64,000 nt of DNA from the NCBI RefSeq assembly GCF_900119895.1, contig NZ_FQLR01000003.1, forward strand, positions 248,001-312,000, written 5' to 3'. Below the pieces are notes generated by a model. That model was not told the origin of the DNA and did no database searches. It saw only the letters and a list, made by a program, of their open reading frames with translations. A program made the translations under genes and the position numbers. Below, piece after piece: positions 1 through 64,000 of the stretch; positions within the stretch are counted from its first letter, which is position 1, and each line of letters begins with the position of its first letter. Source of the stretch: Collinsella phocaeensis (GTDB lineage: Bacteria > Actinomycetota > Coriobacteriia > Coriobacteriales > Coriobacteriaceae).

Positions 1-138
1 AGAAAATGCCGAGAGTCGGTGATGCTTTGGCGTAGATACCGCGCGGGATTCATGGTGACACGAAGGCGTCATATATCGAATGGCCTCGGGTGGTAGAAGT
101 GAGGTAGAGCAGAGACAGGAGCGCGAAAGGAGGCGCAC

Positions 139-774
139 GTGGTATCGAGGGTCCTGTACCGCCCGTTCGAAGACGGCGATTTCGACTCGGTCGCCCAGAT
201 TCTCAAGCAGGCCTGGCACCAGGACACTGCCGACGATGCGTACAACGACCTCGAGGCCGCAAGCGACCTTGCCTATTCCCTCTCCATCTCAACGTTCTCG
301 CAGGTCGCGCTCATCGACGGGGTGCCCAGCGGCATCATTCTCGCTCGATCCGACAACGACACGGCGCCCGACGCCGAGCGTTGGTCCCAGATGGAGCAGG
401 ACATCATCGGCCGCATGCGCACGGTCAACGAGCGTGCCTGCGAGAACCGTCTCAGCTTCATCAAGTCCGAGGTGCGCGTGAACAACCGCCTGCTCGAGCA
501 GAGCGGATTCACGAGCGGCAACGAGGTCACGCTGCTCGCGGTCGCCGCGAGCGCGCGGGGCCTCGGCATCGGCGGCGTCCTGTTCGATGCTGCGGCATCG
601 TACCTCGCCTCCACGGGCGCCACCCACCTGCACCTCTACACCGACTCGGACTGCACGTGGAAGTTCTACGAGCGCCGCGGCCTCAAACGGGCGGCGACGC
701 ACCGCGCATCCCACCGCGAGCGCAAGCTGCTCGCGCGCGAGATGTATCTGTACGGCCTCGATCTTTCCGCCTGA
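139..774 (+). CDS. GNAT family N-acetyltransferase
   Basis: The 211-residue protein has the GNAT fold layout: an N-terminal strand-helix unit (YRPFEDGDFDSVAQIL), a central strand followed by the acetyl-CoA pyrophosphate loop ARGLGIGGVLF near residues 138-148 (the R/Q-x-x-G-x-G/A motif), and a C-terminal YERRGLKRA segment typical of the last helix and strand. It should transfer an acetyl group from acetyl-CoA to an amine in the cytoplasm, but the acceptor cannot be inferred. The GTG start at 139 is chosen because AAAGGAGG lies 5 to 12 bases upstream. The gene stands alone and is followed by a strong hairpin at 906-947. Family assignment is firm; substrate is unknown. Confidence 0.85.
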   Translation: MVSRVLYRPFEDGDFDSVAQILKQAWHQDTADDAYNDLEAASDLAYSLSISTFSQVALIDGVPSGIILARSDNDTAPDAERWSQMEQDIIGRMRTVNERACENRLSFIKSEVRVNNRLLEQSGFTSGNEVTLLAVAASARGLGIGGVLFDAAASYLASTGATHLHLYTDSDCTWKFYERRGLKRAATHRASHRERKLLAREMYLYGLDLSA

Positions 775-905
775 CATGCGGGGCCCGGCGTCATGAGGGC
801 AGCTTGACGCCGCAAGCCGCGTCTGTCGGGATTCGAACAGGTATATGTATGGGCGCTTCGGCACGCATACGAGATGTGCTCCGCCATCCACCCCACGGAG
901 AACAT

Positions 906-947
906 CGACGAAGGGGACCCCGCCTGAACGCGGGGTCCCCTTCGTCG
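906..947. terminator. Strong bidirectional hairpin terminator
   Basis: A perfect 18-bp stem (906-923 with 930-947) closes a 6-base loop. It lies between the GNAT gene and the convergent DUF2207 gene, so it can end transcripts from both sides. There is no clear T-run on either strand, so it may act as a barrier or RNA 3-prime end rather than a canonical intrinsic terminator. Confidence 0.7.
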
Positions 948-1046
948 TACCTCGCCCTGCCCCGGCGGACAAAGGAGGCGCAAAGGCCCGGCGCGCGCCA
1001 CGGCAGTGCAGCCGCAGGCATGCGTCGGGGCCGTGAGCGGGACCGG

Positions 1047-2942
1047 CTAGAACGTACCGCCGCCCGAGCTATCGGAGCTCGATGCAAGCTGGGCGACCGA
1101 CTCGCGGTACGCGCCCCCCGTCGCCCCCGTCGGCGATCCCAGGCGGCCATGCGGGTAGCACCACCAGTACACCGGATAGCGGTACCCCATGTCCTCGGTG
1201 CCGCGCAGGTCCCGCGGAACGGCGTCGGCCAGACGGCGCAGCACCTCGTCGGACACGCCGAAGGCCACGGCGAGCACGAGCAGCTTGTTCCACAGGATGA
1301 GATCGGACGGCGCCGCCTCATCGAGGTTCGTGAAGTCCTCGAGCCAGCGCTTGAGACCATCGCAGCGGCTCTTTAACTCGATCGCCTCGAGGGGGTAGCA
1401 CTTCGTGGTGCCCACGACCAGCGCGACGGCGACGCACATCGCCAGTGACGCGATCAGAACCAGAACGCTTGCGAAATCGAGGAAGAAGGCCAGGAAGACC
1501 GAGATGACGCCGGAGACGACCGCAGCGGCGAACATGCCGGCCGTGTACGCCGTGGGCACCGTGCTCGAAAGGCTGCGCTCCTCGAGCGCCGCCATGACGG
1601 ACGCCCTGAACTCCTCGAGCGGGCCCTCATCGTCCTCGTCGCCGACGGCGTCCGGCAACGAATCGATAGGCACCGCGTCGCCGTCGTGCGCCCGCTCGCC
1701 GAAGTACAGCGCGAGCGCATCCCGGTCGATCGGATCGGTCGCGCGGGCCCGATCCAGCAGCGTGAGCATGTAGACCTCGACATCTTTCGTGCCGAACAGC
1801 CGGCGCTTCTCCTGCGTCTCGGGCCTTAGGGACACCACCCCGTCGTCGGTGAGCTTCATGAGCGTCGCGATGAAGGCGCGGTCCTCCACCGAACCGCCCG
1901 ACATGAATGCCGAGAGCACGGCAGGATGGTCGGCCGAGGGAACGTCGCGGAAATAGGTCTCGCGGAACACGGGGTCGGGGTTGCGATACTTCGCGAACTT
2001 GCCCCAGAGGGCTATCGCGAGCAGGGCCGCCGGGATCGCCAGCTGCGCGACGGAGGCGATGAGGACCAAGGTCCGCGCCCGCTCGCGACGGGCGTTCGCC
2101 TCATCTGCCCACGCCTGCTCCTCGGACAGGATCGTATCGAGGCGCGCATCCGCCGAGGCGGCGAGGCCCGGCACCCAAGAGGCCGGGAACGCGATGCGGG
2201 CCTCGGCGAACTCGCCGGACGCCACCTCCGGGACCTCGAAGGTCACGATGGGGTTCGATGCGTCGTCCGCGTTCAGGGACACCGTGCCGTCGAGCGGGCC
2301 ATGGGCCCACGCACGTAAGCTCTCCCCCACCGCGGGCGCGTCCGAGGAGGCTGCACCCTGGAAGGAGACGGTGAGGTGCACGTCGCGGGACGCCTCCGCC
2401 CATTCCGGGCCCACGAACTTCCAGTAGAGCTCGGCCGTGTCCGACCATGCCATCACGGCCCCGGTCATCACGTACTCCACCCCGATCTCGACGGTGTCGC
2501 TGTCGTAGCTGGGCGCGAACACCTTGATGCGGTCACCGGAAGCCGTCGACTCGACCGTGTAGACGCCGTCGTCGCCGCTGGAGGCGTAGTCGACGGGGCG
2601 AAACGCCTGGGGCTCCGCGTCGCCGCGCGCGACGGAGACCCCCGCGACCGACAGGCTCGTCTGGCTTCCCTGCTGGTTCTCGCCAGCCGGTATTTCGAGG
2701 AAGACACCGTTGACGTCGTCATCGAACTCAAAGGTGCGCCGCTCGGTCACGCGGATGCTGCCGTCCGGACGCACCGCGGCGGCGATATCGACCCGCGGCA
2801 TCTCGTAGCCGTCGGCGTACGCGCGCGCCGGAACCGATGCGAGCAGCAGGGCCAGCATCGTGACGAATGCGAGCACGGCGCCGCGGAGACGCCCGCGGCG
2901 CGCAGCCGTCGCATCGAGGGAGATTGTTTGAGCCGTATGCAT
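1047..2942 (-). CDS. DUF2207 domain membrane protein
   Basis: The 631-residue protein starts with a signal peptide or TM segment (LRGAVLAFVTMLALLLASVP). An extracellular DUF2207-like beta domain follows, with the typical opening IRVTERRTFEFDDDVNGVF. After it come a TM segment (LVLIASVAQLAIPAALLAI), a cytoplasmic stretch containing FRETYFRDVPSADHPAVL, a further TM pair, and a Gly-rich tail ending SGGGTF. This order is standard for the DUF2207 family, which has no known function. The ATG at 2942 is preferred over an in-frame extension to 3248: GAAAGGCG precedes it and the signal peptide follows at once. The extension is low-complexity Arg-rich sequence. Confidence 0.85.
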   Translation of the reverse strand: MHTAQTISLDATAARRGRLRGAVLAFVTMLALLLASVPARAYADGYEMPRVDIAAAVRPDGSIRVTERRTFEFDDDVNGVFLEIPAGENQQGSQTSLSVAGVSVARGDAEPQAFRPVDYASSGDDGVYTVESTASGDRIKVFAPSYDSDTVEIGVEYVMTGAVMAWSDTAELYWKFVGPEWAEASRDVHLTVSFQGAASSDAPAVGESLRAWAHGPLDGTVSLNADDASNPIVTFEVPEVASGEFAEARIAFPASWVPGLAASADARLDTILSEEQAWADEANARRERARTLVLIASVAQLAIPAALLAIALWGKFAKYRNPDPVFRETYFRDVPSADHPAVLSAFMSGGSVEDRAFIATLMKLTDDGVVSLRPETQEKRRLFGTKDVEVYMLTLLDRARATDPIDRDALALYFGERAHDGDAVPIDSLPDAVGDEDDEGPLEEFRASVMAALEERSLSSTVPTAYTAGMFAAAVVSGVISVFLAFFLDFASVLVLIASLAMCVAVALVVGTTKCYPLEAIELKSRCDGLKRWLEDFTNLDEAAPSDLILWNKLLVLAVAFGVSDEVLRRLADAVPRDLRGTEDMGYRYPVYWWCYPHGRLGSPTGATGGAYRESVAQLASSSDSSGGGTF

Positions 2943-3248
2943 ACCGCGCCTTTCGAACGGATTCAGATGTGCACATTGTACCTGCAACGCAGCGCGCTCC
3001 GTCCGAGCCCGGCGGGCGGCTCGACGCCCGGGCGACCCGCCTCCGGCCGCCCCGCCATCGTCGACCGGTGGCCCGGATCCCCGGCTGCCCACGATCACTC
3101 GTCGAGCGCGGCGCCCGCGGGGCGCGATCGCCGAGGAGCGTGAACATCCCCTGTTCCCCTTTTGCGCGACCCCCTGAATCGGCGCGAGGCGCACGTATAC
3201 TGTAACCATAGCCCGACAGAGGGGCCATGCTTTACGAGAGGAGCGCAT
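2943..3248. promoter_or_regulatory. Divergent promoter region, DUF2207 gene and ferritin
   Basis: This 306-base gap separates two divergent genes. On the plus strand a -10-like TATACT lies at 3196-3201, about 50 bases before the ferritin ATG. I find no good -35 at the expected distance and no convincing Fur or DtxR box. The rest is GC-rich and has no gene I can support. Confidence 0.45.
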
Positions 3249-3767
3249 ATGGCCATCAACCAGCAGGTCGCAGAGGCGCTAGAAGAGCAGATCAACAAAG
3301 AGTTCTACTCCGCATACCTCTATCTCACGTTCGCCGACTACTACGAGGAGCGCGGTCTCAAGGGCTTCGCCAACTGGTATGAGATCCAAGCCAAGGAGGA
3401 GATGGACCACGGCATGGCCATCCGCCGCTATCTGCTCGACAACGACTACAAGCCCGTCATGAAGGCCATCGACCAGCCGCACGTCGAGTTCTCAAGCGAC
3501 CTCGAGCCGCTCGAGGCGGGGCTGGCGCACGAGGAATACGTGACGAGCCTGATTCACCACTGCTACGAGGTCGCCCACAGCGTTCACGATATCCGCGCCA
3601 TGCAGATGCTTGACTACTTCGTCAAAGAGCAGGGCGAGGAGGAGGCGAACGCCCGCGACATGATCTCCAACATGAAGCTGTTCGGGTGCGACCCCAAGGG
3701 TCTGTACGACCTCGACCGCGAATACCGCGGCCGCGTGTACACGCAGATGACCGCGCTGCCGCTCTAA
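3249..3767 (+). CDS. ftnA: Non-haem ferritin
   Basis: The 172-residue length matches bacterial ferritins. The four-helix bundle carries the ferroxidase ligands: the Glu of the NKEFYSAYLYL segment in helix A, the EEMDHGM segment (Glu and His) in helix B, Glu in LAHEEYVTSLI in helix C, and Gln in VKEQGEEEANA in helix D. The protein should form a 24-subunit shell that oxidises Fe(II) and stores Fe(III) in the cytoplasm. An in-frame upstream extension to 3162 is rejected because GAGAGGAG sits just before the ATG at 3249 and the canonical start MAINQQVAEAL follows. A hairpin terminator lies 40 bases downstream. It is monocistronic. Confidence 0.93.
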   Translation: MAINQQVAEALEEQINKEFYSAYLYLTFADYYEERGLKGFANWYEIQAKEEMDHGMAIRRYLLDNDYKPVMKAIDQPHVEFSSDLEPLEAGLAHEEYVTSLIHHCYEVAHSVHDIRAMQMLDYFVKEQGEEEANARDMISNMKLFGCDPKGLYDLDREYRGRVYTQMTALPL

Positions 3768-3804
3768 GCACGCGCCAAAGAGCACCTGAAGCCCTCGCGC
3801 TTAC

Positions 3805-3841
3805 GCCCCGCCTCGGCATCCCCTGAATGCCGAGGCGGGGC
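3805..3841 (+). terminator. Terminator after ferritin
   Basis: A 15-bp perfect stem (3805-3819 with 3827-3841) encloses a 7-base loop and is followed by the weakly T-containing ACCTTCATG. It lies 38 bases after the ferritin stop. Confidence 0.75.
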
Positions 3842-3922
3842 ACCTTCATGCGCCGGAGCGCGCATCCCCAGTCCTTCCGCGACTTCCAGCGGGGCAGAAC
3901 CGAGCTCCGCAATCGGGCAAAA

Positions 3923-4200
3923 GGGTGTTTGTATTTTACATTTTTACTTAACCCCCTGCTTTTTTGGACAAATATGCCAGATAATGACGATTACAGAGGG
4001 TCTTTATTTTGTGGTGCGTTGAGTCTCCGACTCGAATCGACGAACTCTACCCGCTATCGGCGCGATATAACGTACAAACGATGCCGTACTTCGCTTCCTA
4101 GGAGCGAGACGGGCAGAAGGGCGAGCAGACCGTCGTCATTATCTGGCAGATTTGTCCAGATTATCAGGGGGTTAACAGAAATTCGCATTTCACTGACCCC
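3923..4200. repeat. MITE-like inverted-repeat element, copy 1
   Basis: Arms at 3948-3990 and 4133-4175 are inverted copies sharing TGGACAAAT, GCCAGATAATGACGA and TTAACCCCCTG, with a few mismatches between them. The outer 25 bases on each side (3923-3947 and 4176-4200) are weakly matched and both begin, reading inward, with GGGT. The 142-base interior has no ORF I would support. The element is AT-richer than its surroundings and has a second copy at 23093-23347 with the same arm sequence but a different interior. It sits between the ferritin terminator and the terminator of the next gene. Confidence 0.75.
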
Positions 4201-4225
4201 TCTACGGTTGGACCGGCAAGAAAAC

Positions 4226-4261
4226 GGGCCTCCGCACGCGTCTCGATGCGCGCGGAGGCCC
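4226..4261 (-). terminator. Terminator of zinc-ribbon gene 4304-6601
   Basis: A 10-bp outer stem (4226-4235 with 4252-4261) is followed, in the minus-strand direction, by GTTTTC. It lies about 45 bases past the stop codon of the minus-strand gene. Confidence 0.75.
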
Positions 4262-4303
4262 TGCTCACGCGAACGGATCGCGTGCCAACGATTCACCCGG
4301 AGA

Positions 4304-6601
4304 TCACGCTTCGAACGAGAGCACCGTAACCATTCCGCGGCCGTCGGCATAGGAATGCCCGAAAGCGTAATGGGGAATCGACAGCTCGATGCCCTCTTCG
4401 GTGAGGATATAGCCGCCACCCTCGATGATGTCGGAGAGCTCGGAGCGCAGCTCCTCGTCCGTCGGCGCGGAGACGGGAGACGGCATGGACTGCTCGCGCT
4501 CGATAACCGCGTCGTACGCCAGCTCGAACAGCTCGTCTTCAGACGCACCGGCGATATCCCACGCATCGAGCTCGTCGCCCGTCGCGACATCGTAGATCTC
4601 GCCCGTATACGACACCATGTCATGAGCTCCCCAACCCGTGACGGCCTGCTGGGTCGATACGCCCAAAACGCCGTCAAGCGCATACGTGCACGCCTGGTCG
4701 TACGAGATGGTCATCTCGGCGTCACCGGAATCCGGCGTCCAGGATTCAGTCGCGTCCCGCAGGTCCTCCGCACGGCTCTTGAACTCCTCGGTCAGATCGG
4801 CCGCGGCGCTGTTAGCGTCGTCGGACTCGACCGAGAGATACGTCCAGATGCTATCGGCGCTGCCGTCCGGCGCCTCGAAGCCCGAGTAATACGTATCGTA
4901 CGTGACGGGGACCTCCTTCGGCTCGGCGGTGAAGTCAACCGCCTCGCCCTGGGAAGCATCCTTCGACGCGCAGCGTTCCTCGAGCTCATCCAGCGTGTCG
5001 TTCGTGATGGCGATGATCTCTGCGGGGCACACGACCTCGACGTTTTCGGAATCGTATGCGCCCCCGTCGCTCGAAAGCGCCTCGGCCTCCTTCTCCGACT
5101 CGCCGGTCATCGACCACCAGAACGTGCGGTAGGGAGACTTCGGACCGCCTACGCCATCCATGCGGAACAGCGAGGAGAAGGTGCTCTGGTCCATCTCGCC
5201 TTCGAACGTCGGGGCGTCTCCGGCGTTTCCGGACAGATCGAACGAGACGGTGCAGAGCTCGCCGAACTCCCCGTCCTCATCGAGGCCGTAGACCTGGACC
5301 TCGTCGAACATGCCGCCGTTGCCCACGTAGTTCTCGAACACGAGGTAGCGCGCGCCGTCCTCGGCCTCGGCGATCGAGAGCTGGCGGTCGCTTAAGAGGT
5401 CATCGTCCTCTTTATTGACGAATTCGATCGGATCGCAGGAGCGCACGATCTCGGAAGACTCCTCGTCGTACTCCCACACCTCGAGCGCGTACGTCGCGCC
5501 CCCGTTCGAGCTCATCATGTCGGGCATGCCGTCGTCGACGATATAGGCGACGACCAGTCGCTCGAGGCCGTCGCCGAAGTCGATGAGCTCCGTGTAGGCC
5601 AGCCCGTCGGCGCGGACCTGCCATGCCGCCATCGGATTGCCCTCAAGCTCCTGATAGGAGAGCTCGGGGTCTCCATGCTCGTCGATGAGCCCTTCGAGCT
5701 TGGAGAGGAACAGGCGCGCAGCGGACGGCGTCTCTTCATCGGGTGCGGAGACACCCCCGCCATCAGACTCCGGCGTGATCTGGACCGTGTCGTCCGGCCC
5801 GTCGTCGGTCACCTCGATCGGCGGCAGCGGGCGCACGACGCCATCCTCGTCTTCGACCTCGAACCAGTACGTGCCGTCGGGAAGGTCCTCGCCCAGCAGG
5901 GAATCCATGGTGAACCCGGACGAACCGCTCACGGTGAACGTCGGCGCGTCGGCCAGGTCGATGGAGTCGTCGAAGGCGTCCGTCGCGAATGCGATGCTGA
6001 CGGTGTAGCGGTCGAGCGGCTCGCCCTCGTCATCGGTCGGAACGATCAGCGCCACGCGCGAGACCGTCACGACCGCATCGGACCCGTAATGGATGTCCGA
6101 CGGGCGCTTGCCCAGCATCCCGCGAACCAGGAACACGGCGATGACGGCAAGCACGACGACGCCGGCTGCGACAGCGATGGCGATCCCACGGCGCCGGGCG
6201 GGCGAAGGGGACGGGGCGGTCGAGGTGCCAGAGGCGGCATCGGGCTCCGGCGCCGGGGACGCAAACGGAAGCGGGGTGGTCTGGGCGCAGGGAAGGGGAT
6301 CGGGCGCGGAAACCTCATCCGGAAACGACGCGGGACCGTCCACCGAGGGGGTCGCGGGGCATCCGCCTTCCACCGGGGCATCGGATGGGAAGGGATCGAC
6401 CGCGGACTCCGCCGCGCCCTCGATCTCGGCGCGTTCCGAGCCGTCGGGCTCGAGTCGCGCCGCGCAGGCATCATCGCCCGCGGAGGCGTCGGGCGCGCCG
6501 TCAAAAGCGGGCTCGGGAACGAGCGGGGCGACGGGATGGCCGCACGCCTCGCAGAACCGCGCGCCTTCCGGCAACTTCGCGCCGCATTCCTCGCAGAACA
6601 T
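4304..6601 (-). CDS. Zinc-ribbon, single-TM protein with large C-terminal domain
   Basis: The 765-residue protein begins MFCEECGAKLPEGARFCEAC, a four-cysteine zinc ribbon (Cys 3, 6, 17, 20). An acidic, Pro/Ala-rich linker to about residue 138 follows, then one TM helix (about 139-163, starting after ARRR) and a long acidic C-terminal region of about 600 residues that I do not recognise. The positive-inside rule puts the ribbon in the cytoplasm and the large domain outside. It is one of four proteins of this plan between 4.3 and 18.3 kb. The ATG at 6601 (after AGAAAGGACG) is chosen over an upstream extension that would overlap the neighbour. Function unknown. Confidence 0.8.
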   Translation of the reverse strand: MFCEECGAKLPEGARFCEACGHPVAPLVPEPAFDGAPDASAGDDACAARLEPDGSERAEIEGAAESAVDPFPSDAPVEGGCPATPSVDGPASFPDEVSAPDPLPCAQTTPLPFASPAPEPDAASGTSTAPSPSPARRRGIAIAVAAGVVVLAVIAVFLVRGMLGKRPSDIHYGSDAVVTVSRVALIVPTDDEGEPLDRYTVSIAFATDAFDDSIDLADAPTFTVSGSSGFTMDSLLGEDLPDGTYWFEVEDEDGVVRPLPPIEVTDDGPDDTVQITPESDGGGVSAPDEETPSAARLFLSKLEGLIDEHGDPELSYQELEGNPMAAWQVRADGLAYTELIDFGDGLERLVVAYIVDDGMPDMMSSNGGATYALEVWEYDEESSEIVRSCDPIEFVNKEDDDLLSDRQLSIAEAEDGARYLVFENYVGNGGMFDEVQVYGLDEDGEFGELCTVSFDLSGNAGDAPTFEGEMDQSTFSSLFRMDGVGGPKSPYRTFWWSMTGESEKEAEALSSDGGAYDSENVEVVCPAEIIAITNDTLDELEERCASKDASQGEAVDFTAEPKEVPVTYDTYYSGFEAPDGSADSIWTYLSVESDDANSAAADLTEEFKSRAEDLRDATESWTPDSGDAEMTISYDQACTYALDGVLGVSTQQAVTGWGAHDMVSYTGEIYDVATGDELDAWDIAGASEDELFELAYDAVIEREQSMPSPVSAPTDEELRSELSDIIEGGGYILTEEGIELSIPHYAFGHSYADGRGMVTVLSFEA

Positions 6602-6669
6602 CTCGATTTCGTCCTTTCTGTCGAACCATGCGCCCCGCGGGGGCGGCGGCCCGCCGGCACGGGGCAAAA

Positions 6670-6699
6670 GGCCCGGCAGCGCTCTCTCGCAGCCGGGCC
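6670..6699 (-). terminator. Terminator of gene 6717-7943
   Basis: An 8-bp GC stem (6670-6677 with 6692-6699) is followed on the minus strand by TTTTGCC. It lies 18 bases after the stop codon of the DUF4013-like gene. Confidence 0.75.
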
Positions 6700-6716
6700 G
6701 TCTCATCAGGATACGG

Positions 6717-7943
6717 TTAGAGCGTCTTGCTCGCCTGATAATACGCGTTCTGCTGGTACTCAGGCCAGGAAGCGGGCTGGAAGTCCTGCATCCAATACCC
6801 GAGCGCGCGCATGGAGACGAGCTCGGCGGCGACACCGCAGAAGAACAGCGCGAACAGCAGCGGCACCCACATCAGAAGCAGCGCGGGCAGCATGCCCAGG
6901 AACATGGAGATCCCGGCGAACGGGCCGTAATAGGAATACATGGAAGAATATCCCCAGCTCTGAGAGCCGATGCTTCCCACCATGCTCACAGCGAACACGA
7001 AAACCCACACGATGACCAGCAGGATGCCGATACCGATCACGACGAGCGACGGAACGATGATCGCCGTGAGCAACTTGCCCGTCTTTCCCTGGGAAGTAAG
7101 CATCTTCCAAGCGCGGGACACGTTGAGGCCGTCGCGCAGGCGCCCGCAGAGCGCCGAGACCATCTTCATGATCGCGAAGAGGGGCAGGCTGAGGAGGCTG
7201 AGCACCATGGCAATCAAGAGCCCGAGCCCCGAAAGCCTGATGGTGTCGAACAGGGCGCCGACCAGCAGGTTGACGAGGAACAGAGCGGCCCCGCAAATAA
7301 GGGCGGTGCCGTAGGCGTACAGACCCGAGTCGAGCACGCCGGGACGGATGAGCTTGGGATCCATCGGGTTGGAGCGGCCAAGCGCCACCTCGCGACCCCA
7401 GGAGATGGCGTAGCCACTGGTCACAAGCCCGCCGACGCCGGGAACGAGTTGGAAGAGCGCCATCTTGGCCACGATCTTCCACTTGCCCTGCGATGCCTTC
7501 CAATCGCTCCACGCGCGGGACAGCGGCGTCGGCTGGGACGCGACCATGATGGGAGCAGGCGCAGGCTGCGGGCCAGGCGCGGACTGGGGAGCGGGATTCG
7601 CCTCAGGCTGCGAAGCGGAGGCGGCGGGAGCAGCCGGGGCGGCGGGCTGAGGCTCGGGAGTGGGCCCGGAAGCCGGTTCGGGAGCAGGAGCCGGTTCGGG
7701 CTTCGGTGCGGGAGCGGGAACCGGGTCGGCAACGGGCTCGGGCTTCGGTGCGGGAGCGGGATGCTGCTCCGGCTCGGAAATAGGAGCCGGGGCAGGAGCC
7801 GGTTCGGGCGCAGGGGCCGGAGCCGGCGCGGGCTCGGGAGCAGGTGCCGGCGCAGGTGTCGTCTCGGGCTGACGGCCCCCGCAGTACGGACAGAACTTCG
7901 CGGTGTCGCTGATCTGCTTGCCGCAGGCGATGCAGTAAGCCAT
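6717..7943 (-). CDS. Zinc-ribbon, Pro-Ala-rich, DUF4013-like multi-TM protein
   Basis: The 408-residue protein has a zinc ribbon (Cys 4, 7, 18, 21; CIACG and CPYCG), then about 110 residues of near-pure Pro-Ala-Glu repeats (PAPAPEPAPAP type). A membrane domain follows with about six TM helices separated by polar loops, including WGREVALGRSNPMDPKLI and LRDGLNVSRAWKML. The membrane part resembles the DUF4013 family, whose role is unknown; this match is by eye. The Pro-Ala stretch may work as a rigid spacer or crowding linker. The ATG at 7943 is preceded by GAAGGGGAG. It is co-directional with the next zinc-ribbon gene, but a terminator separates them. Confidence 0.8.
   Translation of the reverse strand: MAYCIACGKQISDTAKFCPYCGGRQPETTPAPAPAPEPAPAPAPAPEPAPAPAPISEPEQHPAPAPKPEPVADPVPAPAPKPEPAPAPEPASGPTPEPQPAAPAAPAASASQPEANPAPQSAPGPQPAPAPIMVASQPTPLSRAWSDWKASQGKWKIVAKMALFQLVPGVGGLVTSGYAISWGREVALGRSNPMDPKLIRPGVLDSGLYAYGTALICGAALFLVNLLVGALFDTIRLSGLGLLIAMVLSLLSLPLFAIMKMVSALCGRLRDGLNVSRAWKMLTSQGKTGKLLTAIIVPSLVVIGIGILLVIVWVFVFAVSMVGSIGSQSWGYSSMYSYYGPFAGISMFLGMLPALLLMWVPLLFALFFCGVAAELVSMRALGYWMQDFQPASWPEYQQNAYYQASKTL
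7575..7870. repeat. Low-complexity Pro-Ala codon repeat
   Basis: Imperfect tandem units such as GGAGCCGGTTCGGG inside gene 6717-7943 encode the PAPAPE-type linker. The units are near-identical at DNA level, so slippage could change linker length between strains. Confidence 0.6.
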
Positions 7944-8009
7944 GGTCTCCCCTTCCTCTTTGACGCCAAGGCGTCACGGGAACATAATTCCAACACAATC
8001 AGCATACCT

Positions 8010-8038
8010 ATATGGCGCGCACACCGGGCGCGCCATAT
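8010..8038. promoter_or_regulatory. Palindrome in divergent promoter region (possible operator)
   Basis: The 11-bp arms ATATGGCGCGC and GCGCGCCATAT enclose a 7-base loop. The element lies between two divergent genes (minus-strand start at 7943, gluQ start at 8272), followed by an A-run on the plus strand. It is in the wrong place and has the wrong flank for a terminator, so an operator or mRNA leader structure is more likely. The rest of the 328-base gap holds nothing I can support. Confidence 0.4.
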
Positions 8039-8258
8039 CAAAAAAAACCCAAACGGTTACGCGGCCTTGATTTCCAGCTCGAGCGAACCGTTTCCAAGAC
8101 CTCGCAAGCTGTGTGGCGATGGGTCCGGAAGGCGCCCCGAAGCATGAAGCCCCGAGACCCCGGACGCCCGGCGCCCGCCGGGCATACATCGACGGCCAGG
8201 TCGCGACGACGCGTTCCGGCGCCCTGAGCCGCCGCAGCCGGGGATGCTGCTGCACGCG

Positions 8259-8264
8259 TATACT
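8259..8264 (+). promoter_or_regulatory. -10 element of gluQ, leaderless start
   Basis: TATACT ends 7 bases before the ATG at 8272, placing the expected transcription start at or next to the A of ATG. No Shine-Dalgarno sequence lies between. The pattern predicts a leaderless mRNA. Confidence 0.5.
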
Positions 8265-8271
8265 CGACACC

Positions 8272-9285
8272 ATGATGAACGACCTCATGCACAGCACCAC
8301 CGCCGCCAAGTCGGCCGATCGGCCCGCCACGCCTGCGGGCGCCTCGCGGCCCGTCGTCGGCCGCTTCGCCCCCAGCCCTTCAGGCCGGATGCACCTCGGC
8401 AACGCCTTCTCATCCCTCGTGTCCTGGCTTTCCGCGCGAAGCCAGCAGGGCAGCATCGTCATGCGCATCGAGGACCTCGACCCGCGCACCCAAAGCGGAC
8501 CCTGGACCCAGCTCGTCCTCGACGACCTCGCCTGGCTGGGCCTCTACTGGGACGAAGGGCCTTTCTACCAGCGCGAACGCACCGACCTCTACCGCACGGC
8601 GCTCGAGACGCTGCAACGCGAGGCCGAGGTCTACCCCTGCTTCTGCACCCGCGCCGAGCTGCACGCCGCCAGCGCCCCGCACGCAAGTGACGGAACCCCG
8701 CTCTATGCAGGGACCTGCCGCGACCTTCCCGCCGACGAGGTCCGGGCACGCTCGCTCGCGCGCCCGCCCGCGCTGCGCCTGCGCGTGCCGGGCGCCACGG
8801 AGGCGCGGGGCTCCTATTCGTTTGTCGATGAGGGATTCGGCCCCGTCCGCGAGACGCTCGCGGAGGAGTGCGGGGACTTCCTCGTCCGACGGAGCGACGG
8901 GGTCTACGCCTACCAGCTCGCCGTCGTGGTCGATGACGGCGACATGGGTGTCACCGAGGTCGTGCGCGGATGCGACCTGCTCGGGTCCACCGCGCGCCAG
9001 ATGTACCTCCAGGACCTGCTCGGCTACGAGCATCCGCGCTACGGGCACGTACCCCTCATAGTCGCCGAAGACGGCAGGCGCCTGTCCAAACGCGATCGCG
9101 ACCTTGACATGGGGGAGCTCCGCGCGCGCTTCGGCACGCCCGAGAGGCTTCTGGGCTGGCTCGCGCACGCCTGCGGGCTCGCGCCCGACGACGCGCCGCG
9201 CAGCGCCGAGCAGCTCGCCGATATCTTCGACTGGTCCCTCGTCCGCGGGCGGACAGCGATCTGCCCGCCCGCCCCGCCCCGCTAG
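8272..9285 (+). CDS. gluQ: Glutamyl-Q tRNA(Asp) synthetase
   Basis: The 337-residue protein is a truncated glutamyl-tRNA synthetase paralogue without an anticodon-binding domain. The HIGH-like motif is FAPSPSGRMHLGN, the KMSKS-like motif is RRLSKRDRD, and the zinc site is formed by CFC, then YAGTC about 25 residues later, as in the GluQRS family. It should attach glutamate to the queuosine base of tRNA-Asp. The ATG at 8272 is supported by a promoter -10 immediately upstream; an in-frame extension to 8113 lacks conserved sequence. It could be miscalled as gltX, but the length and Cys pattern favour GluQ. Confidence 0.9.
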   Translation: MMNDLMHSTTAAKSADRPATPAGASRPVVGRFAPSPSGRMHLGNAFSSLVSWLSARSQQGSIVMRIEDLDPRTQSGPWTQLVLDDLAWLGLYWDEGPFYQRERTDLYRTALETLQREAEVYPCFCTRAELHAASAPHASDGTPLYAGTCRDLPADEVRARSLARPPALRLRVPGATEARGSYSFVDEGFGPVRETLAEECGDFLVRRSDGVYAYQLAVVVDDGDMGVTEVVRGCDLLGSTARQMYLQDLLGYEHPRYGHVPLIVAEDGRRLSKRDRDLDMGELRARFGTPERLLGWLAHACGLAPDDAPRSAEQLADIFDWSLVRGRTAICPPAPPR

Positions 9286-9408
9286 GGACGGCGTACCCGC
9301 AGCGGGCGCGCCGCGCGTTTCTCCAAAAACCGGGAACGTCCGCGCCGCCGCCTGGCGTGCCCTCAGGCCGAGGCGACGGCCGGCGGGCACGCGGAAACCG
9401 GAAGCCCG

Positions 9409-11271
9409 CTACTCCACCGTCACGCTCTTTGCAAGGTTGCGCGGCTGGTCCACGTCGCAACCGCGCATGATCGCGACCTCGCGCGCGAGCAGCTGCAGCG
9501 GCACCGAAGCCGTGATGGCGGAGAAGGCGTCGCGCACGCGCGGCACGTAGATGACGTAGTCGGCGATTTGCTTGATGTCCTCGTCGCCCTCGGTCGCGAG
9601 CGCGATGATCTTCGCGCCGCGCGCCTCGCATTCCTTGAGGTTCGACACGACCTTGTCGTAGGTGGGGCTCTTCGTGGCCACGGCGATGACCGGGAAGCCC
9701 GGGTCGATCAGCGCGATGGGGCCGTGCTTCATCTCGCCCGCCGCGTACGCCTCGGCGTGCAGGTAGCTGACCTCTTTGAGCTTGAGCGCACCCTCGTACG
9801 AGATGGCCGCGCCCATGCCGCGGCCCACGAACAGCGCAGACTGCGCCGGCACGCAGGCCTCCGCCGCCTCGCGCACCGCATCGGCCTGCGTATCCAGGAT
9901 CCACTGGATCTGCTCGGCCGTGTCGCCCAGCTCGTGGAACAGCATACGTGCCTGGCGCACCGTGATCTTGCCCTTTACCTGCGCGAGCAACAGGGCAAGC
10001 AGCGTCAGGCTCACGATCTGGCCGATGAAGCTCTTGGTGGACGCCACCGCGATCTCCTTGTTCGCCTTCGTGTAGATGACGCCGTCGCTCTCGCGCGCCA
10101 CCGGGCTGCCCACGACGTTGGTGATTCCGAACACCTTGGCGCCCTTGATGCGCGCATCGCGGATCGCGGCGAGCGTATCGGCCGTCTCGCCGGACTGCGA
10201 CACGGCGACCACCAGGGTGGACGGGGTGATGATCGGGTTGCGGTAGCGGAACTCGCTCGCCGCCTCGACCTCGCACGGAATGCGCGCCCAACCCTCGATG
10301 AGGTTCTTGGCGACGAGGCCGGCGTGATAGCTCGTGCCGCATGCGATCACGTAGACGCGGTCGATGAGGTTGAGCTCCTCGAACGAAAGCCCGAGCTCGT
10401 CGATATCGAGCTCGCCCGTGGCGCTCATGCGGCCCACGAGCGTATCGCGCACGACGCGGGGCTGCTCGCAGATCTCCTTGAGCATGAAGTCGGGATAGCC
10501 GCCCTTCTCCGCCATGTCCACGTCCCAGTCGACGTGCGTCACCGTGGGCTCGATGGCGCGGCCCTGCTCGTCGGTATACGTGATGCCCTCCGGGGCGAGG
10601 CGGGCGAACTGGCCATCCTCGAGCACGACCACGTCGCGCGTCGCATCGATAAGCGCGATGACGTCGGAGGCGACGTAGCTGCCCCGCTCCCCGCGCCCGA
10701 TGACGATGGGGCTGTCCTTGCGAGCGACCGCGATCACGCCGGGCTCGTCCGCGCAGACCGCCGCGACGCCGTAGGCGCCCACGATGTGCGTGCAGGCCTC
10801 GCGCAGGGCGTCGACGATGTCGCGCTCACCCTCCGCGGCGGCATATGCCTCCTCGACGAGATGCGCGATGACCTCGGTGTCGGTATCGCTTCGGAACTGA
10901 TGGCCGCGCCCCTCGAGTTCCTCGCGCAGCTCGGCGAAGTTCTCGATGATGCCGTTGTGCACGACGGCGATCCTGCCGTCGCAGCTCACGTGCGGGTGCG
11001 CGTTCGCCACGCTCGGCTGCCCGTGCGTCGCCCAACGCGTATGACCGATACCGCAGGTCGCGGCGTCATCGCGACCCGCGAGCTCGCTCTTGAGGCCATC
11101 GACCTTGCCCACGCGGCGCACCACGTCGAGGCGTGCCGCACCCGTGCCGGCGTCGCGGTTCTCCAACGCCACGCCGGCCGAATCGTACCCGCGGTACTCG
11201 AGGCGCTTGAGCCCCGTGAGCAGGATGTCCTTGGCCGTATCAGATCCGGTGTATCCGACGATTCCGCACAT
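9409..11271 (-). CDS. glmS: Glutamine-fructose-6-phosphate aminotransferase (isomerizing)
   Basis: The 620-residue enzyme starts MCGIVGYTG, giving the N-terminal nucleophile Cys of the class-II glutaminase domain after Met removal. The glutaminase motif GIGHTRWATHG follows, then two SIS domains with CGTSYHAG and SQSGETADT, and the conserved C-terminus PRNLAKSVTVE. It makes glucosamine-6-phosphate for peptidoglycan precursors. The ATG at 11271 has GAAAGGG upstream and fixes the catalytic Cys at position 2, so the longer frame to 11325 is rejected. I see no glmS-ribozyme-like structure. It is convergent with gluQ across 123 bases with no clear terminator. Confidence 0.96.
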   Translation of the reverse strand: MCGIVGYTGSDTAKDILLTGLKRLEYRGYDSAGVALENRDAGTGAARLDVVRRVGKVDGLKSELAGRDDAATCGIGHTRWATHGQPSVANAHPHVSCDGRIAVVHNGIIENFAELREELEGRGHQFRSDTDTEVIAHLVEEAYAAAEGERDIVDALREACTHIVGAYGVAAVCADEPGVIAVARKDSPIVIGRGERGSYVASDVIALIDATRDVVVLEDGQFARLAPEGITYTDEQGRAIEPTVTHVDWDVDMAEKGGYPDFMLKEICEQPRVVRDTLVGRMSATGELDIDELGLSFEELNLIDRVYVIACGTSYHAGLVAKNLIEGWARIPCEVEAASEFRYRNPIITPSTLVVAVSQSGETADTLAAIRDARIKGAKVFGITNVVGSPVARESDGVIYTKANKEIAVASTKSFIGQIVSLTLLALLLAQVKGKITVRQARMLFHELGDTAEQIQWILDTQADAVREAAEACVPAQSALFVGRGMGAAISYEGALKLKEVSYLHAEAYAAGEMKHGPIALIDPGFPVIAVATKSPTYDKVVSNLKECEARGAKIIALATEGDEDIKQIADYVIYVPRVRDAFSAITASVPLQLLAREVAIMRGCDVDQPRNLAKSVTVE

Positions 11272-11427
11272 ATGCGCTACCCTTTCGATCTGCGCGCGAA
11301 GACGCGTCCGCGCAGCGTCCGTCATGCCTGCGGCAGCGTCAGCGGCCGCCGCGCGCCCCGCGCCCGGACCGGACGACGAGGCATCGGCTGCCTATTGTAA
11401 CGAGGGAACGGGGCACACCGCCCCGTC

Positions 11428-11449
11428 TGGTATCTCTTTTTTGATACCA
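11428..11449. promoter_or_regulatory. Palindrome TGGTATC-N8-GATACCA
   Basis: Perfect 7-bp arms enclose an 8-base T-rich spacer in the divergent glmS/LacI-regulator region. It could be a regulator site or a small hairpin. No protein can be assigned to it. Confidence 0.4.
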
Positions 11450-11522
11450 CATCGAGCGTTAACGAAAACGCCATCGCGAAACCACAGGACATGAATGCCC
11501 GCCGGCCCCATCCCCTTCAAAA

Positions 11523-11538
11523 GTTGAAGCGCTTTAAC
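11523..11538. promoter_or_regulatory. LacI-family operator
   Basis: GTTGAAGCGCTTTAAC is a 16-bp palindrome with one mismatched pair around a central CG-containing core (AAGC|GCTT), the half-site form of LacI/GalR family operators. It lies 72 bases before the regulator start, which suggests autoregulation. The rest of this 338-base divergent gap also holds a GC hairpin near 11405-11425. Confidence 0.6.
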
Positions 11539-11609
11539 GATGGCCTTGAGACAGGTACAATCGAGGCGGACAACGCATGGCGGCGATGCCGCACGGTACA
11601 GGAGGTTCC

Positions 11610-12692
11610 ATGGGCAAGGTGACGATCGGGGACGTGGCTCGCGAAGCGGGCGTCGCGCTGGGCACGGTCTCAAACGCCCTCAACCACCCCGAAAAGGTGC
11701 GCCCGGAGACGCTCAAGCTGGTCAACGCCGCCATCGGCAAACTCGGATACGCACCGAACCAGAGCGCGCGCCTGCTCGCGGGCGGCAAGAACCCCACGAT
11801 CGGCCTCGTCATCCCGCGGCTCGACCACGGCCTATCCCTGCAGGTCGCCCACGGCGCCGGCGTCGAGGCGGAACGGGCCGGATACGGCCTGGTGCTCGCA
11901 TCGGCCGAGGGCGACATCGAGCGCGAGGCGTCGTACGCCCGGTACTTCGCCGGCACGCAGCTCTCCGGAATCCTGATCCAGCATGTCGCGCAGGGCGACG
12001 GCCCCCTGCCCGCCCAGCATGGCTCGACCCCCATCGCCTACGTCAACGTTCGCTCCGACGCACCGGGTCACTTCGTCGCCACCGACAACGCCGCGCAGGG
12101 GGCGCTCATCGCCGAGCACGCGGCACTGCGCGGGGCCCGTCGGGTCGCCGTCATCGGCGCACTTCAGACGCCCCAGATGCGCGAGAGGCTCGAAGGCCTG
12201 ACGCGCACGATGGAGAAATACCCGGACATCGCGCTCGATGTGCTCGAGAAGGGCGACGGGTCCTCGGCCGGCGACGGCTATGGGCTCGCGCGGACGCTGG
12301 TCGACCGCAGCGCGTCCCGGCCCGATTTCATCGTGGGGCTCACCGACGTCCTGGCGGTGGGCGCCGTCGCAGGCGTGCAGGCCTGCGGCCTCGCGGTCCC
12401 CGGCGACATCGCCGTCTCGGGATGCGACGGAAACCCGCTCGCCTGGGGCGGCACGGTCCCGCTCACCAGCTGCGCCCCGACCGGATACGAGATGGGGCGA
12501 CGCGGCGTGAAGCTCCTCATCGAGCAGATCGAGCTCGCGCGCGGCGACGCGGCCGCGCTCGCCCGGGAGCTCGCCGAGAACCATCAGGAGCTTGTCCGGC
12601 CCTTCATGCTGATGCGGGCGAGCACCCTCGGGGCGGACGCACCGGTCAGCGCGATGGATATATCCAGCCTCAACCTGGGCGCCTATCTATAA
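11610..12692 (+). CDS. LacI-family transcriptional regulator
   Basis: The 360-residue regulator has the LacI helix-turn-helix near the N-terminus (VTIGDVAREAGVALGTVSNA) and hinge (LGYAPNQSARLL), followed by a periplasmic-binding-protein-like effector domain from NPTIGLVIPR to the C-terminal SLNLGAYL. The effector is probably a sugar but cannot be named. The ATG at 11610 is chosen because GGAGG lies 5 bases upstream; an in-frame ATG at 11577 has no ribosome binding site. A LacI-type palindrome lies upstream. The next gene, a minus-strand aldose epimerase, is convergent, so any target regulon is not evident here. Confidence 0.9.
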   Translation: MGKVTIGDVAREAGVALGTVSNALNHPEKVRPETLKLVNAAIGKLGYAPNQSARLLAGGKNPTIGLVIPRLDHGLSLQVAHGAGVEAERAGYGLVLASAEGDIEREASYARYFAGTQLSGILIQHVAQGDGPLPAQHGSTPIAYVNVRSDAPGHFVATDNAAQGALIAEHAALRGARRVAVIGALQTPQMRERLEGLTRTMEKYPDIALDVLEKGDGSSAGDGYGLARTLVDRSASRPDFIVGLTDVLAVGAVAGVQACGLAVPGDIAVSGCDGNPLAWGGTVPLTSCAPTGYEMGRRGVKLLIEQIELARGDAAALARELAENHQELVRPFMLMRASTLGADAPVSAMDISSLNLGAYL

Positions 12693-12727
12693 CCGCCGCC
12701 GACGTCCCCCACGGCCGACCGGCAGGC

Positions 12728-12766
12728 CCGCGCCCCGCCTCTCGCCGTGGGGAAGACGGGGCGCGG
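12728..12766 (+). terminator. Terminator between lacI-type gene and aldose epimerase
   Basis: A 10-bp stem (12728-12737 with 12757-12766) lies 36 bases after the regulator stop. There is no T-run. It could serve both convergent genes. Confidence 0.5.
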
Positions 12767-12824
12767 CACATGGATCTGGAACGCGATCGGCGGGCACGCA
12801 CGGGCAGCTCCCGCGACCAGAAGC

Positions 12825-13727
12825 CTACATCAGCGTCATCGTGAACGTTCGCTCGCAGGTCTCGCCGGGCTGCAGAATGATGACGTCGCGCTTGTGCTCG
12901 AACACGTCGTCCTCCGTCGTGAGCGTGGCATGGCCGGTCCAAGGCTCCAAAGCCACGAACGGGGCGTCCCCGAGCGCCGACCAGATGCCGATATGGTTGA
13001 ATCCCGGGAAGCTCATCCGCACGCCGCGGCCGGTCTTGGTGCCCACCAAGGTGACGGTGCTGTCCGGCACACGGGAGAGCACCACTGCGTCGCGGTCGAA
13101 CAGACCGTGCGTGAGCGGCAGCTCGTCGGCCTCGTCGAGCACGGTGTACGCATGCTCGTAGTCGAGCAGGCCGCCCTCGGCGATCACCGGCGCCTCGCAG
13201 GTCCACGGCCGGGTGAAGCGCACGACGCACTCCTCGAACGTCTCACCGGCCGCGTCGCCCGGGCCCGCCGGAGCCGGCACGTTGAAGGCCGGGTGTCCGC
13301 CCACCGCGAAGGGCATCGGGACGTCTCCGGCGTTGACCACCGTGAACGTCTGCGCGAGCGTGTCCTCCGCGACCACCGCATAGGTCATGCGCAGCACGAA
13401 CGGATACGGATACGCCGCCAGGGTCTCGGCATCGCTCGAAAGCTCGAACGTCACCGAGGAGCCGTCGGGGGCGACCTCGGCGACGGCGTGCTCGCGGATG
13501 CGCGCCAGGCCGTGGCGCGGCATGCGGCAGGGCCCCTGCGCGCTCATCGCGGCGTCGCCGCGGAGCGACCCCACGATGGGGAACAGGATCGGCGCGTGCT
13601 TGCCCCACCAGGCGGGGTCGGCCTGCCAAAGGTACTCGCGCCCGTCCAGGGAGAGGCTGGTGAGCTGCGCTCCCATGCTGTCGATGCGCGCGCTGACGCG
13701 CCCGGCGGAAATGGTGGTCAAAGACAT
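12825..13727 (-). CDS. Aldose 1-epimerase family protein
   Basis: The 300-residue protein belongs to the galactose mutarotase superfamily, LacX-like branch. Evidence is the opening GAQLTSLSLDGREYLWQ, the PILFPIVGSLRG segment, the first catalytic-region His in RMPRHGLAR, the second in VGGHPAFNVP, and the SFPGFNHIGIWS segment near the C-terminus. It should interconvert anomers of a hexose or hexose phosphate in the cytoplasm. The ATG at 13727 has GGAAGGAG 6 bases upstream; an ATG 21 bases earlier lacks one. It is convergent with the LacI-type regulator, so sugar-related function is plausible but not proven. Confidence 0.88.
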   Translation of the reverse strand: MSLTTISAGRVSARIDSMGAQLTSLSLDGREYLWQADPAWWGKHAPILFPIVGSLRGDAAMSAQGPCRMPRHGLARIREHAVAEVAPDGSSVTFELSSDAETLAAYPYPFVLRMTYAVVAEDTLAQTFTVVNAGDVPMPFAVGGHPAFNVPAPAGPGDAAGETFEECVVRFTRPWTCEAPVIAEGGLLDYEHAYTVLDEADELPLTHGLFDRDAVVLSRVPDSTVTLVGTKTGRGVRMSFPGFNHIGIWSALGDAPFVALEPWTGHATLTTEDDVFEHKRDVIILQPGETCERTFTMTLM

Positions 13728-13941
13728 CTCGACTCCTTCCGAGAACATGCGTGCAAGGCGGATGCGCCCGCCCCGTCGCGGACCGAAGCGAGCCCAAGCG
13801 CCCGATTCGGTTTCCAGCTGATTCCATTATGCCCCTTCCCCCTGCGCGCGGCGCGCGATGGTACATTGGTGGGCACCGCCGCGCGAGCGCGCCGTTGCCG
13901 GATCCCGCGGCACCGGACGCGCAGAAGGATGAGGAGATCGC

Positions 13942-14973
13942 ATGAAACGAATAGGCGCCGACGACATCGGCGAGGAGGGCGAGCTGTTCGCCACGCATAT
14001 CGGCGGCGCGGCGACGATCGAGGGCGTGATGATGCGCGGCCGCCTCAGCTGGGCGGTCGCCGTGCGCCGCCCGGACGGCGACATATACGTCGAAGAGCAC
14101 GACCTCGCCCCCGCGTGCGACCGACCCGCCTGGACGCGCCTGCCCATCGTGCGCGGCTGCGCCTCCTTCGTCGAATCGATGCTGCTCTCCTACCGGGCGC
14201 TCGATATCGCCTCGGCCCACGCATACGAGGACGAGGACTCCGAAGCGTCCGTGGAACGCGGCGAGGCCGCGTCGCAGGCAGGATTCTCGGGCGGTGAATT
14301 CGCCCTCTCGGTCGGCATAGGGCTCGTCGTGGGCGTCGGACTGTTCGTCGGGCTGCCCGTGCTCGCCGCGACCGCCGCGCTCGGCCCCATGACCGCCGAG
14401 AACAGCCTGGGATGGAACCTCATCGAAGCCGCGGTGCGCATCGCCCTGCTCATCGCCTACGTGGGCGGTGTCGGCCTCATCCCCGACATGGCGCGCCTGT
14501 ACGGCTACCACGGCGCCGAGCACCAGGCGATCCACTGCTTCGAGCACGGTCTCCCGCTCACGCCCGAGAACGCCGCGCGCTTCTCCCGCCTCCACGTGCG
14601 CTGCGGCACCGCGTTCCTGGTGATGACCGTCGCCGTGGCGCTCATCGTCCACGCCGTCGTCCCCGTGGGAGCGGCCACCGACTCCCTCGGGCTCTCCGGC
14701 ATCTGGCGCAACCTGTTCGTGCTCGCATCCCGCATCGCGATGGTCCCGCTCGTGGCGGGCGCATCCTACGAGGTGACGGTCAAGTGGGCCGGCGCGCACC
14801 CGGATAGCCCGCTGGTCAAGATCGCGCTCTGGCCCGGCATGCAGATGCAGCGCCTCACCACCCGCAAGGCAGAGGGCGGCATGCTCGAGTGCGCCATCGC
14901 CGCCCTGCAGCGCGTCGACGCACGCGAGCGGGCGGTCCTTGGCGACCGGAAGGATGAAGCCGACGCAGCCTAG
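13942..14973 (+). CDS. DUF1385 family membrane protein
   Basis: The 343-residue protein has the DUF1385 signature: N-terminal GGAATIEGVMMRG, the loop YGYHGAEHQAIHCFEHG, and RLHVRCGTAFLVMT. About four TM helices lie in the middle and C-terminal parts. The family is widespread in Firmicutes and Actinobacteria, often next to prfA or rpmE, and its function is not established. The conserved His/Glu-rich loop suggests a metal or membrane-enzyme site (inference). The start has AGGATGAGGAG upstream. Its TAG stop overlaps the TAG stop of the convergent zinc-ribbon gene in the shared tetranucleotide CTAG at 14970-14973. Confidence 0.9.
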   Translation: MKRIGADDIGEEGELFATHIGGAATIEGVMMRGRLSWAVAVRRPDGDIYVEEHDLAPACDRPAWTRLPIVRGCASFVESMLLSYRALDIASAHAYEDEDSEASVERGEAASQAGFSGGEFALSVGIGLVVGVGLFVGLPVLAATAALGPMTAENSLGWNLIEAAVRIALLIAYVGGVGLIPDMARLYGYHGAEHQAIHCFEHGLPLTPENAARFSRLHVRCGTAFLVMTVAVALIVHAVVPVGAATDSLGLSGIWRNLFVLASRIAMVPLVAGASYEVTVKWAGAHPDSPLVKIALWPGMQMQRLTTRKAEGGMLECAIAALQRVDARERAVLGDRKDEADAA

Positions 14974-16496
14974 AGCGGCTCGATCGTCGGGACGAGCTCG
15001 GAGGCCAGGAAGCTCTGGATAGCCTGGGCGCCGTCACGGCCGCCACCGTCGCTGCGGGCCTCGAGAACCTCGTCGTACGTGCAGGCGCCACCGGTCTGCA
15101 GGTCCACGATCTCGCGGGCCTCCTCCATCGTGAAGAAGTCGTCCGGATCCGACGAGCCCTCCAGGTTGTAGCCGGCGATCTTCCAGCCCCAGTTGGTCAC
15201 GTAGACCGTCGCGTAATGCCCCTGGCCGACGGAGACCGACGGGCTCACGGTGAACGCGGAGACGTCACCCAAGCCGCCCGCGTCACCGCGCGCCACCTCG
15301 ACGCGGCACACCTCGAGGCGCGGGCAGACGCGGGAGTACACCCGCACCACGCCGGCCTCGACCTGCACCGTCACGCGGCCCTCCCAGGAGGCGGGAAGGG
15401 TGAGGCGGTATCCGGCGGCCTCCACGCCCCGCGCAGCCTGCTCCTGCTCGGCGTCGTGCTCCTGCACGGCAGCGTCGCGGCGCGCGAGGGCGGCGTCTTT
15501 CAGGCCGGCGGCGTCGACGCCCGCCGCGTCCTCGTCCTGAAGCGCGGCGTCGTAGGCATCCGAGACCACGTCGTCGGTCACGTCGAGCGCATCGATGGCC
15601 GTGAGGCTGAAGCCGCCCTGACTCGTCGCGTCGATGAGTTCCGTCGCGTCGTCCGAGGTGAAGGAGAGCTCGATGGTCTCACCCGAAACCTCGTAGACGG
15701 TGCCGTCCGCCGCGATCGGGGAAGCCTCGACCGAAAGCTCGTACGACCCCTGGGCGAGCTCGATGCCCTCTCCGCCGCTGTCGACGAACTGCAGCTCGTC
15801 GACGGTCTCGCCGGATTTCCCGGTGCCCGTGACGCGCACCGGGAGGCGCGATGCCCCCTTCTCGGTGTCCCAGCCGGGCGCGGACGCCCCGATCAGCACC
15901 GGGTGCAGCGCCGTCGCGATACGCTCCGCCTCGGCCTCGGCGGCTTCCCGCGCACGATGCTGGGACTCGAAATACCACCACGTGCCGCCGCCGGCGAGCG
16001 CGACCGCCGCGACGACGCCGAGCGCGATGGCGACCGTGCGCCCGCGACGGGCGGGGCCGGATTTCGTCGGGGCGGCCGAGGCGGACTCAGCGGGCGAAAC
16101 CGGAACGGCGCGGGTCGCGTCGAGAGCGGGATCGGAATGGGAACTCGCCGGGTCCGGGCTCGAGGAGTCCGAAACCTCGAATCCCACGAGCGCCTCCTCC
16201 GGATACGCCGGCTCCACATATGCGAAGGGGTCGGGCTGGGACGCACCTGCCCCGCCTTGGGCGGGCGACGGGGGCGTCGTCGCCCCGTGCTCCGCATCAG
16301 GCCCGACGGATCCCTCCGCCACGGCGCCAACATCCGCCCGGGCCCCGCACGACGAGCAGAATTGGCTATCCGGCTCGAGCTCGGCACCGCACTCCGAGCA
16401 GTACCTCGGCACGGGCGCGCTCGGGATGCGCGCGCCGCACGCGGGACAGAACGCAGCGCCCTCGGGCACCTCGGCATGGCATGCATGACAGAACAT
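14970..16496 (-). CDS. Double zinc-ribbon, single-TM protein
   Basis: The 508-residue protein carries two consecutive zinc ribbons (Cys 3, 6, 17, 20 and Cys 33, 36, 47, 50), then a Pro/Ser/Ala-rich linker to about residue 152. One TM helix (TVAIALGVVAAVALAGGGT) follows, then a helical stretch and an extracellular region ending FLASELVPTIEPL. It has the same architecture as the other zinc-ribbon proteins in the window, with a different outer domain that I do not recognise. The ATG at 16496 has GGGAGGGGAGG upstream. The outer domain contains no cysteine pair or motif I can tie to a known enzyme. Role unknown, possibly cell-envelope sensing. Confidence 0.8.
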   Translation of the reverse strand: MFCHACHAEVPEGAAFCPACGARIPSAPVPRYCSECGAELEPDSQFCSSCGARADVGAVAEGSVGPDAEHGATTPPSPAQGGAGASQPDPFAYVEPAYPEEALVGFEVSDSSSPDPASSHSDPALDATRAVPVSPAESASAAPTKSGPARRGRTVAIALGVVAAVALAGGGTWWYFESQHRAREAAEAEAERIATALHPVLIGASAPGWDTEKGASRLPVRVTGTGKSGETVDELQFVDSGGEGIELAQGSYELSVEASPIAADGTVYEVSGETIELSFTSDDATELIDATSQGGFSLTAIDALDVTDDVVSDAYDAALQDEDAAGVDAAGLKDAALARRDAAVQEHDAEQEQAARGVEAAGYRLTLPASWEGRVTVQVEAGVVRVYSRVCPRLEVCRVEVARGDAGGLGDVSAFTVSPSVSVGQGHYATVYVTNWGWKIAGYNLEGSSDPDDFFTMEEAREIVDLQTGGACTYDEVLEARSDGGGRDGAQAIQSFLASELVPTIEPL

Positions 16497-16608
16497 GGGG
16501 CCTCCCCTCCCACGCGGCGCACACGCGGCCGCACGCAGCATCGTTCGCTCCATTATCCCTCAGCTTCGCACAGAGGGACCGAGCCTTTTGCCGCGCCGCG
16601 GATGGGCC

Positions 16609-16968
16609 CTCAGAAAGGGGACAGGCACCGAATTGAGGCGGGGCTGCAGCTCGCGCGCGAGCGCCGGGTGGCGCCAAATTGGCAACGAGTCGCAGCCCCG
16701 TGCGCAGTCGTTGGCGGCCTGGGGTCGGAAGCCCCGGTCTCCAAGATTCCTGCCGCACGTCCGATTCCGAATGTTCTCCGACTTGTGCTGCCGTCGGCCT
16801 CCTGCGGGGCGGCAGCGCTTGCAGAGCCAACGGCGCCGCCGGATCGGCCGCGGCCCCGCTTCTCGTACACGACGCTCGTCCCCCTCTCAAATAAGTGCCT
16901 GTCCCCAAATTGAGAGTCTCGAATTGAGAGGCCCGCGCCTCAAATTGGTGCCTGTCCCTAAATTGAGG
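16609..16968. repeat. REP-like cluster A
   Basis: Three units lie in the 518-base gap between divergent zinc-ribbon genes. One forward unit is at 16609-16636 (core GGGGACAGGCACC at 16617-16629). Two reverse units are at 16885-16917 and 16938-16968 (core GGTGCCTGTCCC). Units are bounded by CTCAA and TTGAG. The 250 bases between forward and reverse units hold no supported gene. Confidence 0.75.
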
Positions 16969-17014
16969 TGGGGTCGCTGCGCTGAGGTGCTGTACCCTCA
17001 AGGAGGTCTGAACG

Positions 17015-18277
17015 ATGCGCGGGGAGGGAGACCCGATGTTTTGCGAACGCTGTGGCAGAGAGCTTGAGGACGGAGCCCGGTTCTGCGCCGCCTGCGGCGC
17101 GCCGACGGCATCCGGAGCCGGAGATCCGGAACCGATGATCCCCGAGGCGACCACCGCCGCCCAGGACGCCCCCGAGCCGGCGGAGAGCGCCGCCCCGGTC
17201 GACGAGACCCAGGCGATGCCGCAGCCCGCATGCGCGCCAGAGCCCGGTCCAAACGATGACGGCGCGAACGCAGGCCCCGCGGAGGCCGCCCCGGCCGCGG
17301 GCGATGCCCCCGAGTCCGCCAAGCGCGCGCCGAAGCCCGCCGTGATCGCCGGCGTCGCCATCGCCGCCGCGGCCCTCATCGGCGGCGGCATCTTCGCCGC
17401 CACGCAGCTGGCGCCCAAGCCCGAAGCGGCCAGCGTCGAGCAGAAGAAGGACGACAAGCAGGACGACAAGAAGGCGGACAAGAAAGCGGACGCAAAGGAC
17501 GACGCGGAGAGCAGGGACGAAGACCCCGCCGCAGCGGAACCCACCCCCCAGGAGAACCCGCTCGTGACCGAGGCCCGAGCCGCCGGCCTTGCCGTCTACA
17601 CGGGCACGCTCCGCATCTTCGAGACCGACGCCGAGCTGGCGGAGTACCAGGGGCGCACCGATCTTCTTCCCGACCTCGGCGCCGACTGCGGCCCGTACGC
17701 CATCCTCCTTCTGGACGACGCCCTCGAAACCACCATCACCAGCGGTGACGGACGCGATACGTTCACCGCTACCATCCACCTCATCGGTTTGGCGCAAGGC
17801 GATGAGGGTGTCGCCGCGTGGCGCCCGTTCGCCGGCGAGCGCATAAGCGTCACGTGCGACAGACTCTACGGGCAAAGCGACGTGAGCCTGCCGTGGGATG
17901 AACCGCGCACCCATGACGCCCGCGCGCTCGACGAGCGCTGGACCGGCGAGACGGGGCAATCCGGCAGCCAGGGCGACAGCTCGGCCAGCACCCCTGCCGG
18001 CGGAAGCTACATCCTTCCCGAATCCGCCACGCGCGTCTACAGCACCGGCGAGCTCTCCTCCCTTTCTAGCTGGGACCTCATGCTCGCACGCAACGAGATC
18101 TACGCCCGCCACGGCCGCGGCTTCAACGACGCCGACGTGCGCAGCTACTTCCAGAGCCAGCCCTGGTACACGCAGCGCTACACCGCCGAGGAGTTCGACG
18201 CGATCGCGAACAGCGTGCTGAGCTCCACCGAGCAGGCGAACATCGCCAACATCATCGAGGTCGAGAACTCCCGCTAA
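17015..18277 (+). CDS. Zinc-ribbon, single-TM protein with YARHG domain
   Basis: The protein has one zinc ribbon (FCERCG and FCAACG), a Pro/Ala/Asp linker, a TM helix (VIAGVAIAAAALIGGGIFAA), a Lys/Asp-rich charged spacer, a middle domain, and a C-terminal YARHG domain (LARNEIYARHGRGFND, then FQSQPWYTQ). YARHG is an extracellular domain thought to act at the bacterial cell surface; its ligand is unknown. Two starts are possible: ATG 17015 after AAGGAGG, and ATG 17036 after GGGGAGGG. The second gives MFCERCG exactly as in the paralogues. I list the longer form. It is preceded by the REP-like cluster. Confidence 0.8.
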   Translation: MRGEGDPMFCERCGRELEDGARFCAACGAPTASGAGDPEPMIPEATTAAQDAPEPAESAAPVDETQAMPQPACAPEPGPNDDGANAGPAEAAPAAGDAPESAKRAPKPAVIAGVAIAAAALIGGGIFAATQLAPKPEAASVEQKKDDKQDDKKADKKADAKDDAESRDEDPAAAEPTPQENPLVTEARAAGLAVYTGTLRIFETDAELAEYQGRTDLLPDLGADCGPYAILLLDDALETTITSGDGRDTFTATIHLIGLAQGDEGVAAWRPFAGERISVTCDRLYGQSDVSLPWDEPRTHDARALDERWTGETGQSGSQGDSSASTPAGGSYILPESATRVYSTGELSSLSSWDLMLARNEIYARHGRGFNDADVRSYFQSQPWYTQRYTAEEFDAIANSVLSSTEQANIANIIEVENSR

Positions 18278-18295
18278 CCGGTACGCTCCCAAGGG

Positions 18296-18340
18296 CGGGC
18301 CCCGGCCGCGGTTCAGCTTGCATCCCGCAGCCGGGGCCCG
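18296..18340 (+). terminator. Terminator after YARHG gene
   Basis: An 11-bp GC stem (18296-18306 with 18330-18340) with a 23-base loop lies 19 bases after the stop; CTTT follows at 18347. Confidence 0.55.
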
Positions 18341-18520
18341 ATCCCGCTTTCGCCAGGGCGCCCCGGGGACACCCATGCCCGCAGCCTCCGACGCCGGCTT
18401 CGAAGCGGCGCCGAGACCATGCGGGCCGCATCGAGAACCGCCCCCCAGCAAGGCGAACGCGCCGCTCAACCCCGCGCCACAGCCTCACGAAATTAATTTG
18501 CAACCTAATAATTTGGTACC

Positions 18521-18569
18521 TTGACTTTGATGTGCAGGGGTGTAGACTTCTTGCGTTCAAACGCAAGAA
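18521..18569 (+). promoter_or_regulatory. Promoter and operator of the MarR-ABC operon
   Basis: A -35 TTGACT (18521-18526) and a -10 TAGACT (18543-18548) are 16 bp apart. Directly downstream lies TTCTTGCGTT-CA-AACGCAAGAA (18548-18569), a perfect palindrome with 10-bp arms that covers the expected transcription start. It is well placed for MarR autorepression. The upstream 18341-18520 holds nothing I can support. Confidence 0.7.
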
Positions 18570-18580
18570 AGGAGTATATC

Positions 18581-19036
18581 GTGTGCGATGACGTCATCGT
18601 CGAGACCGTCGACACACCCGAGGAGGCACGTGCCCGGCACCTGCTCACCGACCTCGGGTTCTGCGGTCATTACCTGCACTTTCACAGCGGAGGCCGTTCG
18701 GGCAAGGCCCCCATTCTCTGCCTGCTCGCCAAAAACGGCGGCACCATGTCCCAGCAGGAGCTGGGGAGTCATTTTGAGCTCAAGCCCGGGTCGCTTTCCG
18801 AGGTGCTCGCGAAACTCGAGACCTGCGGGCTGATCGAGCGCACCCGCAATCCCGACGACCGGCGCCAGCTCTTCATCCACCTCACCGACACCGGTCGCAC
18901 CGAGGCGGAGCGCGAGCAGCGCGTCCGCATCGATTTCCGCCGCCGCGCCTTCACCTGCCTGACGGACGAGGAGCAGCTGCAGCTCATCGAGATGCTCGAC
19001 AAGGTACGCGTCCACTGGGAGGAGCTCAATGATTAA
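18581..19036 (+). CDS. MarR-family transcriptional regulator
   Basis: The 151-residue regulator has the MarR winged helix-turn-helix: APILCLLAKNGGTMSQQEL, then the recognition helix in LKPGSLSEVLAKLETCGL and the wing RTRNPDDRRQLFIHLTDTG. It probably represses its own operon and the two ABC exporter genes until a toxic or signal molecule binds. The GTG start at 18581 is preferred because AAAGGAG lies 5 bases upstream and the operator ends just before it; the frame to 18521 would start inside the -35 box. Its end overlaps the next gene by 8 bases, which implies translational coupling. Confidence 0.9.
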   Translation: MCDDVIVETVDTPEEARARHLLTDLGFCGHYLHFHSGGRSGKAPILCLLAKNGGTMSQQELGSHFELKPGSLSEVLAKLETCGLIERTRNPDDRRQLFIHLTDTGRTEAEREQRVRIDFRRRAFTCLTDEEQLQLIEMLDKVRVHWEELND

Positions 19037-20876
19037 AACCCTTGCCGCATCCATCCGCGACTACCTCAAGCCCACCATCGCGACGCCGATCCTCGTCTTG
19101 TGCGAGGTCGCGTGCGAGATGACCATCCCGTTCGTTACAGCCAACCTCATCGACACCATCAAGGAGGGCGCGTCCGTCGCCCAGATCCTTCCGACCGCAG
19201 GCGTCCTCGTCGCGCTCGCCGTGGTGTCGCTGTTCTTCGGCGCCGCCGCGGGCATCACCTGCAGCCATGCGAGCTGCGGCTTCGCCAAGAACCTGCGGCA
19301 CGACCTGTTCTACCGGATCCAGACCTTCTCGTTCGCCAACATCGACGCCTTCTCGAGCTCCTCGCTCGTGACGCGCCTCACCACCGACATCACCAACGTG
19401 CAGCAAGCGTTCATGCTCATCATCCGCATCGCCGTGCGCGCGCCGCTCGTGCTCGTGTTCGCGTTCGTGATGGCCTACGCGATGGGCGGGTACATCTCCT
19501 TCGTCTACCTGGCGATGATCCCGCTGCTCGGCATCGGTCTCGGCCTCATCATCCACAAGGCGACGCCGATCTTCACCCGCGTCTTCCATAAGTACGATGC
19601 GCTCAACGAGTCCGTCGAGGAGAACGTCACCGGCATGCGCGTGGTGAAGAGCTACGTGCGCGAGGACTACGAGAAGCAGAAGTTTGCCACCGCCGCCCAG
19701 GACGTCTGCGCCGACTTCACCCGCGCCGAAAAGCTGCTCGCGTTCAACAACCCGATGATGAACTTCTGCGTCAACGGAGCGTTCGTCGTCATCATCTACC
19801 TGGGCTCCAAGCTCATCATCACCAGCCAGGCGACCGCGTTCGACGTGGGCCAGCTCTCGTCGACCTTCACCTATGGCTTCCAGATCCTCATGAGCCTCAT
19901 GCAGCTCTCCATGATCTTCGTCATGGTCACCATGGCGGAGGAGAGCGCGCGCCGCATCTGCGAGGTCCTGCAGGCAGAGCCCACCATCGCCAACCCGGCG
20001 GAGCCGGTGCGCGAGGTGGCCGACGGCTCGATCGACTTCGACCACGTGAGCTTCAAGTACTCCGCACACGCCGAGCGCCAGGCCCTCGATGACATCGACC
20101 TGCACATCGCCAGCGGCGAGACCATCGGCATCATCGGCGGTACCGGCTCGGCAAAATCTACGCTGGTGAACCTCATCGCCCGCCTCTACGACGCGAGCGA
20201 GGGCACCGTGCGCGTGGGCGGCGTGGACGTCCGCGACTACGACCTCGACGCCCTGCGCCACCAGGTCGCCATGGTCCTGCAGAAAAACGTACTGTTCAGC
20301 GGCACCATCGCCGACAACCTGCGCTGGGGAGACGCCGACGCCACCGACGAGGAGATCCGTGAGGCCGCTCACCTCGCCTGCGCCGACGAGTTCGTCGACG
20401 GGTTCCCGAAGGGTTACGACACCTGGATCGAGCAGGGCGGCTCCAACGTCTCCGGCGGTCAGAAGCAGCGCCTGTGCATCGCGCGCGCCCTGCTGCGCCG
20501 GCCCAAGGTGCTGATCCTCGACGACTCCACGAGCGCTGTCGACACCAAGACCGATGCCAAGATCCGCGCCGGCCTCGCATCGTACCTACCCGATACGACC
20601 AAGCTCATCATCGCCCAGCGCGTCTCCAGCGTGCAGGATGCCGACCGCATCATCGTGATGGAGGGCGGGCGCATCGCGAGCATCGGCACCCACGAGGAAC
20701 TGCTCGAGACGTCCGAGATCTACCGAGAGACCTTCACCTCGCAAAACAAGATGACCGAAGAGGCTGAGGCGGTCGAAGCCGCCGCGCGCGAGCTCGAGAG
20801 CGCCGACGCCGAAGACCCCGCCGTAGCAACCGCCGCGGATGGCTACGCCCTGAAGGGAGGCGAGGCACATGAGTAA
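19029..20876 (+). CDS. ABC exporter subunit with degenerate ATPase site
   Basis: The 615-residue half-transporter has an N-terminal six-TM exporter domain and a C-terminal nucleotide-binding domain. Walker A reads GGTGSAKST (Ala where Gly is usual), the signature is NVSGGQKQR, and Walker B reads VLILDDST, with Asp in place of the catalytic Glu. This is the degenerate-site partner typical of heterodimeric exporters (TM287/288, BmrCD type). It should pair with the product of the next gene to export drugs, peptides or lipids. It overlaps the MarR gene by 8 bases and the next ABC gene by 8 bases, so the three are one operon. Substrate unknown. Confidence 0.92.
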   Translation: MIKTLAASIRDYLKPTIATPILVLCEVACEMTIPFVTANLIDTIKEGASVAQILPTAGVLVALAVVSLFFGAAAGITCSHASCGFAKNLRHDLFYRIQTFSFANIDAFSSSSLVTRLTTDITNVQQAFMLIIRIAVRAPLVLVFAFVMAYAMGGYISFVYLAMIPLLGIGLGLIIHKATPIFTRVFHKYDALNESVEENVTGMRVVKSYVREDYEKQKFATAAQDVCADFTRAEKLLAFNNPMMNFCVNGAFVVIIYLGSKLIITSQATAFDVGQLSSTFTYGFQILMSLMQLSMIFVMVTMAEESARRICEVLQAEPTIANPAEPVREVADGSIDFDHVSFKYSAHAERQALDDIDLHIASGETIGIIGGTGSAKSTLVNLIARLYDASEGTVRVGGVDVRDYDLDALRHQVAMVLQKNVLFSGTIADNLRWGDADATDEEIREAAHLACADEFVDGFPKGYDTWIEQGGSNVSGGQKQRLCIARALLRRPKVLILDDSTSAVDTKTDAKIRAGLASYLPDTTKLIIAQRVSSVQDADRIIVMEGGRIASIGTHEELLETSEIYRETFTSQNKMTEEAEAVEAAARELESADAEDPAVATAADGYALKGGEAHE

Positions 20877-22785
20877 GCCCGCTACCGCGCGCAAGGGGGC
20901 GCGCAGGTCCGGCACCCTGGTGCGCCTCATCAAGCTGCTGTTCTCGTTCTATCCCGTCCTGCTGCCGCTGGTCATGGCCGGCGTGCTGCTGTGCGGTCTC
21001 ATCAACTCCATCGGCTCCGTCTTCCTGCAAAGCGCGCTGCAGGTCATCTCGACCTCATGGCAGACGGGCGACTGGTCGGCCGCCCAGCCCAAGATCCTGC
21101 AGATCGTGCTCACCCTCGGCACCATCTACATCATCGGCAACCTCTCCTCGCTGTTTTGGAACCGCTACATGGCGGTCGTCACCCAGGGCTCGCTTGAGAA
21201 GCTGCGCGAGAAGATGTTCAACCGCATGCAGGACCTGCCCATCCGCTACTTCGATACGAACCAGCGCGGCGACATCATGTCGCACTACACCAACGACATC
21301 GACACCCTGCGCCAGATGATCTCGCAGTCGCTTCCCAACCTGCTGCAGACCATCATCGTGCTGGGCACGGTGCTCTTCATCATGCTGTACTTCTCCGTCT
21401 GGATGTGCCTGGTGATCATCGCCGGCATCGTGTGCATGGTCTTCCTCACCAAGATGCTCGGCTCGAACTCCGCGCGCTTCTTCCTCGCGCAGCAGCGCGA
21501 GCTCGGCGTCGTCGAGGGCCATATCGAGGAGGTCATGAACGGCCAGAAGGTCGTGAAGGCGTTCTGCCACGAAGCGGCCGCGGAAGCCGATTTCGACGAG
21601 CGCAACGAGAGACTCTTCGAGGTTTCCCAGAAGGCGAACATGTACGCCAACATCCTCATGCCCGTCCTGATGAACCTCGGCAACCTCATCTACGTCGTGG
21701 TCGCGCTCGCCGGCGGCATCTTCCTGGCGCTGAACGTTCCCAACCTGTCCATCTCGGGCATGCCGCTCTCGATCGCCGTGGTGGTGCCGTTCCTCAACAT
21801 GACCAAGCAGTTCTGCGGACAGATCGGCCAGGTCTCCCAGCAGATCAACGCCGTGGTGATGGGCCTCGCCGGCGCCGAGCGAATCTTCGATCTCCTCGAC
21901 GAGGAACCCGAGGCCGACGAAGGCTACGTCACGCTGGTGAACGCCCGCGTGAACCCGAAGACCTGGGAGCTCGAGGAGACCGATGAGCGCACCGGCCTGT
22001 GGGCGTGGAAGCATCCGCATCGCGCCGACGGCACGGTGACCTACGAGCCGCTGCGCGGCGACGTGCGCATGGTGGACGTCGACTTCGGCTACACCCCCGA
22101 CCATGAGGTGCTGCACGGCGTGTCCGTCTATGCGAAGCCCGGCCAGAAGGTTGCCTTCGTGGGTGCGACGGGCGCCGGCAAGACGACGATCACCAACCTC
22201 ATCAACCGCTTCTACGACATCGCTGACGGCAAGATCCGCTACGACGGCATCAACGTGAACAAGATCCGCAAGTCCGATCTGCGCCGCTCGCTGGGCGTCG
22301 TGCTGCAGGATGTGAACCTGTTCACCGGCACCGTGATGGACAACATCCGCTACGGCAACCTCGACGCGACCGACGAGGAGTGCATCAAGGCCGCCAAGCT
22401 GGCCGGTGCGGATGATTTCATCAGCCGCTTGCCAGAAGGGTACGACACCATGCTCACCGGCAACGGCTCGCAGCTCAGCCAAGGTCAGCGCCAGCTGCTC
22501 TCCATCGCCCGCGCCGCCGTGGCCGACCCGCCGGCGATGATCCTAGACGAGGCGACCTCGAGCATCGATACCCGCACCGAAGCCATCGTGCAGCGCGGCA
22601 TGGACGCCCTCATGCAGGGCCGCACCACGTTCGTGATCGCACACCGGCTCTCCACCGTGCGCAACTCCGACGTGATCATCTGCCTGGATCACGGACGCAT
22701 CATCGAGCGCGGCACGCACGACGAGCTCATCGCCAAGAAGGGCTACTACTATCAGCTCTACACCGGCGCCTTCGAGCTGGAGTAA
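20869..22785 (+). CDS. ABC exporter subunit with consensus ATPase site
   Basis: The 638-residue partner has a six-TM exporter domain and a full nucleotide-binding domain: Walker A GATGAGKTT, signature QLSQGQRQL, Walker B AMILDEATSSID with the catalytic Glu, and switch His in FVIAHRLS. A roughly 50-residue insertion (NPKTWELEETDERTG and following) sits between the TM domain and the ATPase domain, as is common in this subfamily. Together with the upstream gene it forms a heterodimer with one active and one degenerate ATP site. The ATG overlaps the upstream stop. A strong terminator follows. Confidence 0.93.
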   Translation: MSKPATARKGARRSGTLVRLIKLLFSFYPVLLPLVMAGVLLCGLINSIGSVFLQSALQVISTSWQTGDWSAAQPKILQIVLTLGTIYIIGNLSSLFWNRYMAVVTQGSLEKLREKMFNRMQDLPIRYFDTNQRGDIMSHYTNDIDTLRQMISQSLPNLLQTIIVLGTVLFIMLYFSVWMCLVIIAGIVCMVFLTKMLGSNSARFFLAQQRELGVVEGHIEEVMNGQKVVKAFCHEAAAEADFDERNERLFEVSQKANMYANILMPVLMNLGNLIYVVVALAGGIFLALNVPNLSISGMPLSIAVVVPFLNMTKQFCGQIGQVSQQINAVVMGLAGAERIFDLLDEEPEADEGYVTLVNARVNPKTWELEETDERTGLWAWKHPHRADGTVTYEPLRGDVRMVDVDFGYTPDHEVLHGVSVYAKPGQKVAFVGATGAGKTTITNLINRFYDIADGKIRYDGINVNKIRKSDLRRSLGVVLQDVNLFTGTVMDNIRYGNLDATDEECIKAAKLAGADDFISRLPEGYDTMLTGNGSQLSQGQRQLLSIARAAVADPPAMILDEATSSIDTRTEAIVQRGMDALMQGRTTFVIAHRLSTVRNSDVIICLDHGRIIERGTHDELIAKKGYYYQLYTGAFELE

Positions 22786-22837
22786 GTGCGAGGACAGGCC
22801 GGCGTCGGCTTTGCGTGCTACGCGGCTCATTTGCGCC

Positions 22838-22885
22838 AGAAGCCCCTCTGGGATGCGGTTTGAACTGCATCCCAGAGGGGCTTCT
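22838..22885 (+). terminator. Strong terminator of the MarR-ABC operon
   Basis: A 19-bp perfect stem (22838-22856 with 22867-22885) with a 10-base loop is followed by CGTTTCC. It lies 53 bases past the operon end. Confidence 0.8.
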
Positions 22886-23092
22886 CGTTTCCCGAGCCGA
22901 TCACCTGTTTTCCGGGCGGCCCGTACCGCGAGACGCCCTCGACTGCCGCGCATCTCGAATCGTCAAAGCATGCCGCGGACCGACTGACTGCATCGACGCC
23001 TCAGCTGCGCGGCACACGCCGGATCATGGTACGTGCAGGCCGCAATTCTCCGCGGTCGAAAGCGCACCACGGCCTCTCGACCCCCTGAAGGA

Positions 23093-23347
23093 GGGTCCGT
23101 AGTTTTTATTTTTAGGTAACCCCCTGTGTTTTTGGACAAATCTGCCAGATAATGACGATGGCCTGAGCGCGTTCGGCCTAATTAGTGGGTCTGTATTTTG
23201 CAATCAGCCCATTCTCGGCCCTTCAATGCAGTCGAATCCGGTTTTGTCGAGGGTGCTTTATATGTACCAACCCCCTACATTCGTCATTATCTGGCAGATT
23301 TGTCCAAAAACACAGGGGGTCATGTAAAATACTCTAATTACCGACCC
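23093..23347. repeat. MITE-like inverted-repeat element, copy 2
   Basis: Perfect 40-bp inverted arms (23119-23158 and 23281-23320) contain TTTTTGGACAAATCTGCC and AGATAATGACGA. They enclose a 122-base interior. Outer flanks (about 23093-23118 and 23321-23347) share GGGTC-GTA and TATTTT motifs in inverted order. Arms match copy 1 at 3923-4200, whereas interiors differ. No ORF is supported inside. The 764-base gap otherwise holds the ABC terminator and the fucO leader. Confidence 0.8.
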
Positions 23348-23508
23348 CTATCAGGTCCTTTTCTTGATGCGCACCGCTTCCGTATGGCCAGACTCCATCT
23401 ATTCAGTTGATTGATAAAACGTTTATGCAGCGCTCGGTCCCATTCGCAGAATCGGCGGGCCCGATTTCGGCTCGATGCGGTACAACGTAATCGAGTAAAC
23501 CCGCTATC

Positions 23509-23533
23509 GAAAGGCGCTGCGCTGACGCCTTTC
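23509..23533 (+). promoter_or_regulatory. Hairpin in the fucO leader
   Basis: GAAAGGCG (23509-23516) pairs with CGCCTTTC (23526-23533) just before the AGAGAGG ribosome binding site at about 23537-23543. It may stabilise the 5-prime end or tune translation. It could also be an operator. Confidence 0.4.
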
Positions 23534-23549
23534 GGGAAGAGAGGTAATC

Positions 23550-24710
23550 ATGGCCAATCGTATCGTTCTCAACACCATCTCCTACCATGGCGCCGGCGCC
23601 ATCAAGGAGATCCCCGGCGAGCTCGCCCGCCGCGGCTACAAGAAGGTCTTCGTCTGCACCGACCCCGATCTGGTGAAGTTCGGCGTCGCCGCCAAGGTCA
23701 CCGACCTGCTCGATGAGGCCGGCATCGCCTACGGCGTCTACTCCGACATCAAGCCCAACCCCACCATCCAGAACGTCACCGACGGCGTGGAGGCGTTTAA
23801 GGCCGCCGAGGCGGACTCCATCGTGACCATCGGCGGCGGCTCCGCCATGGACACCGCCAAGGCCATCGGCGTCATCATCACCAACCCCGAGTTCGCCGAC
23901 GTGCGCAGCCTCGAGGGCGTCGCCCCCACCAAGAACCACGCCGTGTTCACCATCGCCGTGCCCACCACCGCCGGCACCGCGGCCGAGGTCACCATCAACT
24001 ACGTCATCACCGACGTCGAGAAGGTCCGCAAGTTCGTCTGCGTCGACACCAACGACGCCCCCGAGGTCGCCGTCGTCGACCCCGAGATGATGGCCACCAT
24101 GCCCGCCGGCCTCACTGCCAGCACCGGCATGGACGCCCTCACCCACGCCATCGAGGGCTACACCACCAAGGGCGCCTGGGAGATGTCCGACATGTTCCAC
24201 CTCAAGGCCATCGAGCTCATCGCCAAGAACCTGCGCGACGCCGTGGCCGAGGCCAAGAGCGGCGTTTCCGGCTCCGGCCGTGAAGGCATGGCGCTCGCCC
24301 AGTACATCGCCGGCATGGGCTTCTCCAACGTCGGCCTGGGCGTCGACCACTCCATGGCGCACACCCTCTCAGCGCACTTCGACACCCCGCACGGCGTCGC
24401 CTGCGCCATGCTGCTGCCCATCGCGATGGAGTTCAACAAGCCCGTCGTGACCGAGCGCCTGGCCAAGGTCGCCGAGGCCATGGGCGTGGACACCACCGGC
24501 ATGAGCACCGACGAGGCCGCCGACGCCGCCATCGCCGCCGTCAAGCAGCTCTCCGTCGACGTGAACATCCCCACCGTGTGCGAGGCCATCACCGAGGACG
24601 AGCTCGACACGCTCACCCGCGACGCCATGGCCGACGCCTGCTTCCCGGGCAACCCCCGCGAGGCGACCTACGACGACGTCATGGGCATGTTCCGCCAGAT
24701 CATGAAGTAG
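23550..24710 (+). CDS. fucO: Lactaldehyde reductase (iron-dependent alcohol dehydrogenase)
   Basis: The 386-residue enzyme is an iron-dependent group III alcohol dehydrogenase that resembles FucO along its length: N-terminal MANRIVLN, the NAD-binding TIGGGSAMDTAKAIG, FADVRSLEG, PTTAGTAAEVTINYVITD, and the Fe ligands in TGMDALTHAIEGY (Asp, His) and in GVDHSMAHT and FDTPHGVA (His, His). It should reduce L-lactaldehyde from fucose or rhamnose breakdown to 1,2-propanediol with NADH, regenerating NAD during fermentation. Codons are strongly biased to C-ending forms, suggesting high expression. No fucose or rhamnose catabolic gene is adjacent, so the exact substrate is inferred from similarity. Confidence 0.9.
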   Translation: MANRIVLNTISYHGAGAIKEIPGELARRGYKKVFVCTDPDLVKFGVAAKVTDLLDEAGIAYGVYSDIKPNPTIQNVTDGVEAFKAAEADSIVTIGGGSAMDTAKAIGVIITNPEFADVRSLEGVAPTKNHAVFTIAVPTTAGTAAEVTINYVITDVEKVRKFVCVDTNDAPEVAVVDPEMMATMPAGLTASTGMDALTHAIEGYTTKGAWEMSDMFHLKAIELIAKNLRDAVAEAKSGVSGSGREGMALAQYIAGMGFSNVGLGVDHSMAHTLSAHFDTPHGVACAMLLPIAMEFNKPVVTERLAKVAEAMGVDTTGMSTDEAADAAIAAVKQLSVDVNIPTVCEAITEDELDTLTRDAMADACFPGNPREATYDDVMGMFRQIMK

Positions 24711-24735
24711 TCCTGCAGCGATACCGGCCGCAGCG

Positions 24736-24767
24736 GAGCCCGGGGATGCGCACGCGTCCCCGGGCTC
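24736..24767 (+). terminator. Terminator after fucO
   Basis: An 11-bp stem (24736-24746 with 24757-24767) with a 10-base loop is followed by TTGCATG. It lies 25 bases past the stop. Confidence 0.65.
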
Positions 24768-24900
24768 TTGCATGTATGCGACACGCGGTGAGCCCAAACC
24801 CGCGAGCCGCGCAGAAATCGCGCGCGGCAATCCCAGACACGCCGTCGCTTGCCGCCATGCAGGCTTAAGAGCAGCCATTACGGAAGGCCGCCTCTATGCA

Positions 24901-24934
24901 AAAGCGCGCGGGAGCCCGTGCCCCCGCGCGCTTT
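24901..24934 (-). terminator. Terminator of surface-protein gene
   Basis: A 12-bp stem (24901-24912 with 24923-24934) is followed on the minus strand by TGCATAG after the stem-encoded TTT. It lies 27 bases beyond the stop of gene 24962-26845. Confidence 0.7.
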
Positions 24935-24961
24935 CTTGTGCACATTCCATCCGACGAGCGG

Positions 24962-26845
24962 CTACTCGCGGAAACCGTCCTCGAACGGAATCTTCTTGCC
25001 GCCGAGGCGCTTGCCCGCCACCGCCACCGCGGTGCCCACGGCGGACATGCCGGCGGAGACGACCATCGCGATGCTCGCGGCATCGGCAGTCGCCGGCAGG
25101 CGCTCGGGTTCGGTGCTCGATCCGGGAAGCTTCTCGGTGTTCGCATCACCCGACTTGGAGTCGCCGCCCTTGCCTTCCCTATCGTCCGAGGTCTTGTCGT
25201 CCCCGCCCTTCCGGTCGCCCGACCCGGTGTCGCCGCCCGTCGTCGTGTCGCCCTCATCCTTGGACTCGGATCCGCTCTGACCCGCATCGGAGGTGGGCTG
25301 GTTCTGCTGGGAGCTGGACGTCGAGCCATCTTGGCTACTATTCGAGTTGCCGCCGGTGGCGTCCGAAGAAGGCGGCAGGACGTTCTCGCCTGTCGCGCCG
25401 TTGCCCGTGTTCACCTTGTCGTCGGCGTCATCCGAGCCGCTCGAAGAGGAATCGCCCTGGCTCGCATCCCCGTTGGAAGGGGGAACGGGGGTCGGCGCGG
25501 TTTGGCCGCTGCTCGAGCCCTGGTCGGAACCGGACGCGTCCCCAGCACCGGAGTCGGGCTCCGCCTCGCTGCCGGAGCCTTCGCCGTCGGCCGCATGGTC
25601 CCCGTCGGGCGCGGCGGTCGTATCGTCGCCCGCGGAACCGGAGTCCCCGGCCCCGTCGTCCTCCGACGGGGCATCGGCGCTGCCGCCATCGGACTGGGCG
25701 TCATCATCGGCAGCCCCGCCGTTGCTCGGTGCATCGGGCACGACCACGTCGTCCGAAGGCGTGTCCGCGGGCGCGTCGCCGTCCGCGGAATCGCCCTGCT
25801 CGTCGGACTGGTCGCCTGGCTGGGTCTCCGGCTGGGTCGCGGCGTCGCCATCCTGCTCGGCCTCTGCGTCATGCTGGTCGAGATAGGCAAGGCACGTCGC
25901 GCGCTCGCGCTCGTAGCGGTTGCGGTAGCTCTGGGCATACGTCCCGCCGACGTTCTTCACCACGGCGTCGCACAGGGCGTTCACGACCTCGCGGTCGCTC
26001 ATGTCCTCGGAAAGGTTCGCCAGGCGGAAGTACTTCTGGCAGCCGCCGGATCCGAACAGGTTGCACATGCCCCACGCGAGGCCCTTCACGCAGTCGGCGC
26101 GGCCCGAGATGTCGAGCCCGAAACTGTTGCGCAGGATGCGCTCGACGGGCAGATAGTACGCCTGGTAGCCGTAGTTGTCCTGCAACGCGGAGAACTCGGC
26201 GGGATCCTGGTCGTACGCCGCGTACCAGGCGCCCTGGGCGAGCTGGCCGATCTCGGTCAAGCGCTTGGCGGAACGATCGTAGATCTCTCCGGTCCTGAGC
26301 TCATCGGCACGCGCGATGACCGGGGCGAACATGGCGTACTTGGACGAATCGTAGTCATAGCATGCCTGCATGAAGTCGACCAGCGAGTACCGGCGGTCGA
26401 ACTGGTAGAAGCCCATCGCGTTGTAGCCGTCGCCGTAGCTGAAGCCCAGGCGGTAGTTGGAACCGCTCTCGTTCTGGGCGAAGTACTTCATCTCGGAGGA
26501 AAGCGCGGTGGGCGCGATGCGCGTAGAGGAGCGGCTGGAGAGCAGGGAGTTGAGCGAGAGCATCATGATGGAGCCGGTGTCCGCCGGCGCGCTCTCGTAG
26601 TTATCCGCGCGGTCCCAACCGGAAGGCGCGGGAAGCTCCGCGGCTGCCGTCGTATCGCCCATGTCGCCCGTGTCATCAGATGGCGAGCCCTCGCCCGTCC
26701 CCTCGCCGGAAGCGGAGGCGGCCGATGCGTCCTGAACGGCTTCTCCGGTTGATGCGGTTGCAAAGGCGGTTGCCGGGGCGACGGCGGCGCCGAACGCCAA
26801 CGACAGGGCAAGTCCGGCCGCGATGGCCTGATGTCTCGACTCCAT
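24962..26845 (-). CDS. Sortase-type surface protein with lysozyme-like domain
   Basis: The 627-residue protein has a signal peptide (AIAAGLALSLAFGAAVAP). A globular domain at about residues 110-300 contains MKYFAQNESGSNYRLGFSYG and YNAMGFYQF. Its Glu-Ser motif followed by a G-x-x-Q segment resembles lytic transglycosylases. About 220 residues of Asp/Ser/Gly/Pro-rich low complexity follow, then a C-terminal sorting signal RLPATADAAS, a hydrophobic stretch and RLGGKK. The motif is LPATA, not the usual LPxTG, and nine residues follow the basic patch. A role as a wall-anchored muramidase is likely. The ATG at 26845 (GAGGAGG upstream) is clear. Confidence 0.8.
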   Translation of the reverse strand: MESRHQAIAAGLALSLAFGAAVAPATAFATASTGEAVQDASAASASGEGTGEGSPSDDTGDMGDTTAAAELPAPSGWDRADNYESAPADTGSIMMLSLNSLLSSRSSTRIAPTALSSEMKYFAQNESGSNYRLGFSYGDGYNAMGFYQFDRRYSLVDFMQACYDYDSSKYAMFAPVIARADELRTGEIYDRSAKRLTEIGQLAQGAWYAAYDQDPAEFSALQDNYGYQAYYLPVERILRNSFGLDISGRADCVKGLAWGMCNLFGSGGCQKYFRLANLSEDMSDREVVNALCDAVVKNVGGTYAQSYRNRYERERATCLAYLDQHDAEAEQDGDAATQPETQPGDQSDEQGDSADGDAPADTPSDDVVVPDAPSNGGAADDDAQSDGGSADAPSEDDGAGDSGSAGDDTTAAPDGDHAADGEGSGSEAEPDSGAGDASGSDQGSSSGQTAPTPVPPSNGDASQGDSSSSGSDDADDKVNTGNGATGENVLPPSSDATGGNSNSSQDGSTSSSQQNQPTSDAGQSGSESKDEGDTTTGGDTGSGDRKGGDDKTSDDREGKGGDSKSGDANTEKLPGSSTEPERLPATADAASIAMVVSAGMSAVGTAVAVAGKRLGGKKIPFEDGFRE

Positions 26846-27235
26846 GGAGCCTCCTCGGTTCTGGGTCTCCCGCGGGAGATGGTGTGGTTGAGCTACGTTT
26901 GCGCCAGAGCGCGTAAGGATGGTCCCAGTATGACGGATAGGCATCGCGGCAACAACAGAAACCGCGGCGGAATCACGGCGCCTCAACAAACGAACAGGAG
27001 GGACAGGAAAGAACGGCCCCACGGGAAACCCCTCGGAATGCGGACCCATAGCGCCCGGTCGGGCCGCAGGGAAGACCGGGCCCGCTTCGCGCGACCTCGT
27101 CCCGTGCGGCACGCCGGAGGCGCACGCAACGGGCCCCGGCAGCAAAAACGGGTAAGCCGCAAAGCCCACCCGTCTCAGGCAAAGCGCCGCCTGCCCGCGG
27201 CGCGCGACGTCGTTTCCGGACGAGCCCGTCGTCCT
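26846..27235. other. Intergenic stretch without recognised features
   Basis: These 390 bases lie between the surface-protein start and the ilvE stop, both on the minus strand. Open frames run through it on both strands, but they are Arg/Pro-rich and show no start signals or conserved motifs. It should contain the surface-protein promoter and the ilvE terminator; I cannot point to either with confidence. Confidence 0.4.
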
Positions 27236-28276
27236 TTAGCAGATCTTGCAGACCCAGCCGTGCTTATCCTCGACGGAACCGCCCTGGATGCCCGTGAGGG
27301 TCTCGCGCAGGCGCTTCATGACCGGACCGGAGGTCTCGTGGCCGTCGGGGAAGACCACGACCGTCTCGCCGTCGTGAATCTCGCCCACCGGGGAGATGAC
27401 CGCGGCGGTGCCGCACAGGCCGCACTCGACGAAGGCGCCCGAGGTGACCTCGGACCACTCGACGGGCCGCTCGTCCACCGTGATGCCCAGGTCCTGAGCG
27501 ACCTGCACGAGCGAGCGGCGGGTGATGGAGGGCAGGATCGAGTCGGTGTGGGACTTGGGCACCACGAGCGTGCCGTCCTTGGCGACGAACAGCACGTTGG
27601 CGCCGCCGGTCTCCTCCACGTAGGTGCGGGACTCGGAGTCGAGGTAGAGGTTCTCGGCATAGCCCGCGGCGTGCGCGTCCATGCCGGCCTTGAGGCTCAT
27701 GGCGTAGTTGAGGCCAGCCTTGATGTTGCCGGTGCCGTGGGGCGCGGCGCGGTCGTACTTGGAGACGCAGAGCTTGACGGCCGTGTCGCCGCCCTTGAAG
27801 TACGGGCCGACCGGCGTGACGAGGATGCGGAACTGATACTCGTCCGCGGGCTTGACGCCGATGACGTCGCCGGTGGCGATCATGAGCGGTCGCACGTAGA
27901 GCGTGGCGCCCGAGCCGAACGGCGGCACCCACGCGGCGTTGGCCTCGACGACCCGCTTGACGGCCTCGACGAAGCGATCCTGCGGGAAGGCGGGCATCAC
28001 GAGGCGCTCGGCGGAGTCCGCCATGCGCTGTGCGTTCATGTCGGGGCGGAAGCAGACGATGGAGCCGTCCTCGGTGGTATACGCCTTGAGGCCCTCGAAG
28101 ACCTCCTGGCAGTAATGGAAGATGCCCGCGCACTCGGACAGCGTGATGCTGTGATCGGTGGTGAGGCAGCCCTCGTCCCACGCGCCGTCCTTGTAGTTGG
28201 ACACATAGCTGTAATCCGTCTTGCGGTAGCTGAAGTCCAGGTTGCCCCAGTCCAGATCCTTCTTCTCGATACCCAT
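27236..28276 (-). CDS. ilvE: Branched-chain amino acid aminotransferase
   Basis: The 346-residue PLP enzyme is a fold-type IV aminotransferase: YCQEVFEGLKAYTTEDG near the N-terminus, LYVRPLMIAT in the middle, the PLP-lysine in KAGLNYAMSLKAGMDAH, EETGGANVLFV, and the C-terminal VECGLCGTAAVISPVGEI. It transfers the amino group between glutamate and the branched-chain keto acids, the last step of Ile, Leu and Val synthesis or the first of their catabolism. The ATG at 28276 has ATAGGAG upstream. It stands alone. A possible attenuator-like hairpin lies in its leader (about 28320-28356). Confidence 0.94.
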   Translation of the reverse strand: MGIEKKDLDWGNLDFSYRKTDYSYVSNYKDGAWDEGCLTTDHSITLSECAGIFHYCQEVFEGLKAYTTEDGSIVCFRPDMNAQRMADSAERLVMPAFPQDRFVEAVKRVVEANAAWVPPFGSGATLYVRPLMIATGDVIGVKPADEYQFRILVTPVGPYFKGGDTAVKLCVSKYDRAAPHGTGNIKAGLNYAMSLKAGMDAHAAGYAENLYLDSESRTYVEETGGANVLFVAKDGTLVVPKSHTDSILPSITRRSLVQVAQDLGITVDERPVEWSEVTSGAFVECGLCGTAAVISPVGEIHDGETVVVFPDGHETSGPVMKRLRETLTGIQGGSVEDKHGWVCKIC

Positions 28277-28319
28277 GACCGCTCCTATCGGTTCGCCGCA
28301 GAATCAATCGCCCGAAACG

Positions 28320-28356
28320 AGAAACCGAGCTCGCGACGCGGCTCGGCTCCTTCTCG
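28320..28356 (-). promoter_or_regulatory. Leader hairpin upstream of ilvE (possible attenuator)
   Basis: On the minus strand GAGAAGGAGCCGAGC pairs with GCTCGGTTTCTC, with a small internal mismatch. The hairpin lies 44 bases before the start codon and is followed by GTTTCGGG. I see no T-box consensus and no leader peptide, so regulation is only a guess. Confidence 0.3.
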
Positions 28357-28628
28357 AGTTCTACGATTGTACTCCGCTGCAGTGGAGCGGTCGGGCGATT
28401 TAACGGACGGGAAACGTGGCGGGGACCCGGCGATGATCCGACGGGAACAACGGGGCGGAAGGCGCCCGGCGGGGCTTGGGGTGCTCGGCGCGGGCGGCCT
28501 CTCCGCTCAAGCGACCTCGTCGCGCAGGACCCGCCGCGTAGGGCCGCCGAGCAGGCGCCGCAGCTCAGGTCTGCAGCTCAGCCCGCGCCGTTCAGGCCCC
28601 GCGGCGCGGGCGCCATCGTTCAGGCGAC

Positions 28629-28695
28629 CGGACGGTAGCACAGCTGGCAAAAACTTCGCCCAAACCTGAAGTTTTGCCAGCTGTGCTACCGTCCG
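28629..28695 (-). terminator. Exceptionally long hairpin downstream of dedA
   Basis: Arms of 29 and 28 bases (28629-28657 and 28668-28695) pair perfectly except for one extra A, with a 10-base loop. It lies about 90 bases beyond the DedA stop and about 350 bases upstream of ilvE. It probably ends the dedA transcript. Nothing else is supported in the 510-base ilvE-dedA gap. Confidence 0.6.
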
Positions 28696-28786
28696 AAGCG
28701 AGGGGACGCCCGCTGCGCGGGGCAGGACGCCCCCGTGCAGCGTGGAAGCGCCCACCATGCGGCGCCAGACAGCCCTTGCGCGGAGC

Positions 28787-29437
28787 CTACTTGCCCTGCT
28801 GCTCGCGGCGCTTCTGCTCGGCGCGGGCGGGAAGGATGCGGAACTTGATCCACCACGCCACGACGCCCACGGCCACCACGATGATGACGACCTTCACGAT
28901 GTCGGACACCCACTCCGCCTGCGCGGTGATCTGCTCCCAGGCGCCGCCGGCCCAGAAGCCCAGCGCGCACAGGATCGCATTCCACGCGAGCGAGCCCACC
29001 AGGGTGTAGATCGCGAAGCGGACCATGTTCATCTTGGCGGTGCCAGCAGGGATGGAGATAAGGCTTCGCACCACAGGGATGCAGCGGCAGATGAGCACCG
29101 TGATCTGGCCCTTGCGATCGAACCAGCCGATCGCCTTTGCCACGTCGTCGGAATGGAAGCCCAGCATGCGCATGGGCTTGGTATCGAAGAAGCCCTCCAG
29201 GCGCTCCTGGGACAGCAGGCGCCCGATGCCGTAGAGGAAATACGCGCCCACGACCGAGCCGACCGTGGCGGCGGCGATGACGCCCGGGAGCGTCATCGCG
29301 GTCTGGGTGGCGAGGAATCCCGAGAGCGGGAGGATGAGCTCACTGGGAATGGGCGGGAACACGTTCTCGAAAAGGATGAGGCCCGCGACCGCGAGGTAAC
29401 CGAACTGGCTGATGAAGTCGAAGAATGCTTCCTGCAC
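28787..29437 (-). CDS. DedA family membrane protein
   Basis: The 216-residue protein has the DedA/SNARE-associated profile: ENVFPPIPSELILPLSGFLA early, the amphipathic ERLEGFFDTKPMRMLGF, the conserved RCIPVVRSLISIPAGTAKMN segment with essential Arg residues, and about four TM helices with a Lys/Arg-rich cytoplasmic tail. DedA proteins are implicated in lipid carrier (undecaprenyl phosphate or phosphatidylethanolamine) flipping; which applies here is unknown. The GTG at 29437 is chosen because AGAAAGGCG lies 5 to 13 bases upstream. A longer frame running to 30577 is antisense to cysE and is rejected. Confidence 0.9.
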   Translation of the reverse strand: MQEAFFDFISQFGYLAVAGLILFENVFPPIPSELILPLSGFLATQTAMTLPGVIAAATVGSVVGAYFLYGIGRLLSQERLEGFFDTKPMRMLGFHSDDVAKAIGWFDRKGQITVLICRCIPVVRSLISIPAGTAKMNMVRFAIYTLVGSLAWNAILCALGFWAGGAWEQITAQAEWVSDIVKVVIIVVAVGVVAWWIKFRILPARAEQKRREQQGK

Positions 29438-29551
29438 GTCGACGCCTTTCTGAAGGGGTGCATCGTTACGAGCATCTATGGTAGCCGCTACCCGGTGCAT
29501 GCCTCCAAGCTGCACCGAAAGCGCAAAGACCCCGCACGGGGAAGGTCCGCG

Positions 29552-29666
29552 CCGAAGGGGACGAGGCCCTTTTGGCGTGACCGGAGCCTCCGCCGCGCCA
29601 TCTATTCGAGCCCTTGCGCCAAAAGGGTACGTCCCTTTTAGCGCAAGGGCCTGTCCCTTTTGGCAC
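29552..29666. repeat. REP-like variant cluster (AAAAGGGAC family)
   Basis: Two imperfect hairpins lie in the dedA/cysE gap. The first pairs GCCGAAGGG with CCCTTTTGGC near 29552-29576. The second pairs TTGCGCCAAAAGGG (29614-29627) with CCCTTTTAGCGCAA (29633-29646). A further AAGGGCCTGTCCCTTTTGGC follows. The GGG-AC-AGG-CCC core recalls the main REP-like family but is bounded by GCGCCAAAA rather than CCTCAAA. Confidence 0.5.
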
Positions 29667-29775
29667 GTTTTCGGACGCCCTCTCGGACGCGGAGGCGCGA
29701 CGGACGCGGCGACGCACGCTTCGTAACAACCTTGAGACATCTGCCGCACGGGCGCTGTAATCCCTAGCGAAACGC

Positions 29776-29781
29776 TATACT
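29776..29781 (+). promoter_or_regulatory. -10 element of cysE
   Basis: TATACT lies 32 bases before the GTG start of cysE. No good -35 is found at 16-18 bp. Confidence 0.4.
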
Positions 29782-29812
29782 TAACGGACTCAAACGATCG
29801 AAAGGCGACGTC

Positions 29813-30523
29813 GTGAGCTTCATCACCACCATACGCGAGGACATCCGCCGTGTTCAGGAGCAGGACCCTGCCGCGCAGAGCGGCCCGATCATCTTCCTCA
29901 CCTACCCCGGGCTTCACGCAAAATGGATGCACACCCCCGAGCACTGGCTGTGGGAGCACGGCCTGCGCGGACTCGCGCGCGTGCTCTCCCAGACCACGCG
30001 CTTCTTCACCGGCGTCGAGATCCATCCTGCCGCCCAGCTGGGCCGCCGCTTCTTCATCGACCACGCCATGGGCGTAGTCATCGGCGAGACGACCATCGTG
30101 GGCGACGATTGCGTCCTCTACCAGGGCGTCACGCTCGGAGGCACCGGCAACGAGTGCGGAAAGCGCCACCCCACGCTCGGCAACAACGTCACCGTCGGGA
30201 CGGGCGCCAAGGTGCTCGGCAACATCACGATCGGCGACAACGTGCGCATCGGCGGAAACTCCGTCGTGGTGAAAGACGTTCCGAGCGATTCCACCGTCGT
30301 GGGCATCCCGGGCCGCGTGGTGAGGCGCAACGGGTGCCGCGTGATGGAGGAGGAGTTCGATGCGCGCCGGCATCGCGAGAGCATGCCGGATCCCGTGCAC
30401 GAGGCCTCGATGATCAACCGCGAGGGCATCGCCGACAATCTGCGCCGCATCGAAGAGCTCGAGGGCCAGGTCGCCGAGCTGGGCGCGCTCGTGCGGGAGC
30501 TGACGGAGCGCGGGGGCGCGTAG
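29813..30523 (+). CDS. cysE: Serine O-acetyltransferase
   Basis: The 236-residue enzyme has the N-terminal helical SATase segment ([16 protein letters not shown]) and the left-handed beta-helix of hexapeptide repeats: [60 protein letters not shown], and so on. The catalytic Asp/His are in the FIDHAMG segment, and the KRHP loop is conserved. It makes O-acetylserine from serine and acetyl-CoA, the first committed step of cysteine synthesis. The protein ends with a helix, not with the Ile tail that anchors to CysK in enterobacteria. The GTG start at 29813 follows GAAAGGCG. No cysK is adjacent. Confidence 0.94.
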
Positions 30524-30590
30524 GCAGCCGCTGGGCGCGGTTTTCCCCTCTTTCGCCCGCATCGCATGGCGCAGCACCGCCCATACGAGT

Positions 30591-30630
30591 GCAGGCCAGA
30601 GGCTGTAAAGCCCCTGGCCTGCTGTTTTTT
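30591..30630 (+). terminator. Intrinsic terminator after cysE
   Basis: A 9-bp stem (30591-30599 with 30614-30622) followed by TGTTTTTT is the best canonical rho-independent terminator in the window. Confidence 0.88.
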
Positions 30631-30632
30631 GA

Positions 30633-30708
30633 TGGTGCCCCCGGGCGGATTCGAACCGTCGACACCCGCTTTAGGAGAGCGGTGCTCTATCCCCTGAGCT
30701 ACGGAGGC
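30633..30708 (-). tRNA. tRNA-Arg (anticodon CCT)
   Basis: The 76-base minus-strand gene folds as a full cloverleaf. The acceptor stem GCCTCCG/CGGGGGC has one G-T pair, the D arm is GCTCAGGGGATAGAGC, the anticodon stem CCGCT/AGCGG encloses loop CTCCTAA (anticodon CCT, reading AGG codons), and the T arm carries TTCGAAT. The 3-prime CCA is encoded. The T stem has one A-C mismatch. It sits just downstream of the convergent cysE terminator and in front of hypA. Confidence 0.95.
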
Positions 30709-30721
30709 AATCTCGAAGATT

Positions 30722-31183
30722 CTAGCACACCGGAGCCGCATCGGCGCTCTCGGAAGGCGCGGGCGCGCGGTTCGCACGCGCACACGCCCGCGCGTCCGCG
30801 CGCACGTCGTCCGCGCCCCCGCCTCCATCCGGCCCCTCGTCCGGCGTGGCGATCTCCTTGATGGTCGTCTCGTTGCCCTGAAGCAGATATGTCCGCTCGC
30901 TTCCGCAGTGGGGGCACGTGCGGCCGTGCTCGACCGTCCCATAGGTCTCCCCGCACACCTCGCAGAACGTGACCGCCGGAATCTCCTCTATGGCCAGCTC
31001 TGCCCCTCGCATGAGGTCGTTTTTCGAGCACGCCCAGTTCCAGCAGTCGGTCAGGTAGCTCGGGATGATGCCCGAGACCTCGCCCAGCTCGAGCGTGACG
31101 CTCGACACGCTGCGCAGGCCGTTCTGCTCCGCCACGCTCTCGACGCTGCGGATGATATGGAAGACGATACCGAGCTCGTGCAT
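30722..31183 (-). CDS. hypA: Hydrogenase nickel-insertion protein HypA
   Basis: The 153-residue protein starts MHELG, giving the Ni-binding His at position 2, and has the zinc-ribbon Cys pairs CEVCG and CPHCG. It should deliver nickel, with HypB, to a NiFe hydrogenase. Usual HypA length is about 115. Here an extra tail of about 40 residues, rich in Gly, Ala, Asp and Arg, follows ETTIKEI, and it ends in Cys. AAGGAGGTG precedes the ATG at 31183. No hydrogenase structural gene or hypCDEF lies in the window, so targets must be elsewhere. The gene follows the oxidoreductase gene on the same strand after a REP-like pair. Confidence 0.9.
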   Translation of the reverse strand: MHELGIVFHIIRSVESVAEQNGLRSVSSVTLELGEVSGIIPSYLTDCWNWACSKNDLMRGAELAIEEIPAVTFCEVCGETYGTVEHGRTCPHCGSERTYLLQGNETTIKEIATPDEGPDGGGGADDVRADARACARANRAPAPSESADAAPVC

Positions 31184-31204
31184 GCAGCACCTCCTTATCG
31201 AAAC

Positions 31205-31411
31205 CCTCAAATAAGGGACAGGCACCGATTTGAGGTCGACGGATCGGCCGGGAACGGAGCCGCGAACAAGCCGGGCCGGGTGCTCCGGCGTCACCCCTCT
31301 CCAAAAAGGCGCACGCCCCCACTTGAGCACAGGGCCGCCGGGGCGGCCCCGCGTTTCGCCCGCAGCCCCTTCGAGCCCCGCCTCAAAAAGGTGCCTGTCC
31401 CCTTTTTGAGG
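31205..31411. repeat. REP-like cluster B
   Basis: A forward unit (31205-31235, core GGGACAGGCACC) and a reverse unit (31381-31411, core GGTGCCTGTCCCC) flank 145 bases in the hypA/oxidoreductase gap. Both units are bounded by CCTCAAA and TTTGAGG. No gene is supported between them. Confidence 0.8.
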
Positions 31412-31425
31412 CGGGGCGGAATGGG

Positions 31426-34221
31426 CTACTTCGATCCCTTGTTCCCGAAGCGAATCTTGATCTCGCGCTTGAGCGCGTACTTCGCCAGGCTCGGGATCTT
31501 CTTCTCGTACTTCACCATCGTGGAGCACTCCGGATGCTCGCGATGCAGGTGGATCGCATCGAACGCGCACTTGGTGGTGCACAGGCCGCAGCCGATGCAC
31601 TTGTTTTCGTCCACGATGGACGCACCGCAGCCCAGGCAGCGCGCCGTCTCGGCGCGCACCTGCTCCTCGGTGAAGGTCTCGGCGCACTCGCGGAACGGCT
31701 CGGCCTCCTCGCGGGCATAGTTGCGCACGGCGTCGCCGCGGCTCGCGGTGTCGTAGCTGCCGAAATCGACATCATCACGGTTGAGCTCGCGGTAGGCGCG
31801 CGGATTTCGGCCGATGGTGAGCGTCGCGTCCTGCACGAAGCGGTGGATGGACACAGCGGCCTCGTGGCCCGCCGCGATGGCGTCGATCGCGAACTTCGGA
31901 CCGGTGTAGACGTCGCCGCCCACGAAGATGTCGGGCTGAGCGGTCTGGTAGGTCTTGGGGTCGGCGACGGCGCCCTGGCCGCGCCCGAGCTCTACGGCCT
32001 CGCCGTCCAGCAGGCCGCCCCACTCGATCGCCTGGCCGATGGAGAACACCACGCGGTCGGCAGCGACCGTGCGGGTCTCGCTCTCGTCGTAGGTCGGGTC
32101 GAAGCGACCCTCGTTGTTGAAGACGCGCAGGCAGCGCTTGAAGGTGATCTCGCGCACGCGGCCCTCCTCGTCGGCGACGACCGAGACCGGGCCCCAGCCG
32201 CAGGAGATGTGCACGCCGTCCTCGTTGGCCTCCGTGACCTCCTCGGCGCTCGCAGGCATGTCCTCGGCGCTCTCGAGGCAGAACATCTCGACGTGCTCGC
32301 TGCCCAGGCGCGCGGCGGTGCGGGCAACGTCGATGGCGACGTTGCCTCCGCCCACCACGATGGTCCTGCCGTGCATGGCGGCCGCCTCGCCGCCGTTCTC
32401 CTGCTGCTCGGCAACGCGGCGCAGGAAGTCGACGGCCACGGACACGCCCTCGGCGTCCTGGCCCGGGATGCCGGGCAGACGGCCGCCCTGGCAACCGATC
32501 GCCACGTAGAAGGCCTTGAAACCCTGATCGCGCAGCTCGGCCAGGGTCAGGTCGCGACCGACCTCCACGCCGTAGCGGATCTCGACGCCCATCTCCTCGA
32601 TGATGGCGACCTCGGCCTCGATGACCTCCTTCTCGAGCTTGTAGCGCGGGATGCCGTAGGTGAGCATGCCGCCGGGGCGAGCGCTCTTCTCGAAGATGAC
32701 CGGCTTGTAGCCCTTCTCGGCCAGGTAGAACGCACAGGACAGGCCGGCGGGACCGGCGCCGATCACCGCGATCTTGTCGTCGAAGCCGCCCGTGCGCGTG
32801 GGCGTCACGACCTCGGGCACGTAGCGGTTCTCCGCCACGAGGTCCTGGTCGGCGATGAACTTCTTCACCTCGTCGATGGCCACCGCGGCGTCGACGCGGC
32901 CGCGGGTGCAGGCGTCCTCGCAGCGGCGGTTGCAGATGCGGCCGCAGATCGCGGGCAGCGGGTTCTCGCGCTTGATGAGGGCGAGCGCGTCGCGATAGCG
33001 ACCCTGCGCGGCGAGCTTGAGGTAGCCCTGGACGGCGATGTGCGCCGGGCAGGCGGTCTTGCACGGAGAGGTGCCGGTGTCGTAGGTCTCGATGCGGTTC
33101 TTGTTGCGGTAGTCGGGGCTCCACTTCTCCGGACCCCACTTCACGGCATCCGGAAGCTCCTGCTTGGGATACTCCGGCACCTTGCCCGTGCTGGCGGCGC
33201 AGAGCTTCTGGCCGAGCTTGACGGCGCCGGCGGGGCACACCTCGACGCAGCGCCCGCAGGCAACGCACTTGTCGGTCTCGGTGCGCGCCACATAGGCGGA
33301 GCGGGAGAGGTTCGGCGTGTTGAACAGCTGGGAGGTGCGCAGCGCGTAGCAGACGTTCACGTTGCAGTTGCAGATCGCGAAGATCTTGTCCTCGCCGTCG
33401 ATGTTGGTGATCTGGTGCACGAAGCCGTTGGCCTCGGCCTGGCGCAGCGTGTCGTACACCTCCTCGCGCGTGATGTAGCGGCCGCGGTCGGTCTCCACCA
33501 CGTAGTCGGCCATGTCTCCCACGGCGATGCACCAGTCGTTCGGGTCGTCGCCGCAGCCCTCGCCCAGCTTCGCGCGGCTCATGCGGCAGCTGCACGCGCT
33601 CGCGGCGTACTTGCCGTCGTACTTGTCGAGCCAATGCTCGATGTGCTCGATCGAGACCGAGCGATCCTCCATCTCGATGGCCTTCTCGACGGGGATGACG
33701 TGCATGCCGATGCCGGCGCCTCCGGGCGGGACCATCGGGGTGGCGCGGGCGAGCGCCCCCTTGGACGCCTGCTCGAAGAACTTCGCGACGGCCGGATGCT
33801 CGTCGATCTGCGACTGGCGCATGTTGAGGAACTCGGCGGAGCCCGGCACGAGCATGGGCAGGACCCACTGCTTTGCGCGGTCGGGATTCTCCCAGTTGTA
33901 CTCGATGAGGCCGATGTAGCTCATCTCGTCGAGCAGCTTCTCGAGGTCGGCCTCCGGCAGGCCGGTCGCCTTGACGAGCTCCGGCAGCGTGTAGGGGCGG
34001 CGCATCTTCATCTTGAGCAGGACGTCGGCCATCTCATCGGTCGTGACCTCGGCGAACGCCCAGTACTCGAAGGACTTCAGCTCTTTTTTGCCCAGCAGGC
34101 GGTTGGTGCAGTGCTCGCACAGCGCCACGATCTTGGGGCGCGGGTTCTCGGGGATGGGGGGCACGAACTCCGCGCCGATGTCGGGCTCGGTGAAGGAAAT
34201 GCCGGGGCCGTTCACGATCAT
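31426..34221 (-). CDS. Fused Fe-S / FAD-dependent NAD(P)H oxidoreductase
   Basis: The 931-residue protein has an N-terminal helical region with CEHC (35-38) and two Cys-rich clusters (about 210-231, 284-291). Next come a 4Fe-4S ferredoxin motif (CVACGRCVEVC at 319-329) and a GltD-type module: CPAHIAVQGYL and CGRICNRRCEDACTRG, then FAD fold VIGAGPAGL near 487 and NAD(P) fold VVGGGNVAIDVA. A second ferredoxin (CIGCGLCTTKC) closes it. It should pass electrons between NAD(P)H and iron-sulfur partners. Lying between hypB and hypA suggests a link to hydrogen metabolism. AAAGGAAA precedes the ATG at 34221. Partners are not visible. Confidence 0.82.
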   Translation of the reverse strand: MIVNGPGISFTEPDIGAEFVPPIPENPRPKIVALCEHCTNRLLGKKELKSFEYWAFAEVTTDEMADVLLKMKMRRPYTLPELVKATGLPEADLEKLLDEMSYIGLIEYNWENPDRAKQWVLPMLVPGSAEFLNMRQSQIDEHPAVAKFFEQASKGALARATPMVPPGGAGIGMHVIPVEKAIEMEDRSVSIEHIEHWLDKYDGKYAASACSCRMSRAKLGEGCGDDPNDWCIAVGDMADYVVETDRGRYITREEVYDTLRQAEANGFVHQITNIDGEDKIFAICNCNVNVCYALRTSQLFNTPNLSRSAYVARTETDKCVACGRCVEVCPAGAVKLGQKLCAASTGKVPEYPKQELPDAVKWGPEKWSPDYRNKNRIETYDTGTSPCKTACPAHIAVQGYLKLAAQGRYRDALALIKRENPLPAICGRICNRRCEDACTRGRVDAAVAIDEVKKFIADQDLVAENRYVPEVVTPTRTGGFDDKIAVIGAGPAGLSCAFYLAEKGYKPVIFEKSARPGGMLTYGIPRYKLEKEVIEAEVAIIEEMGVEIRYGVEVGRDLTLAELRDQGFKAFYVAIGCQGGRLPGIPGQDAEGVSVAVDFLRRVAEQQENGGEAAAMHGRTIVVGGGNVAIDVARTAARLGSEHVEMFCLESAEDMPASAEEVTEANEDGVHISCGWGPVSVVADEEGRVREITFKRCLRVFNNEGRFDPTYDESETRTVAADRVVFSIGQAIEWGGLLDGEAVELGRGQGAVADPKTYQTAQPDIFVGGDVYTGPKFAIDAIAAGHEAAVSIHRFVQDATLTIGRNPRAYRELNRDDVDFGSYDTASRGDAVRNYAREEAEPFRECAETFTEEQVRAETARCLGCGASIVDENKCIGCGLCTTKCAFDAIHLHREHPECSTMVKYEKKIPSLAKYALKREIKIRFGNKGSK

Positions 34222-34274
34222 GTTCGGTTTCCTTTCGCTCTTGCGAGGCCGTGTGTTCAGGAGGTGCCATCGCG

Positions 34275-34384
34275 CCTCAAAAGGGGGACAGGCACCAATT
34301 TGAGGTTCTGGACAGGGGCGCATCCCCAACGGCACGCCACCGCAGCTGACGGGCCTCAAATTGGTGCCTGTCCCCCTTTTGAGG
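34275..34384. repeat. REP-like cluster C, perfect 31-bp inverted pair
   Basis: The forward unit 34275-34305 and reverse unit 34354-34384 are exact reverse complements over 31 bases and enclose 48 bases. The transcript of the hypB-oxidoreductase gap can form a very stable cruciform or stem here. It may also act as a terminator or mRNA stabiliser. Confidence 0.88.
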
Positions 34385-34395
34385 CGCGGAAGGCG

Positions 34396-35082
34396 CTAGG
34401 CGATCTTCCACTCCGCTATGCGCGTGCGGAGCCAATCCGCCCACGCGTCGACGCCCTCCCCGGTCTTGGCGCTGATGGGGATGATCGTCGCGTTCGGGTT
34501 GCGCATGAGGATGTTCTCGCGCACGCGCTCCATGCTGAACGCGTCGAACACCGGCAGGGCGTCGATCTTGTTGATGAGCACGACGTCGCAGATGCTGAAC
34601 ATGAGCGGGTACTTGAGCGGCTTGTCGTCGCCCTCGGGCACCGACAGGATCATCGCGTTGGCCGAAGCGCCCGTGTCGAACTCCGCGGGGCACACTAGGT
34701 TGCCCACGTTCTCCAGGATCGCCAGGTCGATCGGCTCGCCGCCGCCCTCGGCCAACAGGCCCTCCAGGCCCTGCTCGGTCATGTAGGCGTCGAGGTGGCA
34801 CATGCCGCCCGTGTGCAGCTGGATGGCGCGCACGCCGGTCTCGGCCATGGTGCGGGCGTCGACGTCCGAGTCGATATCGGCCTCCATCACCGCGATGGCC
34901 ATCTCCCCGCGCAGCACCTCGACGGTGCGCCGAAGCGTCGTCGTCTTGCCCGACCCGGGGCTCGACATAAGATTGAGCAGGAACGTCCCCTGCTCGCGCA
35001 AGCGTGCGCGAAGCTCGTCCGCCTTGCGGTCGTTGTCCGCGAACACGCTCTGCTTGACCTCGATCACTCGAACGTCGTCCAT
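34396..35082 (-). CDS. hypB: Hydrogenase nickel-insertion GTPase HypB
   Basis: The 228-residue SIMIBI-class GTPase has P-loop SSPGSGKTTTL, switch segment MEADIDSDVDA, ENVGNLVCPAEFDTGA (the conserved metal-site Cys), VVLINKIDALP and the ISAKTGEG motif. It hydrolyses GTP to load nickel with HypA. The N-terminal CxxCGC and His-rich nickel-storage stretches found in some HypB proteins are absent, so it is a minimal form. GGGGAGGG precedes the ATG at 35082. Two TTGAC-N5-GTCAA-type palindromes lie 34 to 74 bases upstream, so control by the divergent TetR protein is likely. Confidence 0.95.
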   Translation of the reverse strand: MDDVRVIEVKQSVFADNDRKADELRARLREQGTFLLNLMSSPGSGKTTTLRRTVEVLRGEMAIAVMEADIDSDVDARTMAETGVRAIQLHTGGMCHLDAYMTEQGLEGLLAEGGGEPIDLAILENVGNLVCPAEFDTGASANAMILSVPEGDDKPLKYPLMFSICDVVLINKIDALPVFDAFSMERVRENILMRNPNATIIPISAKTGEGVDAWADWLRTRIAEWKIA

Positions 35083-35115
35083 GGCGATCCCTCCCCTGCC
35101 GTTTACGGCATACCT

Positions 35116-35156
35116 CATGACAATTTGTCATGTTTAGTGTTGACGAAACGTCAACA
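35116..35156. promoter_or_regulatory. Twin TetR-type operators between hypB and tetR
   Basis: Two palindromes lie in the 127-base divergent gap: CATGACAATTTGTCATG (35116-35132) and TGTTGACGAAACGTCAACA (35138-35156). Both fit TGAC-N5-GTCA with outward A or T. The first lies where the hypB promoter is expected, and both can also cover the tetR promoter. Confidence 0.7.
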
Positions 35157-35209
35157 AAGTTCAAGACTATATTCGCCAGAACGGCCGATTGAGCGCCGAA
35201 GGGAGCAGC

Positions 35210-35839
35210 ATGGCGGTCGAGACTTCAAGACATCACGAGCGCCTTCCGCACGACGAGCGCCGCGGCGAGATCCTCGCAGCGGTCCGCGCCATCTGCTCGG
35301 AGCGAGGGCTCTCCCGCCTGTCCATCTCCGCCGTGACCGAGCGTGCCGGATGCACGCGCTCGCTGTTCTACCACTACTTCCCCACCAAGGAAGACGCGCT
35401 CGAAGCGGCGCTGGACGAGAGCATCGACCGGTTCCTCGAGCAGCTCGAGGCCTGGAACGGCGCGCGCGAGCTCGGCGACATCGAGGGTGCGCTCGACAGC
35501 GTCTCCGCCATGCTGAAAGACATGATCCTCGGGGACGACGACCTGCCGCGCTCGCTCGCCTCGGGCGGGAACGCCTCGATCTACACCGCGTTCGTGAACC
35601 GCGTCGCCGACCGCTGCGCGCGGTATCTCTGCGAGACGACCGCCACAGACTTCGCCGCGCATCACGAGGTGCGTATCGACCACGTCTACGAGACGTTCTA
35701 CGTTCTCATCTGCGGGCTCATCATGTTCGTCCGCACGCATCCCGACGCACCGGCGTCCACCGTGAAGGACATCATCGCCAGCACCCTGCACATCGAGGGC
35801 TACACCGATAAATATCCCGAACGGCGGCCGACGCGCTGA
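35210..35839 (+). CDS. TetR/AcrR-family transcriptional regulator
   Basis: The 209-residue regulator has an N-terminal TetR helix-turn-helix (EILAAVRAICSERGLSRLSI, then AVTERAGCTRSLFYHYFPTK) and a helical ligand domain. It probably binds the TGAC-N5-GTCA palindromes on both sides of its own gene: two before hypB/tetR and one before the membrane protein at 36001. The inducer is unknown. The ATG at 35210 has GAAGGGAG upstream; an upstream in-frame TTG at 35189 is a weaker choice. Confidence 0.92.
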   Translation: MAVETSRHHERLPHDERRGEILAAVRAICSERGLSRLSISAVTERAGCTRSLFYHYFPTKEDALEAALDESIDRFLEQLEAWNGARELGDIEGALDSVSAMLKDMILGDDDLPRSLASGGNASIYTAFVNRVADRCARYLCETTATDFAAHHEVRIDHVYETFYVLICGLIMFVRTHPDAPASTVKDIIASTLHIEGYTDKYPERRPTR

Positions 35840-35948
35840 CCGACGCGCTCGCCGCGCTCCCGACGTGGGGACGGCCCCGTGTCGGGAGCGGCGTGCAGGA
35901 CGGTGTCTGCGCGCGCCACAGGCTCTCGGGACCGGTGCGCCGAAAGTA

Positions 35949-35963
35949 TTGACGTTTTGTCAA
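35949..35963 (+). promoter_or_regulatory. Third TetR-type operator, upstream of gene 36001
   Basis: TTGACGTTTTGTCAA matches the TTGAC-N5-GTCAA pattern of the two hypB/tetR sites. It contains TTGACG, a possible -35, so repressor binding would block the promoter. Confidence 0.7.
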
Positions 35964-36000
35964 CTAGCCCGGGTACGGGCTGAGATAGAAAGGGGAACCT

Positions 36001-36975
36001 ATGTTGTTCCAGGTCTATGGCGAGAACGCCATGTTCCAGTGGTTGGGCTGGGTGATGGTCTTCGTCGGCCTCATCCTTGCCAACGAGATCGCCCGTCGCT
36101 CCAAGATCGGCGGCATCGTGTGCTTCCTCGGCCTTCCGGCGGTACTCACGGTCTACTTCATCGCCATCTACGTGTGCGCCGGGATGGGACAGGAGTGGGC
36201 GCTCAACAACCCCACGTACGTGCACATGAACAGCTGGTTCCACTACGCGAAGCTCTACGCCGCCACCGCGGGGTGCATCGGCTTCATGATGCTCAAGTAC
36301 GGCTGGGGCAGCATCGGCCGCTCCCACTGGTTCAAGGCCTTCCCCTTCGCGATCGTCGCGATCAACATCCTGATCGCCGTCGTCTCCGATTTCGAGAGCG
36401 CCGTCCGCGCGTTCGGCACCACGTGGGTCTCCTCCGAGGGCGTCACGCTCATGGGAGGCTGGCACAACGTGTTCAACGGCATCGCCGGCCTGATCAACAT
36501 CTTCTGCATGACCGGCTGGTGGGGCATCTACACCTCCAAGAAGAAGGACGACATGCTCTGGCCCGACATGACTTGGGTCTTCATCGTCGCCTACGACCTC
36601 TGGAACTTCTGCTACACCTACAACTGCCTCCCCACGCACGCCTGGTACTGCGGTCTCGCCCTTCTGCTGGCGCCGACCGTCGCCAACGCGCTTTGGAACA
36701 AGGGCGGCTGGATCCAGAACCGCGCGAACACCCTCGCCCTTTGGTGCATGTTCGCCCAGGTATTCCCCATGTTCCAGGACTACAGCGTCTTCTCCACGCA
36801 GTCCGTCAACAACCCGCAGGTCAACCTGGTCGTCTCCATCATCGCGCTCGTCGCCAACATCGCGGCGCTCTGCTACATCGTCTATCGCGCGAAGAAGCTC
36901 GGCGTGAACCCCTACAAGCACGAGGTCTTCCACGGCACGCGCGACTACGAGCTCGCTATGGACCGCGCCGAGTAG
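36001..36975 (+). CDS. Polytopic membrane protein, DUF5692-like
   Basis: The 324-residue protein has about nine TM helices with short loops and many aromatic residues (WDMTW-, FCYTYNCLPTHAWYC- and WGIYTSKKKDD-type segments). It ends in a polar cytoplasmic tail (VFHGTRDYELAMDRAE). I take it for the DUF5692 family, which has no known function, but that match is from memory. GAAAGGGGAACCT precedes the ATG. A TetR-type operator sits 38 bases upstream, so it is probably co-regulated with tetR and hypB. The dense Trp/Tyr/His content suggests a quinone, haem or small-ligand site, as inference only. Confidence 0.65.
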   Translation: MLFQVYGENAMFQWLGWVMVFVGLILANEIARRSKIGGIVCFLGLPAVLTVYFIAIYVCAGMGQEWALNNPTYVHMNSWFHYAKLYAATAGCIGFMMLKYGWGSIGRSHWFKAFPFAIVAINILIAVVSDFESAVRAFGTTWVSSEGVTLMGGWHNVFNGIAGLINIFCMTGWWGIYTSKKKDDMLWPDMTWVFIVAYDLWNFCYTYNCLPTHAWYCGLALLLAPTVANALWNKGGWIQNRANTLALWCMFAQVFPMFQDYSVFSTQSVNNPQVNLVVSIIALVANIAALCYIVYRAKKLGVNPYKHEVFHGTRDYELAMDRAE

Positions 36976-37015
36976 CGCACCTGCGCGCAAGCTCGACGCA
37001 CCTCGGTTCGCACGA

Positions 37016-37052
37016 CCCTCCCCGCGCCCGCGTCGGCATGGGGAGGGCTTTT
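37016..37052 (+). terminator. Terminator after gene 36001-36975
   Basis: An 8-bp stem (37016-37023 with 37040-37047) followed by CTTTTC lies 41 bases after the stop. Confidence 0.7.
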
Positions 37053-37142
37053 CATATCGCTGCCCCATCGCCGGCACGCGCGGCGGGGCTACCGTGCGGG
37101 CCGCGCACGAGACCCGCGCTTCGCAAAATGGGTATCATGGAG

Positions 37143-37164
37143 AGGCCCCTTCTTGGGGGGCCTT
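37143..37164 (+). promoter_or_regulatory. GC hairpin ahead of gene 37197
   Basis: AGGCCCC and GGGGCCT pair around a short loop 33 bases before the start codon, followed by TCGTTGT. It may be an attenuator or leader structure. Confidence 0.35.
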
Positions 37165-37196
37165 CGTTGTCCATTCGCCGCAATCGAGGAGTCGAG

Positions 37197-37613
37197 ATGT
37201 CCCAGAACCGCAAGATGCTCAAGATCTTCAGTCTGATCCAGGTACCGATCGCGCTCGCCGCGCTCGTCATGGGCGCACTCACCCTCGCGGGCAGCTCCGC
37301 AGCGAGCGGAAACGCCTCGGTCCTCGGAATCGAGCTTGCGGTATCGCTCTGGCAGACGATTCTCGGAGCCGCCGCCATCGCCGGCGGCGTGCTTGCACTC
37401 GTCTCCGCGTCCTTCGGGATCCGCGGCGCGAACCGACCGAGCTCTCTCGGCAGCCACCTGCCCGTCTCCGTCCTGAGCGCCATCGCCGGCGTCCTCGCCG
37501 CGCTCGGCTGCACGGCGGGCCTGAACGCAGGCGTCGCAGGAGCCGCGCTCGCGATCTGCGCGATTCTCGCATGCGTCTACGACCGCAAGGTGGTCAAGGA
37601 GCTCGATCGCTAG
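37197..37613 (+). CDS. Small four-TM membrane protein
   Basis: The 138-residue protein has a short basic N-terminus (MSQNRKMLK) and four hydrophobic helices: IFSLIQVPIALAALVMGAL, WQTILGAAAIAGGVLALVSA, LPVSVLSAIAGVLAALGC and AAGAALAIC-type. A basic tail follows (YDRKVVKELDR). Conserved-looking spacing (S/AGNAS, GIRGANRPSSLG) suggests a real gene, and AGGAG precedes the ATG, but I do not recognise a family. It is unlinked to known genes and is followed by a clean terminator. Confidence 0.75.
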   Translation: MSQNRKMLKIFSLIQVPIALAALVMGALTLAGSSAASGNASVLGIELAVSLWQTILGAAAIAGGVLALVSASFGIRGANRPSSLGSHLPVSVLSAIAGVLAALGCTAGLNAGVAGAALAICAILACVYDRKVVKELDR

Positions 37614-37705
37614 GCCGCGGCCGCAGCGCACCTCGCACGCAAGCCGCCCGGGCCCGCCGCGGCCCAGGAACGCCTATCGATGCGGCATCCGCGCCCGCAC
37701 GCCAA

Positions 37706-37739
37706 CAGTGCCCCCCCGATTAGGGGAGGCGCTGTTTTT
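37706..37739 (+). terminator. Intrinsic terminator after gene 37197
   Basis: CAGTGCC and GGCGCTG with inner CCCC and GGGG pairs (one bulge, one G-T) form a stem at 37706-37734, followed by TTTTT. Confidence 0.82.
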
Positions 37740-37790
37740 ATGATTGTTTTATTTGCATATTAGTATTGTTATATTCGTGTTTCTGAATAT
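37735..37790. other. Local AT-rich stretch
   Basis: About 50 bases of very low GC (TTTATTTGCATATTAGTATT and more) interrupt a GC-rich chromosome just before the 26-bp inverted repeat. There is no gene. It could mark a past insertion or an AT-rich upstream element. Confidence 0.5.
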
Positions 37791-37834
37791 GTGTTTCAGC
37801 AGCGACAAGACATGGCAGCACGGAATTCCGAGTG

Positions 37835-38019
37835 TGGCACGAAACCCCGTCGAGTCGGTACGGCATTCCCTCGAATGCCGATATCGCGGCGCCTCATCAA
37901 CACCATGTCGCCCCTTAACGACGGCCACATACGCATGAAGCTGCGGGCACATAGCTCAAAACGCCTATGCACGCATGCACCGCACATCCCGAATACCGAC
38001 TCGACGGGGTTTCGTGCCA
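37835..38019. repeat. 26-bp perfect inverted repeat with 133-base interior
   Basis: Arms 37835-37860 and 37994-38019 are exact reverse complements over 26 bases, ending TGGCACGAAACCCC at the outside. The interior (133 bases) has an 8-bp hairpin at 37861-37880 (CGGCATTC with GAATGCCG) and no supported gene. It lies in the 495-base gap between gene 37197 and the HAD gene and looks like a small non-coding element. Confidence 0.8.
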
Positions 38020-38108
38020 TCTTCGCGATTCGGCGCAGATTAAGAGCAGGATCGCCCGTTTTTCTGGTCTCCGAGAGCCTCGATGGGGCAGCGACGCCCA
38101 GGCCTCGC

Positions 38109-38933
38109 CTAGATCAGCCCGAAGTGCGCGAGGGCCGTCGCCACGCCGTCGTCCTCGACGGAATCCGTCACGTACGCGGCAGCCTCCTTCACGGAGGGCA
38201 TCGCGTTTCCCATCGCGACCGGCACGTCCACGGCGGCGAGCATCGCCAGGTCGTTCTCGGAGTCGCCGAACCCGTAGGTGAGCTCGGGCGCGTACGGGAG
38301 CGTCTCGACCGCGCGCTTCACGCCCGTCCCTTTGTCCACCCCGCGCACATTCGCCTCGTACATGCCGAGCCCCAGGTTGCTGAGCACGAACCGCCCCTCG
38401 AGCTCGGGCCACACCGCATGGGCGCGCTCATATGAAGACTCCTCGAAACAGAATTTCGTGAACCCCATGCCCTCGGTCTTCTTCAAAAATGTCTCCGCGT
38501 CCGCATACGTGGGAAGGGACTCGAAACCGTTGTAGTGCTCGCCCTCGGGGGCAGCGACGATGCAGGTCTCGGAACCCTCGTACATGACCGTCGCCCCGGC
38601 GTCGAGCAGGGTTCCCACCGTTTTCGCGAGCAGCTCCCGCTCGATCACGTCCTCATGCACGATGCAGCCGTCGATGGAGACCGTCGCCCCGGCGCTCGAG
38701 ACGATACCCGTCGGCTTGAGCGCGAGCAGATCCCCGGACACCGTGCACAGGGGGCGACCCGTGCAGATGAACGTCTGGTAGCCCCGCTCGCGAAGGCGCA
38801 GGAAGGCCGAGACGACCGCATCGCTCGGACGGCCGTTGGCGATGTTGTCGGCGATGCTCAGTCCGGGCCGGTGCCAGACGATCGTGCCGTCGACGTCGAA
38901 GAACAGGGCGGCGGTTGCAGGGACGCGCTCCAT
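38109..38933 (-). CDS. HAD-superfamily Cof-type phosphatase
   Basis: The 274-residue protein has HAD motif I FFDVDGTIV (nucleophile Asp and catalytic Asp), motif II ICTGRP, a C2B cap domain, motif III Lys in VDKGTGVKRA, and motif IV GFGDSENDLAML. Cof-type HADs hydrolyse sugar phosphates, nucleotides or cofactor intermediates in the cytoplasm. The substrate cannot be predicted. AGAGGAGA precedes the ATG at 38933. It lies divergent from the rlmKL homologue, whose -10 TATAAT is at 39045. Confidence 0.9.
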   Translation of the reverse strand: MERVPATAALFFDVDGTIVWHRPGLSIADNIANGRPSDAVVSAFLRLRERGYQTFICTGRPLCTVSGDLLALKPTGIVSSAGATVSIDGCIVHEDVIERELLAKTVGTLLDAGATVMYEGSETCIVAAPEGEHYNGFESLPTYADAETFLKKTEGMGFTKFCFEESSYERAHAVWPELEGRFVLSNLGLGMYEANVRGVDKGTGVKRAVETLPYAPELTYGFGDSENDLAMLAAVDVPVAMGNAMPSVKEAAAYVTDSVEDDGVATALAHFGLI

Positions 38934-39044
38934 GGGTCTCCTCTCGTAGATTGCCTGCAGGCTACTGTAGCACGGTGCCCCGCGGCGAAACGCGGAGCGT
39001 ATGCAATCCGCGCACGCCCCGAGGCACCCCGGCATGCTCCCCGT

Positions 39045-39050
39045 ATAATG
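39045..39050 (+). promoter_or_regulatory. -10 element upstream of rlmKL homologue
   Basis: TATAAT is a consensus -10, with the ATG 112 bases downstream. I find no convincing -35, and the leader of about 105 bases is GC-rich with no motif I recognise. Confidence 0.4.
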
Positions 39051-39161
39051 GTGCACACGATACCGAACTCCGCGCTGCGCCGCGGGCATGCGCCCCGACA
39101 CGCGCGGCGCCCGCGGCGCATACCCCAAGGCGCACGGCGCCCACCCCGAAAGAGGCTCACT

Positions 39162-41621
39162 ATGGAATTCTTCGCAAGCTGCCCCGAAGGCTTCGAGAGC
39201 GCGCTCGCGCAAGAGCTGCGCCGCATCGGCCTCGCGCAGGTGCGCAAGCTCAAGGGGCGCGTCGGCTTCACCGGCGACGTCATCGACGCCGAGCGCGCAT
39301 GCCTGTGGTCCCGCCTCTCGAGCCGCATCTTCGCGGTCATCGCGCGCTTCGAATGCGGCGATGCGGACGACCTGTACGACGGCACGTTCGCCATCGCCTG
39401 GGAAGACATCCTCCGACCGGGTGCCACGGTCGCCGTCACCGCCCGCGGCACCACCGATGCGCTCAGGAACTCGCATTTCTCGGCCCTCCGGGTCAAAGAC
39501 GCGCTCTGCGACCGACTCATCCAGCAGACCGGCAAGCGTCCCGACGTGGACACCGAGCACCCGGATACCCGCATCGCGCTCTCCCTGCGCGGCCCCCGCG
39601 CGAGCCTGCATCTTGACCTCTCGGGCGAGCCGCTGTTCCGCCGCCTGCCCCGCGAGGCCACGCATGCGGGCGCGGCGCACGTGCTTCGCCCCGACTACGC
39701 CGCGCTCGCGCTCTCCGAGGCGGGCTGGTTCGACCTCTGCGGGCAGGAAGCCGAGGACGCCGGCGTCCCGATGCTCGTCGATGCCTGCTGCGCGGGCGGC
39801 GGCATCGTGCTCGAAGGCGCCCAGGCCCTGCTCGACCGCGCCCCCGGACTCACCCGCGCCCACTGGGGATTCGAGGGCTGGGCGCACCACGACCCCGACG
39901 CCTGGGCCGCCCTGCTCGAGGAGGCGGACGCCCGCGCCGAGGTCGGGGCGAGCCCGCGCGGCCGGATCATCGCGACGGACGTCTCCGGGGACGCGACGTC
40001 GTACGCGCGCCGCGTGCTGAAGGCCGCGGGCGTCGCCCGGTGCGTCACGTTCGCCCAGCCCGACGTCGACAAGATCCTGCCCAAGCTCGGTCTCGCCGAC
40101 GACGCCGAACCGCAGCGCGCGGCGCTGGTCGCCGACACAACGGAATGCCCCCTCTCGAAACTCAACCGCGTGCTCGGCCTGGTGAGCGAACTTCGCGGCA
40201 CCACGTCGCTCGGCTCCTCGAGCGTCGTCGCCCTCTGCCGCGACGAGCTGCTCGAGCGCGCGCTCGGGCCCGCAAACGACGCGTACACCGTCAAGCCCAA
40301 CAACGAGGACGCGACCCTCGCCGTATGGCGCGCCGGCCAGGCGTCGCCGGCGGAGCCCGACTCCCGCCCGAAGGCGCCGGAGGGAGAGGGCGCCCCGCAC
40401 GCCGCGGTCGTGACCGTCGATGTGGGCGGCGGCGCGCCCGTCCCGGTGCTCGTTCCGGAATCCGGCCAGTTCGCCGCGCGCCTGAGGAAGGTCGCCCGGC
40501 AGCGCCGCAAGTGGGCCAAGCGCGAAGGCGTCAGCTGCTACCGCATATACGATGCGGACCTCCCCGACTACGCCGCCTCGATCGACCTCTACGAGGGCGC
40601 GGGTGACGCGACCGACCACTGGCTCGTCATCTCCGAATACGCGGCGCCCAAGTCCATCGACGCCTCGCTCGCCCAGGCGCGCTTCATGGACATCCTGACC
40701 CTCGCCCCGCGCGTGCTCGGCGTCGACGCCGAGCACGTCGCCGCGCGCGCACGGACCCGCTCCCGCGGCGGGTCCCAGTACGCACAGGGTGGCAAGGCCG
40801 CAGCGGGCGGCGTTCGCGAAGCAGGAGGCGGCAAGCGGTCGGGCAAGCGGGGCGGCGGCAACCCGTCCCAGCCCTTCCTGATCGAGGAGGGCGGACTCAC
40901 CTTCGAGGTCAACTTCGACGATTACCTGGACACCGGCATCTTCCTCGACCACCGCGTCACGCGCGGGCTTGTGCGCGAGCACGCCAAGCAGGCGCGCTAC
41001 TTCCTCAACCTCTTCGCCTACACCGGGACGGCGACCTGCTACGCGGCGGATGCGGGCGTCGAGGAGACCGTGACCGTCGACCTCTCCAACACCTACCTCG
41101 ACTGGGCTGAGCGCAACATGGAGCGCAACGGCTTCACGGGTCACAACCACTACTTCGTGCGCGACGACGTCCTCGCCTGGATCCGCGATCAGCGCCAGAC
41201 CCGCAACCGGTGGGATCTCATCTTCTGCGACCCTCCCACCTTCTCCAACTCCTCGAAGATGGGCCGGCGCACCTGGGACGTCCAGCGCGACCACGTCGAC
41301 CTACTCGTCGGGGTCTCGCGCCTGCTCACGCGCGACGGCGAGGCCATCTTCAGCTGCAACCTGCGCACTTTCCGCCCCGACACCGCCGAGCTCGCGCGGG
41401 CGGGCGTGGTGCTGACCGACATCACCGCCGAGACCATCCCCGAGGACTTCGCGCGGAACCCGCGCATCCACAAGTGCTACCTGGTGCGCCGCTACGAGAT
41501 CGAGGAGGCGATGCGACTCGCCGGCTTCACCGACGCCGAGATCGCCGCGCGCCGCGCGGAGCTCGCGACGCGTCAGCCCCGCGCGCGCGAACCCCGGCGC
41601 CAGGAGCGCTCCCGCAGCTGA
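39162..41621 (+). CDS. rlmKL: RlmKL-type 23S rRNA methyltransferase, N-terminal MTase degenerate
   Basis: The 819-residue protein has THUMP (about 1-160), an RlmL-like methyltransferase (about 170-400) and a C-terminal RlmK methyltransferase (FDDYLDTGIFLDHR, LFAYTGTATCYA, FCDPPTFSNS, VQRDHVDLL). RlmK makes m7G2069 and RlmL makes m2G2445. The RlmK half looks complete. In the RlmL half the usual motif I (DPMCGSGT) reads DACCAGGG at 207-214, and the NPPYGERL segment is replaced by ADTTECPLSKL near 324-334. The m2G activity is therefore doubtful, although the rest aligns well. GAAAGAGG precedes the ATG at 39162. Confidence 0.85.
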   Translation: MEFFASCPEGFESALAQELRRIGLAQVRKLKGRVGFTGDVIDAERACLWSRLSSRIFAVIARFECGDADDLYDGTFAIAWEDILRPGATVAVTARGTTDALRNSHFSALRVKDALCDRLIQQTGKRPDVDTEHPDTRIALSLRGPRASLHLDLSGEPLFRRLPREATHAGAAHVLRPDYAALALSEAGWFDLCGQEAEDAGVPMLVDACCAGGGIVLEGAQALLDRAPGLTRAHWGFEGWAHHDPDAWAALLEEADARAEVGASPRGRIIATDVSGDATSYARRVLKAAGVARCVTFAQPDVDKILPKLGLADDAEPQRAALVADTTECPLSKLNRVLGLVSELRGTTSLGSSSVVALCRDELLERALGPANDAYTVKPNNEDATLAVWRAGQASPAEPDSRPKAPEGEGAPHAAVVTVDVGGGAPVPVLVPESGQFAARLRKVARQRRKWAKREGVSCYRIYDADLPDYAASIDLYEGAGDATDHWLVISEYAAPKSIDASLAQARFMDILTLAPRVLGVDAEHVAARARTRSRGGSQYAQGGKAAAGGVREAGGGKRSGKRGGGNPSQPFLIEEGGLTFEVNFDDYLDTGIFLDHRVTRGLVREHAKQARYFLNLFAYTGTATCYAADAGVEETVTVDLSNTYLDWAERNMERNGFTGHNHYFVRDDVLAWIRDQRQTRNRWDLIFCDPPTFSNSSKMGRRTWDVQRDHVDLLVGVSRLLTRDGEAIFSCNLRTFRPDTAELARAGVVLTDITAETIPEDFARNPRIHKCYLVRRYEIEEAMRLAGFTDAEIAARRAELATRQPRAREPRRQERSRS

Positions 41622-41679
41622 CCGAGCGTTCGGGCGGCCAGCCCGCCAACTCGCCGCAGCCCCATAATAATACCTGTTC

Positions 41680-41718
41680 AAACGCCATGTCCTTCGCTTC
41701 TTCGAAGACATGGCGTTT
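41680..41718 (+). terminator. Terminator between rlmKL homologue and kup
   Basis: AAACGCCATGTC pairs with GACATGGCGTTT (41680-41691 with 41707-41718). The 15-base loop contains TTCG repeats. Confidence 0.6.
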
Positions 41719-41732
41719 ACCGTGCGCAGCAT

Positions 41733-41738
41733 CTATAA
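41733..41738 (+). promoter_or_regulatory. -10 element of kup
   Basis: TATAAT lies 60 bases before the kup ATG, just past the preceding terminator. Confidence 0.5.
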
Positions 41739-41797
41739 TGTCTTGCAATCACGGCGGCGCGCCGCGCCGCCCGCATCGTCAAGGAGCACCAACGACA

Positions 41798-43840
41798 ATG
41801 TCACAAGCAATCGAATCGACCAGCGAGGCCCCGTCGTCCAAGACCGGGTCGCACGCCATCCCCGTGAGCATCGGAGCGATGCTCGTCACGCTCGGCGTCG
41901 TGTACGGCGACATCGGCACGTCGCCCATGTACGTCACCAAGGCGCTGCTCGCCGGCCAAGGTGGCATCATGACGGTGACCGAGGAGTTCATCCTCGGCGC
42001 CCTCTCGCTCGTCATCTGGACGGTGACCCTGCTCACCACCGTGAAGTACGTCCTCATCTCGCTGAAAGCCGACAACCACGGCGAGGGCGGCATCTTCGCC
42101 CTCTACAGCATCGTGCGCAAGTACGGCAAATGGCTCATCATCCCGGCGATGCTCGGCGGCGCCGCGCTGCTCGCCGACGGCGTGCTCACCCCCGCGGTCA
42201 CCATCACGACGGCGATCGAGGGCCTGCGCACCATCCCCGCCGTCCATCACATCATGGGCGACAACCAGATGAACGTGGTCATCATCACGCTCATCATCGT
42301 GTGCCTGCTGTTCGCCGTCCAGCGCGCCGGCACCTCCAAGATCGGCCGCGCCTTCGGCCCCGTCATGACCTTCTGGTTCCTGTTCCTCGGCGGCGCCGGC
42401 CTCGTCCACATCTTGGACAACCCCATCGTCCTCGCAGCCTTCAACCCGCTGCGCGGCATCGCGTTCCTGCTGAGCCCCAACAACCATGCGGGCATCATGA
42501 TCTTGGGCAGCTGCTTCCTCGCCACCACCGGCGCCGAGGCCCTCTACTCCGACCTCGGTCATGTGGGACGCGGCAACATCTACGCCACCTGGCCGTTCGT
42601 CAAGGTCTGCCTCATCCTGTCCTATCTCGGCCAGGGCGCGTGGCTCCTGGCCAACGCCGGTAACGCCGACCTTCTCGCCATCGAGGACCTCAACCCGTTC
42701 TTCCAGATGCTCCCCGAGATGGTCCGCCCGTTCGGCGTCCTGCTCTCCACCTGCGCCGCCATCATCGCCAGCCAGGCGCTCGTCACCGGCGCGTTCTCGC
42801 TCGTGTCCGAGGCGAGCCGCCTCGACCTCATGCCGCACATGCAGATCTTCTACCCCGCCGAGACCAAGGGCCAGCTCTACATCCCCATGGTCAACAACGT
42901 CATGTGGGTCGGCTGCGTCATCGTCGTCCTGCTGTTCCAGAGCTCCGCGCACATGGAGGCCGCTTACGGCCTCGCCATCACCATCACGATGATCTGCACC
43001 TCGCTGCTGCTCTTCTTCTACCTGCACGGCGTGCGCAAGATGAAGGCGTTCCCCTGGGTGTTCGTCATCTTCTTCGTCGCGCTCGAGAGCTTCTTCTTCG
43101 TGTCCTCGCTCACCAAGTTCTTCCATGGCGGCTACTTCACGATCCTCATGGCCGCCCTCATCATGGGCATCATGGTCAGCTGGTACAACGGCAGCCGCGT
43201 CGAGCGCCGCCAGTACACGATGCTGCCCGTGCGCAACTACCTCGACCAGCTCGACCGCCTGCGCGCCGACACGCACTACGAGACCATCTGCGACAACCTG
43301 GTCTACCTCACCAACAGCACGTCGACCGACATGCTCGACCGCGACATCCTGTACTCCATCTTCGACAAGCACCCCAAGCGCGCTAACGCCTACTGGGTCC
43401 TCAACGTCGAGGTCACCGATCAGCCGCACACCTTCGAGTACTCCGTCGAGAACTACGGGACCGACTACTTCTTCCGCGTGCACCTGCACCTGGGCTACAA
43501 GGTCAACCAGCGCGTGAACGCCTACCTGCGCCAGATCGTCTCCGACCTGTCCGCGTCCGGCGAGCTGCCGCCGCAGGTGCACGATTACTCCGTGTACGAC
43601 AAGCCCGGCGTGATCGGCTCCTTCCGCTTCTGCCTGATCCGCAAGACGCTTGCGCCCGAGTCCGACGTCGAGCAGCGTGAGCGCCATGCCATCGCCCTCA
43701 AGTACGCGATCCGACGCTTCGCCGGCTCGCCGGTGCAGTGGTTCGGCCTCGAAAACTCCAGCGTGTTCTATGAGTACGTGCCCCTGTTCACCAAGTTCAA
43801 GCCCGTCAACCGCATCAAACGCGTGGAGGTCGAGCGGTAG
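41798..43840 (+). CDS. kup: KUP-family potassium uptake transporter
   Basis: The 680-residue protein has the KUP signature from the first helix (LGVVYGDIGTSPMY), followed by the family motif GEGGIFALYS and about 12 TM helices, including YSDLGHVGRGNI. A roughly 200-residue cytoplasmic C-terminal domain follows. It brings in K+ with H+. The ATG at 41798 is chosen for AAGGAG 11 bases upstream and the leader MSQAIESTSEAPSS, as the family usually has a short polar N-terminus. No regulator or second K+ gene is adjacent. Confidence 0.95.
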   Translation: MSQAIESTSEAPSSKTGSHAIPVSIGAMLVTLGVVYGDIGTSPMYVTKALLAGQGGIMTVTEEFILGALSLVIWTVTLLTTVKYVLISLKADNHGEGGIFALYSIVRKYGKWLIIPAMLGGAALLADGVLTPAVTITTAIEGLRTIPAVHHIMGDNQMNVVIITLIIVCLLFAVQRAGTSKIGRAFGPVMTFWFLFLGGAGLVHILDNPIVLAAFNPLRGIAFLLSPNNHAGIMILGSCFLATTGAEALYSDLGHVGRGNIYATWPFVKVCLILSYLGQGAWLLANAGNADLLAIEDLNPFFQMLPEMVRPFGVLLSTCAAIIASQALVTGAFSLVSEASRLDLMPHMQIFYPAETKGQLYIPMVNNVMWVGCVIVVLLFQSSAHMEAAYGLAITITMICTSLLLFFYLHGVRKMKAFPWVFVIFFVALESFFFVSSLTKFFHGGYFTILMAALIMGIMVSWYNGSRVERRQYTMLPVRNYLDQLDRLRADTHYETICDNLVYLTNSTSTDMLDRDILYSIFDKHPKRANAYWVLNVEVTDQPHTFEYSVENYGTDYFFRVHLHLGYKVNQRVNAYLRQIVSDLSASGELPPQVHDYSVYDKPGVIGSFRFCLIRKTLAPESDVEQRERHAIALKYAIRRFAGSPVQWFGLENSSVFYEYVPLFTKFKPVNRIKRVEVER

Positions 43841-43875
43841 CGCGCAACCCCGCCCGCTTCTCCCGTATATACGAC

Positions 43876-43915
43876 CGGCGCCCCCGCCTCCCTCGATGTG
43901 GAGACGGGGGCGCCG
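43876..43915 (+). terminator. Terminator after kup
   Basis: An 11-bp outer GC stem (43876-43886 with 43905-43915) extends with an inner CCTCC/GGAG pair. It lies 35 bases past kup; the remaining 153 bases before the nitroreductase stop hold nothing I recognise. Confidence 0.65.
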
Positions 43916-44068
43916 CCGTGTCGTCACCTCGGGCCATCGCCGTGCCCGAAAGGGCGCTGACGCCCAATAGGCGATCGAAGCGGGTGGGCGGCCCGGCGCG
44001 GCCCGCTCACCCGAAGGCGGCGGACGGGTGGCGGAACGCCGATCGCCCGGATTCGTCGCGCGCGACGG

Positions 44069-44884
44069 CTACCAGTCCTCACCGACCCAGTTCTTGATCC
44101 ACAGCTCCATCGAGCGGGACATCTCCGCCATGAACGGGCTCGTGTGCTTCCGCGTGTAGATGTCCACCACGCGCTCGCCCGCCTCGCGCGCATGCGGGCG
44201 GAACATCGCGTCCATCTCCGCCACCTGGGCATCCAGAGTCGCCGCGTCGGCGCGGCGATAGCGCTCGGGCATCACGAGGTTCTCGCGCGGATGCGGGGTC
44301 TGCGGGCGAGCCTTCGCGGGGACGCCGAGGATCAGCATCGAGAGCGGAAAGGTGTGCTCCGGCAAGCCGAGCAGATCGCGGACCTCCTCCGCCTGCTCCA
44401 CCACGTCGCCGATATAGCAGCTTCCGAGACCCACCGCCTCCGCGGCGATCACCGCGTTCTGAGCCGCGATCACGGCGTCCTGGGAAGCGATGGCGAGATC
44501 GCCGAGACCCGGATGCCGCTTCGGCGTGCACCCGTGGCGTTCGCAGAACGCGTCCTCGAAGCATCCCACGTGCTCGAACAGGTCGATCCACTTGCAGTAG
44601 TCGACCACGAACACGAGCGCCCACGGCGCATGGGCGATCATGGGCTGGTCGTCGCAGAGCACGGCGAGCCGGTCGAGCGTGGCCTGCTCGCGGATGTCGA
44701 TGATCGAGTACATCATCATCGCCCCCGCGGACGGGGCACGGCTCGCGGCGTGCAGGACCGCGGCGCGCTGTGCGTCTGTGACCCCTGCCGGCTCATCGAA
44801 CTTGCGGGTCGACGTTCGACGGTCGATAAGCTCGAGTGCATCGCGCACGGGCGTCGTTTCCCCCATGGCGTCATCAGGTTGCAT
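44069..44884 (-). CDS. Nitroreductase family protein
   Basis: The 271-residue flavoprotein has the nitroreductase FMN-binding pattern: IDRRTSTRKFDE near the N-terminus, AASRAPSAGAMMMYSI, SQDAVIAAQNAVIAAEAVGL, GSCYIGDV, and LILGVPAKARPQTPHP. It should use NAD(P)H to reduce nitro groups, flavins or quinones. The C-terminal 60 residues are an extra helix-rich tail that ends in WIKNWVGEDW. GAAAGGGGAGG precedes the ATG at 44884. It is divergent from the LtaS-type gene over 160 bases. Substrate not predictable. Confidence 0.9.
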   Translation of the reverse strand: MQPDDAMGETTPVRDALELIDRRTSTRKFDEPAGVTDAQRAAVLHAASRAPSAGAMMMYSIIDIREQATLDRLAVLCDDQPMIAHAPWALVFVVDYCKWIDLFEHVGCFEDAFCERHGCTPKRHPGLGDLAIASQDAVIAAQNAVIAAEAVGLGSCYIGDVVEQAEEVRDLLGLPEHTFPLSMLILGVPAKARPQTPHPRENLVMPERYRRADAATLDAQVAEMDAMFRPHAREAGERVVDIYTRKHTSPFMAEMSRSMELWIKNWVGEDW

Positions 44885-45044
44885 AAGGCCTCCCCTTTCG
44901 TGGATTTATGCATATTTTAAGCTGGTAGAAGGCAGTGCTGACAGAATATCGACAAACGCAAGGTACCATGGTGCGTTGCTTCTGCGGGCAGACAGCCCGC
45001 GGCCTCCATACACCTCATCGCGCACACGCCCCAAAGGAGCCTTC

Positions 45045-47387
45045 ATGCCCGTCGCCCTCCTGACCTCCCTCTGCCTGGTCCTCAACATAGCCGGCCTGGC
45101 CCTCGTCATTCGCCGCGCCGAAAGCATGCGCGCGATCGGCGGCATCGCCATCGCATGGACCTGCCCCTTCATGGCCCTCCAGCTCTTCATCGCGATCTGG
45201 TCCGGCATCGGACTCGTCGAGCAGGATGTCCTGGGCGCCGTCGCCTTCAACGCGGCGGCGATCGCGGCATGCCAGCTCTCCGTGCGTCGAAACGAGATGC
45301 GCTCCCGTATCGAAGCCTGGCTCGCCGCGCCCCAGCGTCGCGCCGCGCGCCTCACGTTCCGCCCCGACTGCTCCGCGTGCGACAAGGCGGAGCGCTGCGC
45401 GCTCCATCCCGATGCGAACAAGCCCAGGGCCGTCGCGCGCCTCGTCGCAGCCATCGGGACGGCGCTGAGGCGGCCCGCGGTCGCGCGCACGCTCGCCATC
45501 ATGCTCGCGGGCGTCTTCGCCACCCTTGCGCTCGAGATCCCCTCGAACCACAACCTCGGCTGGATGTACCCGCTCTGCCTTCTGCTCGAATGGTCCCTCG
45601 TCAGCGCGCTGCTCGGCGGGCTGTTCTTCCTGTTTCAGCGCCGCGGCGCCGCGCCCGCCGTCCTCTCCTTCACCCTCTTCGGTATCGGCATCGCCGAGTA
45701 CTTCGTCGTCACCTTCAAGTCCATGCCCATCGCGCCGGGCGACCTCTCCGCGCTCTCCACGGCCGCCGCGGTCGCCGGGACCGGGTACACCTACACGCTC
45801 TCGGCCTGGTGCCTCTATGCGATGGGCTTCCTGTGCCTCGGCCTTCTGACCTGCGAGGCTTGCTCCCTCATCCGCGACGATCGCGACGCGACCGGGCGCC
45901 GGGCCCTCATCGTCAACCTTTTGGTCGCGCTGTGCTGCCTGGGCGGCGTCGCGGGCCACGTCACGCTCATCGACTACTACCACACCCTGCAGATCCAGGT
46001 GTACACGTGGCGCCCGCTCGAGAGCTACTACCGCCAGGGCTTCCTCCCGAGCTTCATCTCCGGAGCCCAGACGATCAAGCCGCCCAAGCCCGAGGACTAC
46101 TCCGTCGAAGCGGCCGAGAACCTGCTCTCCGAGTACGCCGACGCCTACGACGACAGTGAGCAGGCGACAAGCACCGCGCGCGCGGAAGCCGCCGCCCAGT
46201 TTGACGCCGAGAAGCCCACGGTCATCGCCATCATGAACGAGACGTTTGCGGACCTCTCCATCTACCAGCAGCTTCACGCCGGGTATACGGGGCCCGAATA
46301 CTTCAACGGCCTCGCCGACTGCCTGCAGCGCGGCGCCCTTTACGTCTCCGCGTACGGCGGCGGAACCTGCAACACCGAGTTCGAGTTCCTCACCGGCAAC
46401 TCCATGGCGAACCTCGGCACCGGCGTGTACCCCTACACGATCTACAACCTCACGGACACCGAGGACCTCGCCGCGCAATTCAAGGAGCTCGGTTACGACA
46501 CGACGGCCATCCACCCCAACCACGCCACCAACTGGAACCGCGAGAACGTCTACAGCGACTTCGGCTTCGACCGATTCCTGTCCATTGCCGACTACCAGGG
46601 GGCGGAGACCCTGCGCGGCATGGTGACGGACGCCGCCACCTACGACTCGATCCTCACCATGCTGGATGAGAACGAGAACCCGCAGTTCATCTTCGATGTG
46701 ACCATGCAGAACCATTCCGGCTACAACACCGGGCTCATCCCTGCGGACAAGCAGGTCAACCTCTCCATCGACGGCATGAGCGATCCCGAGGTCAACGAAT
46801 ACGTCTCCCTTATCCAGGAGTCCGACCGCGCGCTCAAGGACTTTCTCACGAGCCTCCGCTCCCTCGATCGCAAGGTCGTGGTCGTGTTCTTCGGCGACCA
46901 TCAGCCGTTCTTCCCCGACACCTTCAACGACCAGTGGTTCGCCGGCGAGGACGAGGCGGCGCATCAGGAGCGCCTGTGGCAGACGAGCTACATCATCTGG
47001 GCAAACTACGACGTCGACGGCATGATGCAATCCAGCGAGCGCGACGACCTCTCCGTCAACTACCTCGGCGCCGAGCTCATGCAGCTCATCGGCGCGCCGC
47101 TGAGCGACTACCAGAAGTCCCAGCTCACGCTGCGCGAGGCCCTGCCCGCCATCAACACGACCGGCTTCGAGGACTCCGCGATGCGCTGGTACCTCGCGAC
47201 CACCGAAACCGACGACCAGCAGGACGACGCCGCACTCGCCGCCGCCGAGAAGGCGCGGCAGGATTACGCGATGATGCAATATTACGAGATGTTCGGGGAC
47301 GGCTCGCAGATCTACACCGAGCACGCGCAGACCGCAGCGAACGAGACCAACCCCAACCTCGACCCGGGCACGACGAAGATCAAGTAA
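45045..47387 (+). CDS. LTA synthase-type sulfatase / phosphoglycerol transferase
   Basis: The 780-residue membrane enzyme has about seven N-terminal TM helices and an extracellular sulfatase-fold domain with VIAIMNETFADLS, TCNTEFEFLTGNSMANL (catalytic Thr region), HPNHATNWNRENVY, and VVVVFFGDHQPFF (metal site). This is the LtaS/OpgB alkaline-phosphatase-fold family, which transfers phosphoglycerol head groups from lipids onto surface glycolipids. Its cytoplasmic loop near residue 110 has CSACDKAERC, an unusual three-Cys cluster. AAAGGAG precedes the ATG at 45045; the longer frame to 44640 is rejected. It probably modifies a membrane-linked polymer; the acceptor is unknown. Confidence 0.85.
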   Translation: MPVALLTSLCLVLNIAGLALVIRRAESMRAIGGIAIAWTCPFMALQLFIAIWSGIGLVEQDVLGAVAFNAAAIAACQLSVRRNEMRSRIEAWLAAPQRRAARLTFRPDCSACDKAERCALHPDANKPRAVARLVAAIGTALRRPAVARTLAIMLAGVFATLALEIPSNHNLGWMYPLCLLLEWSLVSALLGGLFFLFQRRGAAPAVLSFTLFGIGIAEYFVVTFKSMPIAPGDLSALSTAAAVAGTGYTYTLSAWCLYAMGFLCLGLLTCEACSLIRDDRDATGRRALIVNLLVALCCLGGVAGHVTLIDYYHTLQIQVYTWRPLESYYRQGFLPSFISGAQTIKPPKPEDYSVEAAENLLSEYADAYDDSEQATSTARAEAAAQFDAEKPTVIAIMNETFADLSIYQQLHAGYTGPEYFNGLADCLQRGALYVSAYGGGTCNTEFEFLTGNSMANLGTGVYPYTIYNLTDTEDLAAQFKELGYDTTAIHPNHATNWNRENVYSDFGFDRFLSIADYQGAETLRGMVTDAATYDSILTMLDENENPQFIFDVTMQNHSGYNTGLIPADKQVNLSIDGMSDPEVNEYVSLIQESDRALKDFLTSLRSLDRKVVVVFFGDHQPFFPDTFNDQWFAGEDEAAHQERLWQTSYIIWANYDVDGMMQSSERDDLSVNYLGAELMQLIGAPLSDYQKSQLTLREALPAINTTGFEDSAMRWYLATTETDDQQDDAALAAAEKARQDYAMMQYYEMFGDGSQIYTEHAQTAANETNPNLDPGTTKIK

Positions 47388-47421
47388 TCCGCAGCGCACT
47401 GCCGACGCAGCCGCAACGCGA

Positions 47422-47455
47422 GGCCCGCCGACCGCCCCTCGGCAGTCAGCGGGCC
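47422..47455 (+). terminator. Terminator after LTA synthase-type gene
   Basis: A 7-bp stem GGCCCGC/GCGGGCC (47422-47428 with 47449-47455) lies 35 bases past the stop, with no T-run. Confidence 0.45.
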
Positions 47456-47513
47456 CACTCAATACAGAGGCGCATGCTTGAATAGATGGCGGGGGATGCG
47501 GGCGACGGGCTTC

Positions 47514-48341
47514 CTACATGCCGCGCAGACGTCCTGCCAGGCGATCAAGCACCTGGGGAGAGATGCCTGCATGGCCCTCGAGATACGCCCGCGCCGTTCC
47601 GTACCGCTCATGGAGATGCACGAGCGTCAACTCCATCTCGGACGGTACGGCCTCGAACAGGCAGCGCGGGGCGCGGCGGCGCAGGGCGATCGACACGGCG
47701 ACGCGCTGCGCGCGCAGCCCGCGACCGAGATAGCGCTGGGTGGCAGCGTAGTCCGCCACGATGTCGCCATCGGATACGCCCGCAAGACCGAGGAGCAGCA
47801 TCGCGATGACGCCCGTGCGGTCCTTGCCCGCCCGGCAGTGGAACAGCGCGCACCCCGATGCCCCATCTGAATCGAGGGCCGTCATGACCTGGGCGATGCT
47901 GGCACCGTCGTTATCGAGTAGGCTCTTGTACACCGTGAGCATGCGGTCCGGAAGCGCATCGCGAAACCCGTTTGAATTCAGCTGGTCGAGCATGGGGACG
48001 TGCGTGTAGACCACGCCATCGCGACCGCCGGCGTACGGATCCGGCCAATGGGACACCTCGAATCCGCTGCGCAAGTCCACCACGCGCGCCAGGCCGCCGT
48101 CTCCATACGAGCGCAGGAACGCGAAGTCGGCCTCGCGGAGACGCCGAAGCGACGGAGCGCGTAGGAAGACGCCTGCGGCCGTGGTGCCGCACCCGCCGTC
48201 CTCATCCGTAAACGCCAGGCCGCCGAGATCGCGCACGTTGTGGACGTGCCCGAGAGGGAGCTCGCCGCGATCGGGCGCGGCCGACGGCGCATGCGAGTCG
48301 CAGGCACCGGCAGCCCGGATCCCTTCTGACTCCGTTTTCAT
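47514..48341 (-). CDS. Tyrosine-protein phosphatase (Y_phosphatase3-like)
   Basis: The 275-residue protein has the VHNVRDLGGLA opening, FLRAPSLRRLREAD, VVDLRSGFE, and the P-loop FHCRAGKDRTGV with catalytic Cys and Arg (CxxxxxR). This pattern fits the bacterial tyrosine/dual-specificity phosphatase family with LipA/MptpB-type topology. It may dephosphorylate proteins, or phosphoinositides as MptpB can. The ATG at 48341 has AAGGAGG upstream. The gene follows the LtaS-type gene convergently; no kinase is adjacent. Confidence 0.88.
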   Translation of the reverse strand: MKTESEGIRAAGACDSHAPSAAPDRGELPLGHVHNVRDLGGLAFTDEDGGCGTTAAGVFLRAPSLRRLREADFAFLRSYGDGGLARVVDLRSGFEVSHWPDPYAGGRDGVVYTHVPMLDQLNSNGFRDALPDRMLTVYKSLLDNDGASIAQVMTALDSDGASGCALFHCRAGKDRTGVIAMLLLGLAGVSDGDIVADYAATQRYLGRGLRAQRVAVSIALRRRAPRCLFEAVPSEMELTLVHLHERYGTARAYLEGHAGISPQVLDRLAGRLRGM

Positions 48342-48545
48342 TCCCGCCTCCTTCGCGACGCGATCGGGGCGCCCCGGCCATCGCCGAAGCGCCTCTTCGT
48401 AGCCTACATGGTAGCGCCTCCCTCGACGCGATTTCTTACAGAGTGCTTACGTCTAGCAGAAGGTCGATGCGAACGATGGGCACGGACCGCAACGGCGTAG
48501 GTCACCGTTTTCGCTGGAGGGCATGCGGGTGCCAGGCGACACGGA

Positions 48546-50999
48546 TTAGAGGGAATCCTCACCTCGATCGTGCGCGAACTTCTGCCCGAGGACGCCGGCC
48601 ACGAGCGCGCCGAGGCCCAGAATTCCGACGGCTGTCGAAGGGTTGGCATCGCCCGTCTGAGGCAACCCGCCGTTCGTCTTGCCCGGGGTCCCCGAACCCG
48701 AGCCAGTGCTTCCGTTCGAGCCGGAGCCGGACCCCGCTCCGCTGCCGGAGCCGATGCCACCGGCACCGCCCGCCGCCCAGTTGGGGTCGGTGAGCGTCGC
48801 GCCCAGCGCGAGCTTGCGATCGGTCGTCGTATTGGAGTCGTGGGTCAAGGTGCAGAGCGCACCGTAGGCCAGCTCGGCGACCGACGGGATGTTGGGGATC
48901 ATGTTCGCGGGGTTATCGCCCAGAAAGCCCAGGACGGAGCCGACGTTGCTCGCGACCAGGCCGATCAGCATGATGGGGCCCGTCCCCTGATCCTTCACGC
49001 ACAGGTCGGACAGCTTCAGGCTCACCTTCTTCAGCAGCTTGGTCAGCGCGGCGAGATTGTTCTCCTCGTTCAGCGCGGCGCGCAGGAAGCTGATAAGCGA
49101 GCCGTCGGCAGCCGCCGCGCCCGCCTCGTCGGAGCCCGTGAGCTTGATGTTCGCCGTAGCCGCCTCCACCCAGGCGGGGCAGGCCTCATCGCCGAAGAGA
49201 TGGTCGCCGTATGCGAACTTGACGAGGTCGAACAGGGTCTTCCCCTCGGCATCAACCTGCTGGGCCAGCAGCGTCTCGACCAGCGCGCGCAACAGCGCGA
49301 GGGTATCCGACTTGCCGTTCTGCAGGATCCCCGTATCGATCTTGGAATAGATCGTCGCCATGAACTTCGCGAAGGACGCGTCATCGATGTAGCAGGACTA
49401 GTACTTCCCGGCAGCGTACGTCATGGGAGTCGCCGCCACCACCGCCTCCAGCTCGGCGACCGCCTCGGGCGTGGGATCGAGCGCGAACGTCTGCACGCCC
49501 TGGGCCTGAACATCCATGCGCTCGAGAATGATGCGGGAGGCGGCGGCATCGGCCCAGATGCCCGGCGTGCCGTAGCTCTTGATGAGCATGCTCAGGTCGC
49601 CCAGGTCCATCGTGATTGCCGCATCTTTCGACTGAGGCAGCGCCGTGCACAGCAATCCGAATAGCGATGCATCGAGCGTATCGACCGTCACGCCCTCGAC
49701 ACCGAAGCTGCCCATGAGGCCGGCGAGCGCGGGCTTCACGCCGCCGTTCGCGACCATCTCGTCGATCATCGGGGAGACCAGCGTATCGGCGATCATCGTC
49801 TTCACCACGTCGACCGTGAGCAGACGCTCGTCGCCGTAGGCGGTGATGTCCTCGATGGCCTGCGGCTCGTTCGTGGCGAAATCCCGATAGTCGACCGCGC
49901 CCAGCGCGTGGTTCTCCACGGCGAGCGTCGCGTTCACCGTCGCCGTACCGGCCTCGCGCTCCCACGAAAGCGTAGCGAAGCGGATGCCGCTCGGATAGGT
50001 GGCAGTCGCGCAGGTCTCGATGTCGTAGAGCACGTTGCCCGCATCCGTCTTGATGCTCGCGATGTCGTTCGCGTGCATATGGCCGGTGAACACCGCGGAG
50101 ATGCCCGCATCGGCGTAGCGGCGCTGGCACTCCTCGTAGTTATCCGCCAGGTACTCACCCATGGGCCGGGGCTCCATGTCGAAATGGGGCACGATGCCGT
50201 GGTGCTGCATCGCGATAACGATGTCGCCGGCGGCGCGGGCCTGCTTCGCCTGGCTCTCGACCTAGGCGAGCAGCTTCTCTCCCACCACGCCCGAGGTGAC
50301 GTGCTCGTCGCGATCGAGGCCGTTCTGATCGCTGGAATACTTGCCGGAGTCGACCACGATCAGCGTGATGCCCTTGACGGGGCGCACCGCGTAGGAGAGG
50401 CTTCCGCCGCGCGTGCCGCCCTCATCGAACTTCGCGATGGCGGCATCGTAGCCGCAATCGGCCCACAGGTCCTTGAACGCGAGGGGATCGACCAGGTCGG
50501 TATGCTCTGCGGCACCGCTGGAGAAGTCGCGGCCGTTGTCGTCGTTGTTGATATCGTGGTTGCCGTTGATGACACAGAAGAGCGTCTGCTTGCCGGCCGC
50601 CGCGAGCTCCTTGCGGGCAGCGACGATCTTGTCGTGCACCTCGGTATGGCAGATCAGCTCGCCGTCCTTGGTAAGGTCGCCGGAAACGAGCACCAGATCG
50701 GGCTGGTACACCACGATTTCCGCCAGAGCCTTGTCGATGATCGCGCCGGAATCCTTGAACATCTTGCGGTCGGAATTCTCCGCGATCGTGAAGTCCTCGC
50801 AATCCGACCACAGGCTCTTCGAGAAGTAATGGAGGTCGGAGATATGGGCGATCTTGATCTGCTAGGGATAGTCGGCACCGGACCCGGCCGTCTCGGCGGC
50901 CGCCTCGGCTGGGCTCATCGAGCACGCGGCAGCAGCGACACCCGCGCCCACGACGGAGAAACGAACGAAATTGCGACGGCTTATCGTCTGCTGTGGCAT
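48546..50999 (-). pseudogene. Secreted LPxTG metallophosphoesterase with three in-frame TAG codons
   Basis: One unbroken frame of 817 sense codons plus stop carries all parts of a surface metallophosphoesterase: a twin-arginine-like signal (SRRNFVRFSVVG), IAHISDLHY, GDLTKDGE, GNHD, MQHHGIV, GHMHAND, and a C-terminal LPQTG with hydrophobic stretch and basic end. TAG codons interrupt it at codons 46 (50862-50864), 246 (50262-50264) and 534 (49398-49400). There is no frameshift. Normal decoding gives only a 45-residue signal stub. It is either a recent pseudogene or a readthrough gene. Elsewhere in the window TAG is an ordinary stop, so general reassignment is unlikely. GGGAG lies upstream of the ATG at 50999. 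Confidence 0.85.
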
Positions 51000-51176
51000 A
51001 ACACTGGCTCCCATCACGTATGTGCATAGAAAAGACCGCGATGCGGTCCGCACCCAAGTATGGGGAGCGCGTGTTAGCGCAAGAGCGAATCGATGTCAGC
51101 CAATCGGCATGATCGTGCAAGAACTATCATGCGCGTACCCGAATAGTAAGCGATTTGCAAAGACCTCAAATTGGGG

Positions 51177-51306
51177 CCTCAGATTGGGGACAGGCACCAA
51201 TTTGAGACCTACAGATTGGCGCCTGTCCCCAGGCAGGGCCTCAGGTCGGCGCCCGTCCCCTTAGGCCGGGCCGGGCCTCAGATTGGTGCCTGTCCCCTAT
51301 TTGAGA
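51177..51306. repeat. REP-like cluster D
   Basis: One forward unit (51178-51207, core GGGGACAGGCACC) is followed by three reverse units (about 51212-51233, 51239-51264 and 51275-51306), of which the first two are degenerate. The cluster fills most of the 329-base gap between the metallophosphoesterase start and the ABC permease end. Confidence 0.75.
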
Positions 51307-51328
51307 GGCGCCAATCCGAGGTTGCGGC

Positions 51329-52039
51329 TTATAGGTCGCGCGCGGAATAGATGCGCAGGGAGATCGCACAGCTCACCGCGTAGCACACCAGACCGAACGC
51401 GCACGCACCCGCGGCGAACGCCGCCAGGCCCTCCGGCGTCTGTGCAAAAGCAAACGCGCGCTGCGCCGCCATCATGGCCTCCCCGCCCATGAAACCGACA
51501 ATCATGAACGGCGCGACGCCCAAAAACATCATAATGAAGGGTAGCCACTGCGTCGCCTTGGTCTGTCCGAACTTGAAGAACACCGGCATGGACACCGACG
51601 CGATGACGAACCCCACGGCGCTGCAGAATGCCAGCGTGAACAGCCCCGCCTGCATCGCGTCCGCATCGAGCCGGACCACGCGCGCGACCACCTCGGGCAG
51701 CATGGAGGCCTGGCCGAGCATCGACAGGACGAGCGCCGCGGCGGCGACGAGCAGCGATACGGACAGCGCCCCGGCGAGCACGAACAGATACCGCCCGAGG
51801 ACGACCTCCCTACGCGAGACGGGCATGGTCAGGCGGAACGCCGCCCAGCCGTTGTGTTCGTCATAGTTGCTCGCGCTGCTGGACAGGCTGAACATCCCCA
51901 TCATGAAGATGATTCCCGGCAGCGCCGACGTGTTGCCCGTTCCTGCCGCGAAGCACACCGCCATGAACAAGATACTGAAGGACAGCTGCTTGAGGTACTG
52001 ACCGAACACGACAAGCTCCATCTTGGCCATACGCATCAT
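51329..52039 (-). CDS. ABC-2-type transporter permease
   Basis: The 236-residue protein has six hydrophobic helices typical of an ABC-2 permease (for example LVCYAVSCAISLRIYSARD at the C-terminus and MMGMFSLSSSASNYDEHNGW in the first loop). It should form an exporter or ABC-2 membrane complex with the ATPase encoded upstream, whose stop overlaps its ATG by 4 bases. AAAGGAGG lies 10 bases before the ATG at 52039. It is the last gene of a GntR-ATPase-permease operon. Substrate unknown; YtrA-type operons often respond to cell-wall-active compounds. Confidence 0.85.
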   Translation of the reverse strand: MMRMAKMELVVFGQYLKQLSFSILFMAVCFAAGTGNTSALPGIIFMMGMFSLSSSASNYDEHNGWAAFRLTMPVSRREVVLGRYLFVLAGALSVSLLVAAAALVLSMLGQASMLPEVVARVVRLDADAMQAGLFTLAFCSAVGFVIASVSMPVFFKFGQTKATQWLPFIMMFLGVAPFMIVGFMGGEAMMAAQRAFAFAQTPEGLAAFAAGACAFGLVCYAVSCAISLRIYSARDL

Positions 52040-52992
52040 CGCGCATCGCCTCCTTTCGCAGCCGCTCCGCGCGGATGCAGCACCGAGCCCTTGAGCATGA
52101 GCGCCATGTAATCGTCGATGGTCACACGGTCGCACGGAATCCGTGGGAACACGCGGGCGAACTCGAAGCGGTCCGGCACCAGCACGTCCACACCGTAGTC
52201 GTGGTGCAGCACGCGCAGCTCGTCCGGCGCGGACGGGCTCGCCAGCACATGCTCGGCCTCCGCCGCGCGACAGCGCGCCACGCCCATGAGGTCGCAGATC
52301 TCGTCCTTGGAACAAGCGAACACGATGCGGCCCTCGTCGATGCACACCACCTCGTCGGCGATCTTGTCCAGGTCGCTCGTGATGTGGCTGCTCATGAGGA
52401 TCGCGTGGCACGGCTCACCCGACGCGTCCTCAACAGCGACGAATTCGCGCAGCATGTCGAGCACCTCGTCGCGCGCCATCGGGTCGAGTCCCGCCGTGGC
52501 CTCGTCCAAAATAAGCACCTGGGGGTCGTGCGCCAATGCGCACGCCAGGCTCAGCTTCATCCCCATGCCGCGGGAAAGCTCCTTGATGGCCTTGGCGTCG
52601 TCCAGTTTGAGCTGGACGAGGTTGCGCTCGAACGCCGATGCGTCCCAGGTTGCATACACACGGGACATCAGCTTGCCGACCTCGCGCACCCTCATGTGCG
52701 GAGGCATCGAGACGGTGTCGAACACCACGCCGATGCGCTCCTTTACCGCGGCCGACGATGCGGACAGCTCGCGCGGCGAGGCACCCAGCACCCGGACCTC
52801 TCCCCCGTCGAGTTCGATCAGCCCCAGCAGCGCCTTGATGGTGGTGGACTTTCCGGCGCCGTTCTGGCCGATGAAGCCCACGATCTGACCAGGCTCCACC
52901 GCAAAGCTGACCTGCTGCAACGCAAATCCGTCATAGCGTTTGATGACGCCATGCGCCTCGATAAGCGGCGCGCCCGCAAACGATGTCGTCAT
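52036..52992 (-). CDS. ABC transporter ATP-binding protein
   Basis: The 318-residue ATPase has Walker A GQNGAGKST, Q-loop region VVFDTVSMPPH, signature-like ELSRGMGMK, Walker B VLILDEATAGLDP, and switch His in MSSHITSDLDK. A C-terminal extension of about 90 residues is typical of the ABC-2/bacitracin subfamily. The start at 52992 lies 2 bases from the end of the GntR gene, and the end overlaps the permease start by 4 bases. It should energise the permease in export, probably of antibiotics or lipids. Confidence 0.92.
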   Translation of the reverse strand: MTTSFAGAPLIEAHGVIKRYDGFALQQVSFAVEPGQIVGFIGQNGAGKSTTIKALLGLIELDGGEVRVLGASPRELSASSAAVKERIGVVFDTVSMPPHMRVREVGKLMSRVYATWDASAFERNLVQLKLDDAKAIKELSRGMGMKLSLACALAHDPQVLILDEATAGLDPMARDEVLDMLREFVAVEDASGEPCHAILMSSHITSDLDKIADEVVCIDEGRIVFACSKDEICDLMGVARCRAAEAEHVLASPSAPDELRVLHHDYGVDVLVPDRFEFARVFPRIPCDRVTIDDYMALMLKGSVLHPRGAAAKGGDAR

Positions 52993-52994
52993 AG

Positions 52995-53372
52995 TTAGTC
53001 GTCACTCTCCAAAAGGGTGCTTATCATCTCGATGAGCTCGCCATCGCCCAACCCGAGCGCGCGACCCGCCTCGATCGCCTGGCCAAGACGCTCCTCGATC
53101 TCGCGAAGGCGCTCCTCGCGAAGCAGATCGGCGTTGCCACCCGCCACGAAGCTGCCTTTGCCCTGCACGGTCTCGATGAACCCTTGGGATTCCAGGTCGG
53201 TATAGGCGCGCTTGGTGGTGATCGCGCTCACCCGCAAGCTGTTGGCGAGCGCGCGAATCGAGGGGAGCTGCTCGCCCGCCGCGAGTTCGCCCGCCATGAT
53301 CTGATCTTTGATCTGGCTGGTTATCTGCTCGTAGATGGGTTTCGAGCTTGAGTTCGAGATGATGATTTCCAC
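52995..53372 (-). CDS. GntR-family regulator, YtrA type
   Basis: The 125-residue regulator has the short YtrA architecture: a winged helix domain (SSSKPIYEQITSQIKDQIM, GEQLPSIRALANSLRVSAIT, AYTDLESQGFIETVQGKGSF) and a 40-residue helical dimerisation tail with no effector domain. It is the first gene of the operon, with 2 bases to the ATPase. It probably represses the operon by binding the 24-bp palindrome upstream and is released on cell-wall or membrane stress. The GTG start at 53372 has AAGGAA upstream. Confidence 0.92.
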   Translation of the reverse strand: MEIIISNSSSKPIYEQITSQIKDQIMAGELAAGEQLPSIRALANSLRVSAITTKRAYTDLESQGFIETVQGKGSFVAGGNADLLREERLREIEERLGQAIEAGRALGLGDGELIEMISTLLESDD

Positions 53373-53454
53373 GAAATAGATTCCTTCCCTGCCATGCCGA
53401 CGAGGCGTCCCCCGGCGGCTCGCACGGGGTCCCGACGTCTCGAGAACCCCGCCT

Positions 53455-53513
53455 GTGAGTATATATGTATATACTCACTAACTACAGTATATACACACCT
53501 ATACACAGTGCAA
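53455..53513 (-). promoter_or_regulatory. Promoter and 24-bp operator of the GntR-ABC operon
   Basis: On the minus strand, -35 TTGCAC (53508-53513) and -10 TATACT (53486-53491) are 16 bp apart. Just past the -10 lies a 24-bp palindrome with perfect 11-bp arms (GTGAGTATATA and TATATACTCAC, 53455-53478). A second, weaker GTATA-N8-TATAC overlaps the -10 (53487-53504). This is a textbook repressor arrangement. Confidence 0.78.
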
Positions 53514-53537
53514 GCGTTTTTCTTCCCCAATGCGATC

Positions 53538-53849
53538 TCTCAAATTGGGGACAGGCACCTTTTTGAGACTGTTGCAGAACGGAGCCGTGTTTTGGTGCAC
53601 ATGAAGGCAGCGATCGGCGCGGGGTGCGCGAGGCACCAAATTGAGAGGAGCCGCGCCCCACGCGCCCCTCAAAAAGGGGACAGGCACCGAATTGAGAGGC
53701 AGATGAAGCGGAAGACGCTGACAGAACGCCATGCAGACCGGTCCCGTGGCGACCCCGTCACGAGCCACCCGCAGCACAATTTGGCGCCGCCTGCCCCTTG
53801 CACAATTTAGTGCCTGTCCCCTTTTTGAGTGCCTGTCCCCTTTTTGAGG
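53538..53849. repeat. REP-like cluster E
   Basis: Forward units lie at 53538-53568 and 53667-53699 (core GGGGACAGGCACC), with a partial forward unit near 53631-53648. Reverse units lie in tandem at about 53805-53830 and 53830-53849 (core GTGCCTGTCCCC). The cluster occupies the 533-base gap between the GntR operon promoter and the NRMT-like stop; no gene is supported in it. Confidence 0.78.
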
Positions 53850-53905
53850 TACCACGGGCCGGACTGGGGAGCCTTACGGACACGGTAGCGAGACGGGACA
53901 GGACC

Positions 53906-55153
53906 TCAGTAGCCGAGCGCCTGCAGGCCGAACATCACGACGGTGAGCACGGTGATCAGCGCGATCGTGCCCCAGGTGAGGACGTTCCATGCGCGACCGT
54001 TACGGTACTTGCCCATGATGTGCTTGTCCTGGGCGATGAACACCAGGAACACCAAGAGCACGGGCAGCAGAACGCCGTTGATGACCTGCGCGCTCATCAT
54101 GATCTGGAACAGGTCGACGCCAGGCATGATGACCAGCAGGGCGGACGCGACGATGACCGCGGTGATGATGCCGCGGTACACGGGCGCCTCATCCCAGCTG
54201 CGATCGGCACCGCGCTCCCACCCGAACGCCTCGCAGATGGCACTCGAGGTCACGCCGGGCAGCACGCAGGCGGCCAAGAAGCTCGCAGCGACCAGGCCCG
54301 AGGCGAACAGGATCGTAGAGAACTCGCCGGCGATGGGCTCGAGCGCGAGCGCCGCGTCGGCCGCGTCGGCGACCTCGATGCCCGCAGGATGCAGGACGGC
54401 GCCGGTGGTCACGATGATGAACCAGGCGATGGCGCAGGCGATGATGGAGCCGGTGGCGGTATCGATGCGCTGCAGCACGATACCGTCCTCGCTGACGTTC
54501 TTGTCGACCACGTTGTTCTGCGCGAGGAAGATCATCCACGGCGCGATGGTGGTGCCGATGGTCGCGACGAGCAGCGAGACGTACTGCGGCTCGTTCACCA
54601 GACGCGGCGTGACCGTGGCCAAGGCGACCTCGCCCCAATTGGGGCCGACGAGGAACGCCGCCACGATATAGGTGACGAACACGCAGCTCACGAGCAGCAG
54701 GATCTTCTCGATGCGGCGGAAGCTCCCGGACATGGTGAGCATCCACACGAGCAGCGCCACCAACGGGACGGACACGGTCTTGGGCACGCCGAACAGCGCC
54801 AAGCCGCTCGCGATGCCCGCGAACTCGGAGATGGTCACGGCGGTGTTCGCGATGAGCAGCGCACCCATCGCCAGGGCGCTCTTGCGCACGCCGAACTTCT
54901 CGCGAATGAGCGAGGCGAAGCCCTTGCCCGTGACGCAGCCGCAGCGCGCCGCGGTCTCCTGCACCACGATGAGCAGCAGCGCCATCACGGGCAACATCCA
55001 CAGCGTGCCGTAGCCGTAGCTCGCGCCCGCGCTGGAATACGTGGCGATGCCGCCGGCGTCGTTGCCCGAGAGCGCCGCGAGCAGGCCGGGGCCCATGGCG
55101 CCCAGCACGGCGGCTACGGTAAGCTTCTGCTTGTCCTGTGTCTCCACATGCAT
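53906..55153 (-). CDS. SLC11/NRAMP-fold transporter, NRMT-like (probable Mg2+)
   Basis: The 415-residue protein has 11 TM helices with the NRAMP fold. Two ion-site motifs differ from Mn/Fe NRAMPs. Helix 1 has DAGG (32-35), where DPGN is usual. Helix 6 has APW (204-206), where MPH is usual, so the soft Met ligand is gone. A Met-to-Ala exchange is known in bacterial NRMTs, a Mg2+-transporting SLC11 clade described from Eggerthella lenta, also a coriobacterium. It lies 7 bases after a PRC/MgtE_N/CBS gene, which strengthens a Mg2+ role. The ATG at 55153 has only a weak GGCGGGG before it. Mn2+ transport cannot be excluded. Confidence 0.82.
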   Translation of the reverse strand: MHVETQDKQKLTVAAVLGAMGPGLLAALSGNDAGGIATYSSAGASYGYGTLWMLPVMALLLIVVQETAARCGCVTGKGFASLIREKFGVRKSALAMGALLIANTAVTISEFAGIASGLALFGVPKTVSVPLVALLVWMLTMSGSFRRIEKILLLVSCVFVTYIVAAFLVGPNWGEVALATVTPRLVNEPQYVSLLVATIGTTIAPWMIFLAQNNVVDKNVSEDGIVLQRIDTATGSIIACAIAWFIIVTTGAVLHPAGIEVADAADAALALEPIAGEFSTILFASGLVAASFLAACVLPGVTSSAICEAFGWERGADRSWDEAPVYRGIITAVIVASALLVIMPGVDLFQIMMSAQVINGVLLPVLLVFLVFIAQDKHIMGKYRNGRAWNVLTWGTIALITVLTVVMFGLQALGY

Positions 55154-55160
55154 CCCCGCC

Positions 55161-57041
55161 CTACAGCAGCGGCACGGCGCCGAGCACCGTGTACGCGAGA
55201 GCCGACAGAAGCACCGCGGCGAACGTGAGCGAGGTTCCCGAGGTCCCCCGATCGCGCTCCTCGCCCCGCACCAGGACGGCGAAGTAGGCGACGGCGCTCG
55301 CATAGGTCGCCGCGATCACGATGGCCGCGGCGCGGAAGCACGCGAGGTACGTCGAGATCGCCAGAGGATCGCCCCCGGCGAAGATGGTGGTCGCCATGAG
55401 CTCGCCGCACAGATAGACCACGGCGGCAAGCACCACGCCGATGAACGTTGACTTGAGGAAGAACCCCAGGTAGGGCTTGGACTCGTCATCGCGCTCATCG
55501 TACTCGAGGAAGGTGTTCTTCACGAACGCCGTCATGCGCATGGCGGCGAGCAGCACCACCGGCATGATCGAGATGGGCATGAGCGCGTAGAGGCCCTCGC
55601 TGGTGATGACGCGCGAGGCGTCCATGCCGGCACCGATGGCGTCCGGGGACGTGACCGCGATCGCGGCGATGGCGCACGCGGCGATGGCCCAGACGGCGAT
55701 CCAGTACTGACGCTGCGCGAACCACACGAAGGAGTGCGCGGACTCGCCCGTGGTGGACTCACCGGTGGAGAGGCCGGCGATCTGCAGGTCCTCCTGATGC
55801 TCCTCGGCGATGACGTCCATGGCGTCATCGAAGGTGACGATACCCAGGATGTGGCGGCTCTCGTCGCAAACGGGGATGGCGACCAGGTCGTACTTGGTCA
55901 TCTCCTCGGTCACCTGCTCCTGGTCAAGGTCGGGCTCGACCCATACCACGTCGCGGTAGGCAAGATCGGACAGGCGGTCCTCGCGCTCCGCCACGATCAG
56001 GGTGCGCAGGGACAGAACGCCGGTGAGGACGCCCGCGGGATCGGTGGTATAGACGTAGTAGACGCTCTCGAAATCCTCATCGAGCTTGCGGATGGCGTCG
56101 ATCGCGTCCTGCACGGTCGCGGTGGAGGGCAGCGCGACGAACTCGCTCGTCATGATGCGACCCGCGGTGTCCTCCTCGTACCCGAGCAGGTTGCGGATGG
56201 CCTTCTCCTCCTTCACGCCCATGAGGCGCAAGAGCTTCTCGGCCTTCTCGTTGCCGAGCTCCTCGATGAGCTCGACGGCGTCGTCGGGATCCATGAGGGC
56301 GAGCATCGAGGACGCGTCGCGGTCGGTCATGCCCTCGATCATCTCGGCCACGAGCTCGTCGTCGTCGAGCTCGGCGATGGCCTCGGCGGCCTGGGCGGTG
56401 TCGAGCTGGGCAAACACCTGGCTGCGCAGGCGCGGATCGAGCTGCTCGATGATGTCGGCGATATCGGCCGGGTGCAGTTCGTCGAGCGTCTTATGGGAGA
56501 CGGAGAGCTTGATGTCCTGCGTGGAGCGCTCGAGCAGGTCCATATAGGACCAGGCGATGATGTCTTCGCCGAGCGGCTTGCCGATCGCCTTCGCGACGCG
56601 TTCGACGCCGTGCTCGAGCGCGGGGTGAATCGCGCGCAGCAGGCCGCGGGCGCCCACCTCGGCACCGAGCAGGCGGAGCTGCAGCCGGTTCTCCCCCGAG
56701 ACGGAGAACTTGATGTCGTTCACGCGCACGACCTTCATGCCCTGCGTGTCCACGATCTGCTTGTTCAGGATGTCGCGCGCCAGCAGCACCTCGTCGGGCT
56801 GCAGGTAGGAGAAGCGAATATCGGTATCCGGGCAGTTGAGGTAGACGCCGGAGTCGTCGACATGGTCGACGTACTTGCGCCAGCTGATCATGAAGGGCGT
56901 CTTGCCCGGCCCCTGGAATGCCAAAGACGTCACATGCGGGAAGACCTCGCCCGTAGCGATGCCGAAATCGTTCACGATACCGAGCTTCTCGCCGTTCACA
57001 TCCAGAACGGGCAGCCTGAGCATCTCGGAAAGATAGTTCAT
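55161..57041 (-). CDS. PRC/MgtE_N/CBS sensor-like membrane protein
   Basis: The 626-residue protein starts with PRC-barrel-like repeats (about 1-130). MgtE_N (about 185-290: LDELHPADIADIIEQL, LMDPDDAVELIEEL, LGYEEDTAGRIM) and two CBS domains (295-415) follow. These are the Mg2+-sensing parts of MgtE. The last 180 residues form about five TM helices, but I see none of the MgtE pore signature. It may therefore be a Mg2+ sensor fused to another membrane domain. It precedes the NRMT-like gene by 7 bases. AAGGAG lies upstream of the ATG at 57041. Annotation simply as MgtE would mislead. Confidence 0.8.
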   Translation of the reverse strand: MNYLSEMLRLPVLDVNGEKLGIVNDFGIATGEVFPHVTSLAFQGPGKTPFMISWRKYVDHVDDSGVYLNCPDTDIRFSYLQPDEVLLARDILNKQIVDTQGMKVVRVNDIKFSVSGENRLQLRLLGAEVGARGLLRAIHPALEHGVERVAKAIGKPLGEDIIAWSYMDLLERSTQDIKLSVSHKTLDELHPADIADIIEQLDPRLRSQVFAQLDTAQAAEAIAELDDDELVAEMIEGMTDRDASSMLALMDPDDAVELIEELGNEKAEKLLRLMGVKEEKAIRNLLGYEEDTAGRIMTSEFVALPSTATVQDAIDAIRKLDEDFESVYYVYTTDPAGVLTGVLSLRTLIVAEREDRLSDLAYRDVVWVEPDLDQEQVTEEMTKYDLVAIPVCDESRHILGIVTFDDAMDVIAEEHQEDLQIAGLSTGESTTGESAHSFVWFAQRQYWIAVWAIAACAIAAIAVTSPDAIGAGMDASRVITSEGLYALMPISIMPVVLLAAMRMTAFVKNTFLEYDERDDESKPYLGFFLKSTFIGVVLAAVVYLCGELMATTIFAGGDPLAISTYLACFRAAAIVIAATYASAVAYFAVLVRGEERDRGTSGTSLTFAAVLLSALAYTVLGAVPLL

Positions 57042-57180
57042 GGTGCTCCTTCGCCTTTCGATGGAGGTTATGGACACGCTCGACCGCGCGCCCCGGCAAA
57101 GGAGGCTCGCAGGTCAGCAGCTACTGTGTGGTCGGGGTTTGGATTTCACCTGTCGCCCTTCTCGTGACCCTGCGTAAAAC
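57042..57180. other. Leader region of the MgtE-like/NRMT-like operon
   Basis: This is the upstream part of the operon (minus strand). It should hold the promoter, but I see no strong -10/-35 pair and no Mg2+ riboswitch (M-box) pattern. Open frames in it look like shadows. Confidence 0.4.
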
Positions 57181-57218
57181 AAAGAACGTCTGCCGCCCTA
57201 AAGCCGCAGACGCTCTTT
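57181..57218 (-). terminator. Terminator of polysaccharide deacetylase gene
   Basis: AAAGAACGTCTGC pairs with GCAGACGCTCTTT (57181-57193 with 57206-57218, one mismatch). On the minus strand GTTTTACG follows. It lies about 170 bases after the deacetylase stop; the bases between are GC-rich and hold nothing I support. Confidence 0.75.
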
Positions 57219-57392
57219 ACTATAGCATCCCCTGTGCGCCCTGCACGCACGGTCGCGTAATCCCTGCGCAAAGACACGGTCAAGCCGGACGGACCGAGCC
57301 CGTCAGACCTCTTGCGAAAGCATGGCCTGCGCGACCGCACGATGACGGCGCCCGCAGGAAGACATCCCCCCATGCCGCACGGGCGCGCTCCG

Positions 57393-58904
57393 CTACGCCG
57401 CGGGCAGGACGGCGCCTTCGGGCATCTTCACCGCTCCCTCGACGACCTCGCGCGGAAACCTGCTGTCCGTGGCCATAAGCTCGGACACCGTGACCAGCTC
57501 GTAGCCCTGGGCGCGCAAGCCGTCGATGATCGCCGGAAGCGCCTCGATATCCTGGTCGCGATTGCCGCCGCCGTCGTGCATGAGCGCGATGGCCCCGTTG
57601 TAGGCGCCGGACAGGACGCCGTCGACGATGGCCTGCGCCCCGGGGCGCTTCCAGTCCAGCGTGTCGATGTTCCACAGCACGTTGCACGAGATGAGGTCCC
57701 CGGCGCGCGCCCACTCCACGTCCGTGAACGCACCGTACGGCGCGCGGATCATCTGCGGACGGGACCCGACAGCCGCCTCGATCGCGTCGAAGGAAGTCGA
57801 GATCTCGGAGCGCAGCGTATCGCGATCGCAGTCGGGCAGATTCATGTGCTGATTGGTATGGCTTGCCAGCTCGTTGCCGCCGTCGAGCACCGCCTTGGCA
57901 AGGGCCGGCCGGCCGACGACCTGGGACCCCAGGTTGAAGAAGGTCGCCTTGGCGCCCTTCTCCGCCAAGATGTCGAGGATGCGCTGCGTATAGCCGCTCG
58001 GCCCGTCGTCGAAGGTCAGGGCGATGTACTTGCCCTCACCCTCCGGGTGCACGTTGAGCGATGACACGACCATGTTCTGCGCCGGCTCGAGCACCTCGCG
58101 GTCGACCTGCTCGCCCGAGACCTCACCGGTCCACACCGTCTTCTTGCCGGCGCGCCCCCACTGCGAGACGAACTGGATCGCCCCGCCCGCCTGCTTCTCG
58201 ATCTGCGGGGCGACCTCGACGGTCTCCTCCGTATGGCCCTCTTCAACATCGGCGCCGGGGCCGACCTCGATGCTCGACCCGTCGCCGAGATGCTCGGACG
58301 TCCAGGCATCCGCCGCCACGGACCGGCCGTCGAAGGTCACCGTCGCGCGCGTTCCGCCGTCCTCGGTGATGACGTTGCCGCCGATCGAAAGCAGGTGCCC
58401 CGGGGCGACGCCGAAGTAGCCGTTGTCCTCCAAGAAGCTGTCGAGCGGCGTGCCGATGCGGACGCTCGTGCTCGCTCCATTCACCGTGACCTGGACATCT
58501 CGCCAGAAGAACGCGTACCCCGCGCCAAGGCCGAAAACGAGCAGGAAGCCGAAAGCGATCAGCGCTGCGCGCAGGCCCGAAGCCGAGGTACGGTGACGGG
58601 GAGCCGACTGCCCGACCGCAGCCGGGCGTGCAACCCGAACGCGGACGGGCTGCTTGGCGGGATGCGCGCCCGAAGGCCCGCCCTGCACCGCCCGTGCGTG
58701 CGGTTTCGCGCCCGGACGCGCACCGGACGCGCCGTTCGGGCGAGCCGCCGTCTTCCGGGGCACGCTCCGCTGCCGCCGATCGGAAGGCTCCGTCTTGTGC
58801 GTCCCCGCAGAGTCCGAAGGCCGAGAGCCGCTCGCGCGCCGCTCCGGACGCGCGCCCGAGGGCGCCGTCCCCCCATCGTTCGATTCATCCACCATTCGCT
58901 GCAC
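57393..58904 (-). CDS. Membrane-anchored polysaccharide deacetylase (active type)
   Basis: The roughly 503-residue protein has a basic, Pro/Arg-rich cytoplasmic tail, one TM helix (ALIAFGFLLVFGLGAGYAFF), a DUF348-like domain (QVTVNGASTSVRIG) and a NodB domain. All five NodB motifs are intact: TFDDGPS, HTNQH (both metal His), RAPYGAF, LDWKRPG and LMHDGGG. It should deacetylate peptidoglycan or another surface N-acetylglycan with a metal. Start choice is uncertain: GTG 58904 fits GGAAGA 8 bases upstream; TTG 58907 and ATG 58895 are alternatives. It lies next to a degenerate paralogue on the same strand. Confidence 0.88.
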   Translation of the reverse strand: MQRMVDESNDGGTAPSGARPERRASGSRPSDSAGTHKTEPSDRRQRSVPRKTAARPNGASGARPGAKPHARAVQGGPSGAHPAKQPVRVRVARPAAVGQSAPRHRTSASGLRAALIAFGFLLVFGLGAGYAFFWRDVQVTVNGASTSVRIGTPLDSFLEDNGYFGVAPGHLLSIGGNVITEDGGTRATVTFDGRSVAADAWTSEHLGDGSSIEVGPGADVEEGHTEETVEVAPQIEKQAGGAIQFVSQWGRAGKKTVWTGEVSGEQVDREVLEPAQNMVVSSLNVHPEGEGKYIALTFDDGPSGYTQRILDILAEKGAKATFFNLGSQVVGRPALAKAVLDGGNELASHTNQHMNLPDCDRDTLRSEISTSFDAIEAAVGSRPQMIRAPYGAFTDVEWARAGDLISCNVLWNIDTLDWKRPGAQAIVDGVLSGAYNGAIALMHDGGGNRDQDIEALPAIIDGLRAQGYELVTVSELMATDSRFPREVVEGAVKMPEGAVLPAA

Positions 58905-59029
58905 CAACCCGTTCTTCCAACGCGCATGCGGCGCGCATCGCGTCGAGCTGAATCTACCAACTTCGCCCGGCCTCGAATCCGACGGTCGGCACTATGACTG
59001 AACCGTCATGTGATGCCGGGTGCCACCGG

Positions 59030-60424
59030 CTATTCCCCGGCATCGTCCCCGTCGCTCGCGAGCTCCGGAAGCACGGCCCCATCGGGCATCTTGACCTTCG
59101 AAAGGCTGACCTCTTCCGCAAGGTCGGGATCGCTTGCGACCAGCTCTCCCACCGAGACCACGCGGTACCCCTCTTCCCTCAACCGACTCAAAAGCTCGGG
59201 CAATGCGGAAAGCGCCTGCTCGCCCACCGCGTCGCTGTCGGTCAGAAGGATGACGTCCCCGTTGCCCACTGAGCCCATGACGTTTTCGACCACGGTGTCG
59301 GCGCCTTGGAGCTGGTAGTCGCCCGAATCGATGTTCCACGTCACCACGGCGCTCACCAGATCCATGGCCTCGGCCCAATCGGTGTCGGAAAACAGCCCGA
59401 ACGGCGGGCGAAGCAACGCGGTTGCGGAGCCGGACACCTCCTTGACCGTGCTGAAGCCCTTCTCGATCTGATCGCGCAACGAGGAGCCCGCGAGCTCGGT
59501 CATATCCGTATCGGCGTACCCGTTCGCGCCGAGCTCGAAACCGGCCTCGGCGATCGCAGCGACCGCGTCCTCGTGTCCTGCGACATGGTCGCCCTGCACG
59601 AAGAACGTCGCGCCCGCCCCCGCTTTGCGCAGAATGTCGACGATGCGCTTCGTGTACGTGCTCGGCGCCTCATCGAAGGTGAGCGCGACGACCTTGCCGT
59701 CCTCAGGATTCACGTTGGATGCGCGCACGACGCAATCCTGAACCTCGGTCACCACGCCGCGGTCCTGCGTCTTGCCCGAGACCTTGCCGACCCAGATCTC
59801 CGAACGCCCGGGAACGCCCCAGGTCTCCACGTATTTGATCGGGCCGGAGCCCTTTACGGTCAGGGTCGGGGCGATCTCGGTCGCCTGCACCTCGTGCTCT
59901 TCGTAGATGTCGCCGCCCGCACCGATCTCCAGCTTCTCGCCGCCGAGAAGTTCGGTCGAGGCAAGGTCGCCCTCCGAGACGCTCTTGCCGTCCAGCTTCA
60001 CGGAATACCGCTCGCCGCCGCGCTTCTCGAGCACGGAGTCATCGACTGCCAACAGGTCGCCGGCACGATAGTCGAGCTCTTGATCGGCGATGAGCTGCTC
60101 GACCGTGGCATGGATGCGCACCGAGACCTCGGAGCCGTTGAGCTCGACGGTCACGCTGCGGTTGATGTACCACACGACGCTCGCAAGAAAGAGCAGCAGC
60201 GCGCACCCCACGGCGATCATCGCGTAGGGCCGACGCGAATCGCGCCGGCGGGGAGCGCGGTTCGGGCGCCCGGGCATCCTGCGGCCGAAGCCTTGGGAGT
60301 GACGCAGGTACTGCACGCCCGGCCTGTGCACGCGCCGACGCTGCGCCGAGGGCAGATGCGTCGTGTCGCGGCGGCAGTGCGGCTTGTTGGGTTTTGGCGT
60401 AAAGGAGGTGGTGTAGTTCAGCAA
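59030..60424 (-). CDS. Degenerate polysaccharide deacetylase paralogue (pseudoenzyme)
   Basis: The 464-residue protein shares the plan of its neighbour: basic N-terminus, TM helix (AMIAVGCALLLFLASVVWY), a DUF348-like domain (VTVELNGSEVSVRIH) and a NodB fold. Its active-site motifs are altered. TFDDGP reads TFDEAP, the His pair of HTNQH reads GANGYAD, RAPYG reads RPPFG, LDW reads SGDYQ, and LMHDG reads LLTDSD. Both metal-binding His residues and the general-acid His are missing, so catalysis is unlikely. It could regulate or bind glycan for the active enzyme. TTG start at 60424 has AAGGGAG upstream; 60448 is an alternative. Confidence 0.85.
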   Translation of the reverse strand: MLNYTTSFTPKPNKPHCRRDTTHLPSAQRRRVHRPGVQYLRHSQGFGRRMPGRPNRAPRRRDSRRPYAMIAVGCALLLFLASVVWYINRSVTVELNGSEVSVRIHATVEQLIADQELDYRAGDLLAVDDSVLEKRGGERYSVKLDGKSVSEGDLASTELLGGEKLEIGAGGDIYEEHEVQATEIAPTLTVKGSGPIKYVETWGVPGRSEIWVGKVSGKTQDRGVVTEVQDCVVRASNVNPEDGKVVALTFDEAPSTYTKRIVDILRKAGAGATFFVQGDHVAGHEDAVAAIAEAGFELGANGYADTDMTELAGSSLRDQIEKGFSTVKEVSGSATALLRPPFGLFSDTDWAEAMDLVSAVVTWNIDSGDYQLQGADTVVENVMGSVGNGDVILLTDSDAVGEQALSALPELLSRLREEGYRVVSVGELVASDPDLAEEVSLSKVKMPDGAVLPELASDGDDAGE

Positions 60425-60473
60425 TGGGTCTCCCTTGATCCGGAACAATCACCCGGCTAGGGAGACTGTACCA

Positions 60474-61241
60474 TCACTTCTTCTTGCGCACCGAGGCGGA
60501 CTTCGCCGTGCCGGCGGCTTTGCGGTATTCGCTCGCGAACGACTTGAACATGCCCTTGGTCTTGCCGAGCTGCCTACCGAGCGCGCGGGAGCCCTTGTCG
60601 AGGGCCTTCGAGCCCTTGTCGTCAAGAACCGCCGCGCCCTTCTTGACCTTCTCGGTGGCGACGACGGTCACCTCCGCGGCTTTGGCGGCGGCTCCGCCCG
60701 TGAACTGCAGCCCTTTCGTCTCGTCCGAGACAACCATCGCGCCGTTGCGGTAGCCGCGCAAATACGCCACGGGCATCTCGAGATTGCCCACCAGCGCCGA
60801 GCTGGCGCTGCTCGCCGTGAGCACGAAATGGTCGACCGCTCCGGTCTTGCCGTTGAACGAGGCGTCGACGCACCAGCCGATCTTTTCGCCCGACTCGGTG
60901 AGCACGTCCATGCCCGTCCAGATGAGGCAGCGGTCGAGGTCGATGCCGAGGCGCTTCGCCGCGGGCGCGTCGAAGTTCTCGCGGACGTCCGTCACCGCGA
61001 ACGTCCCTTCGTAGACCGTGAGGGCGTCGAGGGCGACGAACCGGTCCTTCTGCTTGATCATACCGGCGACGTCGGGAAGCTTGACCATGAAGCCCACGAC
61101 ACGCGTCCCATCGGGGATGAAGACAGGGAAGTGCACCCTACCGAGGCGCTTGGGCTCTCGCGGGGCGCCGTCCTTGTCGACCGCCTTGTCCTTGGCGGGC
61201 GCGCGGTATACCCGCACGCCCATGAGATCCCGTGCGAGCAT
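60474..61241 (-). CDS. PRC-barrel-like protein with basic tail
   Basis: The 255-residue protein has two PRC-barrel-like segments (MLARDLMGVRVYRAP through KLPDVAGM, and WTGMDVLTESGEKIGWCVDA). A Lys-rich C-terminal tail (SKALDKGSRALGRQLGKTKG, SVRKKK) could touch nucleic acid or membrane. Function unknown; PRC domains often act in RNA processing or respond to small cations. The ATG at 61241 is directly preceded by the TAG of the upstream YtxH gene, in TAGATG, so translation is coupled. Confidence 0.78.
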   Translation of the reverse strand: MLARDLMGVRVYRAPAKDKAVDKDGAPREPKRLGRVHFPVFIPDGTRVVGFMVKLPDVAGMIKQKDRFVALDALTVYEGTFAVTDVRENFDAPAAKRLGIDLDRCLIWTGMDVLTESGEKIGWCVDASFNGKTGAVDHFVLTASSASSALVGNLEMPVAYLRGYRNGAMVVSDETKGLQFTGGAAAKAAEVTVVATEKVKKGAAVLDDKGSKALDKGSRALGRQLGKTKGMFKSFASEYRKAAGTAKSASVRKKK

Positions 61242-61613
61242 CTAGGCCTCGGGAGCTGCCTCGGGGGCGACGGACTCGACCACGACGTCGGCGGCGGGGG
61301 TGACCGAGCCGGTGGCGATGGCGTCGTTCAGCTGCTCGCGCAGCTGGTCCATGCGCTCGCGGGCCAGATCGACCTTGGCGCGGAGCTCGTCGGTCTTGGC
61401 GTCCATCATCGGGCCGAAATCGCTCGCGGCGGCGCGGGCCTGGTCGACCCCCTGCTCGTACATGTCGCGGGCGGAATCCCAGGCGTCATTGGCCATATCC
61501 GCGGCCATGGCGCGGGTCTCGGCGCCGGAGCGCGGGGCCACCAGGATGCCGATGATCGTGCCTGCGGCTGCACCGAGCGCGGCACCTGCGACGAAACTGA
61601 ATCCCTTGCCCAT
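61242..61613 (-). CDS. YtxH-like small protein
   Basis: The 123-residue protein has a Gly/Ala-rich hydrophobic N-terminus (GFSFVAGAALGAAAGTIIGI) followed by LVAPRSGAETRA, the typical YtxH-type start. A long charged helix (coiled-coil-like, AKVDLARERMDQLREQL) and a Pro/Ala/Val-rich tail follow. The hydrophobic part likely inserts in the membrane. Family role is general stress or envelope related; no function is established. AAGGAGGAG precedes the ATG. It couples to the PRC protein by adjacent stop and start. Confidence 0.8.
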   Translation of the reverse strand: MGKGFSFVAGAALGAAAGTIIGILVAPRSGAETRAMAADMANDAWDSARDMYEQGVDQARAAASDFGPMMDAKTDELRAKVDLARERMDQLREQLNDAIATGSVTPAADVVVESVAPEAAPEA

Positions 61614-61729
61614 ACTGCTCCTCCTTGAGAGTCTTGGTACGCATAAGTTGGTTCATTATACCCACCGTGGCGCACGGGCGCACCGCGGGGCGAAAAGGCC
61701 GGCCGCCGCAGACGCGCGGCCCGCCCGGG

Positions 61730-62467
61730 CTAATCGGAGATGGCCTCCATCCGCACGGTCGCATCCGGATCGAGTGAAGCCGGCTCGAATGCGGCCTGCA
61801 CGCCCTCGGCGGCCGCTCCCCCAAACACGGGAGCGACGTCCGCGACGCGCTTCGCGGGAGGATTGCCCGGCAGCGGGGCGCGCGGGCGGACTCCCTCGGT
61901 GTCGATGCGCGCGGACGGCTCGAATGCCGGCTCGACCTGATCGACGGCCTGCTCGGGCGCATCGGTGGCAACGGGGGCCTCCTCGCCCTCTCCGCGCAAG
62001 GTGAGCACGAGATGGCGCAGGGCGGTAACGGTGCCGGGGAAATCAGGCGCCGGTGCGTCGGCGTGCAGATAGGCCCAATCCATCATGAACGCGGCAGAGG
62101 AAAGCGCCCCCACGGTCAGCGCGTCATCGGGACAGGAGAGCTCGATGTCGAAGAGCCGCTCGTCGCCGGGAACGGAACGGGTTCGCCCGCACGTAACGTC
62201 ATCGGCCAGGCCGGTCTCGTTCATGATCTCGACGGAAAGGTGCTCCAGCAGATGGGCGAGCTCCGTGTCGCTCATGCATTCCTGGAAACGCGAGCCGGCG
62301 TCGCCCAGGCACAGGTGGTCCGCGATGGCGGGGGCCAGGTAATAGACGCGCGCGGTCGCCTCGATGTCCTCAGAGGTCCGCACGGGCATATTCGGGTTGA
62401 CCAGGACGCGAGCGCGCAGCTTGTCGGCCCCGATCGAGATTTTCATGATATTGAACAGCTCTGCCAT
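61730..62467 (-). CDS. Protein with cyanophycin-synthetase-like N-terminal motif
   Basis: The first 130 residues contain ELAHLLEHLSVEIMNETG and VTCGRTRSVPGDE, which match by eye the HxxEH and GRTR elements of the cyanophycin synthetase (CphA1) N-terminal domain, including a following beta strand (FDIELSCPDD). The ATP-grasp and ligase domains are absent. The last 110 residues are Pro/Ala/Glu-rich and low-complexity, ending EAISD. A stand-alone protein of this sort is not a synthetase; it may bind a related primer or act as a structural orphan. The ATG at 62467 has AGGAG upstream. Assignment is tentative. Confidence 0.6.
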   Translation of the reverse strand: MAELFNIMKISIGADKLRARVLVNPNMPVRTSEDIEATARVYYLAPAIADHLCLGDAGSRFQECMSDTELAHLLEHLSVEIMNETGLADDVTCGRTRSVPGDERLFDIELSCPDDALTVGALSSAAFMMDWAYLHADAPAPDFPGTVTALRHLVLTLRGEGEEAPVATDAPEQAVDQVEPAFEPSARIDTEGVRPRAPLPGNPPAKRVADVAPVFGGAAAEGVQAAFEPASLDPDATVRMEAISD

Positions 62468-62536
62468 GTCACTCCTATCTTCACGGCACGGGCGCCGTCT
62501 CGCGGCGAAACGCCTGCGGGCGGCGACGAGGGCGCG

Positions 62537-63937
62537 CTACGCCTGCTCCTCAGCCTCGCGGTCCGTCGGACGCAGGAACACGAGGCGGGGCTTGTCCGAA
62601 CGATCGTCGTCCTCGCCCTCGCCCGCCTCCGCCATGGCCGCGAGCTCCTCCTCCGACGGCGCCGTCACGCGGACGAGCGAGATGCGCTGCCCGCGCATGG
62701 ACTGCACCTTGAACTTGTACCCGTCCTTCGCGAACACCTCGCCGATATCCGGAACCGAATCGCAGGTATCCATGATCCAGCCGGCAAGCGTCTCGTAATC
62801 GTCGCTCTCTTCGATGGGCCAGCCCATCTCCTGCGCGTCGTCGCAGCTGAAGCGACCGTCGACGAGCCATTCCCGGCGCGACAGCCGGGTGAGGTACTTG
62901 TTGTCGGGATCGAACTCGTCCTCGATCTCGCCCACGAACTCCTCGACGATGTCCTCGATGGTGATGATGCCGGCCGTTCCGCCGTACTCGTCCACCACCA
63001 CGACGATCTGCTCGTGCGCGGTCTGCATCTCGGAGAGCAGCGGCAGGATGTCCTTGGTATCGGGCACGAAGGTGGCGTCGCGCATGTGCTCGCCCACCGG
63101 CGTGACGCCCGCCCCGTCGAGCATGGGCTCGATCAGATCCTTGATATGCGCGATGCCCACGATGCAATCTTGGTCGTCGCGGTAGATGGGCACGCGCGAA
63201 TAGCCGGTCTCGCGCATGGTGGCGAGAACGTCGGAGATCGGCTCGGTGTCCTCGCACATCGTCACGTCCACGCGGGGGACCATCACCTCGCGGGCGACCG
63301 CATCGCCCAGATCGAAGACCTCATGGATGATGCGCTTCTCCTCATCGAGCAGGGTCTCCTGCTCGGAGATCATGTACTTGATCTCCTCTTCGGACACGTT
63401 CTGGCGCTCGTCGCCGCTCTTGATGCGCAGCAGGCGCGCGAGGCCGTTGGCCGACGCCTGCGTGAGCCACACGAGGGGGCGGGCGACGTGGCGAAACACA
63501 TCAAGCGAGCCCGCGACCTGCTTGGCCACGCCCTCTGCGTTCGCGAGCGCGATGCGCTTGGGCACCAGCTCGCCCACCACGATGGACAGATAGGAGACGA
63601 TCAGGGTGATGAGGACCGGAGCCAGGCCCGGAGCGATCGCCGTGAGCGGGGCGATCCCGAATCCGGACAGCCACGAGGCGAGCGGGTCGGAGAGGTTCGT
63701 CGAGGCGACGGCGGACGAGGCGAATCCGACCAAGGTGATAGCGACCTGGATCGTGGCGAGGAAGTTGCCGGAATCCGCAGCCAGCGCGGCCGCCTTCGCA
63801 GCCCTCCGGTCGCCCTCCTCGGCGTCACGCTCGAGCATGGCGCGCTTGGCCGTGGTGAGGGCCATCTCCGACATGGAGAAGAAGCCGTTGACGACCGTAA
63901 GAACAAGGGTCGTGATGATGCTGATGGTTATGTCCAT
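62537..63937 (-). CDS. DUF21/CBS/CorC_HlyC membrane protein
   Basis: The 466-residue protein has the CNNM/CorC layout: DUF21 membrane domain (VNGFFSMSEMALTTAKRA, IVVGELVPKRIALANAE) and two CBS domains (REVMVPRVDVTM, then GYSRVPIYRDDQDCIVGI and VVVVDEYGGTAGIITIEDIVEE). A CorC_HlyC transporter-associated C-terminal domain (YETLAGWIMDTC, VQSMRGQRISLVRV) follows. Members export Mg2+ or other divalent ions and are often misnamed hemolysins. Its Mg link is interesting because the NRMT-like operon is 6 kb away. The ribosome binding site is weak; the ATG at 63937 starts the first helix directly. Confidence 0.88.
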   Translation of the reverse strand: MDITISIITTLVLTVVNGFFSMSEMALTTAKRAMLERDAEEGDRRAAKAAALAADSGNFLATIQVAITLVGFASSAVASTNLSDPLASWLSGFGIAPLTAIAPGLAPVLITLIVSYLSIVVGELVPKRIALANAEGVAKQVAGSLDVFRHVARPLVWLTQASANGLARLLRIKSGDERQNVSEEEIKYMISEQETLLDEEKRIIHEVFDLGDAVAREVMVPRVDVTMCEDTEPISDVLATMRETGYSRVPIYRDDQDCIVGIAHIKDLIEPMLDGAGVTPVGEHMRDATFVPDTKDILPLLSEMQTAHEQIVVVVDEYGGTAGIITIEDIVEEFVGEIEDEFDPDNKYLTRLSRREWLVDGRFSCDDAQEMGWPIEESDDYETLAGWIMDTCDSVPDIGEVFAKDGYKFKVQSMRGQRISLVRVTAPSEEELAAMAEAGEGEDDDRSDKPRLVFLRPTDREAEEQA

Positions 63938-64000
63938 GGGGACGGTTTCGAACCTCCAGATACGAAACGATGAGACGGAAGGGCGGGACGGACGGCGTCA

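Follow-up and report, generated by a model that had tools for sequence, protein, structure and literature searches.

Three in-frame amber codons very probably mark a young pseudogene of a wall-anchored metallophosphoesterase in Collinsella

Introduction

Two described enzymes are closest to the gene studied here. The Listeria metallophosphoesterase Lmo2642 (PDB 2xmo), the one solved structure that a sequence search matched, aligns with residues 20-341 of the Collinsella frame (E 3.6e-26). It is 443 aa long, lacks the long matched C-terminal part of the Collinsella gene and is not known to carry an LPxTG signal. The phosphoesterase of Collinsella sp. BA40, the sole named relative with the gene in a genome contig search, is 66% identical over residues 1-816 (63% for the best segment). 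It shares the layout of signal, domain, linker and LPxTG motif (LPKTG in BA40) as well as an upstream ABC-2 permease, but its 823-aa frame has no internal stop.

Ordinary bacterial nonsense pseudogenes provide a further point of reference. Like them, the gene is accessory and has its stops where relatives have sense codons; unlike them, it has acquired three stops without an indel, which points to a young age. In a literature search, the titles and opening parts of the abstracts listed mention neither the phosphoesterase gene nor amber readthrough in Collinsella.

The interrupted frame

The window is the whole stretch of DNA that was analysed, 64,000 nucleotides from Collinsella phocaeensis (G000:C3:248001-312000), in a genome of 2.1 Mb on 4 contigs that is 98.8% complete. 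On its minus strand, a frame of 818 codons (817 plus a terminal TAA at codon 818) runs from an ATG at 50999 to 48546. A first-pass annotation had described this frame as open except for TAG at codons 46, 246 and 534, with no frameshift, and a direct reading of the frame agrees.

48546..50999, minus strand: metallophosphoesterase (calcineurin-like), very probably a pseudogene (frame as read, PF00149, relatives)
50862..50864, minus strand: TAG codon 46, at a site that is variable in aligned relatives
50262..50264, minus strand: TAG codon 246, at a Trp site in relatives; flagged by a coding-potential scan
49398..49400, minus strand: TAG codon 534, at a site with Trp (TGG) in the genus copies L010, L011 and L012; flagged by the scan

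The frame belongs to the calcineurin-like phosphoesterases: PF00149 matches residues 48-310, spanning the second TAG, with 51.6 bits against a cut-off of 21.5 (E 2.1e-13), and metal-site motifs can be recognized by eye. In fact, the DLH, GD, GNHD, HH and GHMH motifs and LPQTG, which the annotation had listed as retained, can all be found by eye in the interrupted frame. From signals seen by eye, we take the layout to be a twin-arginine-like signal peptide, a C-terminal Gly/Ser-rich linker and the LPQTG sorting signal. The first stop lies past the signal peptide, as previously noted, and translation would end there at about 45 residues. Membership of the DS9_1 anti-phage phosphoesterases (NF053862) is not indicated, the score being 51.9 bits against a curated cut-off of 420.

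Residues at the stops in relatives

The phosphoesterase gene is present in 5 of 43 genus genomes, its own counted, and therefore looks dispensable; it was found in 7 of 58 genomes in a first search for relatives and in 10 of 65 in a family search. The four other genus copies, at 61-74% identity, are all free of stops within the matched part, which in the partial copy L013, at a contig end, covers residues 6-359 only. The BA40 gene (NZ_VOWY01000002.1, L020) is letter-identical to L011 of genome G020, and the two were counted once. Viral contigs gave no relatives, and phages gave five distant partial matches with 26-28% identity. Our main alignment comprises 11 relatives; the weak match L016 was compared apart, and L017-L019, which match the C-terminal tail only, were left out.

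At the codon 46 site, the 11 aligned relatives have Ser, Ser, Asn, Asn, Gln, Asp, Ser, Glu, Asn, Val and Pro. At the codon 246 site, all 11 have Trp (TGG). Trp is also found there in L016, which makes 12 of 12, and in Lmo2642 when that enzyme is aligned to the BA40 relative, so that the Trp which the annotation had expected at LLA-TAG-VESQAK was correct. At the codon 534 site, the three full-length genus copies L010, L011 and L012 have Trp (TGG), L021 has Cys, and the remaining 7 of the 11 have a gap; an earlier alignment, unreliable in this region, put Cys and Tyr there in L014 and L015. TAG occurs at none of the three sites in the relatives compared, and there is no conserved in-frame TAG that would suggest recoding. 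Judged from these alignments, one recoded amino acid would not explain the three sites.

The annotation had proposed that sense codons in related strains would favour pseudogenisation, and that relatives with frameshifts and stops scattered elsewhere would count against its reading of the locus. Sense codons are found at all three sites; the scattered pattern is not, the relatives being intact where readable.

These sense codons, together with the searches described below, in which no amber decoder was found, lead us to read the locus as a gene for an accessory metallophosphoesterase, exported and anchored in the wall, that has very probably become a pseudogene recently and through nonsense changes only. 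The verdict does not rest on the constraint tests. The enzyme would have lost its use in one Collinsella lineage, with selection lost before or along with the first stop, and point mutations would then have placed three stops in frame. Translation would stop just past the signal peptide, presumably leaving no enzyme. Against the pseudogene, the frame has no frameshift, the named catalytic motifs are kept, a branch model detects no significant loosening, the fairest contrast with neighbouring genes is not significant, and the number of stops is high for neutral change. By itself the locus is of small importance; it would record that one Collinsella lineage recently lost an accessory surface enzyme.

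Expected number and kind of stops

For the three full-length genus relatives, all of them intact, we counted every possible single change under each of three mutation spectra that we assumed. TAG accounts for 67-75% of the possible nonsense changes, so the chance that three of three stops are amber is 0.30-0.42. Most possible nonsense changes in this GC-rich gene thus give TAG, and amber runs in such genes can mimic recoding.

Without selection, 26-37 missense changes would be expected for each nonsense change. The five sequences compared have 659 codon columns in common. Counting private changes at those columns at which the remaining three genus copies have the same residue gives 47 of 402 in this gene, compared to 24 of 379, 28 of 383 and 27 of 382 in the others. 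Scaled to about 780 codons, the missense excess is about 37, and 1.0-1.4 nonsense changes would be expected to accompany it; the chance of at least three is 0.08-0.18. Simple decay could account for the three stops, a number near the top of the neutral expectation. The chance that all 11 ligand residues, a number assumed for the fold, would remain unchanged under the extra rate estimated here is about 0.58, and the intact motifs therefore carry little weight.

Constraint tests and neighbouring genes

In a branch codon model, omega is 0.066 for the branch of this gene versus 0.047, a gain in lnL of 0.42 that is not significant in what is a weak test. Run per segment, with synonymous change saturated, the test gives gains of 0.04, 1.73 and 0.00. 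Because of this saturation, the test is weak either way and would not reveal a recent loss. The only branch that stands out is that of L011, whose omega is lower (0.027 versus 0.059, lnL gain 2.5). The model was run on a single fixed tree, although the N- and C-terminal halves of the phosphoesterase give different trees against L010, L011 and L012. This difference suggests recombination, so that the genus copies may be mosaic and the private-change counts blurred.

The genes around the phosphoesterase are open, and two of them served as a yardstick for private changes.

47514..48341, minus strand: tyrosine-phosphatase-family gene, open, downstream of the pseudogene (PF13350, frame)
51329..52039, minus strand: ABC-2 type permease, 236 aa, open, upstream of the pseudogene (PF13346, frame)
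52036..52992, minus strand: ABC transporter ATPase, open (PF00005, frame)
52995..53372, minus strand: GntR-type regulator, open (PF00392, frame)

The permease also adjoins the homologous phosphoesterase gene in BA40. Among the other genus genomes compared, this arrangement is seen only in G020, the two genes lying on separate contigs in G005 and G033. The position of the ATPase gene follows the order in L020, whose sequence was read by eye, and an ATPase match was found in G020. Apparent permease matches with a TGA inside were rejected, since they arise from the first 124 residues of the query, which overlap the ATPase gene out of frame; the yardstick query was made without these residues.

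Private changes in the ATPase and permease number 11 of 178 and 6 of 72 in this genome, 11 of 178 and 5 of 71 in G005, 14 of 181 and 15 of 81 in G020, and 29 of 196 and 27 of 93 in G033. When the phosphoesterase is compared with these neighbours by Fisher tests, p is 0.29 (G005), 0.008 (G020) and 3e-7 (G033). The neighbour trees pair this genome with G005, which makes G005 the fairest contrast, and that contrast is not significant. We dropped the G020 contrast as a sign of loosened selection because the neighbour trees place G005 as the sister; the G020 and G033 contrasts are inflated by tree shape.

Other in-gene stops and the possibility of assembly error

The coding-potential scan covered the window and 40 stretches of 20 kb, or 864 kb of the 2.1 Mb, and flagged 27 stops with coding in the same frame on either side. 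Two of these are codons 246 and 534 of the phosphoesterase. By eye, 23 seem to be gene boundaries with a start codon nearby, and 2 at other loci resemble breaks inside a gene. The scan misses stops near gene starts, as with codon 46, which went unflagged, and regions with several stops; an earlier version run on 20 stretches did flag multi-stop regions, for example at L060:9471 and 9537. Within the window, the third of three flagged stops, a TAG at 61242, was rejected as an in-gene stop because it separates a YtxH gene from the gene that follows, with ATG directly after TAG.

G000:C1:413524-415035 (L064:13524-15035): oligopeptide:H+ symporter split by one TAG at L064:13854 (TIGR00924 over 23-496)

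None of the other 42 genus genomes contains a match to the symporter; in an order sample, 11 other genomes of 149 do. Its TAG site holds Ile in all seven of the distant relatives aligned (7 of the 11 matching), and the symporter and phosphoesterase TAGs have no replaced residue in common. The TGA at L087:16506 (plus strand) ends a TetR-like N-terminus, recognized by eye, and is followed by other in-frame coding-like sequence; the gene there is perhaps fused or broken. In-gene stops seem to be rare in this genome, yet not confined to the phosphoesterase.

The main rival to the pseudogene is error in assembly or base calling, by which the gene would be intact in the living strain and at least one TAG would be a miscall. 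The absence of a frameshift is consistent with such error, as are constraint tests that give no clear loosening. However, in-gene stops look rare elsewhere in the 864-kb scan, and the raised count of private changes would not arise from a few miscalls. We consider this explanation improbable.

Search for amber decoding

The first-pass annotation had offered readthrough or suppression as an alternative to recent nonsense changes, and had suggested looking for a suppressor tRNA or PylS. An Rfam search counts 50 tRNAs in the genome, and ARAGORN, run on the 30 stretches that hold tRNAs, also finds 50, none of which has a CTA anticodon. For PylS, a profile search gave one match of 26.1 bits, below the cut-off of 178.15; in control genomes, the same profile matches in 13 of 14 and exceeds the cut-off in one. 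Neither a CUA-anticodon tRNA nor, for pyrrolysine, PylS was thus found in the genome, although an unusual suppressor tRNA may have been missed by both searches or may lie in the missing 1% of the genome. RF1 is present, with 474.8 bits against a cut-off of 423.25 and a GGQ motif.

Stop codons were counted for the 162 genes called in 20 stretches of 20 kb: 98 use TAG, 46 TAA and 18 TGA. With so many genes ending in TAG and RF1 above its cut-off, the annotation's view that a code-wide reassignment of TAG is unlikely can be kept. In the window, the counts are 18 TAG, 7 TAA and 6 TGA; TAG is the commonest stop despite a GC content of 66.6%.

Conditional readthrough or amber suppression that yields a full-length enzyme would agree with the kept frame, motifs and sorting signal and with a dN/dS that does not change significantly. 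Against it, the relatives have no TAG at the three sites and differ in the residues found there, and the genome has RF1 together with the negative tRNA and PylS results. An efficient amber suppressor would also be expected to extend most proteins of this host, and the losses at three successive stops would multiply. We therefore regard readthrough as very unlikely, and of the two alternatives in the annotation, it is recent nonsense change, with sense codons in the relatives, that stands. Still a little less likely would be a triple-amber gate, in which the enzyme would be made only when some unrecognised condition lowers TAG termination in a host where most of the sampled genes end in TAG. 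Least likely are separate proteins from internal starts, for which there are ORFs of 166, 270 and 271 aa that begin with ATG (50762-50262, 50210-49398 and 49361-48546), but no piece keeps the signal peptide, the first lacks the DLH motif, and the full-length genus relatives have one frame.

Sequence upstream of the gene

A consensus scan of 48300-51400 gave no match to a sigma-70-like promoter. On the minus strand, a terminator-like hairpin lies at 51033-51049 of the window, just ahead of the pseudogene. The interval that separates the permease gene from the pseudogene holds, at 51165-51316 of the window, a cluster of direct and inverted repeats around the 13-mer GGTGCCTGTCCCC, which occurs 8 times in the window when both strands are counted.
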